Shown one piece after another: positions 1 through 64,000 of a stretch of DNA of 64,000 bases. The notes beneath the pieces are model-generated. The model saw only the letters and a program-made list of their open reading frames with translations, was not told where the DNA came from and searched no databases. A program made the translations under genes and the position numbers. The stretch is from positions 682,001 to 746,000 of the forward strand of contig NZ_QFDM01000002.1 in assembly GCF_023702065.1 (NCBI RefSeq). The letters run 5' to 3'. Origin of the DNA: Methanoculleus oceani (lineage in GTDB: Archaea > Halobacteriota > Methanomicrobia > Methanomicrobiales > Methanoculleaceae). Position 1 is the stretch's first letter. Each line of letters begins with the position of its first letter.

Positions 1-57
1 CAAGAAAAGGTGCTTATAGGACGACCACCCATCTCTAAAGACTATCAGGTGAACCGG

Positions 58-1578
58 GTGAACAAATATTCTTTTGTCGCGAGAATGCCCGACGAACCGG
101 GCGCGCTGCACCGCGCGGCCGAGATCGTCAAGTCCTATTCGGGCAACATCATCCGCATCCAGTACGACCGCAGGATCGATCCCGCCACGGTCTTCTTCGA
201 GGTGACCGCCACCCCGGAGACCTATCGCCGGATGAAGGAAGACCTCCACGCGATCGGCTACCTCCAGGAATCGCTGCCCACGCTCGGGTTTCTCAAGTTC
301 TCAGTACACGTCCCCCACGAGCCCGGATCCCTCTTCGAGCTCCTCACCTACATCACCGGGGCGGGGGCAAACATCGCCTACATAGACTTCGACGACCGGC
401 GGTGCGACCCGGGCAGGGTCACCATCAGCTTGAACGTCGAAGAGACCGCGATCGTGGAGAGCCTCCTCGACCGGTTGAAGTCGCAGTACCGCCTCGAGAT
501 CCTGGAGTACGACATGACCGGCGAGCAGCTCGACGACACCGTCTTCTACGTCAGGTTCGCCCAGGCGGTGCGGGGGCTGATCGGGACTGCCGAGGACGAG
601 TTCCTGCTCTCTCTCCTGCAGGATGTCAACCACATCGTCCAGGAACTCAACAGCCTCGGCCAGGACCCGAAGGAGGTCTTCGAGTGCATCCTGCTCACCG
701 GGAGGACGCTCCGGAACACAACAGGCGACCGGTTTTACGCGGACGTCCAACGCATCCGCTTGAGCGACGCCGTCGAGGTCTTCTGCTTCCAGATGCCGGG
801 CGGCGGAAACATCTTCCTGCTCCGCGCTCCGGACGAGACCGTCATGATCGACACCGGATACGGGATCTACCACGAGGACGTCGTGCGGATGTTCCAGCAC
901 TACAACCTCGGGGATCTCAAAAAGATCAGGAGGATCTACCTCACCCATGCCGACGCGGACCACTGCGGGGCGGGCGGGCTCTTCGATGCGAACGCGTATA
1001 TGCATGCCGGGTCCCGGGAGATCATCAGCCGGGCGAACCGGGCCTACGGCTCGCGCAGCGAGTCCTCGATCCTCGAAGAGGTCTACACGACCATCATCAA
1101 CCTCTTCTCGCACTTCACTCCGCCGGAGAACCTGGAGGTCTTCCCGGCGGAGAGAATCGGCACACGCTCGATCTTTCCCGTCCTTGCCCGGATTAAGGTC
1201 CACGACCTCGAATTCGAGGTCCTCGAGTCCCTGGGCGGGCACATGCACGGCCAGGTCTACTTCTTCTGTCCCGGGCACGGGATCATCTTCACCGCCGATA
1301 CGCTGATCAACTTCGGGAGCCTCGACGAAGACCGGAAACGCTACAACTCGCTGGCCGACTTCCTGGTGACGTCGGTCAACGTCGACAGCGACTGTGCACG
1401 CCGGGAGCGCAGGGCGTTGCTTGAACTGATCCGGAACCTGGACGAGGAACTCGCCCCGACCGGTCGCCGGTGCCTGATCGCGTGCGGTCACGGCGCCGTC
1501 TCCGTCCTCTCGGACGGGAAGATGGAAGCGGTCGCGCCGGTCGAGTGTTACCGGGCCAGGGAGTCAAAAGAGAGTTAG
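58..1578 (+). CDS. ACT-ACT-metallo-beta-lactamase fold protein
   Basis: The protein has about 506 residues. Two N-terminal ACT-like modules (about residues 5-75 and 80-150; note MPDEPGALH and VPHEPGSLF) usually bind amino acids or other small ligands. A linker of about 90 residues leads to a metallo-beta-lactamase fold. Its first metal motif reads H297-A-D-A-D301-H302, followed by GHMHGQ, a TADT aspartate and a C-terminal CGHG. The usual second His of HxHxDH is Asp here, which resembles the acidic ligand of flavodiiron-type HxExDH sites, but no flavodoxin domain follows. I chose GTG at 58 because AGGTGA lies five bases upstream; GTG at 10 is also open. The ligand and reaction are unknown; a ligand-gated hydrolase or O2/NO-active enzyme is inference. 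It converges on pstS. Confidence 0.75.
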   Translation: MNKYSFVARMPDEPGALHRAAEIVKSYSGNIIRIQYDRRIDPATVFFEVTATPETYRRMKEDLHAIGYLQESLPTLGFLKFSVHVPHEPGSLFELLTYITGAGANIAYIDFDDRRCDPGRVTISLNVEETAIVESLLDRLKSQYRLEILEYDMTGEQLDDTVFYVRFAQAVRGLIGTAEDEFLLSLLQDVNHIVQELNSLGQDPKEVFECILLTGRTLRNTTGDRFYADVQRIRLSDAVEVFCFQMPGGGNIFLLRAPDETVMIDTGYGIYHEDVVRMFQHYNLGDLKKIRRIYLTHADADHCGAGGLFDANAYMHAGSREIISRANRAYGSRSESSILEEVYTTIINLFSHFTPPENLEVFPAERIGTRSIFPVLARIKVHDLEFEVLESLGGHMHGQVYFFCPGHGIIFTADTLINFGSLDEDRKRYNSLADFLVTSVNVDSDCARRERRALLELIRNLDEELAPTGRRCLIACGHGAVSVLSDGKMEAVAPVECYRARESKES

Positions 1579-1579
1579 G

Positions 1580-1596
1580 CGGCAGCCCGGTTGCCG
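1580..1596. terminator. Hairpin between convergent genes
   Basis: CGGCA and TGCCG arms flank a seven-base loop just after the stop of the ACT-metallo-beta-lactamase gene and before the end of convergent pstS. No long T run follows, so a terminator role is only suggested. Confidence 0.3.
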
Positions 1597-1629
1597 CTGG
1601 CGTACCGGACCCTCACCCCCGGGACGAGC

Positions 1630-2508
1630 TCAGTCGACCCGGACAAATCCCTCTTCCTCAACGATCGCCTGACCGTCGGGGCTGAGGATGAAGTCGATGT
1701 ACGCCTTCGCAAGGCCGGCTGCTTCACCCTTCGTGAACATGAACACTTCGCGTGCGATCGGATAGGTTCCGGCCTTCACGTTCTCGATCGTGGGTAGAAC
1801 GGCATCCCCGTTCACATCGACGGAGAGGCCCTTCACGGTGTTGTCGAGGTATCCGAGCCCGACGTACCCGACGGCACCCGGAGTCTGGGCGGTGGTCTGC
1901 GCCACAGCACCGTTCGAGTTCTTCTCAAGCTGGGTGTTGACGAAGTCCTCTTTCTGCATCACGGCTTCCTGGAAGTACTCGCGGGTTCCGGAAGCGCTGT
2001 CACGGCCGACGACGACGATCTGCTGATCCGACCCGCCGACCTGATTCCAGTTCGTGTAGGTGCCGTTGTAGATGCCCCGTATCTGATCCATCGTCAGGCT
2101 CTCAACGGTGTTTCCCGGGTTGACGATGATCGCGATGCCGTCGATGGCAACGGTGTGCCTGACGAGTTTTGGATACTTCTCCTTCTCGGCATCCTTCAGG
2201 TCGCGGGAAGCCATGCCGATATCGGCAGTGCCCTCGCCGACGGCCTGGACGCCGACGCTGGACCCGCCGCCGCTGACCCGGATATCGGCGCCGGCGTTTT
2301 CGGCCATGAACGTCTCGGCGGTCAGCTGCGCAATGGGGAGAACCGTCGTCGAGCCTGTGACCGAGAGGGTTCCGGAGAATTGGTCCGCCGGATCGGCATT
2401 TCCATCGGTACCTGCCGTACACCCGGTAAAGAGTGTGGCGGCAATGACGAGAGCGGCCAGGAGAGCAAGAAGCGCTCTGCCGTGCCGGACAGAAGATTGA
2501 CCTGTCAT
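1630..2508 (-). CDS. pstS: Phosphate ABC transporter substrate-binding lipoprotein PstS
   Basis: This 292-residue protein is the extracytoplasmic phosphate receptor of the high-affinity Pst transporter. An N-terminal hydrophobic stretch ends in the lipobox-like LFTGC, so Cys would be lipidated and anchored outside the membrane. The mature part begins with the PstS signature GTLSVTGSTTVLPIAQL, which lines the phosphate pocket, and includes GGGSSVGVQAVGEGTADIG and GRDSASGTREYF, also typical of the family. No pstC, pstA, pstB or phoU gene lies next to it, so it is either a lone receptor or works with a transporter encoded elsewhere. The neighbouring gene on the other strand converges on it with about 50 bp between stops. 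Confidence 0.93.
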   Translation of the reverse strand: MTGQSSVRHGRALLALLAALVIAATLFTGCTAGTDGNADPADQFSGTLSVTGSTTVLPIAQLTAETFMAENAGADIRVSGGGSSVGVQAVGEGTADIGMASRDLKDAEKEKYPKLVRHTVAIDGIAIIVNPGNTVESLTMDQIRGIYNGTYTNWNQVGGSDQQIVVVGRDSASGTREYFQEAVMQKEDFVNTQLEKNSNGAVAQTTAQTPGAVGYVGLGYLDNTVKGLSVDVNGDAVLPTIENVKAGTYPIAREVFMFTKGEAAGLAKAYIDFILSPDGQAIVEEEGFVRVD

Positions 2509-2611
2509 GATAACTGGTGAGGGAGGGAGAAAATAGAGAGTTTATCGAAAGTAACCCTGGAGACACATAGTAAACCCATAAACTATTGAGATAGGGGCCA
2601 TCTCCCCATCG

Positions 2612-3952
2612 TTACGCCGTCCCGCCGGATCGCTGCTCTCCGAGCAATGCAATCCCTGCACCGAGAACTACCAGGATCCCGCCGACCAGCAGCACCAGGG
2701 AGTCCAGCTGGACGAGGAGGAAGAGGCTTGAGATGATGCCGACGACCGGGATGACCGGCAGAGACCCTATGGCTCCCGGTATCCGGAAGGGGCGGGCCAC
2801 ATCCGGCGCACGATACCGGAGCAGAATCACGGATGCGTTGATGACGACGAATGTCACGAAAAGCGTGAAGTTGGTGATGTTCGCAACGAAATCGATCTCG
2901 CCGGCAAAGAGGAATACCATGGAGGCGAGTGCAACGGCAACGATGGCCGTCCAGGGCGTCCGCGTCCGGGGATGCACCCGGCCGAGGAACGCCGGAAGCG
3001 AGAAGGAGGAGGCCATGCCGTAGATGATCCGGGACGACGCCATCATCATCAGGAGGGCAGTGTTCGCCGTGGCGAAGAGGGCGATGACGGAGATGAGGGT
3101 GAACGCCGCAGGGCCGAGCGCGACGGACGCAACGTCGGCGAAGGGTGCCCGGGAGGCGGCGAGCTGCGCGGAGTCGACGACCGAGACGGCGGCGAGGGCT
3201 ACCAGGATGTAGAGGAGGACGGAGACGGCAAGCGCGATCATCAGGGCAATCGGGACGGTCCGCTCCGGGTTTCTGGTCTCTTCCGAGAGTTTCACCATCT
3301 CCTCGAATCCCATATAGGCGAAGAAGACGAGTGCGGACGCCTGCAGGAGGCCCGGAACCCCATGGGGCATGTCGAGGTAGTCCACCTGCCCGAGGTGCGG
3401 GAGGCCGATCAGGATGACCATGACGATGCCCCCGACCTCGATAAGGGTCAGGGCGATGGCGACCCGGGCGGTCTCCTTGATGCCGTAGAGGAGGATCCCG
3501 GCAAGGAGGAGGATGATCAGGACCGCCGAGGGGATGACCGGAAACCCGACGAGGTCCGAGAAGTAGCCGGCAAACCCGAGCGAGACTGTTGCGGCGCCGA
3601 GGATGCCGGAGAAGATGATCAGCCACCCGACGACGAACGCAAGCCGCCTCCCGAAGGCGTTCGAGACGTACTCGAACTCGGCGCTTGCACGCGGATACAT
3701 CGACGAGAGCTCGGCATAGGCGAGGGCGCTGAACGCGGCGATGGTGGCGGCGATGGCGAACGTCAGCCAGACAGCGTTGCCGGCCATGCCGGCCGCTTCC
3801 CCGAGCAGGGCATAGATACCGGCCCCGAGGATGATCCCCACGCCCGAGAGAGTGACTGCAGGCAGCCCGAGCTCCCGACGGAGCTTCGCGCCGGGATTCG
3901 AGGCATCCGGTCTTTCTTCGGCCATATGCTCTACCGTATGTGTCTGCACCAT
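2612..3952 (-). CDS. APC-family amino acid permease
   Basis: A 446-residue (437 from the second ATG at 3925) integral membrane protein of the amino acid-polyamine-organocation superfamily. TM1 carries the family hallmark GVGIILGAGIYALLGEAAG, which forms the substrate carboxyl-binding unwound helix. About twelve hydrophobic segments follow, and LVFFAYMGFEEMVKLSEE is the typical TM6-7 region. The second ATG (MAEERPD) is the likelier start because similar proteins begin shortly before the RRELGLPAVTLSG segment. The substrate cannot be deduced. It stands alone, divergent from the hemerythrin genes with about 115 bp between the start codons. Confidence 0.9.
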   Translation of the reverse strand: MVQTHTVEHMAEERPDASNPGAKLRRELGLPAVTLSGVGIILGAGIYALLGEAAGMAGNAVWLTFAIAATIAAFSALAYAELSSMYPRASAEFEYVSNAFGRRLAFVVGWLIIFSGILGAATVSLGFAGYFSDLVGFPVIPSAVLIILLLAGILLYGIKETARVAIALTLIEVGGIVMVILIGLPHLGQVDYLDMPHGVPGLLQASALVFFAYMGFEEMVKLSEETRNPERTVPIALMIALAVSVLLYILVALAAVSVVDSAQLAASRAPFADVASVALGPAAFTLISVIALFATANTALLMMMASSRIIYGMASSFSLPAFLGRVHPRTRTPWTAIVAVALASMVFLFAGEIDFVANITNFTLFVTFVVINASVILLRYRAPDVARPFRIPGAIGSLPVIPVVGIISSLFLLVQLDSLVLLVGGILVVLGAGIALLGEQRSGGTA

Positions 3953-4010
3953 TTATGGGTATCCGGGAACGATCGGCAGGTCTGCACCCGGGGGAGAAAC
4001 GGCGCAATCC

Positions 4011-4018
4011 ATATATAT
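4011..4018 (+). promoter_or_regulatory. TATA box of hemerythrin-like gene
   Basis: ATATATAT lies 49-56 bases before the ATG at 4067. With archaeal spacing this would start transcription near 4040. GTGATC, matching the 3' end of 16S rRNA, lies just before the ATG as ribosome binding site. Confidence 0.6.
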
Positions 4019-4066
4019 GGGACCTGCCCATGCAGGCCTCCCTGCAGAGTAGGGGGAAGTGATCAG

Positions 4067-4516
4067 ATGGCGCAGAATGTTATCGATATCCTGAAACAGG
4101 AGCACGAAATGGTGCTCTCGCAGCTCTCGGAACTCTCAAGCAAGGGCACGAGCAACCGGGAGCAGAAATACAACACCTTAAAAGAGAACCTTATGCCGCA
4201 CATGATCGGTGAGGAGCAGGCCGTGTACCCGAAACTCATGGATTCGGGGATGCAGGAGATGGCTCTCGAGGCGATCGAGGAGCACAACGCGGTCAAGTCT
4301 CTGCTCGGCCAGCTCGACAGCGCATCCACATCGAAGGAGGATGTCTGGGTAGCGAAGATAAAGGTGATTCAGGAGAACGTGAAGCACCACATCAGCGAGG
4401 AGGAGGAGGAGATCTTCCCGCAGATGCAGGAGAAGATGAGCAGCGACGAACTCTCGAACCTCGGCAGCAGCTACGAAGAGGCAAAGAAGAGCGCGATGCC
4501 GGTTGCGACACGCTGA
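4067..4516 (+). CDS. Hemerythrin-like HHE domain protein (first copy)
   Basis: A 149-residue cytoplasmic four-helix protein of the hemerythrin HHE family, which binds a di-iron centre and is linked to O2 or NO sensing, scavenging or iron storage. Candidate ligands are visible in order: His in LKQEHEMV, HMIGEEQAVYPKL, the EEHNAV helix and VKHHISEEEEEIFPQM. The start at 4067 is fixed by a GTGATC ribosome binding site; the reading frame is open far upstream but that part is antisense to the permease. A second HHE gene follows 124 bp downstream, separated by a T-rich stretch near 4565. The pair would make sense as oxygen protection in a strict anaerobe, which is inference. Confidence 0.88.
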   Translation: MAQNVIDILKQEHEMVLSQLSELSSKGTSNREQKYNTLKENLMPHMIGEEQAVYPKLMDSGMQEMALEAIEEHNAVKSLLGQLDSASTSKEDVWVAKIKVIQENVKHHISEEEEEIFPQMQEKMSSDELSNLGSSYEEAKKSAMPVATR

Positions 4517-4640
4517 GCGCTCGGACGTTATCGATGCGGGCGGGTGCGCAAGCACCGATGCCCCTATTTTTTGGCCGGTTAGATCCGGCGAAATCGTTAA
4601 GTACCGCATCTCCTATTGTTCATTCAAAAGGAGGACATGT

Positions 4641-5078
4641 ATGCCGCAGATTCTTGAATTCATCAGGGACGACCACGACCTTATCAGGGGTCTCTTCGAC
4701 GAGCTCGAGAGCAATCCCGAGACCCGGGATGTTCGGTGCATTACGCTCCGTCGCGAGCTGCCGGGGCACATCTACGCGGAGGAGGCCACATTCTATGCGC
4801 GGCTCCGGGACGTTGTGCCGGAGGAGATCAGGCAATCGCTTCGGGAACACACCGATATTCGTGAAACGCTGGCCAGATTCGAGATGATCCCTCTCAGGGA
4901 CGATACCTGGATGCCGGCGCTTGTCGGTCTCCGGGAACTGGTCGAGACACATTTCACCTTGGAAGAGAGGGAGGTCTTCAGCCGGGCAGAGCATCACCTC
5001 AGCCCGGCTGAACTATTCGGACTGGGGGAGATGTTCGAACAGGAAAAACAGAAAGCGGCACAATTCGCTGCAATATAA
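4641..5078 (+). CDS. Hemerythrin-like HHE domain protein (second copy)
   Basis: A 145-residue paralogue of the preceding HHE protein. Its iron-ligand candidates sit in IRDDHDLIRGLF, HIYAEEATFYARL, LREHTDIRETL and VETHFTLEEREVF, so all four helices keep a His or acidic ligand. An AGGAGG ribosome binding site lies about seven bases before the ATG at 4641. Sequence similarity to the first copy is low outside the motifs, so the duplication is old or the two genes came together secondarily. A di-iron O2 or redox function is known for the family; the specific role here is not visible. Confidence 0.88.
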   Translation: MPQILEFIRDDHDLIRGLFDELESNPETRDVRCITLRRELPGHIYAEEATFYARLRDVVPEEIRQSLREHTDIRETLARFEMIPLRDDTWMPALVGLRELVETHFTLEEREVFSRAEHHLSPAELFGLGEMFEQEKQKAAQFAAI

Positions 5079-5137
5079 CTGCCGGGATGGACGAGCGCCG
5101 GGTAAAAGTAAGGTTTATCCGACCCGGGTAAATAATA

Positions 5138-5168
5138 ATATTTTACAATACTGTTTTGTAAATATATT
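5138..5168 (+). promoter_or_regulatory. Promoter with inverted repeat before the fwdD-fwdB relic
   Basis: An imperfect inverted repeat (ATATTTTACAA, then TTGTAAATAT, centred near 5151) overlaps a TATA-like AAATATAT at 5160-5167, about 42 bases before the ATG at 5209. This is the geometry of a repressor operator on an archaeal promoter. Which regulator binds is unknown; a metal-responsive (Mo/W) one would fit the gene, but that is inference. Confidence 0.5.
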
Positions 5169-5208
5169 TCCGTAAAAGATATTAGCACCGGAGACAGACT
5201 GGCCTTCA

Positions 5209-6223
5209 ATGGGAGTTCTCATCACGAGCGGAAGGACGATCGCGCAGGGTAGAAAACTCTACTATAAAGACACGCCCGGATATTCCTACGAGACAGGGCG
5301 TTGTTTCGTCAACCCGTTCGATCTCCTGGAACTCGGGGCAGTGGCAGGGGACTCACTGCTCCTCTCGACCGGGACAGGAGAAGAAGTATTCATCGCCACG
5401 CCCTGCGAAGATCTCGTATCCGGAACCGTATTCATCCCCTGTGGGCCGCATGCAAATGCAATTCTGCACGCAAATACACGGGGAACCGGTGCCCCGGACT
5501 ACAAATGGCTGGAGGGGACGCTGACACGGAGCAAGAAGCCTCCAAGGTCGGGCTGGGAGATCCTCATCGAAGAGGGCGGTGTCGCATGCCCTCCGGTGCC
5601 GGGGCCCCGCACCGGGGGAGACGGCGGCAGCGCCGCAACCATCCACGACGTTGCCTGCCCTCTCTGCGGGTGCCTCTGCGACGACCTCGTCGTGAAGGTC
5701 GAGGGCGGGGCCGTCACGTCCGTCGATAATGCATGTTCGCTGGGCTCGGAAAAGTTCCTGTCCGGGAGCCGCCTTAGATCACCAATCCTGAGGGACAACC
5801 AGTCATGGGGCCCAGTAGGGCTTGAGGAGGGTATCCGGTACACCGCAGAAGTGCTCGCCGGCGCCGAACGGCCGCTCCTCTTTGGGTGGAGCGGCACTTC
5901 CGCACGATCCCGGGGCTCACCTGCCGAGGAAGTGCAACGAGCACCTCGCGACGATCCCTACCATCGTCATCAATCCGTTCGTCTCGCTCAGCACCGCCTT
6001 TGCGGATCTCCATATCCCGGTTGCATGTGTGGGGATCGACTGCGAGGGAACGGGCTACCGGATGGATTCCGTCCCGATCCGGATGCGAAAGGTTCTCGAC
6101 TCCGGCCTGCCGACCGACGAGGAGGTGCTGTCACGGATACTGCACCTCATACAGGAAGAACGACAGTCCCACTCCGCAAACGTCCTGGAAGCACAATCGC
6201 GGGAGGCACCGCCGGTATCATAG
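5209..6223 (+). pseudogene. Formylmethanofuran dehydrogenase D-B relic, internal deletion
   Basis: Residues 1 to about 130 are a complete FwdD/FmdD (molybdopterin-dinucleotide binding subunit: ITSGRTIAQG, FVNPFDLLELG, GTVFIPCGPHANAI, GTGAPDYK). The frame then runs into the N-terminus of FwdB/FmdB with its iron-sulfur motif CPLCGCLCDD and GWSGTS. Shortly after, near 5890-5935, it departs from the family. In the +1 frame the C-terminus of FwdB follows (ATIPTIVINPF, DLHIPVACVGIDCEGTGYRM, VPIRMRKVL), ending at 6223. The middle, roughly 250 codons with the active-site region, is missing. FwdB normally reduces CO2 in the first step of methanogenesis together with FwdA, C and D. FwdD itself could still be made. 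Functional paralogues must exist elsewhere if the organism makes methane from CO2. Confidence 0.85.
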
Positions 6224-6249
6224 TGCGCCAGGTCTCCCGGGGCAGGTAA

Positions 6250-6740
6250 AGGTAATTAATTCGACAAATGTCAAAAGTTAAATAAACAATAACATCCACA
6301 GATAGGATAGTGCCCCTGCAACGGCGGCACATCCTTGAGATCCAATCATGGTTTGAAACCCTCTCTTCCATCGACGTAAAATCCCGGAACACCCGCGGCT
6401 CCGAGGACGGGGAGGAGTCGCACCGGGCATCGTGCCGGATGTCCCGGAAGGTGCTGCAAGAGAGTTTCATCGGGGACGGGGAGGCCGCTCCCCCTCTTCC
6501 TCAACCTGGTTTCTCTGTTTTGAGAGCGTCCTCTGGATATCTGCCGGAAAGGGAACACCAGGTCACAACCGGATCATTCTCGCTGACGCTCACGCCGAGA
6601 AACACTCAAAATGACGACAGAATCCGACGACGGGATGCTATTGTTGTAAAAACATGCGTTACGCAAAAGAGACAATCAAGAACAAACTACTGGCGTTCGC
6701 ACAGTAAGATACTAGAAGAACAGTTTTCATTGTAAAGGGA
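6250..6740. other. Intergenic stretch without a recognisable gene
   Basis: About 490 bp separate the fwd relic from the 5S rRNA gene. Weakly open frames exist on both strands, but none shows family motifs, a clear ribosome binding site or codon use like the neighbours. The base composition is lower in GC near 6250-6300 and 6640-6730. It may hold further decayed remains of the fwd operon, but I could not recognise any. Confidence 0.4.
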
Positions 6741-6867
6741 GGTAATAGCAGCGAGCTGCACTTCCCGAGGGCTCTCGCACCTCAGTACAATACAGCACGT
6801 GAGAGGGCTTAACTTCTGGGTTCGGAATGGGTCCAGGTGTTTCCCCTCTGCTATGGCCGCTATTACC
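6741..6867 (-). rRNA. 5S ribosomal RNA
   Basis: On the minus strand the gene begins and ends with the complementary pair GGTAATAGC and GCTATTACC, the terminal helix of 5S rRNA. It contains GGGGAAACACC and CCCATTCCGAACCC, the universal loop regions. It is the last gene of the rRNA operon, downstream of tRNA-Cys. The ends follow the terminal stem and may be off by a few bases. Confidence 0.93.
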
Positions 6868-6901
6868 AGTGTCATCCGGACATGATGCGTCAATCGAGTC
6901 G

Positions 6902-6920
6902 AAAACCCCTGCGGGGTTTT
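6902..6920 (-). other. Hairpin between tRNA-Cys and 5S rRNA
   Basis: AAAACCCC and GGGGTTTT arms form a perfect hairpin with a very short loop. It resembles a T-tailed terminator, but it lies inside the rRNA operon. It could act as a processing or attenuation element, or end a fraction of transcripts before 5S. Confidence 0.45.
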
Positions 6921-6952
6921 CTCCCCCATCGACCGCTACGCGCCCGAATGGA

Positions 6953-7024
6953 AGCCAAGGCCCGGACTTGAACCGGGGTGTAGTTGATCTGCAGTCAACC
7001 GCGTGGCCGCTCCGCCACCTTGGC
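6953..7024 (-). tRNA. tRNA-Cys (GCA)
   Basis: The cloverleaf folds on the minus strand: acceptor arms GCCAAGG and CCTTGGC, anticodon loop CTGCAGA with anticodon GCA, and T arm around GGTTCAAGTCC. The discriminator is U, as expected for tRNA-Cys. No CCA is encoded. It sits between 23S and 5S, whereas in haloarchaeal operons tRNA-Cys follows 5S. Confidence 0.95.
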
Positions 7025-7102
7025 AAGCTGTGTTGCCTTACTATGTTGTCGCCCAATCTATTTAAGGGTTACACCCTTACCAGATCCGGCCATGAGGCGT
7101 TT

Positions 7103-7127
7103 ATAGGTGCGTACTCCGGATTTCGTC

Positions 7128-7140
<13 letters not shown>
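7103..7140 (-). other. 23S rRNA processing stem, 3' strand (bulge-helix-bulge)
   Basis: Pairs with 10053-10090. Read on the minus strand, 7140-7128 forms a 13-bp inner helix with the 5' strand. 7127-7124 (GACG) forms the four-base-pair central helix. 7123-7121 (AAA) is the three-base bulge. 7120-7103 forms the outer helix. This is the substrate of the archaeal splicing endonuclease, which excises and circularises pre-23S rRNA. Confidence 0.85.
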
Positions 7141-10052
<2,912 letters not shown>

Positions 10053-10065
<13 letters not shown>

Positions 10066-10090
10066 TTTAACGTCCAGAGTACGCACCTAT
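10053..10090 (-). other. 23S rRNA processing stem, 5' strand (bulge-helix-bulge)
   Basis: Read on the minus strand, 10090-10073 is the outer helix, 10072-10069 (CGTT) the four-base-pair central helix, 10068-10066 (AAA) the bulge and 10065-10053 the inner helix. It pairs with 7103-7140, with only G-U wobbles as deviations. The 3-4-3 geometry matches the canonical splicing endonuclease motif. Confidence 0.85.
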
Positions 10091-10183
10091 ACACAGCTTC
10101 TTCAGGTCAAAGACCTTCAGCCCTTCCCCGGTGACTCTCATCTCCGGGTGCATTGAAGGCGGGACCGAATCCGTCCCGCCCAG

Positions 10184-10256
10184 TGGACTCAGGGGGATTT
10201 GAACCCCCGGCCTCCGCCTCGCAAAGGCGGCGCTCTTCCAACTGAGCTATGAGCCC
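10184..10256 (-). tRNA. tRNA-Ala (TGC)
   Basis: Minus-strand cloverleaf: acceptor arms GGGCTCA and TGAGTCC, D arm AGCTCAGTTGG, anticodon stem CCGCC and GGCGG around the loop TTTGCGA (anticodon UGC), T arm GGGGGTTCAAATCCCCC and discriminator A. It lies in the 16S-23S spacer, the usual place for tRNA-Ala in euryarchaeal rRNA operons. Confidence 0.96.
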
Positions 10257-10267
10257 GAGTCTCTCCG

Positions 10268-10304
10268 TTGACATCGGCAATTTTACGTTTTGTTCAGCAA
10301 CCGC
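10268..10304 (-). other. 16S rRNA processing stem, 3' strand
   Basis: Pairs with 11830-11866. The inner helix of 16 bp and outer helix of 14 bp contain only G-U wobbles. Between them lie AAA bulges on each strand and a central four-base segment that forms two Watson-Crick pairs and one wobble with a G-A mismatch, so this is a slightly imperfect bulge-helix-bulge. Confidence 0.75.
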
Positions 10305-10324
10305 TTGCCCCAAGTAATTTCATT

Positions 10325-11791
<1,467 letters not shown>

Positions 11792-11829
11792 TTGAAGTAT
11801 GCACACTACTGTAAACTTGGGAGGAATTA

Positions 11830-11866
11830 GCGGTTACTGAACAAATTTCCGCATTGCCAATGCCAA
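11830..11866 (-). other. 16S rRNA processing stem, 5' strand
   Basis: Read on the minus strand: outer helix 11866-11853, central four bases 11852-11849, AAA bulge 11848-11846, inner helix 11845-11830. It pairs with 10268-10304 and would be cut by the splicing endonuclease to release pre-16S rRNA. Confidence 0.75.
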
Positions 11867-12080
11867 CGTCAGAATCAACCCGCTCTTGTGCGGTCGCGTT
11901 GATTCCCCATCAACAGGAAAACAATGTTTAGTTTATGAGTACTTAAACATATGTTTCCTGTATCGGATTCGAGTTTTTGATAACTCGGATCTTCATGTCC
12001 TTTTTTGAATACAGGGAAACTTGGCCCGAATCGAACCGGGACATTCCACCTGCGCAGGAATTAACGTTTGTATTTCATTC

Positions 12081-12089
12081 CATATAAAC
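12081..12089 (-). promoter_or_regulatory. rRNA promoter P1 (most proximal to 16S)
   Basis: Minus-strand GTTTATATG. The start site expected about 25 bases downstream falls near 12056 in TTCCTGCGCAGG, which is nearly repeated below P2. Confidence 0.75.
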
Positions 12090-12222
12090 GTTCTCATCCT
12101 ACTTCAGGAGTCATTCCGGAAATTCAGAATGAATCTCCGGCCCGATCACAGAACCGGGTCAGAACACAGCGTTCCGACCCCCCTGCTTCACCTGTGCGGG
12201 AATTAATGTTTGCGATTAATCA

Positions 12223-12231
12223 CATATAAAC
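12223..12231 (-). promoter_or_regulatory. rRNA promoter P2
   Basis: Minus-strand GTTTATATG, 142 bp upstream of P1. A perfect 8-bp dyad (CCGGGAAT and ATTCCCGG, 12258-12282) lies just upstream of the TATA box. The expected start site lies in TTCCCGCACAGG. Confidence 0.75.
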
Positions 12232-12355
12232 ATTACGTTCCTGCTTCAGGATTCGAACCGGGAATCCATCGTATATTCCCGGTCCGATCGTACCAGGCTG
12301 CCCGAATTGTGCGAGCGCCGATACATCTTGTGAGAATATACGTTGAATCTCCAGA

Positions 12356-12364
12356 CATATAAAC
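12356..12364 (-). promoter_or_regulatory. rRNA promoter P3
   Basis: Minus-strand GTTTATATG, 133 bp upstream of P2. A perfect 8-bp dyad (GTCCCGGG and CCCGGGAC, 12382-12403) lies 18 bases upstream of it. Confidence 0.75.
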
Positions 12365-12500
12365 ATTGTCAACCCGTATCAGTCCCGGGTCGACGCCCGG
12401 GACCTCACAACGGTTGAAGGGGCACCAGACCAGACCACCCGGAACGGGCTGCACGGTCTGACGCCCTGACAACACAGCCTTACAATGTTGTCGTCAATGC

Positions 12501-12509
12501 CATATATAC
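12501..12509 (-). promoter_or_regulatory. rRNA promoter P4
   Basis: Minus-strand GTATATATG, 145 bp upstream of P3. A 6-bp dyad (TCCAAG and CTTGGA, 12529-12547) lies about 20 bases upstream. Confidence 0.7.
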
Positions 12510-12647
12510 ATTTCCCTGCTTCGTCGGATCCAAGCACATGACTTGGACCCCCATATTCGTTGGGGACATCGGGCATTCTGCATTCGGATGCAGAATCGAG
12601 CACGAAATTTGCTCCCAACTTGACTATTACATGTTGATGGCGGAGGT

Positions 12648-12656
12648 ATTTATACA
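12648..12656 (-). promoter_or_regulatory. Possible rRNA promoter P5
   Basis: Minus-strand GTATAAATA preceded by AAAT, like P4, and spaced 147 bp from it. It keeps the period of the series but is the most divergent member, and it lies 180 bp after the scpA stop. Confidence 0.55.
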
Positions 12657-12838
12657 TTTACCCCGCACCCAGACAAAAACGGCATCCCGGCACAGAACTG
12701 CCCGGGGTTGCTGCTGTTTGGACTGCAATGAACACCCGGAGCGCAGGAGATGTTGCCACGCGCGCAGCGTCACCGATTCGGGATACAGCAGATTTCTCGA
12801 CAAAATCGAAGGATCGGAGGCAGCAGACCGGTCTCTGC

Positions 12839-13606
12839 TCACCGCGCCGCGGATGCCGCGGCGGGGCCGTCCTCTTCGTCGCCACCCTCGGGGATGTGGT
12901 CGGCGACATAGATCTCACCGAAGAACTCATCCTGCCAGAGGGCAAGCCTACCCTCAAGCATCAGGAACAGGAGCGGGATGTAGACCTCGCGACGGGTCCG
13001 CCCCATTGCCCCGGACAGGTCGCCGAGCGTCAGGATATCCCCGTTCTGCGCAGCCCGCCGGAATTCCTCCATCACGATCGAGACCGCCTTCTGGTAGCCC
13101 TCATCGTGCGCTACCGCCACCACGTCTCCGGCACTGAGATCGAGATCCGGTTCCCGGGCGACAGTTGCCCTTCTGCGCTGTTTCCGGCGCTGCTCCTTCT
13201 CTGCCGTCTTCAACTGCTTGATCAGTTCGTAGAGCGTGACCGGCGGGCGTTTCCGCAGATTCTTTCGCCCCAGGCGACGCTGGATCTCCCGCTCCAGGCG
13301 GCCCATCGGCTCTAGCTCGCCGGCCGACTCGAAGTCGAAGCCGAGATCGGCAAAGGACTCCTCCTCCTCGTCCGCAAATGATTCCTCGTCCTCATCGCCG
13401 TCCCACCCGTCGAGATAGTCCGACTTCAGGCGCAACAGGCACGCGGCATAAAAGAGCGTCCTCCCCGAGACCCGCAGATCCAGTTCCTTACGGCGGTCGA
13501 GTTCGGCGAGAAACCGATCCGTCACATCCACGATATCGATGTTCCAGGGATCGACCTCTCCCCGCTCGGCCATGCCCGCCAGGATCTCGACAGGTTCTTC
13601 ATCCAT
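12839..13606 (-). CDS. scpA: Segregation and condensation protein A
   Basis: A 255-residue kleisin that would bridge the two heads of the SMC dimer in the chromosome condensation complex. The N-terminal ScpA signature is clear (EPVEILAGMAERGEVDPWNIDIVDVTDRF, RVSGRTLFYAACLLRLKSDYL). An acidic linker of Glu and Asp residues follows, and the C-terminal winged-helix region that contacts the SMC head lies around VVAVAHDEGYQKAVSIVMEEF. I chose ATG 13606, which overlaps the smc stop by eight bases and gives translational coupling; four more codons upstream are open. It is the last gene of the operon before the rRNA promoters. No scpB gene is visible nearby. Confidence 0.93.
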   Translation of the reverse strand: MDEEPVEILAGMAERGEVDPWNIDIVDVTDRFLAELDRRKELDLRVSGRTLFYAACLLRLKSDYLDGWDGDEDEESFADEEEESFADLGFDFESAGELEPMGRLEREIQRRLGRKNLRKRPPVTLYELIKQLKTAEKEQRRKQRRRATVAREPDLDLSAGDVVAVAHDEGYQKAVSIVMEEFRRAAQNGDILTLGDLSGAMGRTRREVYIPLLFLMLEGRLALWQDEFFGEIYVADHIPEGGDEEDGPAAASAAR

Positions 13607-16600
13607 TGTTCTGCACACCGGTCACGTACGTGCTCTTGTCCGGGCGGATCGTCACTCCCACGATGCGGTCGGCGCGCTCGATCATCGGCTTCCTGAGCGA
13701 TACGATGATCGACTGCGCGTTCCCTGAGAGTTCGTTCACCATGGCAGCAATCCGGCCGACGTTGTTCCCGTCAAGGAACATATCCACCTCGTCCAGCGCG
13801 TAGAACGGCGCGGGCATGTACTGCTGGATGGAGAAGATGAACGCGAGCGTGGTGAGCGACTTCTCGCCCCCGGAGAGTGAGGAGAGGAGATGGACCTTCT
13901 TGTCACGCGGCTGCACTGCAAACGTCATGCCGCCGGAGAAAGGATCGTCCTCATTATCGAGGATCAGTCTTCCGCTCCCTTCGGTCAAACGCGCGAAAAT
14001 GTCCCGGAAATTCGTATCGATCGCGTTAAAGGCCGTCATGAAGGCATCGTACTTCATCTTCTCGTACTTCTCGATCCGCTCGAGAAGCATCATCCGCTCC
14101 CGCGAGAGCACCTCCTTCTTTTCGGTCCTCTCCTCGACGCGCGCCGCGACCCGGTCGCACTCCTCGATCGCGAGCATGTTCACCGCACCGATCTTCTTTA
14201 GCGCACGCTCGGCTTCCGCAATTCCGGCATCGATCGCAGCGAGGTCGAGGTCGGTCTCCACGTCGCCGGCCTGCTCCCGGAGCATCGAAAGTTCCGCCAA
14301 GAGCGAGCGTTCCCGTTCCGCGAGTGCATCGATCTGCATCCGGATGCGCTCCATCGCACCCGAGAGTTCGAGAGCACGCTGGTCCAGCACCCGGATCTCG
14401 TCGAGGATCCGGTCCCGCTCTTCGTGCAGGCCGGCAAGCTCGTCGGAGAACTCCTTCTGACGCGCCTCGAACTGGACGATCAGGCGGCGCTGGCTCTCGA
14501 TCTGCTCCTCTGTAGCCGTGATCTCGCCGTCGATCTCCAGGTTCTTTGCCTCCAGGCGGCTCCGCTCCGCGGCGAGCTCCTCGATGCGGTTTGCGAAGTG
14601 CTGGCGCTCGCGTTTGGCGTCGGTGATGTCTGCATCCTTATTCCGGAGCCGGCGCTCGATATCCTCGACCGCCTTACGGAGCAGCTCGTACTGCTCGGTG
14701 AGAACGGGGATCTCGGTGTCGTTGAGTTTCTTCTTGAGGTCGTCGACCTCTGCAGAGATCCGCGCGATCTCGCCGGCAGTCCGCTCGAGATCGGTCTCGA
14801 GCCGCGCAAGCTCCTCGCCGCCGGTCTTCGCGCTCTCGAGCATCTCCTGCAGGGTCGCTTCAAGGGTCTGTTTTTCCCCCGCAAGCACCTCGGTGCGCTT
14901 CTGGAACTCCTCCACGAGCATGCGGTAGCGCGCAACCTGTTCGTCGACCGCACTCCGCTCCGCCCGCTTCGCCTCCGCAGCCACGGCAAGGCGGCCGATG
15001 GACGCCTCGATCTCCCCTGCCTCCGCCTCGAGGCCGGCAAGCGTCGCACGGACCCGCATGATCTCGTCGTCGACCGCCACCCCGAACCCGCGGACCTTCT
15101 TTGCCTGAGAGCCGCCTGTCATGGCGCCGCTCTTCTCGACGAAGTCCCCGTCCAGGGTGACCATCTTGTACCGGCCCATCAGCCGCCGCGCCCGTTCGAG
15201 GGTGTCCACCACCACCGTCGCGCCGAAGACGACCCGGAAGGCACGGTCGAACGCCGGGTCGAACTCCAGGAGGTCGACCGCGTAGCCGACGATACCCGGG
15301 TCCGCCTCGAGCGGCGAGAGGATCGGGGGCCGGAGCTTGTTGAGCGGCAGGAAGGTGACCCGCCCGAGACGGTTCTCCTTTAAGTAGCGGATCGCATCGG
15401 CCGCCACCGCATCGGTATCGACGACCGCCCAGCGGAGCCGGCCCATCGCCGCCACGTCGAGCGCGGTCGCGTACTCCGGTGGCGCCCGCCCGAGCTGCGC
15501 AACGGTGCCGTGGACGCCCTCCATCCCGAGGACGACGTCCATCGCCTTCCCGCCAGCATCGCCGTGCGCCTGCTGCTGCGCCTCAAAGCGCATCAGGCTC
15601 TGCTCGTTCTCCCGGATCTCCTTCTTCAGCCGGTCAAGCGCCGACCGCCGCGCAAAGAGCGTACTCTCGGCCTCGGAGAGGTCGCGCTCGATCTGGCGCT
15701 TCTGTGCCTCGCAGTCGGCCATGCAGGAAGAATAGTCCGTGACCTGCGCCTGCTTGTTCTCCAGTTCCTCCTCGACCTGGCGGATGCGCGCATCCAGGCG
15801 CTCCCGCTCCGACGTCCGCATCCGGCTCTTCTCGATGAAGAGGTCCTGTTCGCGGAGGATCTTCGCCCGGAGTTCCTTCCGGCTCTCGAGGTCCTGCAGC
15901 CGGGCGAAGAGCTGGTCCTTTACTCCCTCGACCTCCTTGCTCTCGCTTGCGATACGCGCCTCGACCGCCGTCATCTGGTCGCGCTGCGTCGAGAGTTCCA
16001 TCGCGAGGTTCGCCCGGTCGATCGAGAGGTTGCGGATCTGCCCGGCGCATTCCTCGACTTTCGCCTCGGCGCGCCTGCTGTCCATGTAGACCCGCTGGAC
16101 CGCTTCGAGGTTCTCTTCCCGGCTGACCTTCAGTCGTTCGACGGTCTTCTCGCCGAGCTTGATCCCGCCCCGCGCCTCTTCGAGCCTTCCGACGAGTTCG
16201 AGGTATTCGGGGCCGCTCTTGCGATTAATCTCCTCGTCGACGGCATGCTGGCGCCCGCGCGCCTCCTCGAGGCTTGTGCCGAGAGCCTCGACCTCGCCGG
16301 CGTTGCGCTCGAGCGCCGCCTGTTGGTCGTGCATCAGGCCATGAAGGGTGCCGATCTCCTGCTCTTTCTGCCGGACGAGCGCCGCACCCCGGCACTGCCC
16401 GAGGTGTTCCAGCTCTTCCTGCCACCGCCGGTACTCGACAGCCTGCTCGCGCTCGTGCTGAAGCGCATCCAGCCGCGCCACGAGCTCGTTTAGGAGGATC
16501 TCCTCGCGCTCGATCCGCTCCCGCACCACCTCGAGCTCCGAGAACGCCTGTTCGCGCTTGTGATCGAACTCGGCGACACCTGCGATCTCGTCGACGATCT

Positions 16601-17042
16601 TTCGCCGCTCCCCGTCGCTCATCTCCATGATGCGGGTGATATCCCCCTGCATCACGACGTTGTAGCCCTCCGGTTTGATCCCGATCTTCGCGAGGAACTC
16701 GATGACCTCGCCCTGCTTGCAGAGGCGGTTGTTCAAATAGTTGTAACTGTAGTATCCCGTCGGCGTCCGCTTGATCCGGCGACGGATCGTCGTGCCGTCC
16801 GAGAACGTGACCGTCACCTCGGCGGTGTTCTTCCCGGAGTTGACGTTGATCAGGTCGGTCAACTTCTCGGCCCGCAGCCCCCGCGCACCCGAGAGGGCCA
16901 GGACAAAGAGGATGCTGTCGATGATGTTGCTCTTTCCGGATCCATTCGGGCCTGAAACGACAGTGAATCCTTCAAAAAAAGGAATTTTCGTCTTTCTGGC
17001 GAAAGACTTGAAGTTGTCGATCTCAAGCTGCGTGATGTACAA
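13599..17042 (-). CDS. smc: Chromosome segregation ATPase SMC
   Basis: The 1147-residue length fits SMC proteins. The N-terminal head has Walker A GPNGSGKS at 31-38. Two long heptad-rich coiled-coil arms (about 165-490 and 665-990) flank a hinge with the conserved GVHGTVAQLGRAPPEYATALDVA region. The C-terminal head has the ABC signature LSGGEKSLTTLAFIFSIQQ (near 1055) and Walker B FYALDEVDMFLD. SMC dimers organise and separate chromosomes by ATP-driven loop extrusion. It lies 18 bp after a small coiled-coil gene and overlaps scpA, so the three form one operon. Confidence 0.97.
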   Translation of the reverse strand: MYITQLEIDNFKSFARKTKIPFFEGFTVVSGPNGSGKSNIIDSILFVLALSGARGLRAEKLTDLINVNSGKNTAEVTVTFSDGTTIRRRIKRTPTGYYSYNYLNNRLCKQGEVIEFLAKIGIKPEGYNVVMQGDITRIMEMSDGERRKIVDEIAGVAEFDHKREQAFSELEVVRERIEREEILLNELVARLDALQHEREQAVEYRRWQEELEHLGQCRGAALVRQKEQEIGTLHGLMHDQQAALERNAGEVEALGTSLEEARGRQHAVDEEINRKSGPEYLELVGRLEEARGGIKLGEKTVERLKVSREENLEAVQRVYMDSRRAEAKVEECAGQIRNLSIDRANLAMELSTQRDQMTAVEARIASESKEVEGVKDQLFARLQDLESRKELRAKILREQDLFIEKSRMRTSERERLDARIRQVEEELENKQAQVTDYSSCMADCEAQKRQIERDLSEAESTLFARRSALDRLKKEIRENEQSLMRFEAQQQAHGDAGGKAMDVVLGMEGVHGTVAQLGRAPPEYATALDVAAMGRLRWAVVDTDAVAADAIRYLKENRLGRVTFLPLNKLRPPILSPLEADPGIVGYAVDLLEFDPAFDRAFRVVFGATVVVDTLERARRLMGRYKMVTLDGDFVEKSGAMTGGSQAKKVRGFGVAVDDEIMRVRATLAGLEAEAGEIEASIGRLAVAAEAKRAERSAVDEQVARYRMLVEEFQKRTEVLAGEKQTLEATLQEMLESAKTGGEELARLETDLERTAGEIARISAEVDDLKKKLNDTEIPVLTEQYELLRKAVEDIERRLRNKDADITDAKRERQHFANRIEELAAERSRLEAKNLEIDGEITATEEQIESQRRLIVQFEARQKEFSDELAGLHEERDRILDEIRVLDQRALELSGAMERIRMQIDALAERERSLLAELSMLREQAGDVETDLDLAAIDAGIAEAERALKKIGAVNMLAIEECDRVAARVEERTEKKEVLSRERMMLLERIEKYEKMKYDAFMTAFNAIDTNFRDIFARLTEGSGRLILDNEDDPFSGGMTFAVQPRDKKVHLLSSLSGGEKSLTTLAFIFSIQQYMPAPFYALDEVDMFLDGNNVGRIAAMVNELSGNAQSIIVSLRKPMIERADRIVGVTIRPDKSTYVTGVQNNG

Positions 17043-17060
17043 GGACGAGACTCCCTTTAC

Positions 17061-17681
17061 CTATCGATCGAGATCGACCGTGTCATCCTCTTCAGCATGG
17101 ATGACGTCGTCAACTTCACGCGTCTTCTGCTCGACGAAAAGCTTCCGTTCCGATGACTTGCCGCCTTTCCCCCGGCCCTTCGCAGGGACGCTTCGGGTTC
17201 CGGTGCTGGCGACGATGTACTCCGAGGTTCTCCTCGGCTCCGGCTTCAGCGTCCCGTCGTTCTGCATGATGAGTTCGAGATCCCTCTCTTCTTCCGGAGC
17301 GGGGGCAGGCGGCCGCTTCTCTGCCGGACGCGCGGGGCTCCGGGGTTCGGCGGCACGCACGGGCCTGGATTCGGCGGCGGCTCGGGGCTCTGCCTGGAGC
17401 ATGGCCCCGGCCTTCCTCTCTTCAGCCGCCGCAGGCTTTTTCCGGCGCTCCTCAACGTCGCGGGACAGTTTCATCGCCACGGACTTGACGTCCAGAACCT
17501 CTTCCGTCAGGCCTTTCACCAGGGCCTCGAGCTCCCGCACCTTCCGCTCCAGATCGCGCAGGCGCTCATCTCCCGCCTCCGGTATCGGCGGTTCCTTATA
17601 TTCTTTCATCGTCTCCATCTCCTTCTCGCGCTCCGCGAGTTCTCGCTCAAGAAATCGTATCCTCGCATCTTTCTGCGCCAT
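17061..17681 (-). CDS. Coiled-coil protein upstream of smc, function unknown
   Basis: A 206-residue soluble, highly charged protein. Residues 1-30 and 40-80 are predicted by eye as coiled coil (KDARIRFLERELAEREKEM; LRDLERKVRELEALVKGLTEEVLDVKSVAMKLS). The middle is rich in Ala, Pro, Glu and Arg and looks disordered. The end has a short conserved-looking block with SEYIVASTGTRSVPAKGRG and an acidic tail EEDDTVDLDR. No enzyme motif is seen. It starts the smc-scpA operon, so a role as an accessory factor of SMC or in its control is plausible but unproven. AT-rich sequence at 17700-17760 could be the operon promoter. Confidence 0.75.
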   Translation of the reverse strand: MAQKDARIRFLERELAEREKEMETMKEYKEPPIPEAGDERLRDLERKVRELEALVKGLTEEVLDVKSVAMKLSRDVEERRKKPAAAEERKAGAMLQAEPRAAAESRPVRAAEPRSPARPAEKRPPAPAPEEERDLELIMQNDGTLKPEPRRTSEYIVASTGTRSVPAKGRGKGGKSSERKLFVEQKTREVDDVIHAEEDDTVDLDR

Positions 17682-17823
17682 GACTCTCCCTCAAATTAAT
17701 CCTTGATAATAATTACGTAATAATATTACTATAGATTCCTCAAAAGAAGAATTATTACATTTTATCCGGGATGCGGCAGAAGAATCACCGGCAGCACCGG
17801 GCAGGCGACCGTATGAACAACCA

Positions 17824-17833
17824 CGTATAAAAG
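17824..17833 (+). promoter_or_regulatory. TATA box of glyA operon
   Basis: CGTATAAAAG lies 38-47 bases before the glyA ATG. The start site expected near 17851 leaves a leader of about 20 bases without a clear ribosome binding site. Confidence 0.6.
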
Positions 17834-17870
17834 AAAGAATATTACCTCACTAAAGTAACCTTTTTTCTGC

Positions 17871-19142
17871 ATGTCTAGTCTGGCAAACTTCGATCCAGAA
17901 GTCGCGGGCCTCATCGAGAAAGAGCGTCTGCGTCAGATCAATGGGTTGGAATTGATCGCCTCCGAGAACGTCGTCAGCAAGGCGGTTCTCGAGGCGATGG
18001 GTTCTATCATGACCAATAAGTATGCCGAAGGGTACCCCGGCAAGCGCTATTACGGAGGTTGCGAGTTCCATGACGTCGTGGAGAACCTGGCGCGCGACCG
18101 GATGTGTGAACTCTTCGGGGCGGAGCACGCAAACGTCCAGCCTCACTCGGGGAGTCAGGCAAACCAGGCGGTCTACTTCGCCTACCTCGCTTACAAAGAC
18201 AAGATCATGAGCCAGAGCCTCACCCAGGGCGGCCACCTCTCCCACGGCTCGCCGGTCAACATCACCGGGCGCTGGTACTCCATCTTCCACTACGGCGTCG
18301 ATGCCGAGTCCGAGACGCTCGACTACGCGGTCATCGAGGAGATGGCACGGATCGTCAAACCGCAGATGATCGTCTGCGGTGCGAGCGCCTACCCCCGCGA
18401 GATCGACTTCAAGGCGTTCCAGGAGGTCGCCGATGCCGTCGGCGCGCGGTGCATGGCCGACATCGCCCACATCGCCGGACTCTGCGCGACCGGATACCAC
18501 AACTCCCCGGTCGGCGTCGTCGACATCGTGACGACGACGACGCACAAGACCCTGCGCGGCCCCCGCGGCGGGGCCATCATGTGCGGCAAGGAAGATGCCG
18601 CCGCCATCGACAAGTCCATCTTCCCGGGCATGCAGGGCGGCCCGCTGATGCACACCATCGCCGCTAAGGCGGTCTGCTTCAAGGAAGCGCTGACCCCCGC
18701 GTACAGGGACTACTGCGGACAGGTCGTCAGGAACGCACGCACGATGGCCGACGTTCTCGGCCAGGAAGGGCTCGACCTCGTCTCCGGCGGCACCGACAAC
18801 CACCTCATCCTGCTCGACCTGACCGGGGTCTCCGCGAACGGCGAGCACCTCACGGGCCTTGCGGCCGAGGTCGCGCTCGGCGAGGCGGGCATCACCGTGA
18901 ACAAGAACACCATCCCCCGCGAACAGCTCAGCCCCTTCGTGACGAGCGGCCTACGCATCGGCACGCCGGCCGTCACCTCCCGCGGTATGAAAGAGGAGGA
19001 GATGAAGCAGATCGGCCACTGGATCGCCCGGGTCGTAAAGGATATCGCGAGAGACAGGACCTCGAAGAAGGCGATCACCGAAGTGAGAGAAGAGGTTATT
19101 GCTCTCGCGAACAAGTATCCCCTTCACCCCGACGTAGCATGA
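17871..19142 (+). CDS. glyA: Serine hydroxymethyltransferase
   Basis: A 423-residue PLP enzyme that interconverts serine and glycine while loading a one-carbon unit on a pterin carrier (tetrahydromethanopterin in methanogens). The family motifs are complete: [47 protein letters not shown], and the PLP lysine in [17 protein letters not shown] near residue 225. Its last codons overlap the folD start by 4 bp (ATGA). It is first in the run glyA-folD-DHPS-cofE, which groups one-carbon and pterin or deazaflavin cofactor genes. Confidence 0.97.
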
Positions 19143-19990
19143 TACTCGACGGCAAAGCAGTCTCGGAGAAGAGGCTCGAGCTCCTCAAGGAGAAGATAGA
19201 GGAGTCCGGACTCTACCCACGCCTTGCGACCGTCATCGTGGGCGAAGACCCCGGGTCGAAACTCTACGTCAGGATGAAGCACCGGGCGTGCGAGCGTGTC
19301 GGGATCGGGTCGGTCGGGATCGAGCTCCCGGAGGACGCCTCCACCGAACGGGTGCTCGAAGCGGTCACGCGGCTCAACAACGACCCGGACATCAACGGCA
19401 TCTTGGTCCAGCTACCGCTTCCCTCCCGGATAGACACCACCCGCATCATCGATGCGGTCGCGCCCGAAAAGGACGTGGACGGGTTCCACCCCTACAACCT
19501 CGGAAGGCTTCTTGCCGGAACCCCGGTCTTTGCGCCCTGCACCCCGCAGGGGATCATGACGATCTTCGGGGAGTACGGGATCCCGACCGAAGGGCGGCGG
19601 GCGGTCGTCGTCGGCCGGAGCATCGACGTGGGCAGGCCCATGGCCGTCCTTCTCCTGAACGCCGACGCGACCGTCACCGTCTGCCACTCGAAGACGAGGA
19701 ACCTCGAGGCCGAGATGAGAAATGCCGATATCCTGGTCAGCGCGGTCGGAAGAGCGAAGTTTGTCGGACCGGAGATGGTGAAAGAGGGTGCGACGGTCAT
19801 CGACGTCGGGATCAACTACGACGAGCAGGGCAAGCTCTGCGGCGATGTCGACTTCGAGGCGGTGCGCGGGCACGCAGGAGCGATAACCCCCGTCCCCGGG
19901 GGCGTCGGGCCCATGACGATCGCGACGTTGATGGAGAATACCTTCCGGGCGGCCAACCTAAGGACATGCTTCAACAATACTGTACGGTAA
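19139..19990 (+). CDS. folD: Bifunctional methylene-THF dehydrogenase/cyclohydrolase FolD
   Basis: A 283-residue FolD. It oxidises methylene-tetrahydrofolate to methenyl with NAD(P)+ and hydrolyses it to formyl-tetrahydrofolate. The first catalytic region shows [22 protein letters not shown], with the active-site Tyr and Lys pair (Y-x3-K). [12 protein letters not shown] and DVDGFHP follow, and the Rossmann part has [29 protein letters not shown]. The end [18 protein letters not shown] is typical. Presence of FolD suggests folate-type chemistry alongside tetrahydromethanopterin. It overlaps the next gene by 25 bp. Confidence 0.96.
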
Positions 19991-20781
19991 ACCACCTCCG
20001 GATCGGCGGCGGTGCGCCGGTCCGTCTGATGGGAGTCATCAACTGCAGCCCCGAGTCGTTCTACAGGAGTTCCTACATCCCGGCCGGGAAGATATACGAC
20101 CGGGCCGTTGCCATGTTTGAAGCGGGCGCCGATATGATCGACCTCGGGGCGCGGAGCACGGCGCCCGGCTCTCCCCCCATCACCGTCACCGAAGAAGCGG
20201 CACGGGTGGATGCGGCGCTCTCGGAACTCGACGGGACCGGGATCACCCTCTCGGTAGACACCCGGCACCCGGAGGTGCTCGAGGTCTGCCTCCGCCACGA
20301 CATTCATGCGGTGAACGACATCTCCGGCCTTGCCGACGAGCGCTACGCACGGGCGGTCGCCGACTCCGGGCTGCCGGTATTCGCGATGGCGAGTTTCAGG
20401 GAGCCCGGCGACGCCGCCGGCCTTGCCGCAACGCGGGAAGCGCTCGGGATGGTCGTGACCCGGTGCGCGCTGCTCGGGATCGACGAGTACGTCCTCGATC
20501 CCGCGGTCGGGAGATGGGTCCCGGAGCGGACGAGCGAGGACGACTGGGAACTCTGCCGGAACTTTCAGTCGTTCTCGGCCTTCGGCCGCCCGGTGCTCGC
20601 CGCGGTCTCGCGGAAGACGTTCATCGGGGATCTGCTCGGCCGTCAGCCCGAAGACCGGCTCGCGGGCACCCTCGCGCTCACGACGATGCTTGTTGCGGCG
20701 GGAGCAGCCATCGTGCGGAGCCACGACGTCGCCGAGACTGCCGACCTCCTGCGGGTTTACGCAAAGATGAGGGAGACATGA
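19966..20781 (+). CDS. Dihydropteroate synthase-like protein
   Basis: A 271-residue TIM-barrel pterin-binding protein. The DHPS signature [21 protein letters not shown] and the second element [21 protein letters not shown] are present, as are [18 protein letters not shown] and [15 protein letters not shown]. In methanogens such proteins are assigned to pterin cofactor synthesis, but the bacterial sulfonamide-target reaction with p-aminobenzoate may not apply. The ATG at 19966 lies inside the folD end, and its stop overlaps the cofE start as ATGA, so it is translationally coupled on both sides. I leave the symbol blank because the exact substrate is uncertain. Confidence 0.88.
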
Positions 20782-21584
20782 CACCACCATCGTTCTCGGT
20801 TTACGGGCTTGCGACCCCCCTGATCCACCCTGGCGACGACGTCGCGGAACACCTCATTTCGGCCGCAGAGCGCTCAGAGTGCCGGGGCTTTGAAGGCGGG
20901 GATGTCGTGGTCGTTGCGGAGTCCGCGGTGGCCACCGCCGAAGGGCGGGTCGTGAGACTGGCCGATCTCGAACCATCGGGAAAAGCTCTCCGGCTCGCCG
21001 ACGAATACCATATGGATCCCCGCCATGTCGAGGTGGTGCTCCAGGAGAGCGACCGGGTCGTCGGGGGCATCCCGGGGTTCCTGCTCTGCATGAAGAACGG
21101 GACGCTCCTCCCGAACGCGGGGATCGACGCCTCGAACGCCCCTCACGGCTCCGTCGTCCTGCTGCCCGTCGACCCGGATGCGTCCGCTGCACGGCTACGC
21201 GCCGCGATAGGAGAGCGGTCGGGGGCCGACGTCGGGGTCATCGTCATCGATTCCCGGACGCACGCGATGCGGCTCGGGTGCTGCGGGGTCGCCATCGGGT
21301 GTTCGGGCATCCCCTCGGTGATCGACGAGCGCGGGAAGAAAGATCTCTTCGGCCGCGAACTCGAGGTGACGAAGCGGGCGGTGGCGGACTGCATCGCCTC
21401 GGCTGCCGAACTCGTGATGGGAGAGGCGGGCGAGTGCGTCCCCGCGGCCGTGGTGCGGGGGATCGGGCTTCCCGTCGGCGACTACGCCGGGGTCGCCACC
21501 ATCGATGCTTCAGAGTGTCTCTTTATGGGGGTCGCGTTGCACGCCGACCCGTCCCTTCTCGTCGATGACGATAGAAAACCCTGA
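20778..21584 (+). CDS. cofE: Coenzyme F420-0:L-glutamate ligase
   Basis: This 268-residue enzyme adds gamma-linked glutamates to F420-0 with GTP. Family blocks are LATPLIHPGDDVAEHL at the N-terminus, EGGDVVVVAESAVATAEGRVV, PHGSVVLLPVDPDASAARLRAAI, IVIDSRTHAMRLGCCGVAIGCSGI and GKKDLFGRELEVTKRAVADCIASAAELVMGE. Start ATG overlaps the preceding stop. The last 75 bp overlap the end of cofC on the opposite strand, so both C-termini are encoded by the same DNA. Confidence 0.94.
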   Translation: MTPPSFSVYGLATPLIHPGDDVAEHLISAAERSECRGFEGGDVVVVAESAVATAEGRVVRLADLEPSGKALRLADEYHMDPRHVEVVLQESDRVVGGIPGFLLCMKNGTLLPNAGIDASNAPHGSVVLLPVDPDASAARLRAAIGERSGADVGVIVIDSRTHAMRLGCCGVAIGCSGIPSVIDERGKKDLFGRELEVTKRAVADCIASAAELVMGEAGECVPAAVVRGIGLPVGDYAGVATIDASECLFMGVALHADPSLLVDDDRKP

Positions 21585-22157
21585 ACTCTCCAGGAACTCC
21601 CGGCTCTTTCTCTTTTTTCCGTGGATGAGGATCTCGACCAAGTCTTCCTTCTCGTCGACATCGGTCGACATCCGGAACGAGTCGATCACATCGACGGAGA
21701 AGCCGCACTCCTCTGCGATCCGCAGGTGGTCGAGGAAACTTGCGCCGTAAAAGTCGGCATGGAAACATCTGGGCTTCTTTAAGAATATGACGTTCGTCCC
21801 GCCGCCCCGGCCCGGCACGATGGCCATGTCCTTCTCGGTACGGATCAGCCGCTGGATATCCCCGGCCGTCACCAGGGGGAGGTCGGCCATGATGATGAGC
21901 GCCGGGCAGTGAAACTGCCCGAGCGCCCAGTTGATCGCTTCGTTCAACGACTCCTTCCTGACGGCAATGAGCGCGTTCTCGTGTTTGAAGGGGTGGGTGC
22001 AGAGCAGGGTGGCGCTGCACCCGGACTTCAGCACGGAGGCGATCACGTCTTCAAGCATGGCCCGGGCGAACGCCTCCCGCTCCTCCTGGTTGAGGATGCA
22101 GGAGAGACGCGTCTTGGGGTTTGTGGGCTTAAAGGGGATGAGCGCGTGAAAGTACAT
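21510..22157 (-). CDS. cofC: 2-phospho-L-lactate guanylyltransferase
   Basis: A 215-residue nucleotidyltransferase that activates 2-phospholactate (or a related three-carbon phosphate) with GTP during F420 synthesis. The N-terminus has the nucleotide-binding LIPFKPTNPKTRLSCILNQEEREAFA. ALIIMADLPLVTAGDIQRLI carries the acidic metal-binding residues, and VPGRGGGTNVIFLKKP and FYGASFLDHLRIAEECG complete the family pattern. The gene converges on and overlaps cofE, and diverges from cofG across a repeat-filled gap. Confidence 0.94.
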   Translation of the reverse strand: MYFHALIPFKPTNPKTRLSCILNQEEREAFARAMLEDVIASVLKSGCSATLLCTHPFKHENALIAVRKESLNEAINWALGQFHCPALIIMADLPLVTAGDIQRLIRTEKDMAIVPGRGGGTNVIFLKKPRCFHADFYGASFLDHLRIAEECGFSVDVIDSFRMSTDVDEKEDLVEILIHGKKRKSREFLESSGFSIVIDEKGRVGVQRDPHKETL

Positions 22158-22342
22158 TGTGAAACCGTTGTCAGGGCAGTATCAAAAAGGCATCGTTTCC
22201 AGTGTGTCGGGGAAAGGCAGGCCCGGGTCAAATCGAGAGCTGCTCATCCGGTCATATCGCATTCCCCGGCGGCAACCGGACATTTACGGGGGCATCGTAG
22301 AGAAGCCACCTATAGAACCGTCCTTCGCGTTCTTCGCACCTC

Positions 22343-22562
22343 GCACCTTCGGTGCTCGAACTCCGTTCCTGATGGAACATCGTTCTTCGGTGCTCATGCT
22401 CCGTTCCTCGCACCTCCGGTGCTCGAACTCCTGTCCTACGGGCAGTCGTTCCTGCCGAAACATCGCACTTCGCACCTCCGGTGCTCATGCTCCGTTCCTG
22501 CCGGAACATCGCACTTCGCACCTCCGGTGCTCATGCTCCGTTCCTGCCGGAACATCGCACTT
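22343..22562. repeat. Tandem hairpin repeats, array A
   Basis: Four to five copies of a unit of about 46 bp, the last two nearly identical. Each unit holds two small inverted repeats: GCACC-TCC-GGTGC and GTTCC-TGCC-GGAAC. The array fills the gap between divergent cofC and cofG. The rest of the gap (22158-22342 and 22563-22624) shows no gene. Related arrays lie at 25061 and 55214. Confidence 0.8.
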
Positions 22563-22624
22563 TGCGCGAGGCCATCTCGCCCTCACGACCGAAACTTCAT
22601 GTGGGGGGGTGCCGACATATACCC

Positions 22625-23620
22625 ATGCACCGCCGCGTGATCACCTTTTCGAGGAACGCGTTTCTTCCCCTGACAACGGTCTGCATAAATCGTTGCGGCT
22701 ACTGCTGTTTCCGCACATCGGTGCGGGAGGGGTGCATCATGCCTCCCGACGAGGCGATCCGGACCCTGGACGCGAGTGCCGGCCTCGGCTGCACGGAGGC
22801 GCTCTTCACCTTCGGGGAACGACCGGGCGCGGTGCCCGGCTTTGCCGAAATGCTCGGGCGGCTTGGCTACGCGGATATCCTCGACTACGTCTACGACCTA
22901 TCTCTTGCGGCTATCGAACGGGATCTGCTGCCGCACACCAACGCCGGCATCCTCACCTACGAGGAACTCGACCGGCTCCGCGAGGTGAACGCGAGCATGG
23001 GGCTGATGCTCGAGACGACCGCGGACGTCGCCGCACATACGGATTCGCCCGGAAAAGATCCGGCGGTCCGGATCGAGATGATCGAGAACGCCGGAAGACT
23101 CTCGATCCCGTTCACGACCGGCATCCTGCTCGGGATCGGCGAGACGATGGAGGACCGCGAGGAGTCGCTCCGGGTCATCCGGGACCTCCACCGCCGTTAC
23201 GGCCACATCCAGGAAGTGATCGTGCAGAACTTCTGCCCGAAGCCGGCGACACCGATGGCGGATGCGCCGGTGCCCGGCACGAGCGAGATCTGCGCGACGA
23301 TAACCCTTGCCCGGGAGGTCCTCCCGGCGGACGTGGCGGTGCAGATACCCCCGAACCTCGCGGACGCAGAGCACCTCGTCGGGTGCGGCGTGGACGACCT
23401 CGGCGGGGTCTCCCCGCTCACCATCGACTACGTCAACCCGGAACACCCCTGGCCGCAGATCGATGAACTCCAGCGGGTGGCCGGGGACGCCGAACTTCGC
23501 GAACGGCTCTGCATTTACCCGCAGTACATCGAGAAAGGCTGGTATTCTCCCCAGCTCGAACCCCTGATCCGGCGGCTCGCGGAGAAGATTGCCGCACCCG
23601 GCCGGGGCGAGGGTGCATAA
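22625..23620 (+). CDS. cofG: FO synthase radical SAM subunit CofG
   Basis: The 331-residue subunit contributes one of two radical SAM steps to 7,8-didemethyl-8-hydroxy-5-deazariboflavin (FO), the chromophore of F420. The iron-sulfur motif C-x3-C-x2-C is C-INR-C-GY-C near residue 20. CofG hallmarks are EALFTFGERPGAVPGF, NAGILTYEEL, EMIENAGRLSIPFTTGILLGIGET and QNFCPKPATPM. ATG 22625 is preceded by a G-rich GGGGGGTG element. Partner cofH is not in the window. Frames opening upstream run through the repeat array and are not part of the protein. Confidence 0.95.
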   Translation: MHRRVITFSRNAFLPLTTVCINRCGYCCFRTSVREGCIMPPDEAIRTLDASAGLGCTEALFTFGERPGAVPGFAEMLGRLGYADILDYVYDLSLAAIERDLLPHTNAGILTYEELDRLREVNASMGLMLETTADVAAHTDSPGKDPAVRIEMIENAGRLSIPFTTGILLGIGETMEDREESLRVIRDLHRRYGHIQEVIVQNFCPKPATPMADAPVPGTSEICATITLAREVLPADVAVQIPPNLADAEHLVGCGVDDLGGVSPLTIDYVNPEHPWPQIDELQRVAGDAELRERLCIYPQYIEKGWYSPQLEPLIRRLAEKIAAPGRGEGA

Positions 23621-23662
23621 CCTCATCATTTATCCCGACAACACATATCAGGAGATTTCGCC

Positions 23663-24388
23663 ATGAAACAGGTTGACCTCCTCTACACAGGGAAAGCTAA
23701 GTCCGTCTACCGCACCGACGACCCGGAAGTATATATCATGAAGTTCCGGGACGACATCACGGCGTTCGACGGCGAGAAGAAGGATACCCTGGGCGGCAAG
23801 GGGAGATATAACTCGGAGGTCTCCTCCTTCCTCTTCAGGTACCTGGAAGAGAACGGGATCAGGACCCACTACCTCGAAAGCATCGAACCAGCCACTATTG
23901 CGGTGCGGGCCCTCAGGATGATCCCGCTCGAAGTGATCGTCAGGAACATCGCGGCCGGATCCATCGTGCGCCGGTACCCGTTCCAGGAAGGGGAACGGCT
24001 CGACCCGCCGGTGATCGTCATCGACTACAAGAGCGACGCTCACCACGACCCGATGTTAAACGACGACCTGATCTACGCTCTCGGGCTTGCAACGCCCGAG
24101 GAACTCGATCAGATCAAGGCCATGGCGCTCGCGACAAACGAGGTGCTCTCGGATTACCTTGACCTGCGCGGCATCTCCCTGGTCGATTTCAAACTCGAGT
24201 TCGGCCGTTACGACGGAGAGATCGTCGTCGGCGACGAGATCAGCATGGACTCGATGCGGCTCTGGGACAACGAGACCGGGGCGTCTCTCGACAAGGACGT
24301 TTACCGCTTCGGTAAGGGGGATGTCATGGAGACTTACGCCGGCGTCGCGAAACGAATACTCTCCCCGCCCTGGGGCGGGTCTGCATGA
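23663..24388 (+). CDS. purC: Phosphoribosylaminoimidazole-succinocarboxamide synthase
   Basis: The 241-residue SAICAR synthetase joins aspartate to CAIR in purine biosynthesis. The start has the family pattern LLYTGKAKSVYRTDDPEVY. DDITAFDGEKKDTLGGKG, VRNIAAGSIVRRYPFQEG, VDFKLEFGRYDGEIVVGDEIS and DNETGASLDKDVYRFG follow in normal order. An AGGAG site lies upstream of ATG 23663. The gene overlaps the purS start by four bases; the operon evidently once ran purC-purS-purQ. Confidence 0.96.
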   Translation: MKQVDLLYTGKAKSVYRTDDPEVYIMKFRDDITAFDGEKKDTLGGKGRYNSEVSSFLFRYLEENGIRTHYLESIEPATIAVRALRMIPLEVIVRNIAAGSIVRRYPFQEGERLDPPVIVIDYKSDAHHDPMLNDDLIYALGLATPEELDQIKAMALATNEVLSDYLDLRGISLVDFKLEFGRYDGEIVVGDEISMDSMRLWDNETGASLDKDVYRFGKGDVMETYAGVAKRILSPPWGGSA

Positions 24389-24690
24389 AGTACGGCGTAA
24401 CCATCACCATCGGACTCAAAGAGGGAATGCTGGATCCCGAAGCGCGTGCCATTCAGCATGCCCTCGCGAACCCCGGGTTCCCGACCGAGGACCCGAGCAC
24501 GGCTGAACCGCGGGGAACGGGTCGGCGGAGAACATCACCGACGTCCTCTCGGAGGCCGGAAACGTGCTCGCGATGATGCCGCACCCCGAGCGGGCGAGTG
24601 AGTCCGTGCCCGGATTGGAGGACGGTGTCAAAATCTTTAACTCGATGATAGCCTACATCGAAGAGTACGGGCCTAGAGGAGCTATATAAC
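24385..24690 (+). pseudogene. purS/purQ relic created by internal deletion
   Basis: ATG 24385 begins a normal PurS N-terminus (KYGVTITIGLKEGMLDPEAR, AIQHAL), but family similarity stops after about 30 residues near 24480. In another frame, from about 24520, the sequence is the C-terminus of PurQ ([44 protein letters not shown]) ending at 24690. About 50 codons of purS and some three quarters of purQ are missing. PurS and PurQ are, with PurL, the FGAM synthase of de novo purine synthesis. Loss of both would need intact copies elsewhere, purine salvage (hpt is present), or an assembly error. Confidence 0.85.
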
Positions 24691-24702
24691 TGGAGTCTTG
24701 TT

Positions 24703-24984
24703 ATGAGTGAAGAAGGGATTGAAGAGGCGCGGACCAAAGCAAAGGTGTACGCAAAGGAGAAAGACTTCGTACTGAATGTCGACGAGAAGCAACTCTCGGC
24801 CGTCCTTCGCGGGCTCGCCCGGAACAAGGAGCGGTTCGGGGAGGCATACTGCCCCTGCAGGCTCCGGAGCGGGGACCCCGAGAAGGACCGGATCATCGTC
24901 TGCCCCTGCATCTACCACGAGAAAGAGATCGAAGAAGAAGGAACCTGCCACTGCAGGCTGTTCTTCAAGAAGAAATCGGAATAA
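24703..24984 (+). CDS. Ferredoxin:thioredoxin reductase catalytic chain
   Basis: A 93-residue protein with the arrangement of the FTR catalytic subunit: CPC (YCPCRLRSG), CPC (IVCPCIYHEKEI) and CHC (GTCHCRLFF). The six Cys supply a 4Fe-4S cluster and the redox-active disulfide that passes electrons from ferredoxin to thioredoxin-like proteins. It starts 12 bp after the purQ remnant and probably shares its transcript. Methanogens use such small reductases in redox control. Confidence 0.9.
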   Translation: MSEEGIEEARTKAKVYAKEKDFVLNVDEKQLSAVLRGLARNKERFGEAYCPCRLRSGDPEKDRIIVCPCIYHEKEIEEEGTCHCRLFFKKKSE

Positions 24985-25060
24985 TTTCTTTTTTGTGTTC
25001 CGGCAGTCGTACCGCACAGCTTGCATCTCCGGCCAGTCGCACTTCGGAACGTCGTTACTC

Positions 25061-25376
25061 GCACCTGCGGTGCTCGAACTCCGCTCCTGATGGAACGTCG
25101 TTACTCACACCTGCGGTGCTCGAACTCCGCTCCTGATGGAACGTCGTTACTCACACCTGCGGTGCTCGAACTCCGCTCCTGATGGAACGTCGTTACTCAC
25201 ACCTGCGGTGCTCGAACTCCGCTCCTGATGGAACGTCGTTACTCACACCTGCGGTGCTCGAACTCCGCTCCTGATGGAACGTCGTTACTCACACCTGCGG
25301 TGCTCGAACTCCGCTCCTGATGGAACGTCGTTACTCACACCTGCGGTGCTCGAACTCCGCTCCTGCGGACAGTCGT
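25061..25376. repeat. Tandem hairpin repeats, array B (7 x 46 bp)
   Basis: Seven head-to-tail copies of a 46-bp unit starting at 25061, 25107, 25153, 25199, 25245, 25291 and 25337; copies 2-6 look identical. Each contains CACC-TGC-GGTG and a second imperfect hairpin (GCTCC and GGAAC arms). It fills the gap between convergent genes and ends at the stop codon of the UbiB-like gene. The 25000-25060 part is a degenerate unit. No gene is present. Confidence 0.85.
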
Positions 25377-27026
25377 TTACCGTCTTAGCCCGCGGCTGTA
25401 CCTGAGGACGCGGTAGACTGCATAAAACCCGACGAGCACCGCAACCACGTAGCCCGCGGTTGCGAGAACCGAGACGTACCCGGGTACGGGGAGATCCGCT
25501 ACCCGGAGGATCAACGACGAGCCGACGACGACCGCAGCGACCACCAGCCCGACGATGATCTTGTCGCTCGTCCGGTCGATGACGCCGACGATCTCGTTGA
25601 GGTCGCGGGTCTCGAGCTCGATCGTGACGGTCCCCTCCGAGAGAGTCTTCAGAGTCTCGTTCACGTTTCCGGGGATGGCAAGCAGGCCCTCCGCGGCGTC
25701 AACCAGGGACCGTACCGCGCCCGTCACGTTATCCGGGGACAGCCGCTGCTGTGCGGCGATCTCTATCAGGTACGGCCGGATCTGCTGGTCGAAGTTGAAC
25801 GACGGGTCGAGACGGGTGCCAATATCCATCACCATGACGATCACCTTCATCATCAGCATCAGGGCGGACGGGACCCGGATATGGTACCGGCGAAGGGTGT
25901 CGGTCAGGCCCCGGATCGCGACCGCAAAGTTCACCCGCTCGAGTTTCATCTCCCGGTAATCCAGCAGGACCACGTAGAGGTCGTCCTTCACGGCATCGAG
26001 GTCCGCCGGGCCGATGTGCACGTCGAGCTTCCCGAGCGCCGTGATCACCCCGGCGACGTCCGTCCGGGTCATGGCGAGGAGGAGATCGACGAAGACGCGC
26101 CTTCTTTCCGGGCGGATTACTCCGATAATGCCGTAGTCGAGGAAGGCGATCTCGCCCAGGTCAGTCACCAGGAGGTTGCCCGGGTGGGGGTCCCCGTGGA
26201 AGAATCCGTCGGAAAAGATCTGCTTAACGTAGGCGGAAAAGCCGATGTCGGCAACCTCTTCGGGGAAGAGGCCGAGGCTCCGGATGGCCTCCACGTCGTC
26301 GATCCGCACCCCCTCGATGTAGTCCATCGCGAGCAGGCAGGGGCCGGAGATCCGCCAGTGGATGGCCGGGATCTTCACGCATGGGACGTCCTGCAGGTTC
26401 CGCTTGAGGCGCTCCGCGTTCATTCCGTCCTGGGTGAAATCCAGTTCGCGCCGGATCTGGGCCGAGAACTCTTCCACCATGCCCCGCAGGTTGTACACCC
26501 GCAGGTCCGGGAAGATCGAATCCATCCGCGTCACGAGCGACTGCAGGATCAGGAGATCGGTCTCGATCAGGTCGACGATCCCGGGACGCTGCACTTTGAG
26601 GGCGACGATGTGCCCGTCTTTCGTCACCGCACGGTGCACCTGCGAGAGCGAGGCCGCCGCGACCGGCTCCTCTTCGATGATATCGAAACACTCCTCGAGA
26701 TTCGGGCAGTATTTCATGATCACCGGCCGGATATCCGCGAACGGGACCGGAGCAACCCGGTCCTGCAGCACCTGCAGTTCCTCGATCAGTTCGGGCGGCA
26801 GAAGTTCGCGGCGGGTACTCATGATCTGGCCGAACTTGATGTATGTGGGCCCCAGTTCCTCGATAGCAAGCCGGATACGCTCGTATACCGACCGTTTCTC
26901 TTCGGGGGCCTTCCTGAACGCCCTGAGCCGTTCGCCCCCGGGAATGACCTCCTCGACGAGGATCCCGAAACCGTACTTGACCAGCACATCCGCGATCTGC
27001 CGGTAGCGCTGGAACCGGGTGACCAT
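25377..27026 (-). CDS. ABC1/UbiB-family atypical kinase
   Basis: A 549-residue membrane-associated kinase-like protein. The UbiB/ADCK hallmark KxGQ is in GPTYIKFGQIMSTRRELLPPEL (near residue 90). The nucleotide part shows VALKVQRPGI, FFHGDPHPGNLLV and IAFLDYGIIG, which supply the metal-binding residues. Two hydrophobic helices close the C-terminus. Family members support isoprenoid quinone or lipid metabolism through an ATPase activity; what the partner is in an F420-using methanogen is unknown. It is the last gene of a long minus-strand run, 45 bp after the MFS gene. Confidence 0.92.
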   Translation of the reverse strand: MVTRFQRYRQIADVLVKYGFGILVEEVIPGGERLRAFRKAPEEKRSVYERIRLAIEELGPTYIKFGQIMSTRRELLPPELIEELQVLQDRVAPVPFADIRPVIMKYCPNLEECFDIIEEEPVAAASLSQVHRAVTKDGHIVALKVQRPGIVDLIETDLLILQSLVTRMDSIFPDLRVYNLRGMVEEFSAQIRRELDFTQDGMNAERLKRNLQDVPCVKIPAIHWRISGPCLLAMDYIEGVRIDDVEAIRSLGLFPEEVADIGFSAYVKQIFSDGFFHGDPHPGNLLVTDLGEIAFLDYGIIGVIRPERRRVFVDLLLAMTRTDVAGVITALGKLDVHIGPADLDAVKDDLYVVLLDYREMKLERVNFAVAIRGLTDTLRRYHIRVPSALMLMMKVIVMVMDIGTRLDPSFNFDQQIRPYLIEIAAQQRLSPDNVTGAVRSLVDAAEGLLAIPGNVNETLKTLSEGTVTIELETRDLNEIVGVIDRTSDKIIVGLVVAAVVVGSSLILRVADLPVPGYVSVLATAGYVVAVLVGFYAVYRVLRYSRGLRR

Positions 27027-27071
27027 CGGGGATGAATCTGCACTCCCGGTACTTAAGGAGATGGGGCCGGA

Positions 27072-28238
27072 TCATCCCCGCGAAAGCCGGCTCCGCACGA
27101 GGGTCTTCCAGGGATAGGGAACGATCAGGAAGAGCGGAACGGCGAGGACGATCGCGATCGGGATGGTCATGAGCCCGAGCGTCAGCGTAGTCAGGTCGGC
27201 GATCCACCCCGTGACCGCGACCCCCATCCCGCCCACGCCGACCGCGAGCCCGAGCATCAGGCCGGAGACCAGCCCGACGTTCCCCGGGGCTATCTCGTGG
27301 GCCATGGCAACGGTGACGGCGAAGGTCGACCAGAGGATGAACCCGAAGACAATCAGCGCGACCAGGGAGACGATGCCGCCGGCCGTGAGGAATATGACGA
27401 ACGGCGGGATAGCGGCAACGAGCCCGATGAGTGTGTATTCTTTGCGACCGTAGCGGTCGGAGAGTATTCCGCCGACCACCTGCCCCACGACCCCGGCGAC
27501 GAGCATGCCCGAGACCAGCAGGTTTGCGGTCACGAGGTCGATGCCCCGCAGGGTGAGGATGGTAGGGAGGTAGGCGACCGAGCCGAATATGGCCCATGCC
27601 CGGAGGCCCGAGGCCGCGACCAGGAGAACTATCGCCCGGTACGCGGGCCGTTCGGCCGGGGCGGGCATTTCCGGGACGGAGCGGCGATCGGGAGCGGGCA
27701 GGATACGCCGGAGCACCGCCGCCATCGCGATACCGGGGACGGCGAGGACGACGAGGCCGGGAAGGCCCATGAGGCCGACGGCGACGCCCGCGCAGATGGG
27801 GCCGATCGCGTAGCCCAGGTTGCCGCCGATGACGAAGTAGGAGGTGATCCGGCCCCGGCTCGCGTCCCGGGTCAGGCGGCTGACGGTCCCGAGCGCGCTC
27901 GGGTGGAAGAAGGCGTGCCCCAGCGCCGCGACGGCGACGGATGCGAGGACGAGGAAGTAGTTGTCGAGAAGGCCGATCACGGATATGAAGATCGCGCTGA
28001 GAGCCACGCTGACGCTGATGTGGACGGCAAGCCCACGGGTATCAAAGAGCCAGCCGACGAGCGGCTGCACGAACGACGACGTGAGGTTGTAGACCGTGAC
28101 GATCAGCCCGGCAAGGAAGAACGAATAACCCTGCTCTGCGATGAGGAGCGGCAGGATTGCAGGGAGGACCGGAGAATAGAGGTCGGTCACCAGGTGGGCC
28201 GCGGAGAGTCCCCAGACCGGTTTTGTATCAACAGTCAC
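27072..28238 (-). CDS. MFS transporter
   Basis: A major facilitator superfamily protein of about 388 residues with twelve hydrophobic segments. LVGWLFDTRGLAVHIS after TM2 and GGILSDRYGRKEYTLIG after TM8 are the two copies of the MFS loop motif. The early HLVTDLYSPVLPAILPLL resembles fosmidomycin-resistance type exporters. GTG 28238 is the likeliest start because the methyltransferase gene ends five bases upstream; the longer frame overlaps that gene. The substrate is unknown. Confidence 0.87.
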   Translation of the reverse strand: MTVDTKPVWGLSAAHLVTDLYSPVLPAILPLLIAEQGYSFFLAGLIVTVYNLTSSFVQPLVGWLFDTRGLAVHISVSVALSAIFISVIGLLDNYFLVLASVAVAALGHAFFHPSALGTVSRLTRDASRGRITSYFVIGGNLGYAIGPICAGVAVGLMGLPGLVVLAVPGIAMAAVLRRILPAPDRRSVPEMPAPAERPAYRAIVLLVAASGLRAWAIFGSVAYLPTILTLRGIDLVTANLLVSGMLVAGVVGQVVGGILSDRYGRKEYTLIGLVAAIPPFVIFLTAGGIVSLVALIVFGFILWSTFAVTVAMAHEIAPGNVGLVSGLMLGLAVGVGGMGVAVTGWIADLTTLTLGLMTIPIAIVLAVPLFLIVPYPWKTLVRSRLSRG

Positions 28239-28243
28239 ACTTG

Positions 28244-28855
28244 TCAGATCCGTCTTAACCGTATGACTTCCACCGTGATATCCACTCGCTCTTTGCGGTG
28301 GTGGGCGAACGTCCGCCGCATGGGAAACGCGCACCGGATCACTTCTTCGATCGTCGCCCTGCCTTCGGTGTAGGAGGCCACGAACGGTGTCGAGCCCTCG
28401 TTGAAGATGCCGTAGACCTCGGCCGCGAGTTCGAGCGCCCGGTCGATGAACGGCCGGTCGGCGTGCGCCTTCTGCGCCCCGAACGGTGGGTTCATCACGA
28501 CGGTGTCGCAGGCCAGGCCCGCCCAGTCGACGTCGGGGCTCCGGATATCGGCGGCGAGGAACTCGACCGAAACGCCGAGCATCCCCGCGTTCCGCCGGGC
28601 GACGTCGATCGCGGCCGGGTCGATGTCGAGCCCGGTCACGGCCGATGCCCCGAGGAGAGCTGCGCCGCAGGCGAGGATCCCCGTCCCGCACCCGAGGTCA
28701 CAGACCGCCCGCCCCTCGATCGCCCCCTGCATCGCGGCGTGGTGGAGGAGGCGGGCCGCCACCGGCGCCGGGGTCTGGTACTGCTCGAGCCGGGCGGTCG
28801 GCCGCTCGAAGCCCTCCAGGCGTTCGAGCCGCATCTCAAGCTGCCGCAGGTTCAT
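28244..28855 (-). CDS. METTL5-like RNA/protein N6-adenine methyltransferase
   Basis: A 203-residue SAM-dependent methyltransferase. AVCDLGCGTGILACGAALLGA is the SAM-binding motif I, GLDIDP motif II, and VVMNPPFGAQKAHADRPF the NPPF motif of adenine N6 methyltransferases. Length and the LEQYQTP start match the archaeal METTL5 family, whose eukaryotic member methylates 18S rRNA. It overlaps dph2 by four bases, in line with a translation-related cluster. Confidence 0.88.
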   Translation of the reverse strand: MNLRQLEMRLERLEGFERPTARLEQYQTPAPVAARLLHHAAMQGAIEGRAVCDLGCGTGILACGAALLGASAVTGLDIDPAAIDVARRNAGMLGVSVEFLAADIRSPDVDWAGLACDTVVMNPPFGAQKAHADRPFIDRALELAAEVYGIFNEGSTPFVASYTEGRATIEEVIRCAFPMRRTFAHHRKERVDITVEVIRLRRI

Positions 28856-29805
28856 GGTGCGAGGTACTCGTCGATGGTGTAGTCGTCCCAGTCCCGGGCC
28901 CCGCAGAGGATCTCGAACTCCGGCGGGGTCAGCACCGGGACGGGGAACCGGATCTGGTCGTCGTAGGCGAGCCGGGGGCAGGCGGTGTTCACGTAGGCCC
29001 CAAAGCCGAGGTCGAGCATCTCAGCAGGCGAGACCTCGCGCATCGCGACGAGGAAAGCCCGATCCGAGAGGGCGACGAGCCGCCGGGCAAGGTCCATCCG
29101 CTGCTGCCCGCTCTTCGTGCTGACGATGATCCCGAAATTCGCGGCACCTTCCGCCTTCTCCATCACCGCGGCGCGGCGGCGGACCAGGCGGTCGGCGTCC
29201 ACCTCCTGCGCCTCACGGGTGTATGGGTCGAGCGCCACCACCCTCGAGCGGGTCGCAAGCCGGATGCCGATGGGGTGGAAGACCCCGGTCCCGACGAAGA
29301 GGATCTCGTCCGCCCCCGTCGCCCGTGCGGCGGCGAAGTTGCACCCGAGCACCTGCCCTGGGATCGGCGTGCGCCCGTCGCCGGGGGCGACGACCGCCTC
29401 GATGCCGTGATCGCGGAGGAACGCCGTCATCGCACCGAGCAGGTGAACGTGCTGGACCGTGGTGACGAGGCCGATGCGGCGGGAGGTCAGGAGAGGAAGA
29501 GCCTTTTCAAGCGTGTTTACATCGAAATCGAACCGGACGGGCTCGTAGAGTACGTCCGGGCGCTCCTCGACCGGCGCGTGGCCGAAGTGGACCAGGACGT
29601 CCGCGAACGCGAGGGCATCGAGTGCGAGGTCACAGGCGCCGTAGCAGGGGTCGCCGCTGACGATCACCTCGAACCCCGCGTTGCGGAGGGCGACGGCCGT
29701 CCCCGGAGCCTGCCGCGCGAGCCCGGCGGGGAACTGGAGGGCGACCCTCCGCACCCCGCGCTCGCGGAGCCTCCCGATGAGATCAGAGACAGGTATCAAC
29801 GACAC
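28852..29805 (-). CDS. dph2: Diphthamide biosynthesis enzyme Dph2
   Basis: The enzyme (about 317 residues) is a non-canonical radical SAM protein that transfers the 3-amino-3-carboxypropyl group of SAM to a His of elongation factor aEF2, the first step of diphthamide. The three cluster cysteines are in GDPCYGACD, VLGCNFAAAR and NTACPRLAYDD, spread over three domains as in the family. GTG 29805, inside the hpt end, is chosen; a TTG two codons later with AGGTG upstream is equally possible. Confidence 0.93.
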   Translation of the reverse strand: MSLIPVSDLIGRLRERGVRRVALQFPAGLARQAPGTAVALRNAGFEVIVSGDPCYGACDLALDALAFADVLVHFGHAPVEERPDVLYEPVRFDFDVNTLEKALPLLTSRRIGLVTTVQHVHLLGAMTAFLRDHGIEAVVAPGDGRTPIPGQVLGCNFAAARATGADEILFVGTGVFHPIGIRLATRSRVVALDPYTREAQEVDADRLVRRRAAVMEKAEGAANFGIIVSTKSGQQRMDLARRLVALSDRAFLVAMREVSPAEMLDLGFGAYVNTACPRLAYDDQIRFPVPVLTPPEFEILCGARDWDDYTIDEYLAP

Positions 29806-30334
29806 GCACCTGCGTCTCGGAGACCTCGATCCGGACCAGGGTTTTGAGCGGCCGGCCGATATCCTCGTCACCGCGGGAGATGACCACGCAGATGTCGGCT
29901 ATCTCGGCACCCACCTGCTCGATCGCGCTGATGAGGGCACGGAGCGTCCCCCCGGTGCTGCAGACATCGTCGATGATCACGACCCGGTCGCCCGCGCCGA
30001 CGCCGTTCAGGTAAAGCTCTCCCTTCGAGTAGCCGGTGGTCTGGTGCACCGCGACCTCCCCGGGGAGATCGTAGGAGCGCTTCCGGACGACCACCAGCGG
30101 GATGTCAGTCATCATGGAGAAGGCGACACCGATGTGGATGCCCATCGCCTCGCAGACGACGATCTTGTCGACGTCTTTGAGGTCGAGAACCCGCACCATG
30201 GCACACCCGATCTCGCGGAGGAGCGCGGGCTCAAGGAGCGGCACCCCGTCGGTGATCGGGTTGATGAAGTAGTTGTACTCTCCCCGCTTCATGACCGGGG
30301 AGGTTTCCAGCGAATGAATCAACCGTTCAAGCAT
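29783..30334 (-). CDS. hpt: Purine phosphoribosyltransferase (HGPRT-like)
   Basis: About 183 residues. It would convert hypoxanthine or guanine with PRPP to the nucleotide. The PRPP-binding motif is VVIIDDVCSTGGTLRALI; VCEAMGIHIGVAFSMMTDIPLVVVRKRSY is typical for the archaeal enzyme. The start MLERLIHSLETSP at 30334 overlaps the mfnA end; three further codons upstream are open. Purine salvage gains weight here because the nearby purS/purQ genes are broken. Confidence 0.9.
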   Translation of the reverse strand: MLERLIHSLETSPVMKRGEYNYFINPITDGVPLLEPALLREIGCAMVRVLDLKDVDKIVVCEAMGIHIGVAFSMMTDIPLVVVRKRSYDLPGEVAVHQTTGYSKGELYLNGVGAGDRVVIIDDVCSTGGTLRALISAIEQVGAEIADICVVISRGDEDIGRPLKTLVRIEVSETQVRVVDTCL

Positions 30335-31424
30335 TCGTATCACTCATATCTTTGAGGAAGTTCTCGATCACGTCGCGGGTGACGTGAGGCATGCAGACGA
30401 TCCGCATGTGCCCGTTCCGGGTCCTCGAGACCCGCCAGCCGGCAGGCACGCGGTCGCAGGAGAACGTCGCCACGTTGACGTCCGGGGTCACCGCCCGCGG
30501 GTAGCCGAGCGTCTCCATCCCGTCGATCAGCCTTCGAGCGTTCTCCATGCACCCGGCGACCACCGCCCGCATGCCGTCCATCCCCAGGTACTCGAGGACG
30601 GCGACGGCAGCGGCCACCGATGCACCGGGCCGGGTGCCGGCGAGGGTGCATTCCCTCTTCACCGTCAGGTACGGGGTATCGACGTTGAGGCACGAGAAGT
30701 GCTCCGGGTTCCGGACGAGGAGGCAGCCTGCCGGGATGGTGCTCATTCCCATCTTGTGGGGGTCGACGGAGACGGAGGCGACGCCGGGGAGCCGGAAGTC
30801 GAACGGGACCGGCCGGTCGAGGAACGGGACGACCATCCCGCCGAACGCTGCGTCGACGTGAAGGAAGACGTCCCGGTCTTCGGCAACGTCGGAGAGGCTG
30901 GCGATGGGATCGACCACCCCGTACTCCGTCGTCCCGACGACACCGACGATACAGACCGTGTTTTTGTCCACGAGACCGTCGAGCGCCTCCGTGTCCATCC
31001 GGAACTCACTATCAAGCGGAACTGTCCGCGCTTCAAGCCCCAGGATGTCGCAGGCTTTCTGGAACGAGAAGTGGCTCGACGCCGGGACCACGACGTTCGG
31101 GGACTTCACCGGCTTCTGTTTCTTTGCGATCCTGAACGCCTGGATGTTCGACTCGGTTCCCCCGCTTGTTGCGTACCCGCCGGCTTTCGGGAAGTGCATC
31201 AGCGTCCCCAGCCTCTCGACGAGGAGCTCCTCAAGCGCAGCCGTCCCGGGGAAGAGCCCGGGGTCGCCGAGGTTGGTCTCGAGGAACATGGCGTGCGCCC
31301 GTGCCGCGACCGGGTGGGGCGGCGTGCACATCGAACTTAAAATGTTGCGGTAGCCGAGGTCCTCCTGCCGTCTCGACAGGAGGAAGGAGAAAAGGTCTTC
31401 CTCAGGGCATCCAACTTCACGCAT
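30327..31424 (-). CDS. mfnA: L-tyrosine/L-aspartate decarboxylase MfnA
   Basis: A 365-residue PLP enzyme. It makes tyramine for methanofuran and possibly beta-alanine for coenzyme A. Motifs seen are YATSGGTESNIQAFRIAKKQ, HVDAAFGG and the PLP lysine in SVDPHKMGMSTIPAGCLL. I chose ATG 31424 (MREVGCPEEDLF), which overlaps the ppsA stop by eight bases; a start six codons upstream is also open. It sits between ppsA and hpt with overlaps on both sides. Confidence 0.95.
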   Translation of the reverse strand: MREVGCPEEDLFSFLLSRRQEDLGYRNILSSMCTPPHPVAARAHAMFLETNLGDPGLFPGTAALEELLVERLGTLMHFPKAGGYATSGGTESNIQAFRIAKKQKPVKSPNVVVPASSHFSFQKACDILGLEARTVPLDSEFRMDTEALDGLVDKNTVCIVGVVGTTEYGVVDPIASLSDVAEDRDVFLHVDAAFGGMVVPFLDRPVPFDFRLPGVASVSVDPHKMGMSTIPAGCLLVRNPEHFSCLNVDTPYLTVKRECTLAGTRPGASVAAAVAVLEYLGMDGMRAVVAGCMENARRLIDGMETLGYPRAVTPDVNVATFSCDRVPAGWRVSRTRNGHMRIVCMPHVTRDVIENFLKDMSDTNA

Positions 31425-33726
31425 TTCTTCTCGCCGCATCAAGGAGAATCTGCCGCTCTTTCCGCGCTACGGCCTCACGGATGCGGGGGACCGCATCGAT
31501 GTTTGCGGAGACGCTGGTGATCCCGTGCCCGACAAGCCACGCAACCATATCGGGGTCGGAGCCGGCCTGGCCGCAGATGGAGCACTCGACGTCGTGCTCC
31601 CGGCAGGCTTTGATCGCATAGTCGATCAGCCGGAGCACGGCAGGGTGCTTGGGCTGGTACATGTCGGCGACATGCTCGTTGTTCCGGTCGATGGCGAGCG
31701 TGTACTGGATGAGGTCGTTCGTCCCGAACGAGGCGAACCGGATCCCGGCCTTGATGAAGTCTTCGATGAGGATGGCGCTGCTCGGGATCTCGATCATGAC
31801 GCCGAGGGTCGCTGTCTCCACGTCGACTCCCCAGTCCTGCATCATCGCCCGGGCCCTGACGAACTCGTCGGGGTGGTTGACCATGGGGAACATCACGCCG
31901 AGGTTGTCGTAGCCTGCGGCCCAGAGCCTCTTGAAGGCCTCCACCTGCATGCGGAACTGGTCGGGGCTCTGGAGGTCCCGGCGGATGCCGCGCCAGCCGA
32001 GCATCGGGTTGTGCTCGATCGGCTCGTCCTGCCCGCCCTCCATATTCCGGAACTCGTCGGTCGGGGCGTCCAGGGTCCGGACCCAGACGGGCCTCCCCGG
32101 AAACGCGTCGAGAACAGTCTTGATGCCGCCGTAGAGCTCGCCGATGAACTCTTCCTCCTCGCCGTGCTCGATGTACCAGCCGGGGGTCTTCGCGAGGCCG
32201 AGGATGAGGTGCTCGATCCGGAGGAGGCCGACGCCGTCCGCTCCGGTGGCGGCGGCCCGCTGTGCGGCTTCGGGGAGGGAGACGTTCACCTTGACGAGCG
32301 TGCCGGTGATGACCGGGGCGGGTGCTGCCGCCGCCGGTACGGCTGCGGGTGCCGCCGCTGCCGGCGCCTCGACCGCTCCCTCGTAGATGAGGCCTTTCTC
32401 GCCGTCGACGGTGATGATCTGTCCTTCTTTTAGTACCTTCGTTGCTTTCTTGGTCCCGACGACCGCGGGCGTCCCGAGCTCCCGGCTCACGATGGCCGCG
32501 TGGCAGGTCATGCCGCCTTCGTCGGTGACGATGGCGCTGACCCGCCGCATCGCCGGCACCATATCGGGGTTGGTCATCTTGGTGACAAGGATGTCGCCGT
32601 CCTTGACGGCGCTCGTGTCCTTGACGTCCCGGACGATGACGACCCGGCCGCTCGCGACGCCGGGAGAGGCGCCCTGGCCTTCCACCAGCACCACGCCGAG
32701 AACGCCTTTCGCCTTCTCCGCCGGTCCGGCTCCGGCACGGGGGATCTCCGGGCGCCGGATGGTCGTTATGGGCCGCGACTGGAGGATGAAGACATCGTCG
32801 CCGACGATCGCCCACTCGACGTCCTGCGGGATGCCGTAGTGGTCCTCGGCTATCTTGCCGAGCATGGCGAGGCGCGCCACTTCAGCGTCGGAGAGGACCG
32901 GGGCGGTGCGCTGTTTGCCGGAGAGCTCGACGATCTTCGTCCCGTGCTCGCCCTCCGGCACGATCATGATCTCCTTTTCGGCGATCAGGCGGTCGACCAC
33001 CCGCTCGGAGCGCAGGTCAAAGACGTAGTTGTCGGGCGAGACGCTGCCCGAGACGACGGCTTCGCCGAGCCCCCAGGAGCCCTCGACGATTGTCAGGGGC
33101 TCGCCGGTGACGGGGTGGGAGGTGAACATGACGCCGGACTTCTCCGACCGGATGAGTTCCTGAACGACGACGGCGATGTTCACGCTCCGGTCATCGAAGC
33201 CCTGCTTCGCCCGGTAATAGATGGCCCGCGCGCCGTACAGCGAGGCCCAGCACCGCTGGACCGCGTCGAGGAGGGCTTCTTCCCCGAGAATATTGAGAAA
33301 CGTCTCCTGCTGGCCGGCGAAACTGGCATCCGGCAGGTCTTCGGCGGTGGCGCTCGACCGGACGGCGACGACCGTCCCGTCTGCTCCCATCCGGGCGTAT
33401 GCATCGACGACTTCCTCGCGGATCAGGTCGGGCATCTCGACGCTCAGGACGAGGTCCTGCACGTCCCTGGAGACCGATTCCAGCGCTCCGTTGTCATCGA
33501 CATCAAGGCGCTCCAGCCTGCGGAAGAGTGCATCTTCGATCCCGGTCTCAACGAGGAACTTGCGAAATGCCTGGGCAGTCACCACAAACGCCTTCGGCAC
33601 GGGAAGGCCGATGGCCGTCATTTCGCCAAGAGAAGCCCCCTTTCCACCTACGGAGATGATATCTTCCTTCTTTATTTCTTCGAGCCACAGAACGTTGGGC
33701 ATTTCCTTCATGCTCGCACCACACAT
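31417..33726 (-). CDS. ppsA: Phosphoenolpyruvate synthase
   Basis: The 769-residue enzyme converts pyruvate, ATP and water to PEP, AMP and phosphate, the gluconeogenic step. The ATP-binding domain (VGGKGASLGEM, VRSSATAEDLPDASFAGQQET) is followed by the swivelling phosphohistidine domain with GGMTCHAAIVSRELGTPAVVG, an Ala/Pro-rich linker of about 20 residues near 450, and the PEP-binding barrel with GVMIEIPSSA, FGTNDLIQYTLAIDRNN and the catalytic Cys in CSICGQAG. GGTGA lies seven bases before ATG 33726; MKEMPNV (33711) is an alternative. It heads an 8-kb run of overlapping genes and is divergent from serA. Confidence 0.95.
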   Translation of the reverse strand: MCGASMKEMPNVLWLEEIKKEDIISVGGKGASLGEMTAIGLPVPKAFVVTAQAFRKFLVETGIEDALFRRLERLDVDDNGALESVSRDVQDLVLSVEMPDLIREEVVDAYARMGADGTVVAVRSSATAEDLPDASFAGQQETFLNILGEEALLDAVQRCWASLYGARAIYYRAKQGFDDRSVNIAVVVQELIRSEKSGVMFTSHPVTGEPLTIVEGSWGLGEAVVSGSVSPDNYVFDLRSERVVDRLIAEKEIMIVPEGEHGTKIVELSGKQRTAPVLSDAEVARLAMLGKIAEDHYGIPQDVEWAIVGDDVFILQSRPITTIRRPEIPRAGAGPAEKAKGVLGVVLVEGQGASPGVASGRVVIVRDVKDTSAVKDGDILVTKMTNPDMVPAMRRVSAIVTDEGGMTCHAAIVSRELGTPAVVGTKKATKVLKEGQIITVDGEKGLIYEGAVEAPAAAAPAAVPAAAAPAPVITGTLVKVNVSLPEAAQRAAATGADGVGLLRIEHLILGLAKTPGWYIEHGEEEEFIGELYGGIKTVLDAFPGRPVWVRTLDAPTDEFRNMEGGQDEPIEHNPMLGWRGIRRDLQSPDQFRMQVEAFKRLWAAGYDNLGVMFPMVNHPDEFVRARAMMQDWGVDVETATLGVMIEIPSSAILIEDFIKAGIRFASFGTNDLIQYTLAIDRNNEHVADMYQPKHPAVLRLIDYAIKACREHDVECSICGQAGSDPDMVAWLVGHGITSVSANIDAVPRIREAVARKERQILLDAARRNA

Positions 33727-33806
33727 ATACTTCTCACCATTACATAAAAGATTTCGGAGGAAAAAGCATCAATACATATGATGTCGAACTAGATAGGGGT
33801 TGAACT

Positions 33807-35390
33807 GTGAACTATAGAGTGCTGGTCAGCGACCCGCTGGCAGAGGAAGGGATTGACATCCTGAAGGAATTCTGCGATGTGGATGTCAATACCGGGCTAA
33901 CCGAGGATCAACTCGTCGCTATTATCGGAGACTACGATGCCCTGCTGGTGCGCTCGGGAACCGAAGTGACGGCGCGGGTCATCGACGCGGGAACGAAACT
34001 CAAGTTCATCGGCCGTGCCGGTGCCGGGGTCGACAATATCGATACCGAGGCGGCGACGCGCAGGGGCATCGTCGTCGCGAACGCCCCGGAAGGAAACACT
34101 CTCGCGGCCACCGAACACACGATGGCAATGATGCTCTCGCTCGCGCGCAATATCCCCCAGGCAACCGCATCCTTGAAGAAGGGCGAGTGGAAGCGCTCCA
34201 AGTTCATGGGGGTCGAGTTGAACGACAAGGTGCTCGGTATCATGGGATTCGGGCGTATCGGACGTGAGGTGGCGAAGCGTGCACAGGCAATGCAGATGAA
34301 GTGCATCGCCTACGACCCCTTCATCACCAGGGAGCGGGCTGCAAGCCTCGGCGTGGAGATGGTGCCGCTCGACGAGCTCTTCCGGAGGGCCGACGTCATC
34401 ACGGTTCACACGCCGCTGATCAAGGAGACGCGCCATGTGATCAACGATAAGACCATCGCCACCATGAGGGACGGCGTCCGGATGATCAACTGCGCCCGCG
34501 GCGGGATCATCGACGAGAAGGCTCTCGCAGACGCGATTGCAAGCGGCAAGGTCGCCGGTGCGGCGCTCGACGTCTTCGAGAACGAGCCGCCGACGGACTC
34601 CCCGCTTCTCAATCTGGATAGGGTTATCGTCACCCCGCACCTCGGGGCGAGCACGGTCGAGGCGCAGAAGAACGTCGCCGTCTCGGTGGCGAACCAGTGC
34701 ATCAGCGTTCTATCGGGCGGTGCGGCGAAGTACGTGGTGAACGCGCCGATGATTCCCGCGGAGCAGCAGGCGCTGGTCGAGCCCTACGCGATGCTTGCAC
34801 AGAAGATGGGCAGCCTCCTCATCCAGCTCATCGAAGGAAGGCTCGAATCGCTCGAGATCACCTACGGCGGCGAGGCCGCAACGCTGCCGAACACGAAGTT
34901 CGTCACCCGCGTCATCCTGAAAGGCCTGCTCGACCCGATCCTGCAGGTGCCGGTCAACATCGTGAACGCGGAGTTCGTGGCAAAAGAGCGCGGTATCCGG
35001 ATGAGCGAGACGACGACGGAGGAAGCACAGGGATTCCGGAACATCATCAGCATCACCGCGAAGACCGACAAAATGACCGAGTCGGTGAGCGGCAGCGTCT
35101 CCGGCCCGAACCGCGCGCGGATCGTGAGCATCGGCGGCTACATGACCGACCTGACCCCGACCGGCCACGTGGTCATCTCCCGCCACACCGACAAGCCGGG
35201 CGTCATCGGCAAGGCGGCGACGATCCTCGGCCGGGTGAACGTGAACATCGCGGGGATGCAGGTGGGACGCCACAAGCCCGGCGAAGAGGCGCTGATGGTC
35301 CTCACGGTCGACTCCGCCGTGCCGGCCGACGCGATGGAAGAGATCAAGAAGATCGACGGCATCCACACCGCAAAGCACGCCGAGATCTGA
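33807..35390 (+). CDS. serA: D-3-phosphoglycerate dehydrogenase
   Basis: The 527-residue long form of PGDH, first enzyme of serine synthesis. The NAD-binding part has LGIMGFGRIGREVAKRAQAM, INCARGGIIDEKAL and VTPHLGASTVEAQKNVA with the catalytic His. An allosteric substrate-binding domain follows (about 320-450) and a C-terminal ACT domain (HVVISRHTDKPGVIGKAATI) senses serine. It starts with GTG. Serine made here would feed GlyA. Confidence 0.96.
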   Translation: MNYRVLVSDPLAEEGIDILKEFCDVDVNTGLTEDQLVAIIGDYDALLVRSGTEVTARVIDAGTKLKFIGRAGAGVDNIDTEAATRRGIVVANAPEGNTLAATEHTMAMMLSLARNIPQATASLKKGEWKRSKFMGVELNDKVLGIMGFGRIGREVAKRAQAMQMKCIAYDPFITRERAASLGVEMVPLDELFRRADVITVHTPLIKETRHVINDKTIATMRDGVRMINCARGGIIDEKALADAIASGKVAGAALDVFENEPPTDSPLLNLDRVIVTPHLGASTVEAQKNVAVSVANQCISVLSGGAAKYVVNAPMIPAEQQALVEPYAMLAQKMGSLLIQLIEGRLESLEITYGGEAATLPNTKFVTRVILKGLLDPILQVPVNIVNAEFVAKERGIRMSETTTEEAQGFRNIISITAKTDKMTESVSGSVSGPNRARIVSIGGYMTDLTPTGHVVISRHTDKPGVIGKAATILGRVNVNIAGMQVGRHKPGEEALMVLTVDSAVPADAMEEIKKIDGIHTAKHAEI

Positions 35391-35478
35391 TCGGTCGGAT
35401 CACCACCCCCTTTTTGCACCGCGTGCCGGCCCCCGATGCGGCGAAGCCGGGACGGGGCGGTTTTTGGCGCGTGGCAAT

Positions 35479-35488
35479 AATTTTATAC
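35479..35488 (+). promoter_or_regulatory. TATA box of tRNA-Val
   Basis: AATTTTATAC lies 37-46 bases before the tRNA, in an AT-rich patch within GC-rich sequence. Confidence 0.55.
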
Positions 35489-35524
35489 CCGGAGCACCAA
35501 CCTTATTGATCGTCGGGCAGACAC

Positions 35525-35598
35525 GGGCTCGTGGTCTAGCTGGTTATGACGTCGCCTTGACATGGCGGAGGTCCTGAGTTCGAATCTCAGCGAGCCCA
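35525..35598 (+). tRNA. tRNA-Val (GAC)
   Basis: The cloverleaf folds fully: acceptor arms GGGCTCG and CGAGCCC, anticodon stem TCGCC and GGCGG around TTGACAT (anticodon GAC), T arm CTGAGTTCGAATCTCAG and discriminator A. No intron and no encoded CCA. T-rich sequence about ten bases downstream may end transcription. Decayed accessory genes begin right after it, and tRNA ends are common integration sites, but no direct repeat was found. Confidence 0.96.
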
Positions 35599-36107
35599 TC
35601 ACCGTTTTTGAAACGATTGATTTTATAAAATTATCTCTGGAGAGAGATATCTCCCGCATGGGAGGCTAAATCCAGATAGTTCGTGCAGCCGCCGTAGAGA
35701 GGGATGTATTTTCTGAGGCGCTACGCCAGATAGATCCTTTCTTCACAGGCGGTCTGTGCTCACCGTTCAGATGTGTTTTCCCATCGTTTTTATACATCCA
35801 CACCGTGTCCATTGCCCGGGGCCAGAGGAGATGCCGTCCGGACTTCGGGCGATAGACCGGCGGATCGGGGTACGCTCCGGCTCGCGCACAGACGAGGCCG
35901 GAGCCGGCACGCGACTCCGGATGGCCGTTCTTCCCTCACCCTCCGCCGAGCACCTTCACGATCACCGTCACCACCCCGCCGGCCCCGGCGCTGATCGTCG
36001 GAACTCTTCCGCAGAGGGTCAGGTACGAGGCGGGCGTGCTCTCCCTGTACCTCGACTATGCGGATACGCTCGACTGGTTCGACCGGGTTCTGCTCACGAG
36101 GGCCTGA
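35599..36107 (+). pseudogene. Probable decayed MNT-type nucleotidyltransferase
   Basis: About 510 bp precede the hepT-like gene. Only the last 35 codons look like a real coding end (RVRYEAGVLSLYLDYADTLD, then WFDRVLLTRA, stop at 36105-36107), placed one base before the hepT start as in MNT-HepT operons. Further up, in the same frame, a weak echo of the GSRARG nucleotidyltransferase region can be imagined near 35880 but the acidic residues are not kept. A TATA-like TTTTTATAC lies near 35788. The identification rests mainly on position. Confidence 0.4.
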
Positions 36108-36108
36108 A

Positions 36109-36543
36109 ATGGTCAGGGATGAAGGGGTCCTCACTCACCTCCGGGAACTGGACGAGGCAGTTGAAGACCGGGAACGCTAGCGGTCCGTCACCCTTGAAGA
36201 CTTGAGGACCGACCGCGATAAGAGAAATATGGTGTTGCATGCGCTCCTCGTCAGCATTCAGGCATCGATCGATGTCGCCAATCATCTGGTCGCGGCCTGC
36301 AGCCCTCGGCGACCCGAAACCTACCGGGAGAGTTTCACTATTCTCTGTGATGAGGGGCTTATCCCGGAAGACCTCGGGGCCCGGCTCTCAGACCTCGCGG
36401 GTTTTCGGAATGTTCTGGTCCACCTCTACTGCCGGCTGGACCTGGACGAGGTCTACGGGGTGCTCCAGGACGACCTTCCGGTCGTGAACCGGTATCGGGA
36501 TCTGGTTCGGGCGATGCTCCGGGATCGCCTCCTCCCGGAGTGA
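36109..36543 (+). pseudogene. HepT-like (DUF86) toxin gene with in-frame amber codon
   Basis: From ATG 36109 the frame reads MVRDEGVLTHLRELDEAVED, then a TAG at 36178-36180, then continues in the same frame to 36543 with the DUF86/HepT core (HALLVSIQASIDVANHLVAA, GFRNVLVHLYCRLDLDEVY). The conserved R-x4-H-x-Y motif of HepT RNases is seen as RNVLVHLY. HepT toxins are neutralised by AMPylation through the MNT partner, whose gene upstream is degraded. A shorter protein from TTG 36202 could still be made. Read-through or pyrrolysine is unlikely in this lineage but not excluded. Confidence 0.7.
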
Positions 36544-36773
36544 CGGCTGCGGGCTGGAGTGAACCGGGGAGAATCTCCTCGCCTCTTTCACCGGTTCAGT
36601 CCCGAAACCCCTCGGGAACGGGGGAAACCGCCGGCACGGTCCACGGTGTAGTTGGAGGGACTCTGCTTCGGTTTCGCACCGGAACCGGTGCTGCCGGATG
36701 CTGTCGCCGTCATCGAATCTCCCTTCTTTGCGGAAGCATTTATCATCAGTGTCGTCCCTCACCACAGCACGGT

Positions 36774-36797
36774 TCCCCGCCCGTTGGGCGGGGGAAT
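36774..36797. other. Strong GC hairpin in decayed region
   Basis: TTCCCCGCCC and GGGCGGGGGAA arms around GTT. It lies in 36544-36859, a gene-free stretch in which I recognise nothing else. No T run follows on either strand. Confidence 0.4.
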
Positions 36798-36859
36798 TCC
36801 GGGAGGGGAAGAAGAGATGACCACCGCGCAAGTGCTTAAGCCCGGGCAAAAGACGGCCG

Positions 36860-37102
36860 ATGCCCGGGCGGTCGAGACCGGGGCGGATGCGGCTTCTCGG
36901 ATTCCAGCGCGTCCTGCTCGGGCCGGGTGAAAAACGGCAGGTGACGATCGAGGCCGACCCCCGCCTGCTTGCACGGTTCGACGGAGAGATCGGCAGGTGG
37001 CGCATTGCAGAAGGAACACACCGGGTGGCGGTCGGGGGATCTGCCACGGATCTGGTATTGACAGGCGATACCCGGTTATCCGGGAGGGTGTTCGGGAGCT
37101 GA
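36860..37102 (+). pseudogene. GH3 beta-glucosidase C-terminal fragment
   Basis: About 70 codons match the fibronectin-III-like C-terminal domain of glycoside hydrolase family 3: LLGFQRVLLGPGEKRQVTIE, then RLLARFDGEIGRWRIAEGTH, RVAVGGSATDLVLTGD. In intact enzymes this segment follows some 600 residues of catalytic sequence, which are absent. It lies directly upstream of an N-terminal GH3 fragment, so the order is reversed relative to one gene and points to remains of two tandem copies. Confidence 0.75.
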
Positions 37103-37126
37103 CCGATCCCGGCGGGAGAGGATGAT

Positions 37127-37276
37127 ATGGCACAAGAGATTGCAACACCGGAAAGATCGGCGGAAAAAGCCGTCTCGCTCACCCCGATGCAGCGCGCGGA
37201 TGAGCTGCTCCAAAAGATGACCATCGAGGAGAAGGCGATGCAGCTCTCCGCCGCGACGGTCGGCCCGCCGGGGTGA
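37127..37276 (+). pseudogene. GH3 beta-glucosidase N-terminal fragment
   Basis: A 49-codon open frame with the GH3 N-terminal signature (MQRADELLQKMTIEEKAMQL) ends at a stop right after it. A purine-rich GGAGAGG lies before the ATG. It begins 24 bp after the C-terminal fragment of a GH3 protein. Together they are what would remain if a deletion removed the region between the N-terminus of a second copy and everything beyond. Confidence 0.7.
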
Positions 37277-37324
37277 CCGGGAGCCGGGCTCATGAACGGG
37301 AGGGGGGATTCCCCCCTGTCGCCC

Positions 37325-37897
37325 CTACTTCTGCAGCCGCTCCAGGAGCTCGTCCAGCCGTGAGTAGGAGTCCTTCATACCTTCTTCCATACCGGACTGC
37401 ATCATCCCGTCGCGGTCCTCCACCGAGAGGAAGACCGACCGGCCGGTGAACCGTGTCCGGTTGCCGGGCAGTTCGTCGAACTTCCCTTCCTCGAGGATGA
37501 CATGGCCGGACTCCGGGAGCCCCTCGTACTCGAAGGTCTGGATGATCCGCTCGGGGGGCGTCACATCGTGGTTCACCCCGTGGAACCCGTACTCGTTGCC
37601 ATCCTTGTCCATCTGGATATACCGCCAGCTGCCCCCGTTCCGGGAATCGAACGTCTCTATCTTCGTGGTGTAACCCCGCGGGCCGATCCACTGCTTATAG
37701 AGTTCCGGGTCGGTGTGGGCCCGGAAGACGAGTTCTCGCGGAGCGTCGAACTCCCGGACAACGATCAGCTCCTGTTTTCCGGGCTCTGCCGTGATCCGGG
37801 TGGGGTTCCTCTCTTTTAAGGCCTGCTCGCCACTTCTGTGTGATTGCTCTGCCATTCTATCCATCTCCTTTCGCCCCCTCTCACTGACGTCATCCAT
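37325..37897 (-). CDS. SRPBCC/AHSA1-type ligand-binding protein
   Basis: A 190-residue (176 from MAEQ) START-like fold protein of the AHSA1 branch. The core begins [34 protein letters not shown] and continues with [28 protein letters not shown] and a last helix [17 protein letters not shown]. Such proteins form a hydrophobic pocket and have varied roles; in bacteria they often sit with ArsR regulators, which is not the case here. Several ATG codons near the start leave the first 15 residues uncertain. Confidence 0.85.
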
Positions 37898-38023
37898 GTT
37901 ATAGGTTATCGGCCGTGCTGCAGAACCGCCGCAGGAACGCTTCAGCAGGAAAACGGCGGCATAATTCCGGCAGAAATCACACGATGAACTCCAAATTGAT
38001 GGGATATCCCGGATGCAATTCGC

Positions 38024-38033
38024 ATATTATAAG
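38024..38033 (+). promoter_or_regulatory. TATA box of siroheme protein gene
   Basis: ATATTATAAG lies 41-50 bases before ATG 38074. A short overlapping frame from ATG 38042 precedes the gene. Confidence 0.5.
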
Positions 38034-38073
38034 AGGGAACAATGACCATTTCAAATAAAAGCGGGTTAACATC

Positions 38074-38733
38074 ATGGCAAAGGCAAACATTCCTGCAAAG
38101 GGAGCGATCGTTCAGAGAGACCTTGAGACGTTCTCAATCTCGCCCCACATCCCCGGGGGCTTCGCCGATCCGGCGCTTCTACGGAAGATCGCGGACGTGG
38201 CGGAGAAGTACGGCGCCAAATACCTGAAGCTCACCGGAGCCCAGAGAATCGCCATCATCGGCGTCCGTGAAGAGGACCTTGATGCGGCATGGGCCGAGTT
38301 CACCGACAGTTCCAAGGCCATCGGCCTGACCATACGGAGCATCCAGATGTGCCCCGGCACCCGGGCCTGCAAACGTGCCAAACAGGACAGCCCGGGACTG
38401 GGATTTGCCCTTGATGCGGAGTTCTACGGCAAACCGGCGCCCGCCAAGTTCAAGATGGGCGTCTCAGGCTGCCCCAACTGCTGCAGCGATGCCTGGTTAA
38501 AAGACCTCGGGTTCTTCGGCACCGATGACGGGTTCAAGGCGGTCGTCGGCGGCAAGGGCGGTGGGACGGCAAAGGTGGGCCGGGAACTCGCCGATGGCCT
38601 GACCGCGGATCAGGCTGTGGCGCTGGCGCGGAAGGTGATCGCGTTCTACCGGGAGAACGGGCAGGCGCCCGAACGCCTGGGAGCAACGATCGAGCGGGTC
38701 GGCTTCGATAAGTTTAAAGAAGCGGTGTTGTGA
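38074..38733 (+). CDS. Small siroheme sulfite/nitrite reductase-like protein
   Basis: A 219-residue protein with one ferredoxin-like half and the siroheme/4Fe-4S half of the nitrite-sulfite reductase family. The cluster motif is complete: C-PGTRA-C (Cx5C) in IQMCPGTRACKRAKQD and C-PNC-C (Cx3C) in GVSGCPNCCSD. It is less than half the size of assimilatory enzymes, in line with the small Dsr-like proteins known from methanogens. Sulfite or nitrite reduction or a role in siroheme or F430 chemistry are options; none is proven. It stands alone behind its own promoter. Confidence 0.85.
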   Translation: MAKANIPAKGAIVQRDLETFSISPHIPGGFADPALLRKIADVAEKYGAKYLKLTGAQRIAIIGVREEDLDAAWAEFTDSSKAIGLTIRSIQMCPGTRACKRAKQDSPGLGFALDAEFYGKPAPAKFKMGVSGCPNCCSDAWLKDLGFFGTDDGFKAVVGGKGGGTAKVGRELADGLTADQAVALARKVIAFYRENGQAPERLGATIERVGFDKFKEAVL

Positions 38734-38937
38734 GAGGGCGGTGCTCAAACTCCCGCCCTTCAGGCGGCTGCATCCCCCACCTCCCCTGTCTTTTTTGCAC
38801 CCGCGACTGCCCCCTCTGGCCCGGGAAGAGCTCTCGCCGGTCCGTTCCTGTCCCTCAGAGCGGCATCGCCCGACGACCGACCCGGTTTCGCCGTGCTGCC
38901 CGAACATTGCGGGGGTCCGGGATCGTTGCTAGCCACA

Positions 38938-38984
38938 AATTGTATTTAAATTCACTAAATATTTAAATATTTAAAAAATATACG
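38938..38984 (+). promoter_or_regulatory. AT-rich promoter of the VapBC-type pair
   Basis: A run of overlapping ATTTAAATA-like elements just before ATG 38992 contrasts with the GC-rich surroundings. Repeated half-sites could serve binding of the antitoxin to its own promoter. The stretch 38734-38937 holds no gene; a C-rich sequence with TTTTTT near 38790 may end the siroheme gene transcript. Confidence 0.5.
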
Positions 38985-38991
38985 TAGAAAC

Positions 38992-39231
38992 ATGGGCACG
39001 ATCACGTTGAGCATCGACGACCGGACAGAGGAAGACTTCCGGAGACTGGTCGAGAAGATCCTCGGGAGGCGAAAAGGAGCCCTCGGCGAAGCGGCGACCG
39101 AGGCGATGAGGATCTGGATCCGCGAAAAGACGCAGGAGGAGATCGCACGGGACGCTCTTGAGTTGACCGGGAAGGCATACCACTTCGGAGCAAGGAGGTA
39201 TACGTCGAGGAAGGACCTGTATGATCGGTAA
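38992..39231 (+). CDS. Antitoxin of a VapBC-type pair
   Basis: A 79-residue protein. The start MGTITLSIDDRTEEDFRRLV has the beta-strand and helix spacing of ribbon-helix-helix antitoxins, which dimerise to bind DNA. The C-terminal ALELTGKAYHFGARRYTSRK would wrap the toxin. It overlaps the PIN-domain gene by 11 bp, the usual toxin-antitoxin arrangement, which is the main support. Confidence 0.75.
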   Translation: MGTITLSIDDRTEEDFRRLVEKILGRRKGALGEAATEAMRIWIREKTQEEIARDALELTGKAYHFGARRYTSRKDLYDR

Positions 39232-39658
39232 CCCACCGCTTATTGACACGAACGTCCTCGTCTACCTCTTCGATGCGGACACGCCCGATAAGCAGCGCAT
39301 CTCAAAGGACCTCGTTACGGCATGCTGGCGGTCGGAGACGCGTTACTCGGTCTCGGCGCAGAATCTCGCCGAGTTCTCAGTGGTCGTGACCGAGAAGGTC
39401 GCAAACCCGATGCCGGTGGAGGATGTGCAGCGCTTCATTCAGGCCATCCAGGACTTCGACGGCTGGAATGTCGTCGGATATGGCAGCGAGACCATCCTCT
39501 CCGCCCACGAGATCCGGGACCGCCACCATGTGCACTTCTGGGACGCCCTCCTTGCCGCAACGATGATCGAGCATTCTATCGACACGATCATCACCGAGGA
39601 CGCCCACCTCCTGCGCATCCCCGGAATCACGGTCGTCAACCCGTACCGGGAAGGATGA
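39221..39658 (+). CDS. PIN-domain ribonuclease toxin (VapC-like)
   Basis: A 145-residue PIN domain. The acidic metal-binding residues are D9 (PLIDTNVLVYLF), E51 (NLAEFSVV), D108 (FWDALLAA) and the E126-D127 pair (IITEDAHLL), so the active site looks intact. VapC toxins cut tRNA or rRNA and are held inactive by the antitoxin encoded just upstream. It appears to be the only intact toxin-antitoxin system in the window. Confidence 0.88.
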   Translation: MIGNPPLIDTNVLVYLFDADTPDKQRISKDLVTACWRSETRYSVSAQNLAEFSVVVTEKVANPMPVEDVQRFIQAIQDFDGWNVVGYGSETILSAHEIRDRHHVHFWDALLAATMIEHSIDTIITEDAHLLRIPGITVVNPYREG

Positions 39659-39673
39659 TCGGGGAGTCCCGGC

Positions 39674-40375
39674 CTACGGGGCTACCGTCACGGACGGAGA
39701 ACCGGCCGCCCCGCTCTCGTAGACGAGGGTGTTGTAGCGGTACTGGAAGATGTAGACCACCAGAGATACCGCGAGCATAAGGACGGGGAGAAGGAAAATC
39801 CCGATAATGCCCGCGACGAGCCCGATGAGGCCTGTTACGAGGAAGACGAGAGATACCAGGACCATCATGAAGAGCATAAGAACGATCTGGAGGATTACCT
39901 GGGAGAAGATGTACGATCCCCAACCGATCCTCTGGATCTGAGCGAGGACGGCGGGGATGTTGAACGCTTCTCGTAACGATTCCATCTTCGCGAACCGCAC
40001 CGCCGCCATCTGCGCCACAAGCCAGATGAGGATGAGGAGGACGAACGATACGAGAGCGACGATGCCGGCCACGAGGCCGTTCTGCCCGGCCAGGATGCCG
40101 GCGCCTCCCATCAGGCCCATCGCGACGAGGAGCATGAGCCCGATGTAGGCAAGGTATACGACCAGCAATTTCAGGCCGTCGACGAAGAGCCTGCCCCAGC
40201 CGCCGAGGTCCGGCGCCGGCACGTCCCCCCGCATGATGCGCACGAAGTAGCCGTAGATGAGCGGGAAGACGATGGTGAAGACGATGAGCCGGAGCCAGTG
40301 CATCCAGCCTCCCCTGAGGGCGTCCCCTGTGTAATCAAACGAGTCTTCGAGTAACCTCTGGTAGTTTATGGTCAA
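39674..40375 (-). CDS. DUF4013-type membrane protein
   Basis: A protein of about 233 residues with five or six hydrophobic segments. The N-terminus YQRLLEDSFDYTGDALRGGW and the phrase FPLIYGYFVRIMRGD match DUF4013 proteins of methanogens, whose function is unknown. A GGTGAT element four bases before TTG 40375 makes TTG the likely start. It converges on vapC, with 15 bp between the stop codons. Confidence 0.78.
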   Translation of the reverse strand: MTINYQRLLEDSFDYTGDALRGGWMHWLRLIVFTIVFPLIYGYFVRIMRGDVPAPDLGGWGRLFVDGLKLLVVYLAYIGLMLLVAMGLMGGAGILAGQNGLVAGIVALVSFVLLILIWLVAQMAAVRFAKMESLREAFNIPAVLAQIQRIGWGSYIFSQVILQIVLMLFMMVLVSLVFLVTGLIGLVAGIIGIFLLPVLMLAVSLVVYIFQYRYNTLVYESGAAGSPSVTVAP

Positions 40376-40533
40376 TGTATCACCCTGGATCCTCTGTCTT
40401 CTGCGAACCAATCCCAGATAGTGGCACGTGCGGGCCGGACCGATCCGGAGCGAGCCCTCATAGTGGTTATATCAGGCAACTATCCTCTTGAACGCTTCGA
40501 TCCGGCTGGAGGACCATTCGACGAGGTCACGGG

Positions 40534-41643
40534 TTACCCCCGTCGCACCCGCGACTCCCCCACCAGGTACCCCGCATACGGCACCCCCGACGCCCCTCGC
40601 ACCGCGCCGTAGCTCGCCGCCGCTGCCGCGAGAAAGATCACCGGGTAGGTCGTCCGGTCTGCCCACGATAGCCCGGTGAGGGAGAACCAGGCAGCCGCGG
40701 CGGCGGCGATGACGAGCGGGTGGACGAGGTAGATCCCGTAGGAGTGCTCCCCGAAGGACCGGGAGGCGCCCGCAGTCCTCCCCCCTCCCCCATCCAGCCG
40801 CCAGGCCGCGAGGACGAGCGCGGCGATGACCGGGACGTAGTAGAAGGGTTCGAGGATCCGGTAGATGCAGAAGACGGCGAGAGAAGAGCCGGAGAAACTC
40901 CCGTAGTGGAGCACGCTCGCCGCCCACATGCCGCCGAGGAGGACGGCGCCCGCACCGGCCGCGGCGAGCACCCCCGCAGGGGAGAAGGACCGGAGCGCCG
41001 ACCGGCACCGGTCCGTATGCCGGGCGACGTAGATCCCGAGGACGAAGTAGAAGAGGTGCGACGGAAAGAGGCGGATCAGCACCGTGTACCACTCCGGGCC
41101 CACAAACGCTCCCGTGAGATGGGCGCCCACGTTCCAGAGGATCTGGACGAAGAGGAGCGCGAGGAGGAGGAAGAGTGCCGCACCGCCCCGGTCGAACCGG
41201 TCGTAGCCTCTCGCGATCAGTGGAAAGAGGAGGTAGAGCTGGATGATCAGCACGAAGAACCAGAGGTGGTAGGCGGCGTTCCCGATGAGGAGGGCTTCCA
41301 CCACCCTCTCAGGCGTTGGCACGCCGGCGAACCCTATCATCCCCTCCACCGTCACCAGGAGATAGAGAGCGGTGAAGAAGAGGTACGGGAGAAGGATCGT
41401 CCGGGCCCGGCGGCTGTAGAAGTCCGGGAGCGAATACGCGCCGGAATACCGCGCCGCGAGCACCCAGCCGGATATGAAGATGAAGACCGGCACGGCGAAG
41501 TGGGCGAGGACGTAGACGACCACGTTTACGAGGGCGAGCAGGTTCACGCCGGGGATCCGGGTGAAGTTCATGGAGACGTGGACGGCGATCACGGCGAGGG
41601 CAGCAAACCCCCGCAGGTACTCGACCTCAGAAAACCAGACCAC
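40534..41643 (-). CDS. Acyltransferase 3 family membrane protein
   Basis: About 369 residues with roughly ten membrane segments. The family start EVEYLRGFAALAVIAVHVSMN contains the R-G-F-A and catalytic-type H-V-S region. FFVLIIQLYLLFPLIARG and the late EHSYGIYLVHPLVI are also typical. Such enzymes O-acylate exported sugars or lipids. GAGGTG before GTG 41643 supports that start; a longer frame to 41775 has no family sequence. Confidence 0.88.
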   Translation of the reverse strand: MVWFSEVEYLRGFAALAVIAVHVSMNFTRIPGVNLLALVNVVVYVLAHFAVPVFIFISGWVLAARYSGAYSLPDFYSRRARTILLPYLFFTALYLLVTVEGMIGFAGVPTPERVVEALLIGNAAYHLWFFVLIIQLYLLFPLIARGYDRFDRGGAALFLLLALLFVQILWNVGAHLTGAFVGPEWYTVLIRLFPSHLFYFVLGIYVARHTDRCRSALRSFSPAGVLAAAGAGAVLLGGMWAASVLHYGSFSGSSLAVFCIYRILEPFYYVPVIAALVLAAWRLDGGGGRTAGASRSFGEHSYGIYLVHPLVIAAAAAAWFSLTGLSWADRTTYPVIFLAAAAASYGAVRGASGVPYAGYLVGESRVRRG

Positions 41644-41795
41644 CGCAGCCACACCTCTCGATCGCCCGCCGGGCACTACAGGATTGCAGGCAGGTATATA
41701 TGAACCCCTGCCCGACGGCCGCCGGGGGTCACCCGGAAGGGACCGGTCAAGCACTATAATACCGGAAGACACCATCTATCAGGAGAGGGAGTCCC

Positions 41796-42245
41796 ATGCA
41801 GTACTCGGAAGGACAGGTCGGCAGGGTCTTTACCGTCAGGATCGACGACGGGGAGGACTTCATCAGGGAGATCCAGCGTTTTGTAACGGCGATGAACATC
41901 CAGAGCGGCATGATCCACTTTCTCGGCGCTGTACGGTCCGCGAAAGTCGTGACGGGGCCAAAGGAGCCCGTCATCCCGCCGGTCCCCCGGCGCGAAGAGA
42001 TCTTCGGGGGCTGGGAACTCCTCGGGTTCGCCACCATCTACCCGGGAGAGGAGGAGCCGTCCATCCATATCCACACGGTGGCAGGGAAAGGAATAAGGTC
42101 GCTTGCCGGGTGCCTCCGGGAGAAGGCGGAGGTCTACCTGGTGATCGAGGCGATCGTCACGGAGTTCGTCGGCATCTCCGCACGACGGCTCCCCGACGAG
42201 AAGACCGGCGTCAGCCTCCCGGTCTTCGACCGGACACTCCCATGA
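41796..42245 (+). CDS. PPC/DUF296 domain protein
   Basis: A 149-residue protein with the PPC fold found in plant AT-hook proteins and alone in prokaryotes. GEDFIREIQRFVTAMNIQSG, HFLGAVRSAKVV and the metal-site-like HIHTVAGKG are visible. Prokaryotic members form trimers and may bind metal; function is unknown. Its stop overlaps the next start as ATGA. Confidence 0.85.
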   Translation: MQYSEGQVGRVFTVRIDDGEDFIREIQRFVTAMNIQSGMIHFLGAVRSAKVVTGPKEPVIPPVPRREEIFGGWELLGFATIYPGEEEPSIHIHTVAGKGIRSLAGCLREKAEVYLVIEAIVTEFVGISARRLPDEKTGVSLPVFDRTLP

Positions 42246-44062
42246 CCGGCCAGCCGGAGTTCCTCCCCATGTCGATGGAGGAGGCGGAGCGGCTCGGCAT
42301 CGACCGGTTCGACGTCGTCCTGGTCACCGGCGACGCCTACGTCGACCACCCCTCCTTCGGGACCGCACTGATCGGGCGGGTGCTCGTCGACGCCGGCTAC
42401 GCGGTCGGCGTCATCGCCCAGCCCGAGTGGCGGGGTGACACCGACTTCCGGCGCCTCGGAGAGCCCCGGCTCTTCTTCTCGGTCTCGGCCGGGAACGTCG
42501 ACTCGATGGTGAACGCCTTCACGCCGAACCTGAAGCGCCGGCACTCAGACGTCTACTCGCCCGGAGGGAGGCTGCTGCGGCCCGACCGGGCGACCCTGGT
42601 CTACACCGACCGGGTCCACGCCCTCTTCCCAAAGACTCCCGTCGTCATCGGCGGGATCGAGGCGAGCCTCCGGCGCTTCGCCCACTACGACTACTGGTCC
42701 GATTCGGTCCGGCAGGCCATCCTCGCCGACGCCCCGGCCGACCTCCTCGTCTTCGGCATGGGCGAGCGCCAGGTGGTCGCGATCGCGGACCGGCTCGCCG
42801 CCGGCGAAGCCGCAGGCACCCTCACCGATATCCCCGGCACAGCCTACCGGGTCGACCTGAAGACCTGGCGGAGCATGGATCATACGGGGTACGTCGTCCT
42901 CCCCGGCTACGCGGAGGTGAAAGAGGACCGCTACGCCTACGCCAGGGCGTTTGCGCTCCACTATACCGAGCAGGACCCGCTGCGGGGTAGGAGAGTGGCC
43001 CAGCCACACCCGAAGACCGTCGTCGTCCAGAACCCGCCGGCGATGCCGCTCTCGGGGGATGAACTCGACCGGATCTACGAACTCCCCTACGCACGGAGAG
43101 CCCACCCCTCCTACACCGAGCCGGTCCCGGCCCTCGAACCGGTCAGGTTCTCGGTCGTCAGCCACCGGGGGTGTTTTGGGTCCTGCTCGTTCTGCGCCCT
43201 CACCCACCACCAGGGACGGATCGTCCAGAGCCGGAGCATCGACTCGATCGTCCGGGAGGTGGAGCGGATGGCGGCGATGTCGGAGTTTGCGGGCGTCGTC
43301 CAGGACGTCGGTGGGCCGACGGCGAACATGTACGGCATCCACTGCGGCCGGTGGGAGACCGCCGGCACCTGCCCCGACCGGCGCTGCATCGACTGCCCCG
43401 CGCTCGACCGCAGCCACGAGGAGCAACTCCGCCTGCTCCGGCGCATCAGCGAGATTCCGGGCGTAAAACGGGTCTTCATCGCGTCCGGCATCCGCTACGA
43501 CCTGATCCCTCCGGAGGACCGGGAGTATCTCGCCGGGGTCTGCGAGCGCCACGTCTCCGGGCACCTCAAGGTCGCCCCCGAACACGTCTCGAAACGGGTC
43601 TCTGCATGCATGGGAAAACCGCCCCGCGAGGCCTTCGATGCCTTCAGGGATCGGTTCGAGGCCCTCCAGGCAGGGAAGCAGAAGCGGCAGTACCTCGTCC
43701 CCTACTTTATGTCCGGCCACCCGGGCTGCACGATAGAAGATATGGTCGAACTCGCCGAGTACGTCCGGGACACCAATCTCTACACCGAACAGGTCCAGGA
43801 CTTCACGCCGACACCGATGAGCATCTCGACGACCATCTACCACACCGGGCTCGACCCCTTCACCCTCGAGGAGGTCTACGTCCCGAAGGGGCGGGAGAAG
43901 CGGGTCCAGCGGGCCCTCATGCACTACCGGGACCCGGAGAACTACGCCCTGGTCTGCGAGGGGCTCCGCGCGGCCGGGAGGGAGGACCTCATCGGGAGTG
44001 CGTGGCGGTGCCTTGTCCCGGCGAAAAGAGGCGCTGCGAAGAGAAAGGGGCGGACGAAATAG
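42242..44062 (+). CDS. YgiQ-type radical SAM protein (UPF0313)
   Basis: A 606-residue member of the UPF0313 radical SAM family. The N-terminal domain (LPMSMEEAERLGIDRFDVVL, VTGDAYVDHPSFGTALIGRV) is followed by the radical SAM motif C-FGS-C-SF-C in HRGCFGSCSFCALTHHQGR near residue 310, then GVVQDVGGPTANMYG and HLKVAPEHVS, all family hallmarks. Arg- and Lys-rich C-terminal tail. The substrate is unknown. ATG 42242 overlaps the DUF296 stop, so the two are coupled. Confidence 0.93.
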   Translation: MTGQPEFLPMSMEEAERLGIDRFDVVLVTGDAYVDHPSFGTALIGRVLVDAGYAVGVIAQPEWRGDTDFRRLGEPRLFFSVSAGNVDSMVNAFTPNLKRRHSDVYSPGGRLLRPDRATLVYTDRVHALFPKTPVVIGGIEASLRRFAHYDYWSDSVRQAILADAPADLLVFGMGERQVVAIADRLAAGEAAGTLTDIPGTAYRVDLKTWRSMDHTGYVVLPGYAEVKEDRYAYARAFALHYTEQDPLRGRRVAQPHPKTVVVQNPPAMPLSGDELDRIYELPYARRAHPSYTEPVPALEPVRFSVVSHRGCFGSCSFCALTHHQGRIVQSRSIDSIVREVERMAAMSEFAGVVQDVGGPTANMYGIHCGRWETAGTCPDRRCIDCPALDRSHEEQLRLLRRISEIPGVKRVFIASGIRYDLIPPEDREYLAGVCERHVSGHLKVAPEHVSKRVSACMGKPPREAFDAFRDRFEALQAGKQKRQYLVPYFMSGHPGCTIEDMVELAEYVRDTNLYTEQVQDFTPTPMSISTTIYHTGLDPFTLEEVYVPKGREKRVQRALMHYRDPENYALVCEGLRAAGREDLIGSAWRCLVPAKRGAAKRKGRTK

Positions 44063-44065
44063 AGA

Positions 44066-44215
44066 TTATCTCCCCAGGATAGAGCCCGCGGCAAACCCGG
44101 CAGCCACCGCGATGGCCCGGCTCGGGATCCGGGGGATCACGAACATCGTCACCGCCAGGGAGACCGCGGTGTTGGCCGTCGTCCCGGGGGTGACGACGGC
44201 ATCGAGCGTCCGCAT
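44066..44215 (-). CDS. Possible small membrane protein
   Basis: A 49-residue frame from ATG 44215 with a hydrophobic span (AVSLAVTMFVIPRIPSRAIA, VAAGFAAGSILG). It ends 3 bp from the convergent ygiQ-like gene. No clear ribosome binding site and no recognised family, so it may not be real. Confidence 0.3.
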   Translation of the reverse strand: MRTLDAVVTPGTTANTAVSLAVTMFVIPRIPSRAIAVAAGFAAGSILGR

Positions 44216-44368
44216 CGTGCAGGAGCGCCATTCACGGGGAGGTGGCGACGAGGGGAGCACGAACCTCCCGGCAAGATCGCTCGCCGCCTGCATGGCCGTC
44301 GACCGCCACTCTCCCACTTCCGTTACTCTTCGCCCGCAGGGCATAATAACAGGGTGTGGCCCCGCGTA

Positions 44369-44665
44369 CTACTTATTTTTATGGCCGATCATATCGGCGA
44401 ACTGCTCCCGGATCCGGCGCATTCGGTTCCGGTGGCAGAAGGGGCAGAGGGCTTCGAAGTTCCCGAGCGTGTGGGAACCGCCGCAGATCGCCGGCTCCCG
44501 GAGGTCGAAATGCGTTGCGTCGGAACTGAGCGGGGCGTTGCATCCGGCGCACCGGTGGCACTGCCGTTCGAGGACGGTCTGCATGGCTTCGTCCGTGATG
44601 TATGCCCCCGAAATAAGCGCATCGTCACCATGCGCCGCTACCGATGCTCCGCGCTCGCTTACCAC
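44369..44665 (-). CDS. HNH-type nuclease domain protein
   Basis: A 98-residue protein. RQCHRCAGCNAPLSSDATHF and ICGGSHTLGNFEALCPFCHR give two CxxC zinc knuckles and the H-N-H core (HFD, N, CH). These small standalone HNH proteins cut DNA in various settings. The start is uncertain (ATG 44665 or the one at 44587). 44666-44953 downstream in coordinates contains only AT-rich spacer with promoter-like TTAATTTT near 44675. Confidence 0.7.
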   Translation of the reverse strand: MVSERGASVAAHGDDALISGAYITDEAMQTVLERQCHRCAGCNAPLSSDATHFDLREPAICGGSHTLGNFEALCPFCHRNRMRRIREQFADMIGHKNK

Positions 44666-44953
44666 CCGGAGAAATTAATTTTCCGGATGATAAACCTTTT
44701 GGCAGCAGGCAGACAGCGAACCGGGATATCAGGACCAACAGGGAGATTTGCACCGCTAAAAATCCATTAAAAATGCAATAACGGCTTCCTGCGGCACTTC
44801 TAACGACGGCAAAAACCCCCGCTTCGCGAACAATTCCAAAAGAGCGATCTCCGGAGAACAAGCCCGGGAAATGGGCGCAAGAACGCCGGAACCGGGGGGA
44901 TTCCCGCGAAATAAAGGAAAAACCTATTACTTTGCGACAGAAAATGCATCGGT

Positions 44954-45643
44954 ATGCATTACGAGATTACCGGAGACAACCTGCAGATGGTGACCCTCCG
45001 TCTCGCCCAGGGCGAGAGCATCTGCGCCGAGGCCGGCGCCATGGTCAACATGAGCGGGAACATGCAGATGACCACCAACATGAAGGGCGGGCTCTTCAAG
45101 GGATTGAAAAGGATGGTATCCGGCGAAGGGCTCTTCATGACCGAGTTCACCCCAGAGGGCGGGGACGGGTTCGTCTCCTTCGCCGGGAACATCCCGGGGA
45201 AGATCTTCGCGCTGAACCTCGCAGACAGTGAGTTCATCGCCCAGAAGGACGCGTTCCTCTGTTCCGAACAGGGCGTCGACCTCGATATCGTATTCACGAA
45301 GAAACTCCGGTCGGGCTTCTTCGGCGGTGAGGGATTCATCCTGCAGCGGCTCTCCGGCAGGGGGGCGGTGTTCCTCCACTGCTGCGGGGACATCATGGAG
45401 ATGACGCTTGCGCCCGGCGAGGTGGTCAGGGTGGAGACGGGCCTCGTGGTCGGGTTCGAGAGCACCGTCGACTACAGCATCGCGCTCGCCGGCGGCGTGA
45501 AGACCGTCTTCTTCGGCGGCGAGGGCCTCTTCCTGACCACGCTGACCGGACCGGGCCGTGTCGTCCTGCAGTCCATGGATATCGCAAAACTCGCGAGCGC
45601 CCTGATGCCCTACCTCCCCGTCCAGAACTCGTCGGGACGGTGA
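44954..45643 (+). CDS. AIM24/TIGR00266 family protein
   Basis: A 229-residue protein of the AIM24 beta-sandwich family. Evidence is the repeated pattern IPGKIFALNLADSEFIAQKD, AFLCSEQGVDLD, SGFFGGEGFILQRLSGRGAV and VKTVFFGGEGLFLTTLTGPG. Family members occur in all domains and form trimers; mitochondrial AIM24 affects membrane organisation, while the prokaryotic role is unknown. It stands as a single gene. Confidence 0.88.
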   Translation: MHYEITGDNLQMVTLRLAQGESICAEAGAMVNMSGNMQMTTNMKGGLFKGLKRMVSGEGLFMTEFTPEGGDGFVSFAGNIPGKIFALNLADSEFIAQKDAFLCSEQGVDLDIVFTKKLRSGFFGGEGFILQRLSGRGAVFLHCCGDIMEMTLAPGEVVRVETGLVVGFESTVDYSIALAGGVKTVFFGGEGLFLTTLTGPGRVVLQSMDIAKLASALMPYLPVQNSSGR

Positions 45644-45838
45644 ACTACCCTACCCTTACGGATGGGGCTTCCTGCTTCATCCCCCTCCCCGGCGGGAGCG
45701 AGCCGTCCAGGGTGAAAGCGTACGGTCCCGAAGGTGGGGCGCCGCTTCCATCCCCCCGTACGAAGGGAGCCTTCTCGTTCATGACCCACGAGCCCCGCAG
45801 AGGTAACCTGATAGTCCACGGCGTCGCAGGAGTACCTG

Positions 45839-46858
45839 ATGAACCTCGTCATGGTCGTGCACGGCCCCGAGGCCTTCGATGCCGGGGACGTCGAACGGTT
45901 GATCGGGCTCCTCTCCCCGCGGCAGATCCTTGTCGCGGGGGTGATGGCCCGGACCGCCGCCGAGGAGTCCGGGCTCCCGGTCGTCTGCACGGACGAGCGG
46001 CCGAGCGTGGTCCTCGCCGCCCTCTCCGGGCGGGCGTGCCTGGTCAACCGGGGGAAGACCCCGAAATCCGGGCGGATATTCGGCGAGGTTGTCGCCGGCC
46101 GGCTCCCGGGGCTCGTCCACGTGGAGACCTCGAGCGAAACCGTCTATCGCTGGAACCGTGGCGACGAGAGCCTCGCGGAGGAGATTGTCAGGCGGACAGA
46201 GTACGCTCTCGTTCACGCAAAGAGCACCGGCGCCCGGTGTGAAGGGGTGCGGGAGGTCCGGGGGTGCATCCCGGGGGAGGCGGTCTTCGTGAACGGGATC
46301 GTGATCGGGACAGCGACGGCGGAGACGGTCGTCCTCTCCTCACGAGACGGGGGACTCCGGGCCGTCTCCGGCCTCGACCCGAAACCCCACGGGTTTGAGA
46401 AACTCCTCCGGGCGGGCCTCCCGGACCTCGATGCGGCCTGGTGCAAGAGCGGGCCGGTGCGGACGAAACCCCCCCGGCAGGCCGGGCGCGCCTCCCGCGG
46501 GGGCCGGATCGCGGTCATCGACCACTGCGGCCACACCCTCTACCAGGAGATCGGGGAGGATGTCTGCGGCGTCCTCGCCGTCGGCGACGACACCACCGCC
46601 GTCTGCGGCCACATCTGCTCTCATGCAGGCATCCCCGTCTTCGGGGTGGTCGACGGGGACGCCGACGCCATCGTGGAGCCCGGGTATGCTCCGGGGTCGG
46701 TGGTGGTCGAGGTCGTCGACGGACGGGACGACGACATCGGCAGGGAACTTGCGGCCGTCCGGGACCTCGATGCCGCCCGCTGGGAGGAATGGGTCGAGGA
46801 GACGCTCCGTATCCTCGCCGGAAGGGTTCGGATCGTCCTCGACCTCCGTGGAGAATAA
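45839..46858 (+). CDS. Methanogen conserved protein, DUF2117-like
   Basis: A 339-residue cytoplasmic protein. The N-terminal half resembles an alpha/beta fold (MVVHGPEAFDAGDVERLIGL, LSPRQILVAGVMARTAAEES). The C-terminal half has IAVIDHCGHTLYQEIGEDVC, GVLAVGDDTTAVCGHICSHA and GIPVFGVVDGDADAIVEPGY, with conserved-looking Cys and His that could bind metal. I recall such proteins as DUF2117, found mainly in methanogens; the function is unknown. It is three bases upstream of nreA and probably co-transcribed. Confidence 0.75.
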   Translation: MNLVMVVHGPEAFDAGDVERLIGLLSPRQILVAGVMARTAAEESGLPVVCTDERPSVVLAALSGRACLVNRGKTPKSGRIFGEVVAGRLPGLVHVETSSETVYRWNRGDESLAEEIVRRTEYALVHAKSTGARCEGVREVRGCIPGEAVFVNGIVIGTATAETVVLSSRDGGLRAVSGLDPKPHGFEKLLRAGLPDLDAAWCKSGPVRTKPPRQAGRASRGGRIAVIDHCGHTLYQEIGEDVCGVLAVGDDTTAVCGHICSHAGIPVFGVVDGDADAIVEPGYAPGSVVVEVVDGRDDDIGRELAAVRDLDAARWEEWVEETLRILAGRVRIVLDLRGE

Positions 46859-46861
46859 CGC

Positions 46862-48004
46862 ATGCAATGCGCCGAGTGTAAGGGGAGGGGGTTCTGCGGC
46901 CTCGAACGCTGCCCGATCATGAGCAGGTTCTACGCCCGGCTCCCGGTCCGGCCGAGCGACCGCTACCAGGGAGCCGCGCCGTCGGTCTTCGTAGGGAGTT
47001 ACGGCTACCCGAAGGTGGCGGGGGGCCCGCTGATGATCGACGACGCCGACCACCCGCCGGACTGGGTAGCCAGAGGCCTTCAGATCGACGATATCGTGGG
47101 GCTCCGGGCCCGGACGATACGCGGCGCCGGCGAGGCGAAGGGGCTTGCCGGGAGCATCCAGGAGATCGCGCTCTCGAGCCAGCCGCTCGACGTGGAGGTG
47201 CGCTTTACAAAACCCGTCTCCTTCGACCTCCGGTTCGACGGGACGATCGCCCCCGTCGGGCTCACCGGCGCCATCAAAAAGATGGACGTCCTCGGGAACG
47301 CCCGGGTGGACCGGGCGGTAGACCGGGCGACGTCCGATACCGACCTCTCCGCCACCGATGCCTGCGAGATCCTCAACGCCTCGGGCACCGACGTCTACCG
47401 GATCACCCAGCTCCTCACCGCCGGCCTCCTCGGGAAGAAGCGGCACGTCGTCCCCACCCGGTGGGCGATCACGGCGGTCGACGACACGGTCTCGAAACGG
47501 CTCAGGAAGAAGATCGCCCGGTATCCGCCGCTGAATGAGATCCAGGTCTTCTCAGCCTCGCTCTACGGGAACCACATCGTCTGCCTCCTCGTCCCCGGGG
47601 ACTGGAAGTTCGAGATGATCGAGGTCTGGGGGAAGCAGTCGCTCTGGGGCGGCGGGAGCGAGACGATCGCACGCGATGGCGAAGGGCTCACCAAATCCGG
47701 CTACTCGCCGCTCGCGGGAGCCTACTACTCGGCACGTCTCGCGGTCGCGGAGTACCTGGAGAGCGTACGCCGCTCATCAAGGGTGCTTGTGCTCAGAAAC
47801 GTCACGAGCGAGTACTGGGCGCCGCTCGGCACCTGGGTTGTCCGGGAGGCGACGCGGAACGCCATGCAGGGGGGGAAGACCCCGTGTGCCGACCTCAAGC
47901 AGGCGATCGACCTCGCCTCCCGGCTCATCGGCTTTGACCGCTGGCGTCCCCACAGCCGGCTCATCCCGGAACTCACGACACAGAAGACGCTCTTTGAATT
48001 TTAG
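46862..48004 (+). CDS. nreA: Archaeal DNA repair protein NreA
   Basis: The 380-residue protein matches the archaeal Nre family, which protects against DNA damage (mitomycin C). The N-terminal Cys-rich [18 protein letters not shown] suggests a zinc site. [18 protein letters not shown] and [20 protein letters not shown] are family blocks. The last residues QKTLFEF form a PCNA-interacting (PIP) motif. It overlaps the end of the convergent DNA ligase gene by four bases; the pairing of two PCNA-linked repair proteins is notable. Confidence 0.93.
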
Positions 48005-49653
48005 AAGGAATCCTGCCCGTTCTTCTGCAGGCGGTAGCGCTCGACGAGCGAGTCAAGGGTCTCGGCCTCGTCGACGCTCTTGTCCTCGCGCACCCGGACG
48101 AACCGCGGGAACCGGAGCGCGTAACCGCTCTCGTAGTTAGGGCTCGTCTGGATCTCGGAGTAGCCCACCTCGAAGACCACCTCCGGCTCGAACGTCACCT
48201 CTTTTCCGGAACGGGCGATCACCCTGTCCTTGAAGAGGGCATAAAGTTCGGCGAGCACCTCGTCCGTGATCCCGGTCGCCACCTTCCCCACGGGGAGGAG
48301 CCTGCCCTGGTCCTGCACCGCGAGCAGGAACGAGCCGAACGTCCCGGCCCTCCGGCCTTCGCCCCACTCGGCCCCGACGACCGCGAGGTCGAGGGTCTCG
48401 ACCCCGGGTTTCACCTTCACCCAGAGGCGGCCCCGGACGCCGGGGGTGTAGGGCGAGTCGGGAACCTTCACCATGACGCCCTCGTGCCCGAGGGCGAGGG
48501 CTTCGGCGTAGATCGCCTCCGCCGCGGCCGCGTCGCCGACCAGAAACTGTGGGGCAACGTATGCGCGAAGGACCTCATCGAGGAGTTTGCGCCGTTCTGC
48601 GAGCGATCTATCCATCAGCGTCTCACCGTCCAGGTAGAGGATATCGAAGATCCTCGGCACGAGCTCGATCTTCTCCATCATCGAGTCAATCTCGTGCTTG
48701 CGCCGGAACCGCCGGATCACATACTGGAACGGCATGGGCCTCCCGTCGCGGACGGCGACCGCCTCCCCGTCCAGGATCACGTCATGATCCGTGGCATCCG
48801 TAAGAAGTTTCGCGATGTCGGGAAGGCTCCCCGTGACCTCCTCCAGTTTTCGCGAGTAGATCCGGGAGACGCCGCCCACCTTGTGGAACTGGAACCTGCT
48901 CCCGTCGTACTTGTACTCGACCGCCACCTCGCCGTGATCCTCAAGTTGCGCGGCGATGGTGCCCGCCTGCGCGAGCATCATCTTCACCGGCCGGAAGGGC
49001 TCGATCGTCACGCGGGAGAGTTCTTCGGGGTCCCGCCGGGCGAGGAGAGCCACCTCCCCGAGGTCGTTCATCGCCTGGTGGGCATGCTCGACCAGGCGGA
49101 CGTCGACCTCGAAGGCCCGCGCAACGGCATCGCGGACGTTCCCCTCGCCCATGCCGATCCGGAGCTCCTCGAGCATCAGCCGTGCGAGATACCGTCCCTC
49201 CAGCGGGCGGGCGTTGCCGAAAAGACCCTGTGCCACGCGAAGTTTCTCCCGCTGCGACCGCTGCCCTTCGGCGGCCGCCATCCGCTCGAACTCCCGGTAG
49301 ACCTCGAGGAGATCGAGCTCCTGGATGAAGAACGACGTCTGCTCTTTCTTTGCAAGGAGTCCCTCGACGGCGAGGCCGGCGTCGCCGGTCGCGTTGATCG
49401 CCTCGCGGACGGTCTCCCTCTTCGTCCCGACGACATAGGCCACGGCTTCGTAGAGGAGGTTCGGGCCCACGCCGAGTTTTTTGGTGCTCCAGTCGGGAAA
49501 GACCCTGCCCATGACGAACCGGACGAAGACGGGGAGCTCCTCGTCGTCGAGCCGGGGGAGGACGGCGGCGACCTGCTCGATCATATCGAGGCGCCCGGGG
49601 GTCCCTTCAAGGTGCTCGCAGACGCGGGCGAACTCCAGAAACTGCATACCCAT
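48001..49653 (-). CDS. ATP-dependent DNA ligase
   Basis: A 550-residue ligase of the archaeal Lig family that seals nicks in replication and repair. The N-terminal helical DNA-binding domain is followed by the adenylation motif [11 protein letters not shown] with the nucleotide-accepting Lys near residue 245, [35 protein letters not shown] and the OB-fold part [20 protein letters not shown]. Start ATG 49653 or the one two codons later. Confidence 0.96.
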
Positions 49654-49751
49654 AATCTCCTGAAGTATTTCCCGGCGGGGTCAATCAACCCTTCTGTTCG
49701 GCCGCGGCCGGTTCGGCACGATTGATGTGGGAGCACCGCTCACCCCTATAC

Positions 49752-49985
49752 ATGCACCAGGACGAAGAAACGAAAGAGATGCTCCGGGACCTCCTCTGGC
49801 TCAATGCCCTGATAGCCACCGAGCTCGTCCAGATCACCGAGAACACCTCCCAGATCCTCCGGAGGGCAGCCCCTCCTGAGACCTGCATCGCCGAGCACGC
49901 GGCCCTGCGGGCGACGGCGCTCGCGATCGCCGACCGCTACAAGCCCGGCACGATGCTCCGGCAGCACGTCGGAGAACACCAGTAG
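49752..49985 (+). CDS. Small protein of unknown function
   Basis: A 77-residue, mainly helical, acidic protein (MHQDEETKEMLRDLLWLNAL, IATELVQITENTSQILR). No family recognised. It may start nine codons earlier (ATG 49725). Position between divergent ligase and convergent secreted protein gives no functional hint. Confidence 0.5.
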   Translation: MHQDEETKEMLRDLLWLNALIATELVQITENTSQILRRAAPPETCIAEHAALRATALAIADRYKPGTMLRQHVGEHQ

Positions 49986-50009
49986 AAAAAATAGGCGGTT
50001 CGGTCGCCG

Positions 50010-50504
50010 TCAGCCTTCGACCGGCACCAGTCCCGCATCCCTGACGACGAGGTCCGTCTCCTCGATCACCTCTTCCGTCAGGTTGATGACGGTGGTCGTT
50101 GCGTTGACCGCATCAACGGTGCTCGCGGTCGCGCCGGGTGCTCCCTGGCCGGGAACGGTGAAGGCGTACCCCTCCGGCAGGACGACCTCGACGGTGTAGT
50201 TACCAGGGAGGACGCCGCTGAAGATGTAGAGCCCTTCACATGCGTGGGCGAACGTCTCCGCCGTCGCGATTCTCTCCCCCGCGGCGTTGAGTAGGTGGAC
50301 GGCAACGCCGCTCATACCCCACTCGCCGGAGTCCTGGATGCCGTTTGCGTCGGCGTCCAGAAAGATTGTTCCTCCGATCGTGCCGATGGTCTTTTCATAT
50401 CCTGTGCCCGGCTCCGCCGGGACTGCGGCGCTTGCGATCGAACCGAAGACGAACGCTGATACTATGATTGCTACAAGAACGCTGATATATCTCAATCGGT
50501 TCAC
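50010..50504 (-). CDS. Secreted single SdrD-B-like domain protein
   Basis: About 164 residues from GTG 50504. A signal peptide (YISVLVAIIVSAFVFGSIAS) is followed by one SdrD-B/collagen-binding-B-like domain: GGTIFLDADANGIQDSGEWG, MSGVAVHLLNAAGER, LYIFSGVLPGNYTVEVVLPE, GYAFT. The end VVRDAGLVPVEG is nearly the same as in the larger secreted protein 350 bp upstream, so the two share a duplicated module. AT-rich sequence at 50650-50690 is the probable promoter. Surface or adhesin-like structural role is inferred. Confidence 0.75.
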   Translation of the reverse strand: MNRLRYISVLVAIIVSAFVFGSIASAAVPAEPGTGYEKTIGTIGGTIFLDADANGIQDSGEWGMSGVAVHLLNAAGERIATAETFAHACEGLYIFSGVLPGNYTVEVVLPEGYAFTVPGQGAPGATASTVDAVNATTTVINLTEEVIEETDLVVRDAGLVPVEG

Positions 50505-50579
50505 CTCATGTTCCCGGGCGCCGTGTGGGGCCCCGGGGGCGTAACCCCTGCGAAAGACCACAGTGCTCGCCTGTGTCAC

Positions 50580-50851
50580 CTTTCGGCGGCCGGGTGATCC
50601 GGAATTTTTTCCGATCCGGTACCGGCCCGGGGTTCGGACACCTAATAGACATTATATTATATTAATTTTTTTATAATACCGGGATCAAGTTCCCCGGGAA
50701 CCTGACATCATTTGAGCGGCCCATGCGGATCCAATCATGAAAACAAAAAGAAACCCGGCCCCTGCAAGCCGGAACGACCGGAAGCGGGAATTCACGGCAT
50801 GCAGGCAACCATAGGGGGAGCGCGCACGCCCCCTGCCGGGCACCGTTCTGC
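50580..50851. other. Gap between the two secreted protein genes
   Basis: Contains a TATA-rich block (50650-50690) that would drive the small secreted protein on the minus strand. No gene or terminator was recognised with confidence. Confidence 0.45.
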
Positions 50852-53491
50852 TCAGTCCTTTCCTGACCTGCCGTCGTCCTCTTCCCGGTCGTCATCATCC
50901 CGGTCATCGTCATCCCGGTCATCGTCATCCCGGTCATCGTCATCCCGGTCATCGTCATCCCGGTCATCGTCATCCCGGTCATCGTCATCATCGTCTTTTA
51001 CTGCTTTCCGATCGTCGTTATCATCCTCTTTTGCCGCCTTTCGGTCGTCATCATCCTCTTTTACTGCTTTCCGGCCGTCGCCATCGTCGTCGCTCGTCTT
51101 CCCGCCGGCAGCCTCATCGTCCCGGTCTTCCCGCTCTTCATCCGCTCCGTCTCCGGCGCCACCCGTCGCATCCGCGGCAACGACCTCACTTCCCTGTCCA
51201 GCAGGGGATGAGGCCGGAGACGCGGTCGGGGCCGGGGCGGGGATCAACCCCGCATCCCTGACGACCATATCACCTCCGCCAACCGTAAACGGGGTCGTCG
51301 TCCCGGTCGACGGGTCGGCGTAGCTGTCACCGCCGGTGCTCGTGAAGGCGTAGTCGTCCGGCGCGGTGAACGCGAGGGTGTACTCCCCGGGCGGGAGGGG
51401 ACCGAAGAGGTAGAGAGAGGTGTAGTAGTCATGGTGGCCAGTGCGGGCCGATGCCACCTGGTTTCCGCCCTCATCCAGGAGGCGGACCTCGACGCCCGTC
51501 AGGCCATAGGTCTCATCCCGGACCCCGTTCTGGTCACCGTCGCTCCAGGTCGTCCCGAGGATCCACCCATAGGCCTCTGCCGGAGTCGCCGGGTGATGAC
51601 TCCCGATGAAGCCCGCATTCAGGGTCTGCCGTCTGGCCCCGCCTTCAGCGAATGCCAGGGTCGCATCCATAGGGCTGGCGTCGCTGCCTCGACCGGAGAC
51701 AGTGCAGGAGTAGCCGTCCGGCAGGAGAAATTCGACGCCGCTGTAGCCCCCGGTGGGGAGGGTGGAGAACCGGTACGACCCGTCCGGGCCGGTGACCACG
51801 TAATCAAACATGGTCCGCTCACCGATCAGCCGCACGCTGATACCGGGGATGCCCGGCTCGCCGGGGTCGAGGATGCCGTCAGCGTTCAGGTCGTACCAGA
51901 CCATCCCCGAAAGCAAATTGCTGTTCCCGGCATCACCATCATCGTCATCGTGGTCGTCGTCATCGTGGTCATCATCGTTATGGTTATCCCGCGTCGGGGT
52001 CGGGGTGGCCGTTACCGTCGGCGTGCCTGTGGGTTCCGCAGTCCGGGTGGGTCCGGGCGTCGGGGTCTCGGTCGGAACTACAGTCGGGGTCGGTGTGGGG
52101 GTCGGGGCCGGTGTGGGGGTCAGGGTCGGACCCGGAACTGACGTTACCGGCGGCTTCTGGGGTACGACCGGTGCTTTCGGGGGCTTGATGGGTGTTGCCG
52201 TGGGCTCGGGCGTCGGGGTTGCGGTCGGTGTCGATGTCGGCTCCGGAGTTGCGGTCGGTGTGGGCGTCGGTGTCGGCTTCGGCCCCAGTCTCACCGCCCA
52301 GGCATCGGCATTCGCCGGCCCTCCCCTCTCGGTAGCATTGAAGGTTCCTGCGAAGACATGCTCTTCCGGCGCTATCTCGAGGAGGGATGCGGCCCGGTCG
52401 CCGGGATTCTCACCCCCGAAGGTCCTGCTCCACGCCACCGCTCCTTCGGTGTCGGTCGCGACCAGCCAGGCGTCGGTATCGTCCACCCCGGGAAACCCGG
52501 TCTCCCCGGCGAAGAGGTAACCGCCGTCTGCGGTCTCGATCACGGCCACCGCCGACTCATCTACGCCGAAGTCCCCGTAGATCCAGTTCCAGAGGATATC
52601 CCCATCGGGCGTGAGTTTGATGAGGAGGGCGTCGGTATCGACCGTTGCGTTATCGGGCCTCTCCGTGAAGGTCCCGGCGACGAGCAGGTTACCGTCCGAG
52701 GTGTTGATCACCGCCCGGCCGGCATCGTCGTCGGGGCTGCCGAACGTCCGGTTCCAGACCTCATCCCCCGACTCGTTCAGCCTGACCACCCAGACGTCGG
52801 CCATGCCCGCTCCCGAGGATTCGGTACTGCCGGCAAGGACGAAGTCTCCGCCGGGAAGCCGGGTGACGGCGTTCGCGGTCTCGTTCCCCGCGCCGCCGAA
52901 CGTCCTGTTCCAGACCTCCATACCCGACTCGTTCAGCCTGACCGCCCAGGCAGCGGCCTCGTTCCCTCCCCATGGCACGATGGAGCCGACGAAGAGGTAG
53001 CCGCCGTCATCGGTCCCGGTCACCGCGTTTGCCGAGGCATTGACGCCCGGACCGCCGTAGGTTCGATTCCAGGCCTCGCTGCCTGAGGGGTCTATCTTCA
53101 CAATCCACGCATCGGTATCCAGCCGCGTCCCGTTCGTGACGAGGGTGAGGTTCCCGGCGAAGAGGAGGTTGCCATCATCGGTCTGGACGATGGAACGCGC
53201 AGTGTCGGCCTCCTCCCCACCATAGGTCCTGTTCCATTCCTCGGTGCCCTCCGGCGTCAGCCTGATCACCCGGGCGTCCGTCTTCCCCGATCCGGACGAT
53301 GCCGTCTCCCCGGCGAGGAAGAACCCGGCTCCTCCGGGGTCCGTGACGATTGCATATGCCGCATCGGAGGTATCCAATCCTCCGTACGTTCGGTTCCAGA
53401 TAACTGCAGGGTCTCCTGTCTGTGCTCCCGCGGCCGCAATGAGCGCGAGTGCCGACAGGAGAATGATCCCGAAATAGGTGCCGCGTTGCAT
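50852..53491 (-). CDS. Large secreted propeller / SdrD-B / Asp-rich tail protein
   Basis: A surface protein of about 879 residues. The signal peptide is [20 protein letters not shown]. Seven tandem repeats of about 50 residues each begin W-N-R-T-[YF]-G-G and contain D-A-W-x-V-[KR]-L, fitting a seven-bladed beta-propeller. A Pro-Thr-rich linker (mostly PTPTPTAT-like) follows, then a short DDDDH stretch, two SdrD-B-like domains ([20 protein letters not shown] and [16 protein letters not shown], both with Ca-binding-like Asp loops) and a 110-residue tail very rich in Asp, with seven DDDRD units. No PGF-type sorting signal was seen. ATG 53491 is chosen because the signal peptide follows it; a longer frame to 53662 has no secretion signal. 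Confidence 0.85.
50886..50990. repeat. 15-bp in-frame tandem repeat coding the Asp-rich tail
   Basis: About seven copies of a 15-base unit (plus strand CATCCCGGTCATCGT) encode repeated DDDRD at the C-terminus of the secreted propeller protein. Being a multiple of three, copy-number change by slippage would lengthen or shorten the tail without frameshift. Confidence 0.85.
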
Positions 53492-53913
53492 GGTTTGCCT
53501 CTCCTCGTCTTCACCCCGGGAACACGCTGCGGTCCGCGCCGTGAACTGCCGGCATTCCCCCATCCCCGGGGTTTCCGGCGAACCGCCAGACACGGGTTTG
53601 TTCGTTGAAGGCCCGGCTTCCTGCAGAGGCCCTCTGGTCCCGCAGCATCGCGGGGTCTGCACTTCAATAGCGCCATTATTATAATAATTTTATTTCAAAA
53701 CACGAGTATGGTGGTGGTTCGAGTGTCCGGATGCCCGGGAACCGGGGCATCTCGCGATCCTCCCGGGGGATGGGGATACACCGGTTCGGCTGCCTTCCGG
53801 CCTCCCGTTCAGGGGCACGGCCCTGCCCTGCGGGTGCGACGGCGCCGGATGACCGGGACCCTCTGCCCACAACCATCAATACGCTTATGAACAAACCTTG
53901 ATAGGAGACGTGC
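53492..53913. other. Divergent promoter region, no gene
   Basis: About 420 bp. An AT-rich block at 53672-53695 (TTATTATAATAATGG on the minus strand) is the probable promoter of the secreted propeller gene with a leader of about 180 bases that contains a CCCGC-GCGGG hairpin (53638-53654). The plus-strand side towards the DJ-1-like gene shows no strong TATA box. Weakly open frames lack any family sequence. Confidence 0.45.
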
Positions 53914-54429
53914 ATGAAACTCTTGCTTGTGATTGCACCGGAACGGTTCAGGGACGAGGAACTGGAGGTCCCTAGACGAACCTTTGAGGAGGCGGGGATC
54001 GACGTCGATATCGCCTCTACGGCCGCCGGCATGTGCACGGGGATGCTGGGGGGCACTGCGGAGGCGGTCATGACGTTTGACGACGCGGACCCCGACGACT
54101 ACGCCGGGGTCGTGGTTGTGGGCGGCGCCGGTTCACAGGAGCACCTCTGGGGAAGCGAACGGCTCCGGGGTCTCGTCCGGTCGTTCTTCGAGCAGGGCAA
54201 GGTCGTCGCCGCCATCTGTCTCGCGCCGGTCGTGCTGGCACGGGCGGGTATCCTCACCGGGCGGCAGGCAACGGTATACCCGAGCCCGGCGGCGGTAGGG
54301 GAGATGAAGAAGGCCGGGGCAAACCTCCTTGAGATTCCCGTCGTCGCCGACATGCAGGTCGTGACCGCGAACGGACCCGGTGCCGCCGCACAGTTCGCCG
54401 ATACCATCATCACGAAACTGGAATGCTGA
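53914..54429 (+). CDS. DJ-1/PfpI family protein
   Basis: A 171-residue protein of the class I glutamine amidotransferase-like fold. The nucleophile Cys is in VVAAICLAPVVLARAG near residue 103, with an acidic residue in RFRDEELEVP at the start. VVVVGGAGSQEHLWGSERL corresponds to the oxyanion region. The family includes proteases, glyoxalases and chaperones; the exact activity is not predictable. It overlaps the glycosyltransferase frame. Confidence 0.88.
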   Translation: MKLLLVIAPERFRDEELEVPRRTFEEAGIDVDIASTAAGMCTGMLGGTAEAVMTFDDADPDDYAGVVVVGGAGSQEHLWGSERLRGLVRSFFEQGKVVAAICLAPVVLARAGILTGRQATVYPSPAAVGEMKKAGANLLEIPVVADMQVVTANGPGAAAQFADTIITKLEC

Positions 54430-54449
54430 ACGATACAGAAGGCGGTGAG

Positions 54450-55136
54450 GTGAACCGGGCGGACTGCACCCTGGTAATCCCCGCATACAACGAAGAACGG
54501 CGGATACGGTCGCTTTTCAAGGACATCTCGGGATTTGCCGGCGACCTCGTCTTCGTCTGCGACGGGACCGATGCCACACCCGCCGTCATCGGTGCGTTTG
54601 CGGCCGATCACCCGTTGCTCCGTATCCGGTGCCTGACATTTCCGGCCCGCCTCGGAAAAGGGGGAGGCGTTGTTGCCGGCATGAAGGCGGCGACAACACC
54701 CTTCGTCGGTTACATGGATGCCGACGGTTCGACGTCCCTGTCCGAGATGGAGCGCCTCTTCGACCGCCTGGCAACCGCGGACGGCGCCATCGGCTCGCGC
54801 TGGGTCCCCGGCTCCGTCCTGACGGTGAGACAGGGCTTCCGGCGCCGGGCCGAGAGCCGTCTCTTCAACCTCCTGGTCCGGCTGCTCTTCGGGCTCGACT
54901 ACCGGGACACCCAGTGCGGTGCGAAGGCCTTCCGGAAGGAGGCGGTCGATGCGGTTCTCTCTTCCACCCGGTCGACCGGGTTCGAGTTCGACGTCGAACT
55001 CCTCTGGCGGCTCGCGCAGAGCGGCTACCGGGTGGAGGAGGTCCCGATCACCTGGGAGAACCGGGACGAGTCGAAGGTGATGGCGTCGGATGCAAAAGAG
55101 ATGCTTCGCGGGATGCTCCGCCTCCGGTTCGGGTGA
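54450..55136 (+). CDS. Family 2 glycosyltransferase (dolichyl-phosphate type)
   Basis: About 228 residues (237 from ATG 54423). GT-A fold motifs are LVIPAYNEERRIRSLFKDI, the Gly-rich LGKGGGVVAGM, the metal-binding DADGSTS and later GSRWVPGS, RDTQCGAKAFR and ENRDESKV, as in dolichol-phosphate sugar transferases that supply sugars for N-glycans or lipids. GGTGAG before GTG 54450 favours that start. No C-terminal membrane helices. Confidence 0.88.
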   Translation: MNRADCTLVIPAYNEERRIRSLFKDISGFAGDLVFVCDGTDATPAVIGAFAADHPLLRIRCLTFPARLGKGGGVVAGMKAATTPFVGYMDADGSTSLSEMERLFDRLATADGAIGSRWVPGSVLTVRQGFRRRAESRLFNLLVRLLFGLDYRDTQCGAKAFRKEAVDAVLSSTRSTGFEFDVELLWRLAQSGYRVEEVPITWENRDESKVMASDAKEMLRGMLRLRFG

Positions 55137-55157
55137 CGGTCTCCCCCGACGGAACTG

Positions 55158-55401
55158 TCGTAACTCGAACTCCGCTCCTCCGGAGCGTCGTTCCTATCGG
55201 AACGTCGTCACTCGCACCTGACAGTGCTCGAACTCCGTTCCTATCGGAACGTCGTCACTCGCACCTGACAGTGCTCGAACTCCGTTCCTGACGGAACGTC
55301 GTCACTCGCACCTGACAGTGCTCGAACTCCGTTCCTGACGGAACGTCGTCACTCGCACCTGACAGTGCTCGAACTCCGTTCCTGACGGAACGTCGTCACT
55401 C
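55158..55401. repeat. Tandem hairpin repeats, array C (4 x 47 bp plus partial)
   Basis: Four 47-bp units begin at 55214, 55261, 55308 and 55355, preceded by a degenerate one from 55158. Each has GTTCC-TGAC-GGAAC (first unit TATC in the loop) and a weaker CAC/GTG dyad (CACCTGACAGTG). They share the phrase GTGCTCGAACTCCG with arrays at 22343 and 25061 but are more like each other, which indicates local homogenisation. Confidence 0.85.
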
Positions 55402-55448
55402 GAAAACGCTTCGCGTTTTCTCAAGCTCCGCCTGCCCCTAGCGGGGCA
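55402..55448. terminator. Two consecutive hairpins after repeat array C
   Basis: AAAACGC-TTC-GCGTTTT (55403-55420) and TGCCCC-TAGC-GGGGCA (55433-55448) lie between the glycosyltransferase and the next gene. The first, with T-rich 3' arm, may be a terminator for the plus-strand transcript. Confidence 0.5.
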
Positions 55449-55524
55449 CGCGTCGCACCCGGAACAAACCGCCGGGTTTTAAGGCTTTCCGGGCGAACAG
55501 ACTTTCACAGGAGCGCGGGTCACA

Positions 55525-56481
55525 GTGTTTGAGAAGACGGTCTTCGTGGAGGAGATTAACGGGGGAGCGCAGGTCGACGCACCTTTCGTGGTGGATGCTG
55601 CAGGGTTGAGGGAGAAACGGGACGGCGGCAAGTACATCCAGCTCACCATCTCCGATAAGACCGGCCGGGGAACCTGCAAGGTATGGGGGACGTCCGAGCT
55701 GAGCGTGGAGCAGGTCGAGGCGTTCTGCCGTGCGATCCGGCCCGGCGAGATCTACCGCATCCAGGGTTATGCGAAGGTCTTCAACGGCACCTGCGAGGTC
55801 AACGTAAACGACGGGATCACCTGCCTCGCAACCCCGGTGCCGCCGGAGGCGTTCGAACCGTCCCTGTTCGTCTATGCACCCGTCGACTGCGACGGCGTCC
55901 GGCGCGGGCTCGCGCGTATGGCCGCGAAGATCGAAGATCCCGGCATATCTTCACTCGTCTCCGGGGTCATGAACACCACTGCGGGATTCCTTGACGCTCC
56001 CGCGGCCAAACGCCACCACCATGCCTACATCGGCGGCCTTGCGGAGCACACCCTCGAGACCGCCGAGATTGCGCTCTCCCTCGCCGGCACCGTCTGCCGG
56101 GCGGGGATGGATACCGACGTGCTGCTTGCGGGGGCCCTCCTCCATGACGTCGGGAAAGCGTCATGCTTCCGCCGCCAGGGCTTCTCGTTCGTCGCGCTCC
56201 CGGAATACACGCTCGTCGGGCATACGGCGATCGGGGCTGCCGCGCTCATGAAGCATTCCGCCGGGGTCGATCCTGCGCGATTCAGCCACATCCTCCATAT
56301 CCTGATGGCGCACCACGGTCCCCACGGCGAGGTCCAGCCCCGGACACCGGAGGCATGGGCGGTCCACTTTGCCGACAACGCGAGCGCCTTCCTGCGGGGG
56401 GTCTGCGATGACGCCGCGGACCTTGGACCGGGAGAGGGGCGGCAGGGGGCACGGACCGGGAAGGCGGTCTACCGGTTCTGA
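55525..56481 (+). CDS. OB-fold plus HD-domain protein (YhaM-like nuclease)
   Basis: A 318-residue protein with an N-terminal OB-fold (about 1-105; YIQLTISDKTGRGTCKVWGT) and a C-terminal HD domain. Metal-binding residues are in KRHHHAYIGGLAEHTLETAE, LLAGALLHDVGKA and LMAHHGPHGE. The combination matches YhaM/CBF1-type 3'-5' exoribonucleases. It starts with GTG at 55525. The C-terminal 30 residues are Gly-rich and probably disordered. Substrate unproven here. Confidence 0.88.
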   Translation: MFEKTVFVEEINGGAQVDAPFVVDAAGLREKRDGGKYIQLTISDKTGRGTCKVWGTSELSVEQVEAFCRAIRPGEIYRIQGYAKVFNGTCEVNVNDGITCLATPVPPEAFEPSLFVYAPVDCDGVRRGLARMAAKIEDPGISSLVSGVMNTTAGFLDAPAAKRHHHAYIGGLAEHTLETAEIALSLAGTVCRAGMDTDVLLAGALLHDVGKASCFRRQGFSFVALPEYTLVGHTAIGAAALMKHSAGVDPARFSHILHILMAHHGPHGEVQPRTPEAWAVHFADNASAFLRGVCDDAADLGPGEGRQGARTGKAVYRF

Positions 56482-56692
56482 CGGGCCCGCCTCCCTTCCG
56501 GGGCGGGGCGTCCCGGATGGGCACGCTCGACGCTCCGGGAGCGGCCACACCCGGCGGAGATCACAAGGCCCATATACTCAAAGGATAATACAGTATTCTC
56601 GAAACGGGGCAATAATTACTGACATTTTTGATATAGCACCATATGGTTTACGCCCGGTGTGCCCATACGCGGCCCCCCGCCGCAAAAAAAGG

Positions 56693-56842
56693 TTACGATT
56701 CCTTCAGGTACGCCTCGGGGTCCCGCTCGAAGAGCTTCTTGCACCCCGGGGCGCAGAAGTAGTAGGTCTTGCCCCTGTACTCGGACGTGAACTTCGCGGT
56801 CGCTTCGTCGACGTCCATCTTGCATACCGGATCAACTGCCAC
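56693..56842 (-). CDS. YHS-domain metal-binding protein, 49 aa
   Basis: Too short for routine gene calls but convincing: [20 protein letters not shown], then [28 protein letters not shown]. This is a complete YHS domain with the conserved D-P-V-C-x-M and the F-C-x-P-x-C-K-x-x-F metal site. The GTG start overlaps the end of copA; ATG 56848 is an alternative, and GGAGGG upstream serves both. YHS domains accompany heavy-metal ATPases and may deliver or sense copper. 56482-56692 holds no further gene. Confidence 0.85.
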
Positions 56843-59294
56843 GTGCATCTCCCTCCGACAGACCTCTCTTCGCCGGAGGTATATATGTCTTGAGCAGCAG
56901 GGAGAGCGAGACGACCGTCACCGACGAGAGCGCCATCGCGAGCGCCGCAAGTTCCGGCCGGAAGGCGATGCCGAAGAAGGGGTAGAGCACACCCGCGGCG
57001 AGGGGGATGAGGGCGGAGTTGTAGGCGAACGCCCAGAAGAGGTTCTGCTTGATCCGGCTCATCACCTTCCGGGAGAGTTCGACGGCCGCGACGGCGTCGA
57101 CGAGGTCGTCGCGGATGAGGACGATGTCCCCGCTCTCGATGGCGACATCGGTCCCGCTCCCGATGGCGATCCCGACATCAGCCTGCGCGAGCGCCGGGGC
57201 GTCGTTGATCCCGTCGCCCACAAACGCCACGACCTCGCCCCGGTCCTGGAGCGCCCGGACTTCCAGCGCCTTCTCCTGCGGCAGCACCCCGGCGTGGACG
57301 TCCTCGATCCCGATCTCGCGTGCAATGGCGTTCGCCGTCCGCTCGTTGTCGCCCGTGATCATCGTCACAGAGAGGCCCATACGCTTGAGGTCCGCAACGG
57401 CGCCCTTCGTCGTCGGCTTGAGGGTATCGGCGATGGCGAAGATGCCCGCGAGCCCGGACCCGGCGGCGACGAGTACGGCGGTCTTCCCCTCGTCCTGGAG
57501 GGCGGTTATCCTCCTCTCCGCCTCGGGGGGGACGGCGACGCCGTGCTCCTCGAGGAAAGGCTGGTTGCCGATCAGCACCTCCTCGCCCTCCACCACGGCG
57601 CTGACCCCCCTGCCGCCGAAGGTCGTAAACCGCTCCGATGCCGGGACCGCAACACCGGCACTCTCCGCCCGCCGCACGACCGCCGCCGCGAGCGGATGCT
57701 GCGAGTTGTGCTCGACCGCCGCCGCGAGCGCGAGGAGTCGGTCCTCCGGCACAGCGAGGGGGACGATATCGGTGACGTCCGGCTTTCCCCGGGTGAGCGT
57801 CCCGGTCTTATCGAAGACGACCGCGGTCAGTTTCTCCGAGACCTCAAGCGCCTCGCCGTTCCGGATCAGCACCCCGAGTTCGGCGCCCCGGCCGATCCCG
57901 ACGGTCACGGCGGTCGGGGTGGCGAGGCCGAGCGCACAGGGGCAGGCGACGACCAGGACGGAGATCAACACCGTGAGCGCAAAAAGGAGCGATGCACCGA
58001 GCCCGAAGTACCAGACGAGAAAGGCGGCGGTTGCGATCGCGAGCACGGCCGGGATGAAGTAGGAGACCGCGACGTCGGCGATCCGCTCCACCGGCGGCTT
58101 CGAGCCCTGGGCGTCCCGGACGAGCCTGATGATCTGCGATAACACCATATCCTTCCCGATCTTCTCGGCCCTGACCTGGAGGACGCCGTTCACGTTCAGG
58201 GTGCCGCCGACGACCCCGTCGCCCTCATTTTTATCGGCCGGGATGGGTTCGCCGGTGATCATCGACTCATCGACCGAACTCTCGCCGCCCACGACCGTCC
58301 CGTCTACCGGCACCTTCTCCCCCGGCCGGACGAGGAGAACGTCGCCGACGGCCACAGCCTCGACCGGAACCTCGACCTCCTGGCCGTCCCGGATCACCGT
58401 CGCGGTCTTCGGCCGCAGACCGACGAGTTTCTTGATGGCTTCCGACGTTCTTCCCTTGGCCCGGGCCTCCAGATACCTCCCGAGCGTCAGGAACGAGGCG
58501 AGCATCACCGCGGTCTCATAGAAGTTGAAGTCCGCCGTGAGGACGACCCCGAACGTCCCGAGGAGGCTTGCGCCGTATGCGACACCGATCCCCATCGCGT
58601 ACATCACGTCCATCGTCAGCGCCCGGTTCCGGAGCGCCGCGGCGGCCGCCCTGAAGATGGGGGCGCTGACGTAGAGAAAGACCGGCAGGGTGATGACAAG
58701 CATGACAAGGTTGATCGAGACCGGGAGGGCTCCCATCCCCGGCATCCCGAAGAGCATGTAGAAGAAGAGCGGGATACTCACCGCGAACCCGACGGTAAAC
58801 CGCCGGAACTTGTCCCGGAGGTCCTCCTCCCGCATCCGGGCCTCGACGTCCTCGGAGACCTCCTCCTCGAGCCCCAGGTACTGGTAGCCGGCATCCTCGA
58901 CGGCGGCACGGATGTCTGATGTGGTGACGAGCGCGGGGTTGTAGACGACGTGCGCGTTCTCGGTCGCGAGGTTGACCCGGGCCTCGTAGACCCCGTCGAG
59001 GTCGGCAAGCGAGGCCTCGATCACCTGAGCGCAGGCCGCACAGACCATTCCCCCGATCCGGACGGTGGCCTCATTCCTGATAACCTCGTAACCGGCGTCG
59101 GAAACCGTCCGTTCGAGGTCGGCGAGGGTGGCCTTCGTCGGGTCGTACTCGACGACGGCGGTCTCGGCCGCGAGGTTGACACGGGCATCGTAGACGTCTT
59201 CCCGATCCTGGAGGGCGCGTTCTATGTTGAGGGCGCAGGACGCGCAGTGCATCCCGGAGATCTTCAGTTCCGCCTTCCTCTTCTCCTCCGGCAT
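56832..59294 (-). CDS. copA: Copper-translocating P-type ATPase
   Basis: An 820-residue P1B-type ATPase. Two N-terminal heavy-metal domains carry GMHCASC (C17 and C20) and GMVCAAC. Eight membrane segments surround the CPC motif in [16 protein letters not shown] near residue 450. The phosphorylated Asp is in [14 protein letters not shown] (near 493) and [16 protein letters not shown] closes the ATP domain. It exports Cu(I), with silver as an alternative. It is followed by a YHS protein in the same transcript; no CsoR-like regulator is nearby. Confidence 0.95.
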
Positions 59295-59465
59295 GATATT
59301 CTCCTTACCGTGCGGGGTTAAATATCCGTAACCTCCGGGCCACGGTTCCCGGTGCGATCGCTCCCGGCAACGGGCCGGATCCCCGCCATTCTATGTGTCG
59401 ATTTTTATACACAATATTATTATACTCAAGGCCCGGTATAATCGCCCTATCCAGAGGTGATTGTG

Positions 59466-60410
59466 GTGCAGAGAAGGGATGTTATAACGGAAGAGGTGCA
59501 GGAGGAGAAGCGGTATGATGTCAGCCATATGGCGTCGCGACAGGATATCGACGGCCTGACCGACGCGATGCAGAGCAGCGATCCGACGGTCCGCCGGAGC
59601 GCCGCCCTCGCCCTCGGTGCGCTCGGGGAATGGAGGGCGGTTGACCCGCTCATCCGGGCGCTTGGCGACCCGGTGCAGGCCGTCCGGGAGGGGGCGGCGA
59701 ACGCGCTTGTCATGGTCGGAACACCGGCGGTCGAACCGCTGATCGATCTCCTCGAGCGTCCCGGGGCTGCAGGAGCGTATGCGGCGCCGCGGGAAGCGCC
59801 CGGGGAAGGGCTGACGCAGGTCGATCTCCTCGGAGGACCCGATGGCATACCGCCCACGAAGAGGACTCTCCGGCACAGGGGAGGCATCAGGCAGCACGAT
59901 GCGTTCGGTGGCCCGGAGGATATCCGGGAGGCGGGGGCCGGAAGGGCCCGCGATGAGGAACCGGGACTCGCCCAGCACGACGCGTTCGGCGGGCCGGAGG
60001 ATCTCCGGAGGGCGGGAGGCAAGGTGTCCCGCGACACTGAGGGTGAGATCACCCAGCACGATCTTCTCGGCGGCCCGGAGGATGTCGGGACGAAAAAGAC
60101 CGTCCGGCACCGGGAACTCGCCCAGCACGACCTCCTCGGCGGCCCGGAGGGCGCAAGGGAGCACGAGGCGCTCTTCCCCGGGGCGAGGGGGGCCGGCATC
60201 GTGCCGGAGGCCGTTCCACCGGGCCGGGGGCTGCGGCGGGCCTATGCCGCCGTGATCCTCGGCGAGATCGGCGACCCGCGGGCGGAGGGTGCTCTCAGCC
60301 GGTCGCTCTCCGATACCGATCCCGCCGTCCGGAGGGCGGCCGAGGACGGGATGGCGCGGTATCGGGAGAGGCGGGGCGAGGCCATGCCCGTCCCGCCGAC
60401 GTCCCGCTGA
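59466..60410 (+). CDS. HEAT-repeat protein with five QHD-x-x-GGPED motifs
   Basis: About 314 residues. One to two HEAT/PBS-lyase repeats at the start ([40 protein letters not shown]) and one at the end ([20 protein letters not shown]). In between, about residues 120-235 (numbered from the GTG at 59457), five copies of a ten-residue motif appear: [20 protein letters not shown] (twice), [10 protein letters not shown] and [10 protein letters not shown], spaced 23-27 residues. I know no family with this insert. GAGGTGAT at 59455-59461 acts as ribosome binding site, so GTG 59466 is preferred over 59457. It has a paralogue directly downstream; both end in PPTSR. Confidence 0.8.
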
Positions 60411-60505
60411 TGCCAGGGACTTATCCTCTTTTTCGTACTGCGGATGGCGGTCCCGTGCGGCCGGGTCGCTGTCCCGGCAAGGTTATTATATCGAGTAGGC
60501 GCCAT

Positions 60506-61477
60506 ATGCCGGATCCGGAGGCGAAACGATTGGAGCAAGGAGGAAGTTCTCTCGCAGAGCAGCGGGGCGAAAGAAGGTATAACATCGATCTCCTGCGGGC
60601 TGAGGAAGATGTAAACGGCCTGATCGAGGCATTGAGAAGCGATGGCGGCCTGACCCGCCAGCGGGCCGCCCTGGCGCTCGGGGACCTCGGCGGGCCGGGG
60701 GCGGCGGAACCGCTCATCCGGGCGCTCGGCGACCCGATGACGGCGGTCAGGGAAGCGGCGGCGGACTCGCTTGCCATGCTCGGGGGCGCGGCGGTCGGGC
60801 CGCTGGTCGAACTCATCGAGAGCCCGGAGGCGTCGGGGAAGTACGAGGAGTCGACGGCTGCCGGGAGGCCGGCGACCGTGACCGGACCAGGGGGCCAGAC
60901 CTGGGAGATCGAGACCCGGAGGGACCTCCGGAGGGTCTATGCCGCCGCCATCCTCGGCGAGATCGGCGATCCCGCCGCGGTGGAACCGCTTGCCCGGGCG
61001 CTTCACGACAAAAACGACGATCTCCGGTGCCAGGCGTCGGGAGCCCTTGCAAAGTTCGGTCGTGAGGCGGTGGGGCCGCTCGCGGGACTGCTCGCCGACC
61101 CGGACCCAGATACCAGGATCGTCGCGGCCGGCGTCCTCGGGGATACCGGGGATGCCTCGGCGGTGGAGCCGCTCATCGGGGCGCTCCGGGACGAGAACGA
61201 TGACGTCCGGGGCGCGGCGGGGGGCGCCCTCATGCGGATGGGCGATGCCGCGGTCGACCCCCTCGTCGCGGCGACGAAGGATGCCGACCGGAACGTCCGG
61301 CTCTACGCGGCGGGTGCGCTCAAGTACATCGGCGACCCGCGGGCGATCGACGCGCTCCGGGACCTCACCCTGGACGAGGATAAGGATGTAAGGAGCGTCG
61401 CGGAGGACGCGATCGATAAGATCCAGATGGTCCGGGGCGAGATGCCGGCGGAGCCGTCCCCGCCGACGTCACGGTAA
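60506..61477 (+). CDS. HEAT-repeat (PBS lyase-like) protein
   Basis: A 323-residue protein made of about six to seven HEAT repeats of roughly 31 residues each ([80 protein letters not shown]). Such solenoids mediate protein contacts. The N-terminus RRYNIDLLRAEEDVNGLIEA aligns with that of the upstream paralogue, and both share the tail ending PPTSR, so they arose by duplication. ATG 60506 is taken as start. No enzyme motif. Confidence 0.88.
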   Translation: MPDPEAKRLEQGGSSLAEQRGERRYNIDLLRAEEDVNGLIEALRSDGGLTRQRAALALGDLGGPGAAEPLIRALGDPMTAVREAAADSLAMLGGAAVGPLVELIESPEASGKYEESTAAGRPATVTGPGGQTWEIETRRDLRRVYAAAILGEIGDPAAVEPLARALHDKNDDLRCQASGALAKFGREAVGPLAGLLADPDPDTRIVAAGVLGDTGDASAVEPLIGALRDENDDVRGAAGGALMRMGDAAVDPLVAATKDADRNVRLYAAGALKYIGDPRAIDALRDLTLDEDKDVRSVAEDAIDKIQMVRGEMPAEPSPPTSR

Positions 61478-61522
61478 GAAGATTCTTCTTATTTTTTGCG
61501 GGGATGCTCGAAAAGGATCTTC

Positions 61523-62773
61523 TTATCCCCTTCTCCGGACCCGTACCGACTCCGCGTGGGCGTGGAGCCCCTCCGCGTCGGCGATCGTCTCCACCACGTC
61601 GCCGATAGCCTCGAGCCCCTCCCGCGTGATCATCTGCACCGTCGAGCGGCGGCAGAAGTGGTTCACGTCGAGCCCGGAGTAGAGGCTGGCGTAGCCTGCA
61701 GTCGGGAGGACGTGGTTCGTCCCCGACGCGTAGTCGCCACAGGCCACCGCCGCGTAGGGGCCGACGAAGATTGACCCGGCGCTCCGGATGCGGTTGATGA
61801 CGGCAAGCGGGTCGGCCACCTGGACCGAGAGGTGCTCGGGGGCGATGCCGTCGACCGTCGCCACGGCCTCGTCGAGGTCGCCGGCCACGATGTAGCCCGA
61901 GTGCTCAAGGGCTTTTGCGACGATCTCCCGGCGTTTCGCCTCTCCGGCCATCCGCTTCACCTCGGCCCCGACCGCATCGGCGATGGCCGCGTCGGTCGTC
62001 ACGAGTACGCAGGCGGCGTTCGGGTCGTGCTCGGCCTGGGCGAGGATGTCGGCCGCGACAAAGGTCGGGTTCGCCGTGCTGTCTGCGAGGATCGCGATCT
62101 CGCTCGGACCCGCGGGGAAGTCGATCTCGGCCTCGTCGCGCAGAAGCATCTTCGCGGCGGTGACGTAGACGTTCCCCGGGCCGACGATCTTTTCCACCCG
62201 CGGGACCGTTTCGGTCCCTATTGCCATCGCCGCGATCGCCTGGGCGCCGCCGACCCGGTAGACCTCGTCGACCCCGGCGATGTCGAGCGCGACGAGGGTG
62301 ATCGGGCTCGTCGGCGGCGGGGTGCAGCAGCAGATCTCTCGGACCCCCGCGACTTTGGCCGGGATCGTGCACATCAACGCCGTCGAGGGGTATGCCGCCC
62401 GCCCGCCGGGGACGTAGGCTCCGATCCTCGCAAGGGGCGTCGTCCTGACGCCGAGGGTGATCCCGGGCTCCACCTCCTGCAGCCAGAGGTCGCGCCCGCG
62501 CTGCAGCTCGTGGAACCGGCTGATCCGCTCCTCCGCCTCCACGAGGCTCTCGACCAGCCGTGCGTCCACCTGATCGTAGGCCGCCTCCCGCTCCTCGTCG
62601 GAGACGGCGATCTCCTCCAGATCGATGCCGTCGAACCTCTTCGTCAGGTCGAGCAGGGCGGCGTCGCCCTCCGCCCGCACCCTCCCGATGATCTCAAAGA
62701 CCGGTCCCTTCACCCGGTCGAGGTCCGACCGCCGTCCGGCGAGCCAGGTCTCGATATCCAGCGCCTGCCACAT
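61523..62773 (-). CDS. hisD: Histidinol dehydrogenase
   Basis: The 416-residue zinc enzyme oxidises L-histidinol to histidine with two NAD+, the last step of the pathway. Family blocks are GAYVPGGRAAYPSTALMCTI, YRVGGAQAIAAMAIGTETVP, KIVGPGNVYVTAAKMLL, the zinc-ligand region DILAQAEHDPNAACVLVTT and GSIFVGPYAAVACGDYASGT, NHVLPT. No other his genes are adjacent. It is convergent with the HEAT-repeat gene and divergent from tupA. Confidence 0.95.
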   Translation of the reverse strand: MWQALDIETWLAGRRSDLDRVKGPVFEIIGRVRAEGDAALLDLTKRFDGIDLEEIAVSDEEREAAYDQVDARLVESLVEAEERISRFHELQRGRDLWLQEVEPGITLGVRTTPLARIGAYVPGGRAAYPSTALMCTIPAKVAGVREICCCTPPPTSPITLVALDIAGVDEVYRVGGAQAIAAMAIGTETVPRVEKIVGPGNVYVTAAKMLLRDEAEIDFPAGPSEIAILADSTANPTFVAADILAQAEHDPNAACVLVTTDAAIADAVGAEVKRMAGEAKRREIVAKALEHSGYIVAGDLDEAVATVDGIAPEHLSVQVADPLAVINRIRSAGSIFVGPYAAVACGDYASGTNHVLPTAGYASLYSGLDVNHFCRRSTVQMITREGLEAIGDVVETIADAEGLHAHAESVRVRRRG

Positions 62774-62853
62774 GAGGAGAAGAGTCGGCGGGTCGGAGCG
62801 TTAAGGTTTCGACCTCTTTATCTATTGACCGCTCCCCGTCCTATTAACCTGGT

Positions 62854-62888
62854 TTAATTAACAGACCAAACGAGATAATTATATATTG
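62854..62888 (+). promoter_or_regulatory. tupA promoter
   Basis: TATA-like ATAATTATATATTG at 62875-62888, 26-39 bases before the ATG, implies a very short leader. A palindromic TTAATTAA (62854-62861) just upstream could be BRE-adjacent or an operator. Confidence 0.5.
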
Positions 62889-62913
62889 TGGAAGGTCGTT
62901 CTGACGCGCTGCT

Positions 62914-63885
62914 ATGAAGACAAATGCGACCCATCTGGCGGCAGGCATCATCACGATCCTGCTCATCCTCGCCCTCTGTGCCGGGTGCACGAGTCCGGCG
63001 CCGGGCGGAAACGCGACGCCTGCCGGCACGGCGACGACCGCTCCCGCCGGCGGGGGGAACATCCTGCGGATAGCCACCACGACGAGCCTGGAGAACACCG
63101 GGCTGCTCGCGGAGCTCGAACGGGTCTACGAGGAAGAGACCGGGATGGACCTCCAGTTCATCGCCCAGGGCACGGGACAGTCGATCGACTCCGGCAGGCG
63201 CGGCGACGTCGATCTCGTCCTCGTCCACGCTCCGGACCTTGAGCAGCAGTTCATCGACGACGGCTTCGGGATTAACCCACGGTGCATCGCCTACAACTAC
63301 TACATCATCGTCGGCCCCGAGTCCGACCCGGCGGGGATCGCGAACATGACCCCGGTGGAGGCCTTCGAGACGATCTACGCGGCTGGCACGAATGAGACGG
63401 CGGGCGTCGCGTTCGTCTCCCGCGGCGACAACTCCGGAACGCACGCCCAGGAGAAGGTACTCTGGGAAGAGGCGGGCTACGACTACGACACCGAGATCAT
63501 CGACGCAGGAGGTTGGTACGTCGAGGCCGGCAAGGGCATGGGAGACACCCTGATCCTTGCGAACGAGCAGCAGGCATACACCCTCTCCGATGAGGGAACC
63601 TACCTTTCGTTTGCGGACAGGCTGGATCTAGTCCCGGTCGTCGCGGAGGGCGCGGAACTCCTGAACCGCTACAGCGCGATCGCCGTCAACCCCGAACAGC
63701 ACCCGGACGTGAACGCAGAGGGTGCCGCAGACTTCATCAACTGGCTTCTTGAGGATGAGACAAAGGAGATGATCGGGGAGTTCGGGGCCGAGGAATTCGG
63801 CAAACCGCTCTTCACGCCTCTCTACGCGCCCGAGTGCACCGAACCCCCGTTCAACTGCACCTGCGCGGAGCCGATAACAACGTGA
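62914..63885 (+). CDS. tupA: Tungstate ABC transporter substrate-binding lipoprotein
   Basis: A 323-residue lipoprotein. Signal peptide with lipobox LALCAGC, a Thr/Ala/Pro-rich linker, then the TupA signature RIATTTSLENTGLLAELERV. GTGQSIDSGRRGDVDLVLVH, FVSRGDNSGTHAQEKVLW and GMGDTLILANEQQAYTLSDE also fit. TupA-type receptors bind tungstate with very high affinity. Tungsten serves formylmethanofuran and formate dehydrogenases in these methanogens. A permease gene begins 78 bp downstream. Confidence 0.92.
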   Translation: MKTNATHLAAGIITILLILALCAGCTSPAPGGNATPAGTATTAPAGGGNILRIATTTSLENTGLLAELERVYEEETGMDLQFIAQGTGQSIDSGRRGDVDLVLVHAPDLEQQFIDDGFGINPRCIAYNYYIIVGPESDPAGIANMTPVEAFETIYAAGTNETAGVAFVSRGDNSGTHAQEKVLWEEAGYDYDTEIIDAGGWYVEAGKGMGDTLILANEQQAYTLSDEGTYLSFADRLDLVPVVAEGAELLNRYSAIAVNPEQHPDVNAEGAADFINWLLEDETKEMIGEFGAEEFGKPLFTPLYAPECTEPPFNCTCAEPITT

Positions 63886-63963
63886 AAAGCATCGGGAGAG
63901 GACACGGGGAGATGTGGACGAGGTGATTGGAAGGGAGGAAGAGAGTCCGGGGGGTGAGAACCC

Positions 63964-64000
63964 GTGGTGAACGGAAACCCAATCATCGAGGGGTTCATCG
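63964..64000 (+). CDS. Start of tungstate ABC permease (partial)
   Basis: GTG 63964 (or 63967) after a GGGGTGAG ribosome binding site opens a frame VNGNPIIEGFI that runs off the window end. The I-I-E-G-F-I start is typical of TupB-like permeases, and the position after tupA supports it. Only about 12 residues are visible. Confidence 0.55.
   Translation, partial: MVNGNPIIEGFI

Follow-up and report, generated by a model that had tools for sequence, protein, structure and literature searches.

The window, that is, the whole 64,000-nucleotide stretch of Methanoculleus oceani DNA analysed here, contains a gene for a HEAT-repeat protein that carries an array of five short motifs (gene A, encoding protein A). 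It lies between a divergent copA-type P-type ATPase gene and its own paralogue, gene B, and a hisD-like gene closes the locus (Table 1). The names copA, hisD and tupA were assigned from sequence, not by family search. The reading frame of A can begin at GTG 59457, giving a protein of 317 aa, or at GTG 59466, giving one of 314 aa. GTG 59466 is probably the true start, as a GAGGTGA ribosome-binding site is found at 59454–59460 and the resulting N terminus, MQRRD, matches that of a longer homologue in a sister genus. By eye, TTTTTATA at window positions 59402–59409 (+) is a possible archaeal TATA box of A, in a region shared with the divergent copA.

Table 1. Genes and protein features at the array locus (positions refer to the window).
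Feature	Position	Strand	Remarks
copA-type P-type ATPase, divergent; neighbour of A in Methanoculleus, of the long gene in the sister genus	56832..59294	-	two N-terminal CxxC repeats
Gene A, HEAT protein with motif array	59466..60410	+	ORF from 59457
N-terminal HEAT helices: repeats 1 and 2, helix A of repeat 3	59532..59780	+	Pfam HEAT_2 31-102; AlphaFold pLDDT about 88-93
Predicted disordered insert with five motifs, between helices A and B of HEAT repeat 3	59808..60194	+	pLDDT <50 over most of 110-252; alignment
Motif copy 1, QVDLLGGP	59817..59840	+	
Motif copy 2, QHDAFGGP	59892..59915	+	
Motif copy 3, QHDAFGGP	59973..59996	+	
Motif copy 4, QHDLLGGP	60054..60077	+	
Motif copy 5, QHDLLGGP	60123..60146	+	
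C-terminal HEAT helices: helix B of repeat 3, repeat 4, then tail PPTSR	60225..60380	+	pLDDT about 90; C-terminal HEAT stretch
Gene B, paralogue with full HEAT solenoid; loop of roughly 30 residues replaces the array	60506..61477	+	start 60506 or TTG 60530; listed ORF from 60410
hisD-like gene closing the locus	61523..62773	-	name from sequence

Pfam placed protein A in the families HEAT_2 (E = 3e-21; 75.9 bits against a gathering score of 27.7) and HEAT_PBS (47.1 against 20.9 bits), with matches at both ends of the protein, flanking the array, and none in between. AlphaFold predicted a solenoid of antiparallel helix pairs (residues 43–109 and 259–306, pLDDT about 90), and the Foldseek matches included alphaRep HEAT proteins. 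As helices 89–100 and 259–271 of A align with one HEAT repeat of the array-less B, the array is placed within HEAT repeat 3 of the four, where it separates helix A from helix B. Structure prediction, proposed as a check in the preliminary description, gave confident HEAT helices but no regular secondary structure in the loop (residues 110–252), where pLDDT was mostly below 50, a value that comes from a shallow alignment of 29 close orthologues and that a small novel fold in each unit would also give. With several conserved short motifs, variable linkers and predicted disorder, this loop has the layout of a multivalent scaffold.

Counted from GTG 59457, the five motifs begin at residues 121, 146, 173, 200 and 223, at spacings of 25, 27, 27 and 23 residues, in agreement with the copy number and the spacing of 23–27 residues initially reported. 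In 20,000 shuffles of protein A, QxDxxGGP occurred 0.001 times on average and at most once, against five times in the real protein. The motif had been described as ten residues built around QHD; the repetition is real, but the unit is nearer 13 residues, [IL]-x-Q-[H/V]-D-[LA]-[LF]-[GA]-G-P-x-x-[IV], with hydrophobic residues at positions −2, +3, +4 and +10 and with the His outside the invariant core. Consistent with the suggestion of an undescribed domain, the motif had no significant match among Pfam families and PDB sequences. One PDB match (4u08, E = 0.22) was set aside as chance; it looks like a leucine-rich repeat protein. A literature search returned no match for protein A. Tandem Repeats Finder detected no DNA tandem array at this position and synonymous sites differ between the copies, ruling out a young minisatellite.

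We then looked at how far the array extends beyond this one sequence, a search called for in the preliminary description, and found it to be conserved. Gene A was present in 32 of the 35 Methanoculleus genomes, the window's own included, in a search of 61 genomes, and absent from three. A profile of the insert, run against 232 genomes of the class, returned the same 32 genomes and two of another genus of the family, the sister genus. Searches also covered 393 genomes drawn evenly across the phylum, in addition to a single scan of viruses and a single search of plasmids. No plasmid matched, and spread by viruses was rejected because the only viral match (L128) was a QHDLLGGP occurring once by chance in a GC-rich frame; a weak match in genome G452 was an alanyl-tRNA-synthetase-like protein without the motif. 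When 41 genomes were scanned at the DNA level for QHDxxGGP or QHDxxAGP, matches were seen in Methanoculleus only and clustered at gene A, the array being confined to one gene per genome in this set. In one Methanoculleus genome (G020, L085:1853–2383, minus strand), gene A is no longer intact: its pieces lie in three frames and the motif has decayed. Intact copies occur elsewhere in the genus.

Across 29 aligned orthologues, five copies of the motif were found in 17 proteins, four in seven, three in three and two in two. Copy number changes by whole in-frame units, with the spacing staying at 23–29 residues; the first and last units are retained, and the middle units vary and drop out cleanly. 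One three-copy protein (L035) has a degenerate first copy, with GGV for GGP. Among the 126 copies, Q and the second G of the core are invariant, D and P are each kept in 125, position −2 is I or L, +3 is L or A, +4 is L, F or Y and is followed by G or A, and +10 is I, V, A or L. His is present in 98 copies and replaced by V, I or F in the other 28, all of them first copies (28 of the 29). In the sister genus, Asp is E or Q in three of ten copies; Gln, Gly and Pro are unchanged. By simple Nei–Gojobori counting, in which the pairs are not independent, dN/dS was 0.068–0.080 for the motif cores, 0.27 for linkers of the same loop and 0.28–0.30 for the HEAT parts. Column entropy of the cores (0.25) was likewise below that of the linkers (0.86; p = 3e-8) and the HEAT parts (0.68; p = 9e-5). 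The motif cores are under strong purifying selection.

Protein B had been noted as a neighbouring paralogue with ordinary HEAT repeats, and Pfam and alignment confirmed this at 60410–61477. The sister genus has one gene of about 430 aa between copA and hisD (G096 and G097; loci L108 and L109), whose product has an N-terminal part resembling that of A and B as well as five motifs, and also contains every C-terminal HEAT repeat of B; its linkers differ from those of Methanoculleus A. In A itself, only one and a half HEAT repeats follow the array. In a further genus (G036, L081), this place is occupied by one 323-aa gene that has no array. The tail PP[TA]SR ends window A (60410), window B (61477) and both long proteins, despite the differing numbers of HEAT repeats before it. 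Judged from these gene architectures, a duplication went together with a loss of HEAT repeats from A, as A is truncated after the array, B has the full solenoid, the long gene has both and the tail is common to all. A tree of the N-terminal HEAT part divides into A, the long gene, and a group of B and the G036 copy, joined at 96/93, a value obtained from 98 columns only and with one long branch. As the copA tree leaves the order of genera unresolved, loss of the array from B and its original absence there are indistinguishable. In Methanoculleus sp. MH98A (L049:5001–6878), a frameshift near the end of A, either real or a sequencing error, puts A and B in one frame of 626 aa.

Overall, we lean towards a model where A is a small, rigid HEAT platform that presents a short linear motif two to five times and thereby docks one or more partners multivalently. 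Each copy of the motif, Phi-x-Q-x-D-Phi-Phi-[G/A]-G-P-x-x-Phi (Phi, hydrophobic), carried on the flexible loop, would make a weak contact with one type of groove, located on a partner protein or repeated across several subunits of an assembly. The copies would jointly give avidity or collect several partner molecules, so that changes in copy number would adjust the avidity or how many partners A can hold, and the HEAT part may bind something else or itself. The invariant or nearly invariant Q, G and P and the fixed hydrophobic positions match expectations for a docking peptide anchored through hydrophobic residues, and not those for a metal site. Partner binding, one of the roles suggested at the outset, fits the selection pattern (dN/dS of 0.07–0.08 in the cores), and we infer that the motif binds protein, that the binding is multivalent and that A acts as a scaffold or adaptor. 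Against the model, the array is limited to two genera and missing from three Methanoculleus genomes; the limitation would require a lineage-specific partner or a dispensable function. A bolder version, which we put forward tentatively and consider rather doubtful, is that Methanoculleus and the sister genus share a new, dedicated docking peptide with a receptor of its own, through which A and the long sister-genus protein collect several receptor molecules and form a multivalent archaeal assembly or condensate of an undescribed kind; gene duplication and complementary loss of parts would then have separated the array from the long solenoid.

Several known systems share part of this arrangement. 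The likeness to CsoS2 of alpha-carboxysomes is proposed by analogy, from the recurrence of short conserved residues along a disordered chain; CsoS2 has no HEAT part. In CsoS2, such residues bind partners weakly and multivalently (PMC11365436). Unlike A, CsoS2 has known partners, Rubisco and shell proteins, and is essential for carboxysomes; the Pfam and PDB searches with A returned no CsoS2-like family. OE2401F of Halobacterium salinarum, also archaeal, belongs to the same Pfam HEAT families as A (HEAT_PBS/HEAT_2, COG1413). It is a HEAT_PBS adaptor that interacts with CheD and a CheF protein and has no other detected domain (PMC2666748); no motif array has been described for it, in contrast to A. 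Whereas a chemotaxis adaptor would be expected beside CheF or other che genes, A lies between copA and B or hisD, and CheF of the same genome is on another contig (G000:C3). CheF occurs in genomes with and without A, making it uninformative about a chemotaxis link. A survey had already described Methanoculleus marisnigri as rich in HEAT_PBS proteins, in passages that make no mention of such an array (PMC3837014). NCBIfam matches to the HEAT part of A included NblB and the phycobilin lyase subunits CpcE and CpcF, all scoring far below the cut-offs of their families (45.2 of 330 and 26.8 of 220 bits for CpcE and CpcF). To our knowledge, methanogens have no phycobiliproteins. Deoxyhypusine hydroxylase (4d4z, among the Foldseek matches) has a HEAT-repeat fold like that of A. 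Its metal ligands are His-Glu pairs inside the HEAT repeats, where A has no His.

Alternatively, the motifs might dock on HEAT solenoids, either on that of A itself, in a closed and autoinhibited form, or on that of B, so that a complex of A and B would recreate the long sister-genus protein. This would agree with the sister genus having one polypeptide, encoded at the same locus, that contains both the array and the complete set of C-terminal HEAT repeats, and with A and B being usually adjacent on the same strand and both missing from two genomes (G002 and G023), in which hisD lies directly beside copA. However, four genomes with A (G013, G017, G022 and G034; 80–87% complete) lack a close B, their best matches scoring below 80 bits compared with more than 460 for true B, indicating that B is not an obligatory partner. 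Moreover, hisD directly follows A in L054, B is about 230 kb from A in G001, and AlphaFold gives no confident placing of the motifs on A's own HEAT part. We therefore regard docking on HEAT solenoids as unlikely. That each unit is a small structured repeat, which would make the array a new type of repeat domain and not a string of linear motifs, seems unlikely as well. Although such a domain would suit the regular spacing of 23–29 residues, the turn at Gly-Gly-Pro and the additional conserved K/R-x-L-R-H patch that some units share, pLDDT is below 50 without regular secondary structure across units, the insert is about 19% Gly with few large hydrophobics, two-copy proteins exist and the linkers vary more freely.

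A role as a substrate decoy, or as a repeated target of post-translational modification or proteolysis (at Gln or Gly-Pro, for example), is improbable for the motif. Such a role would be compatible with the strict conservation of a short sequence on a loop that is flexible and tolerates changes in copy number, but no obvious modifying-enzyme gene lies among the conserved neighbours and nothing else lends it direct support. Finally, the initial suggestion of metal binding by the His-Asp pairs, here spelt out as an array for Cu, Ni or Zn that is perhaps tied to the neighbouring copA ATPase, is very improbable, since, although the pairs recur and the array gene stands divergently beside copA in both Methanoculleus and the sister genus, His is replaced in 28 of 126 copies and Asp in three of ten sister-genus copies, Cys is absent from every A orthologue and His from the HEAT parts of the window protein, copA is kept where A is lost, and the invariant Q, G and P are poor metal ligands.

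On the docking model, A would join the multivalent motif scaffolds that organise carboxysomes and other assemblies, few of which are known from archaea. Closely related methanogens, several of them cultured, provide natural variants with two, three, four and five copies, and the sister genus has array and solenoid in one protein. Taken together, these make a well-defined system in which to identify the partner and to measure the effect of copy number on binding. Should the partner prove ordinary, the motif would still be a well-conserved and unannotated one missing from Pfam. Elsewhere in the window, a complete rRNA operon (16S, tRNA-Ala, 23S, then tRNA-Cys and 5S) lies at 6743–11791 on the minus strand. 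After hisD, the window has one tupA-like gene, and four other loci (L047, L053, L055 and L109) have two such genes side by side.
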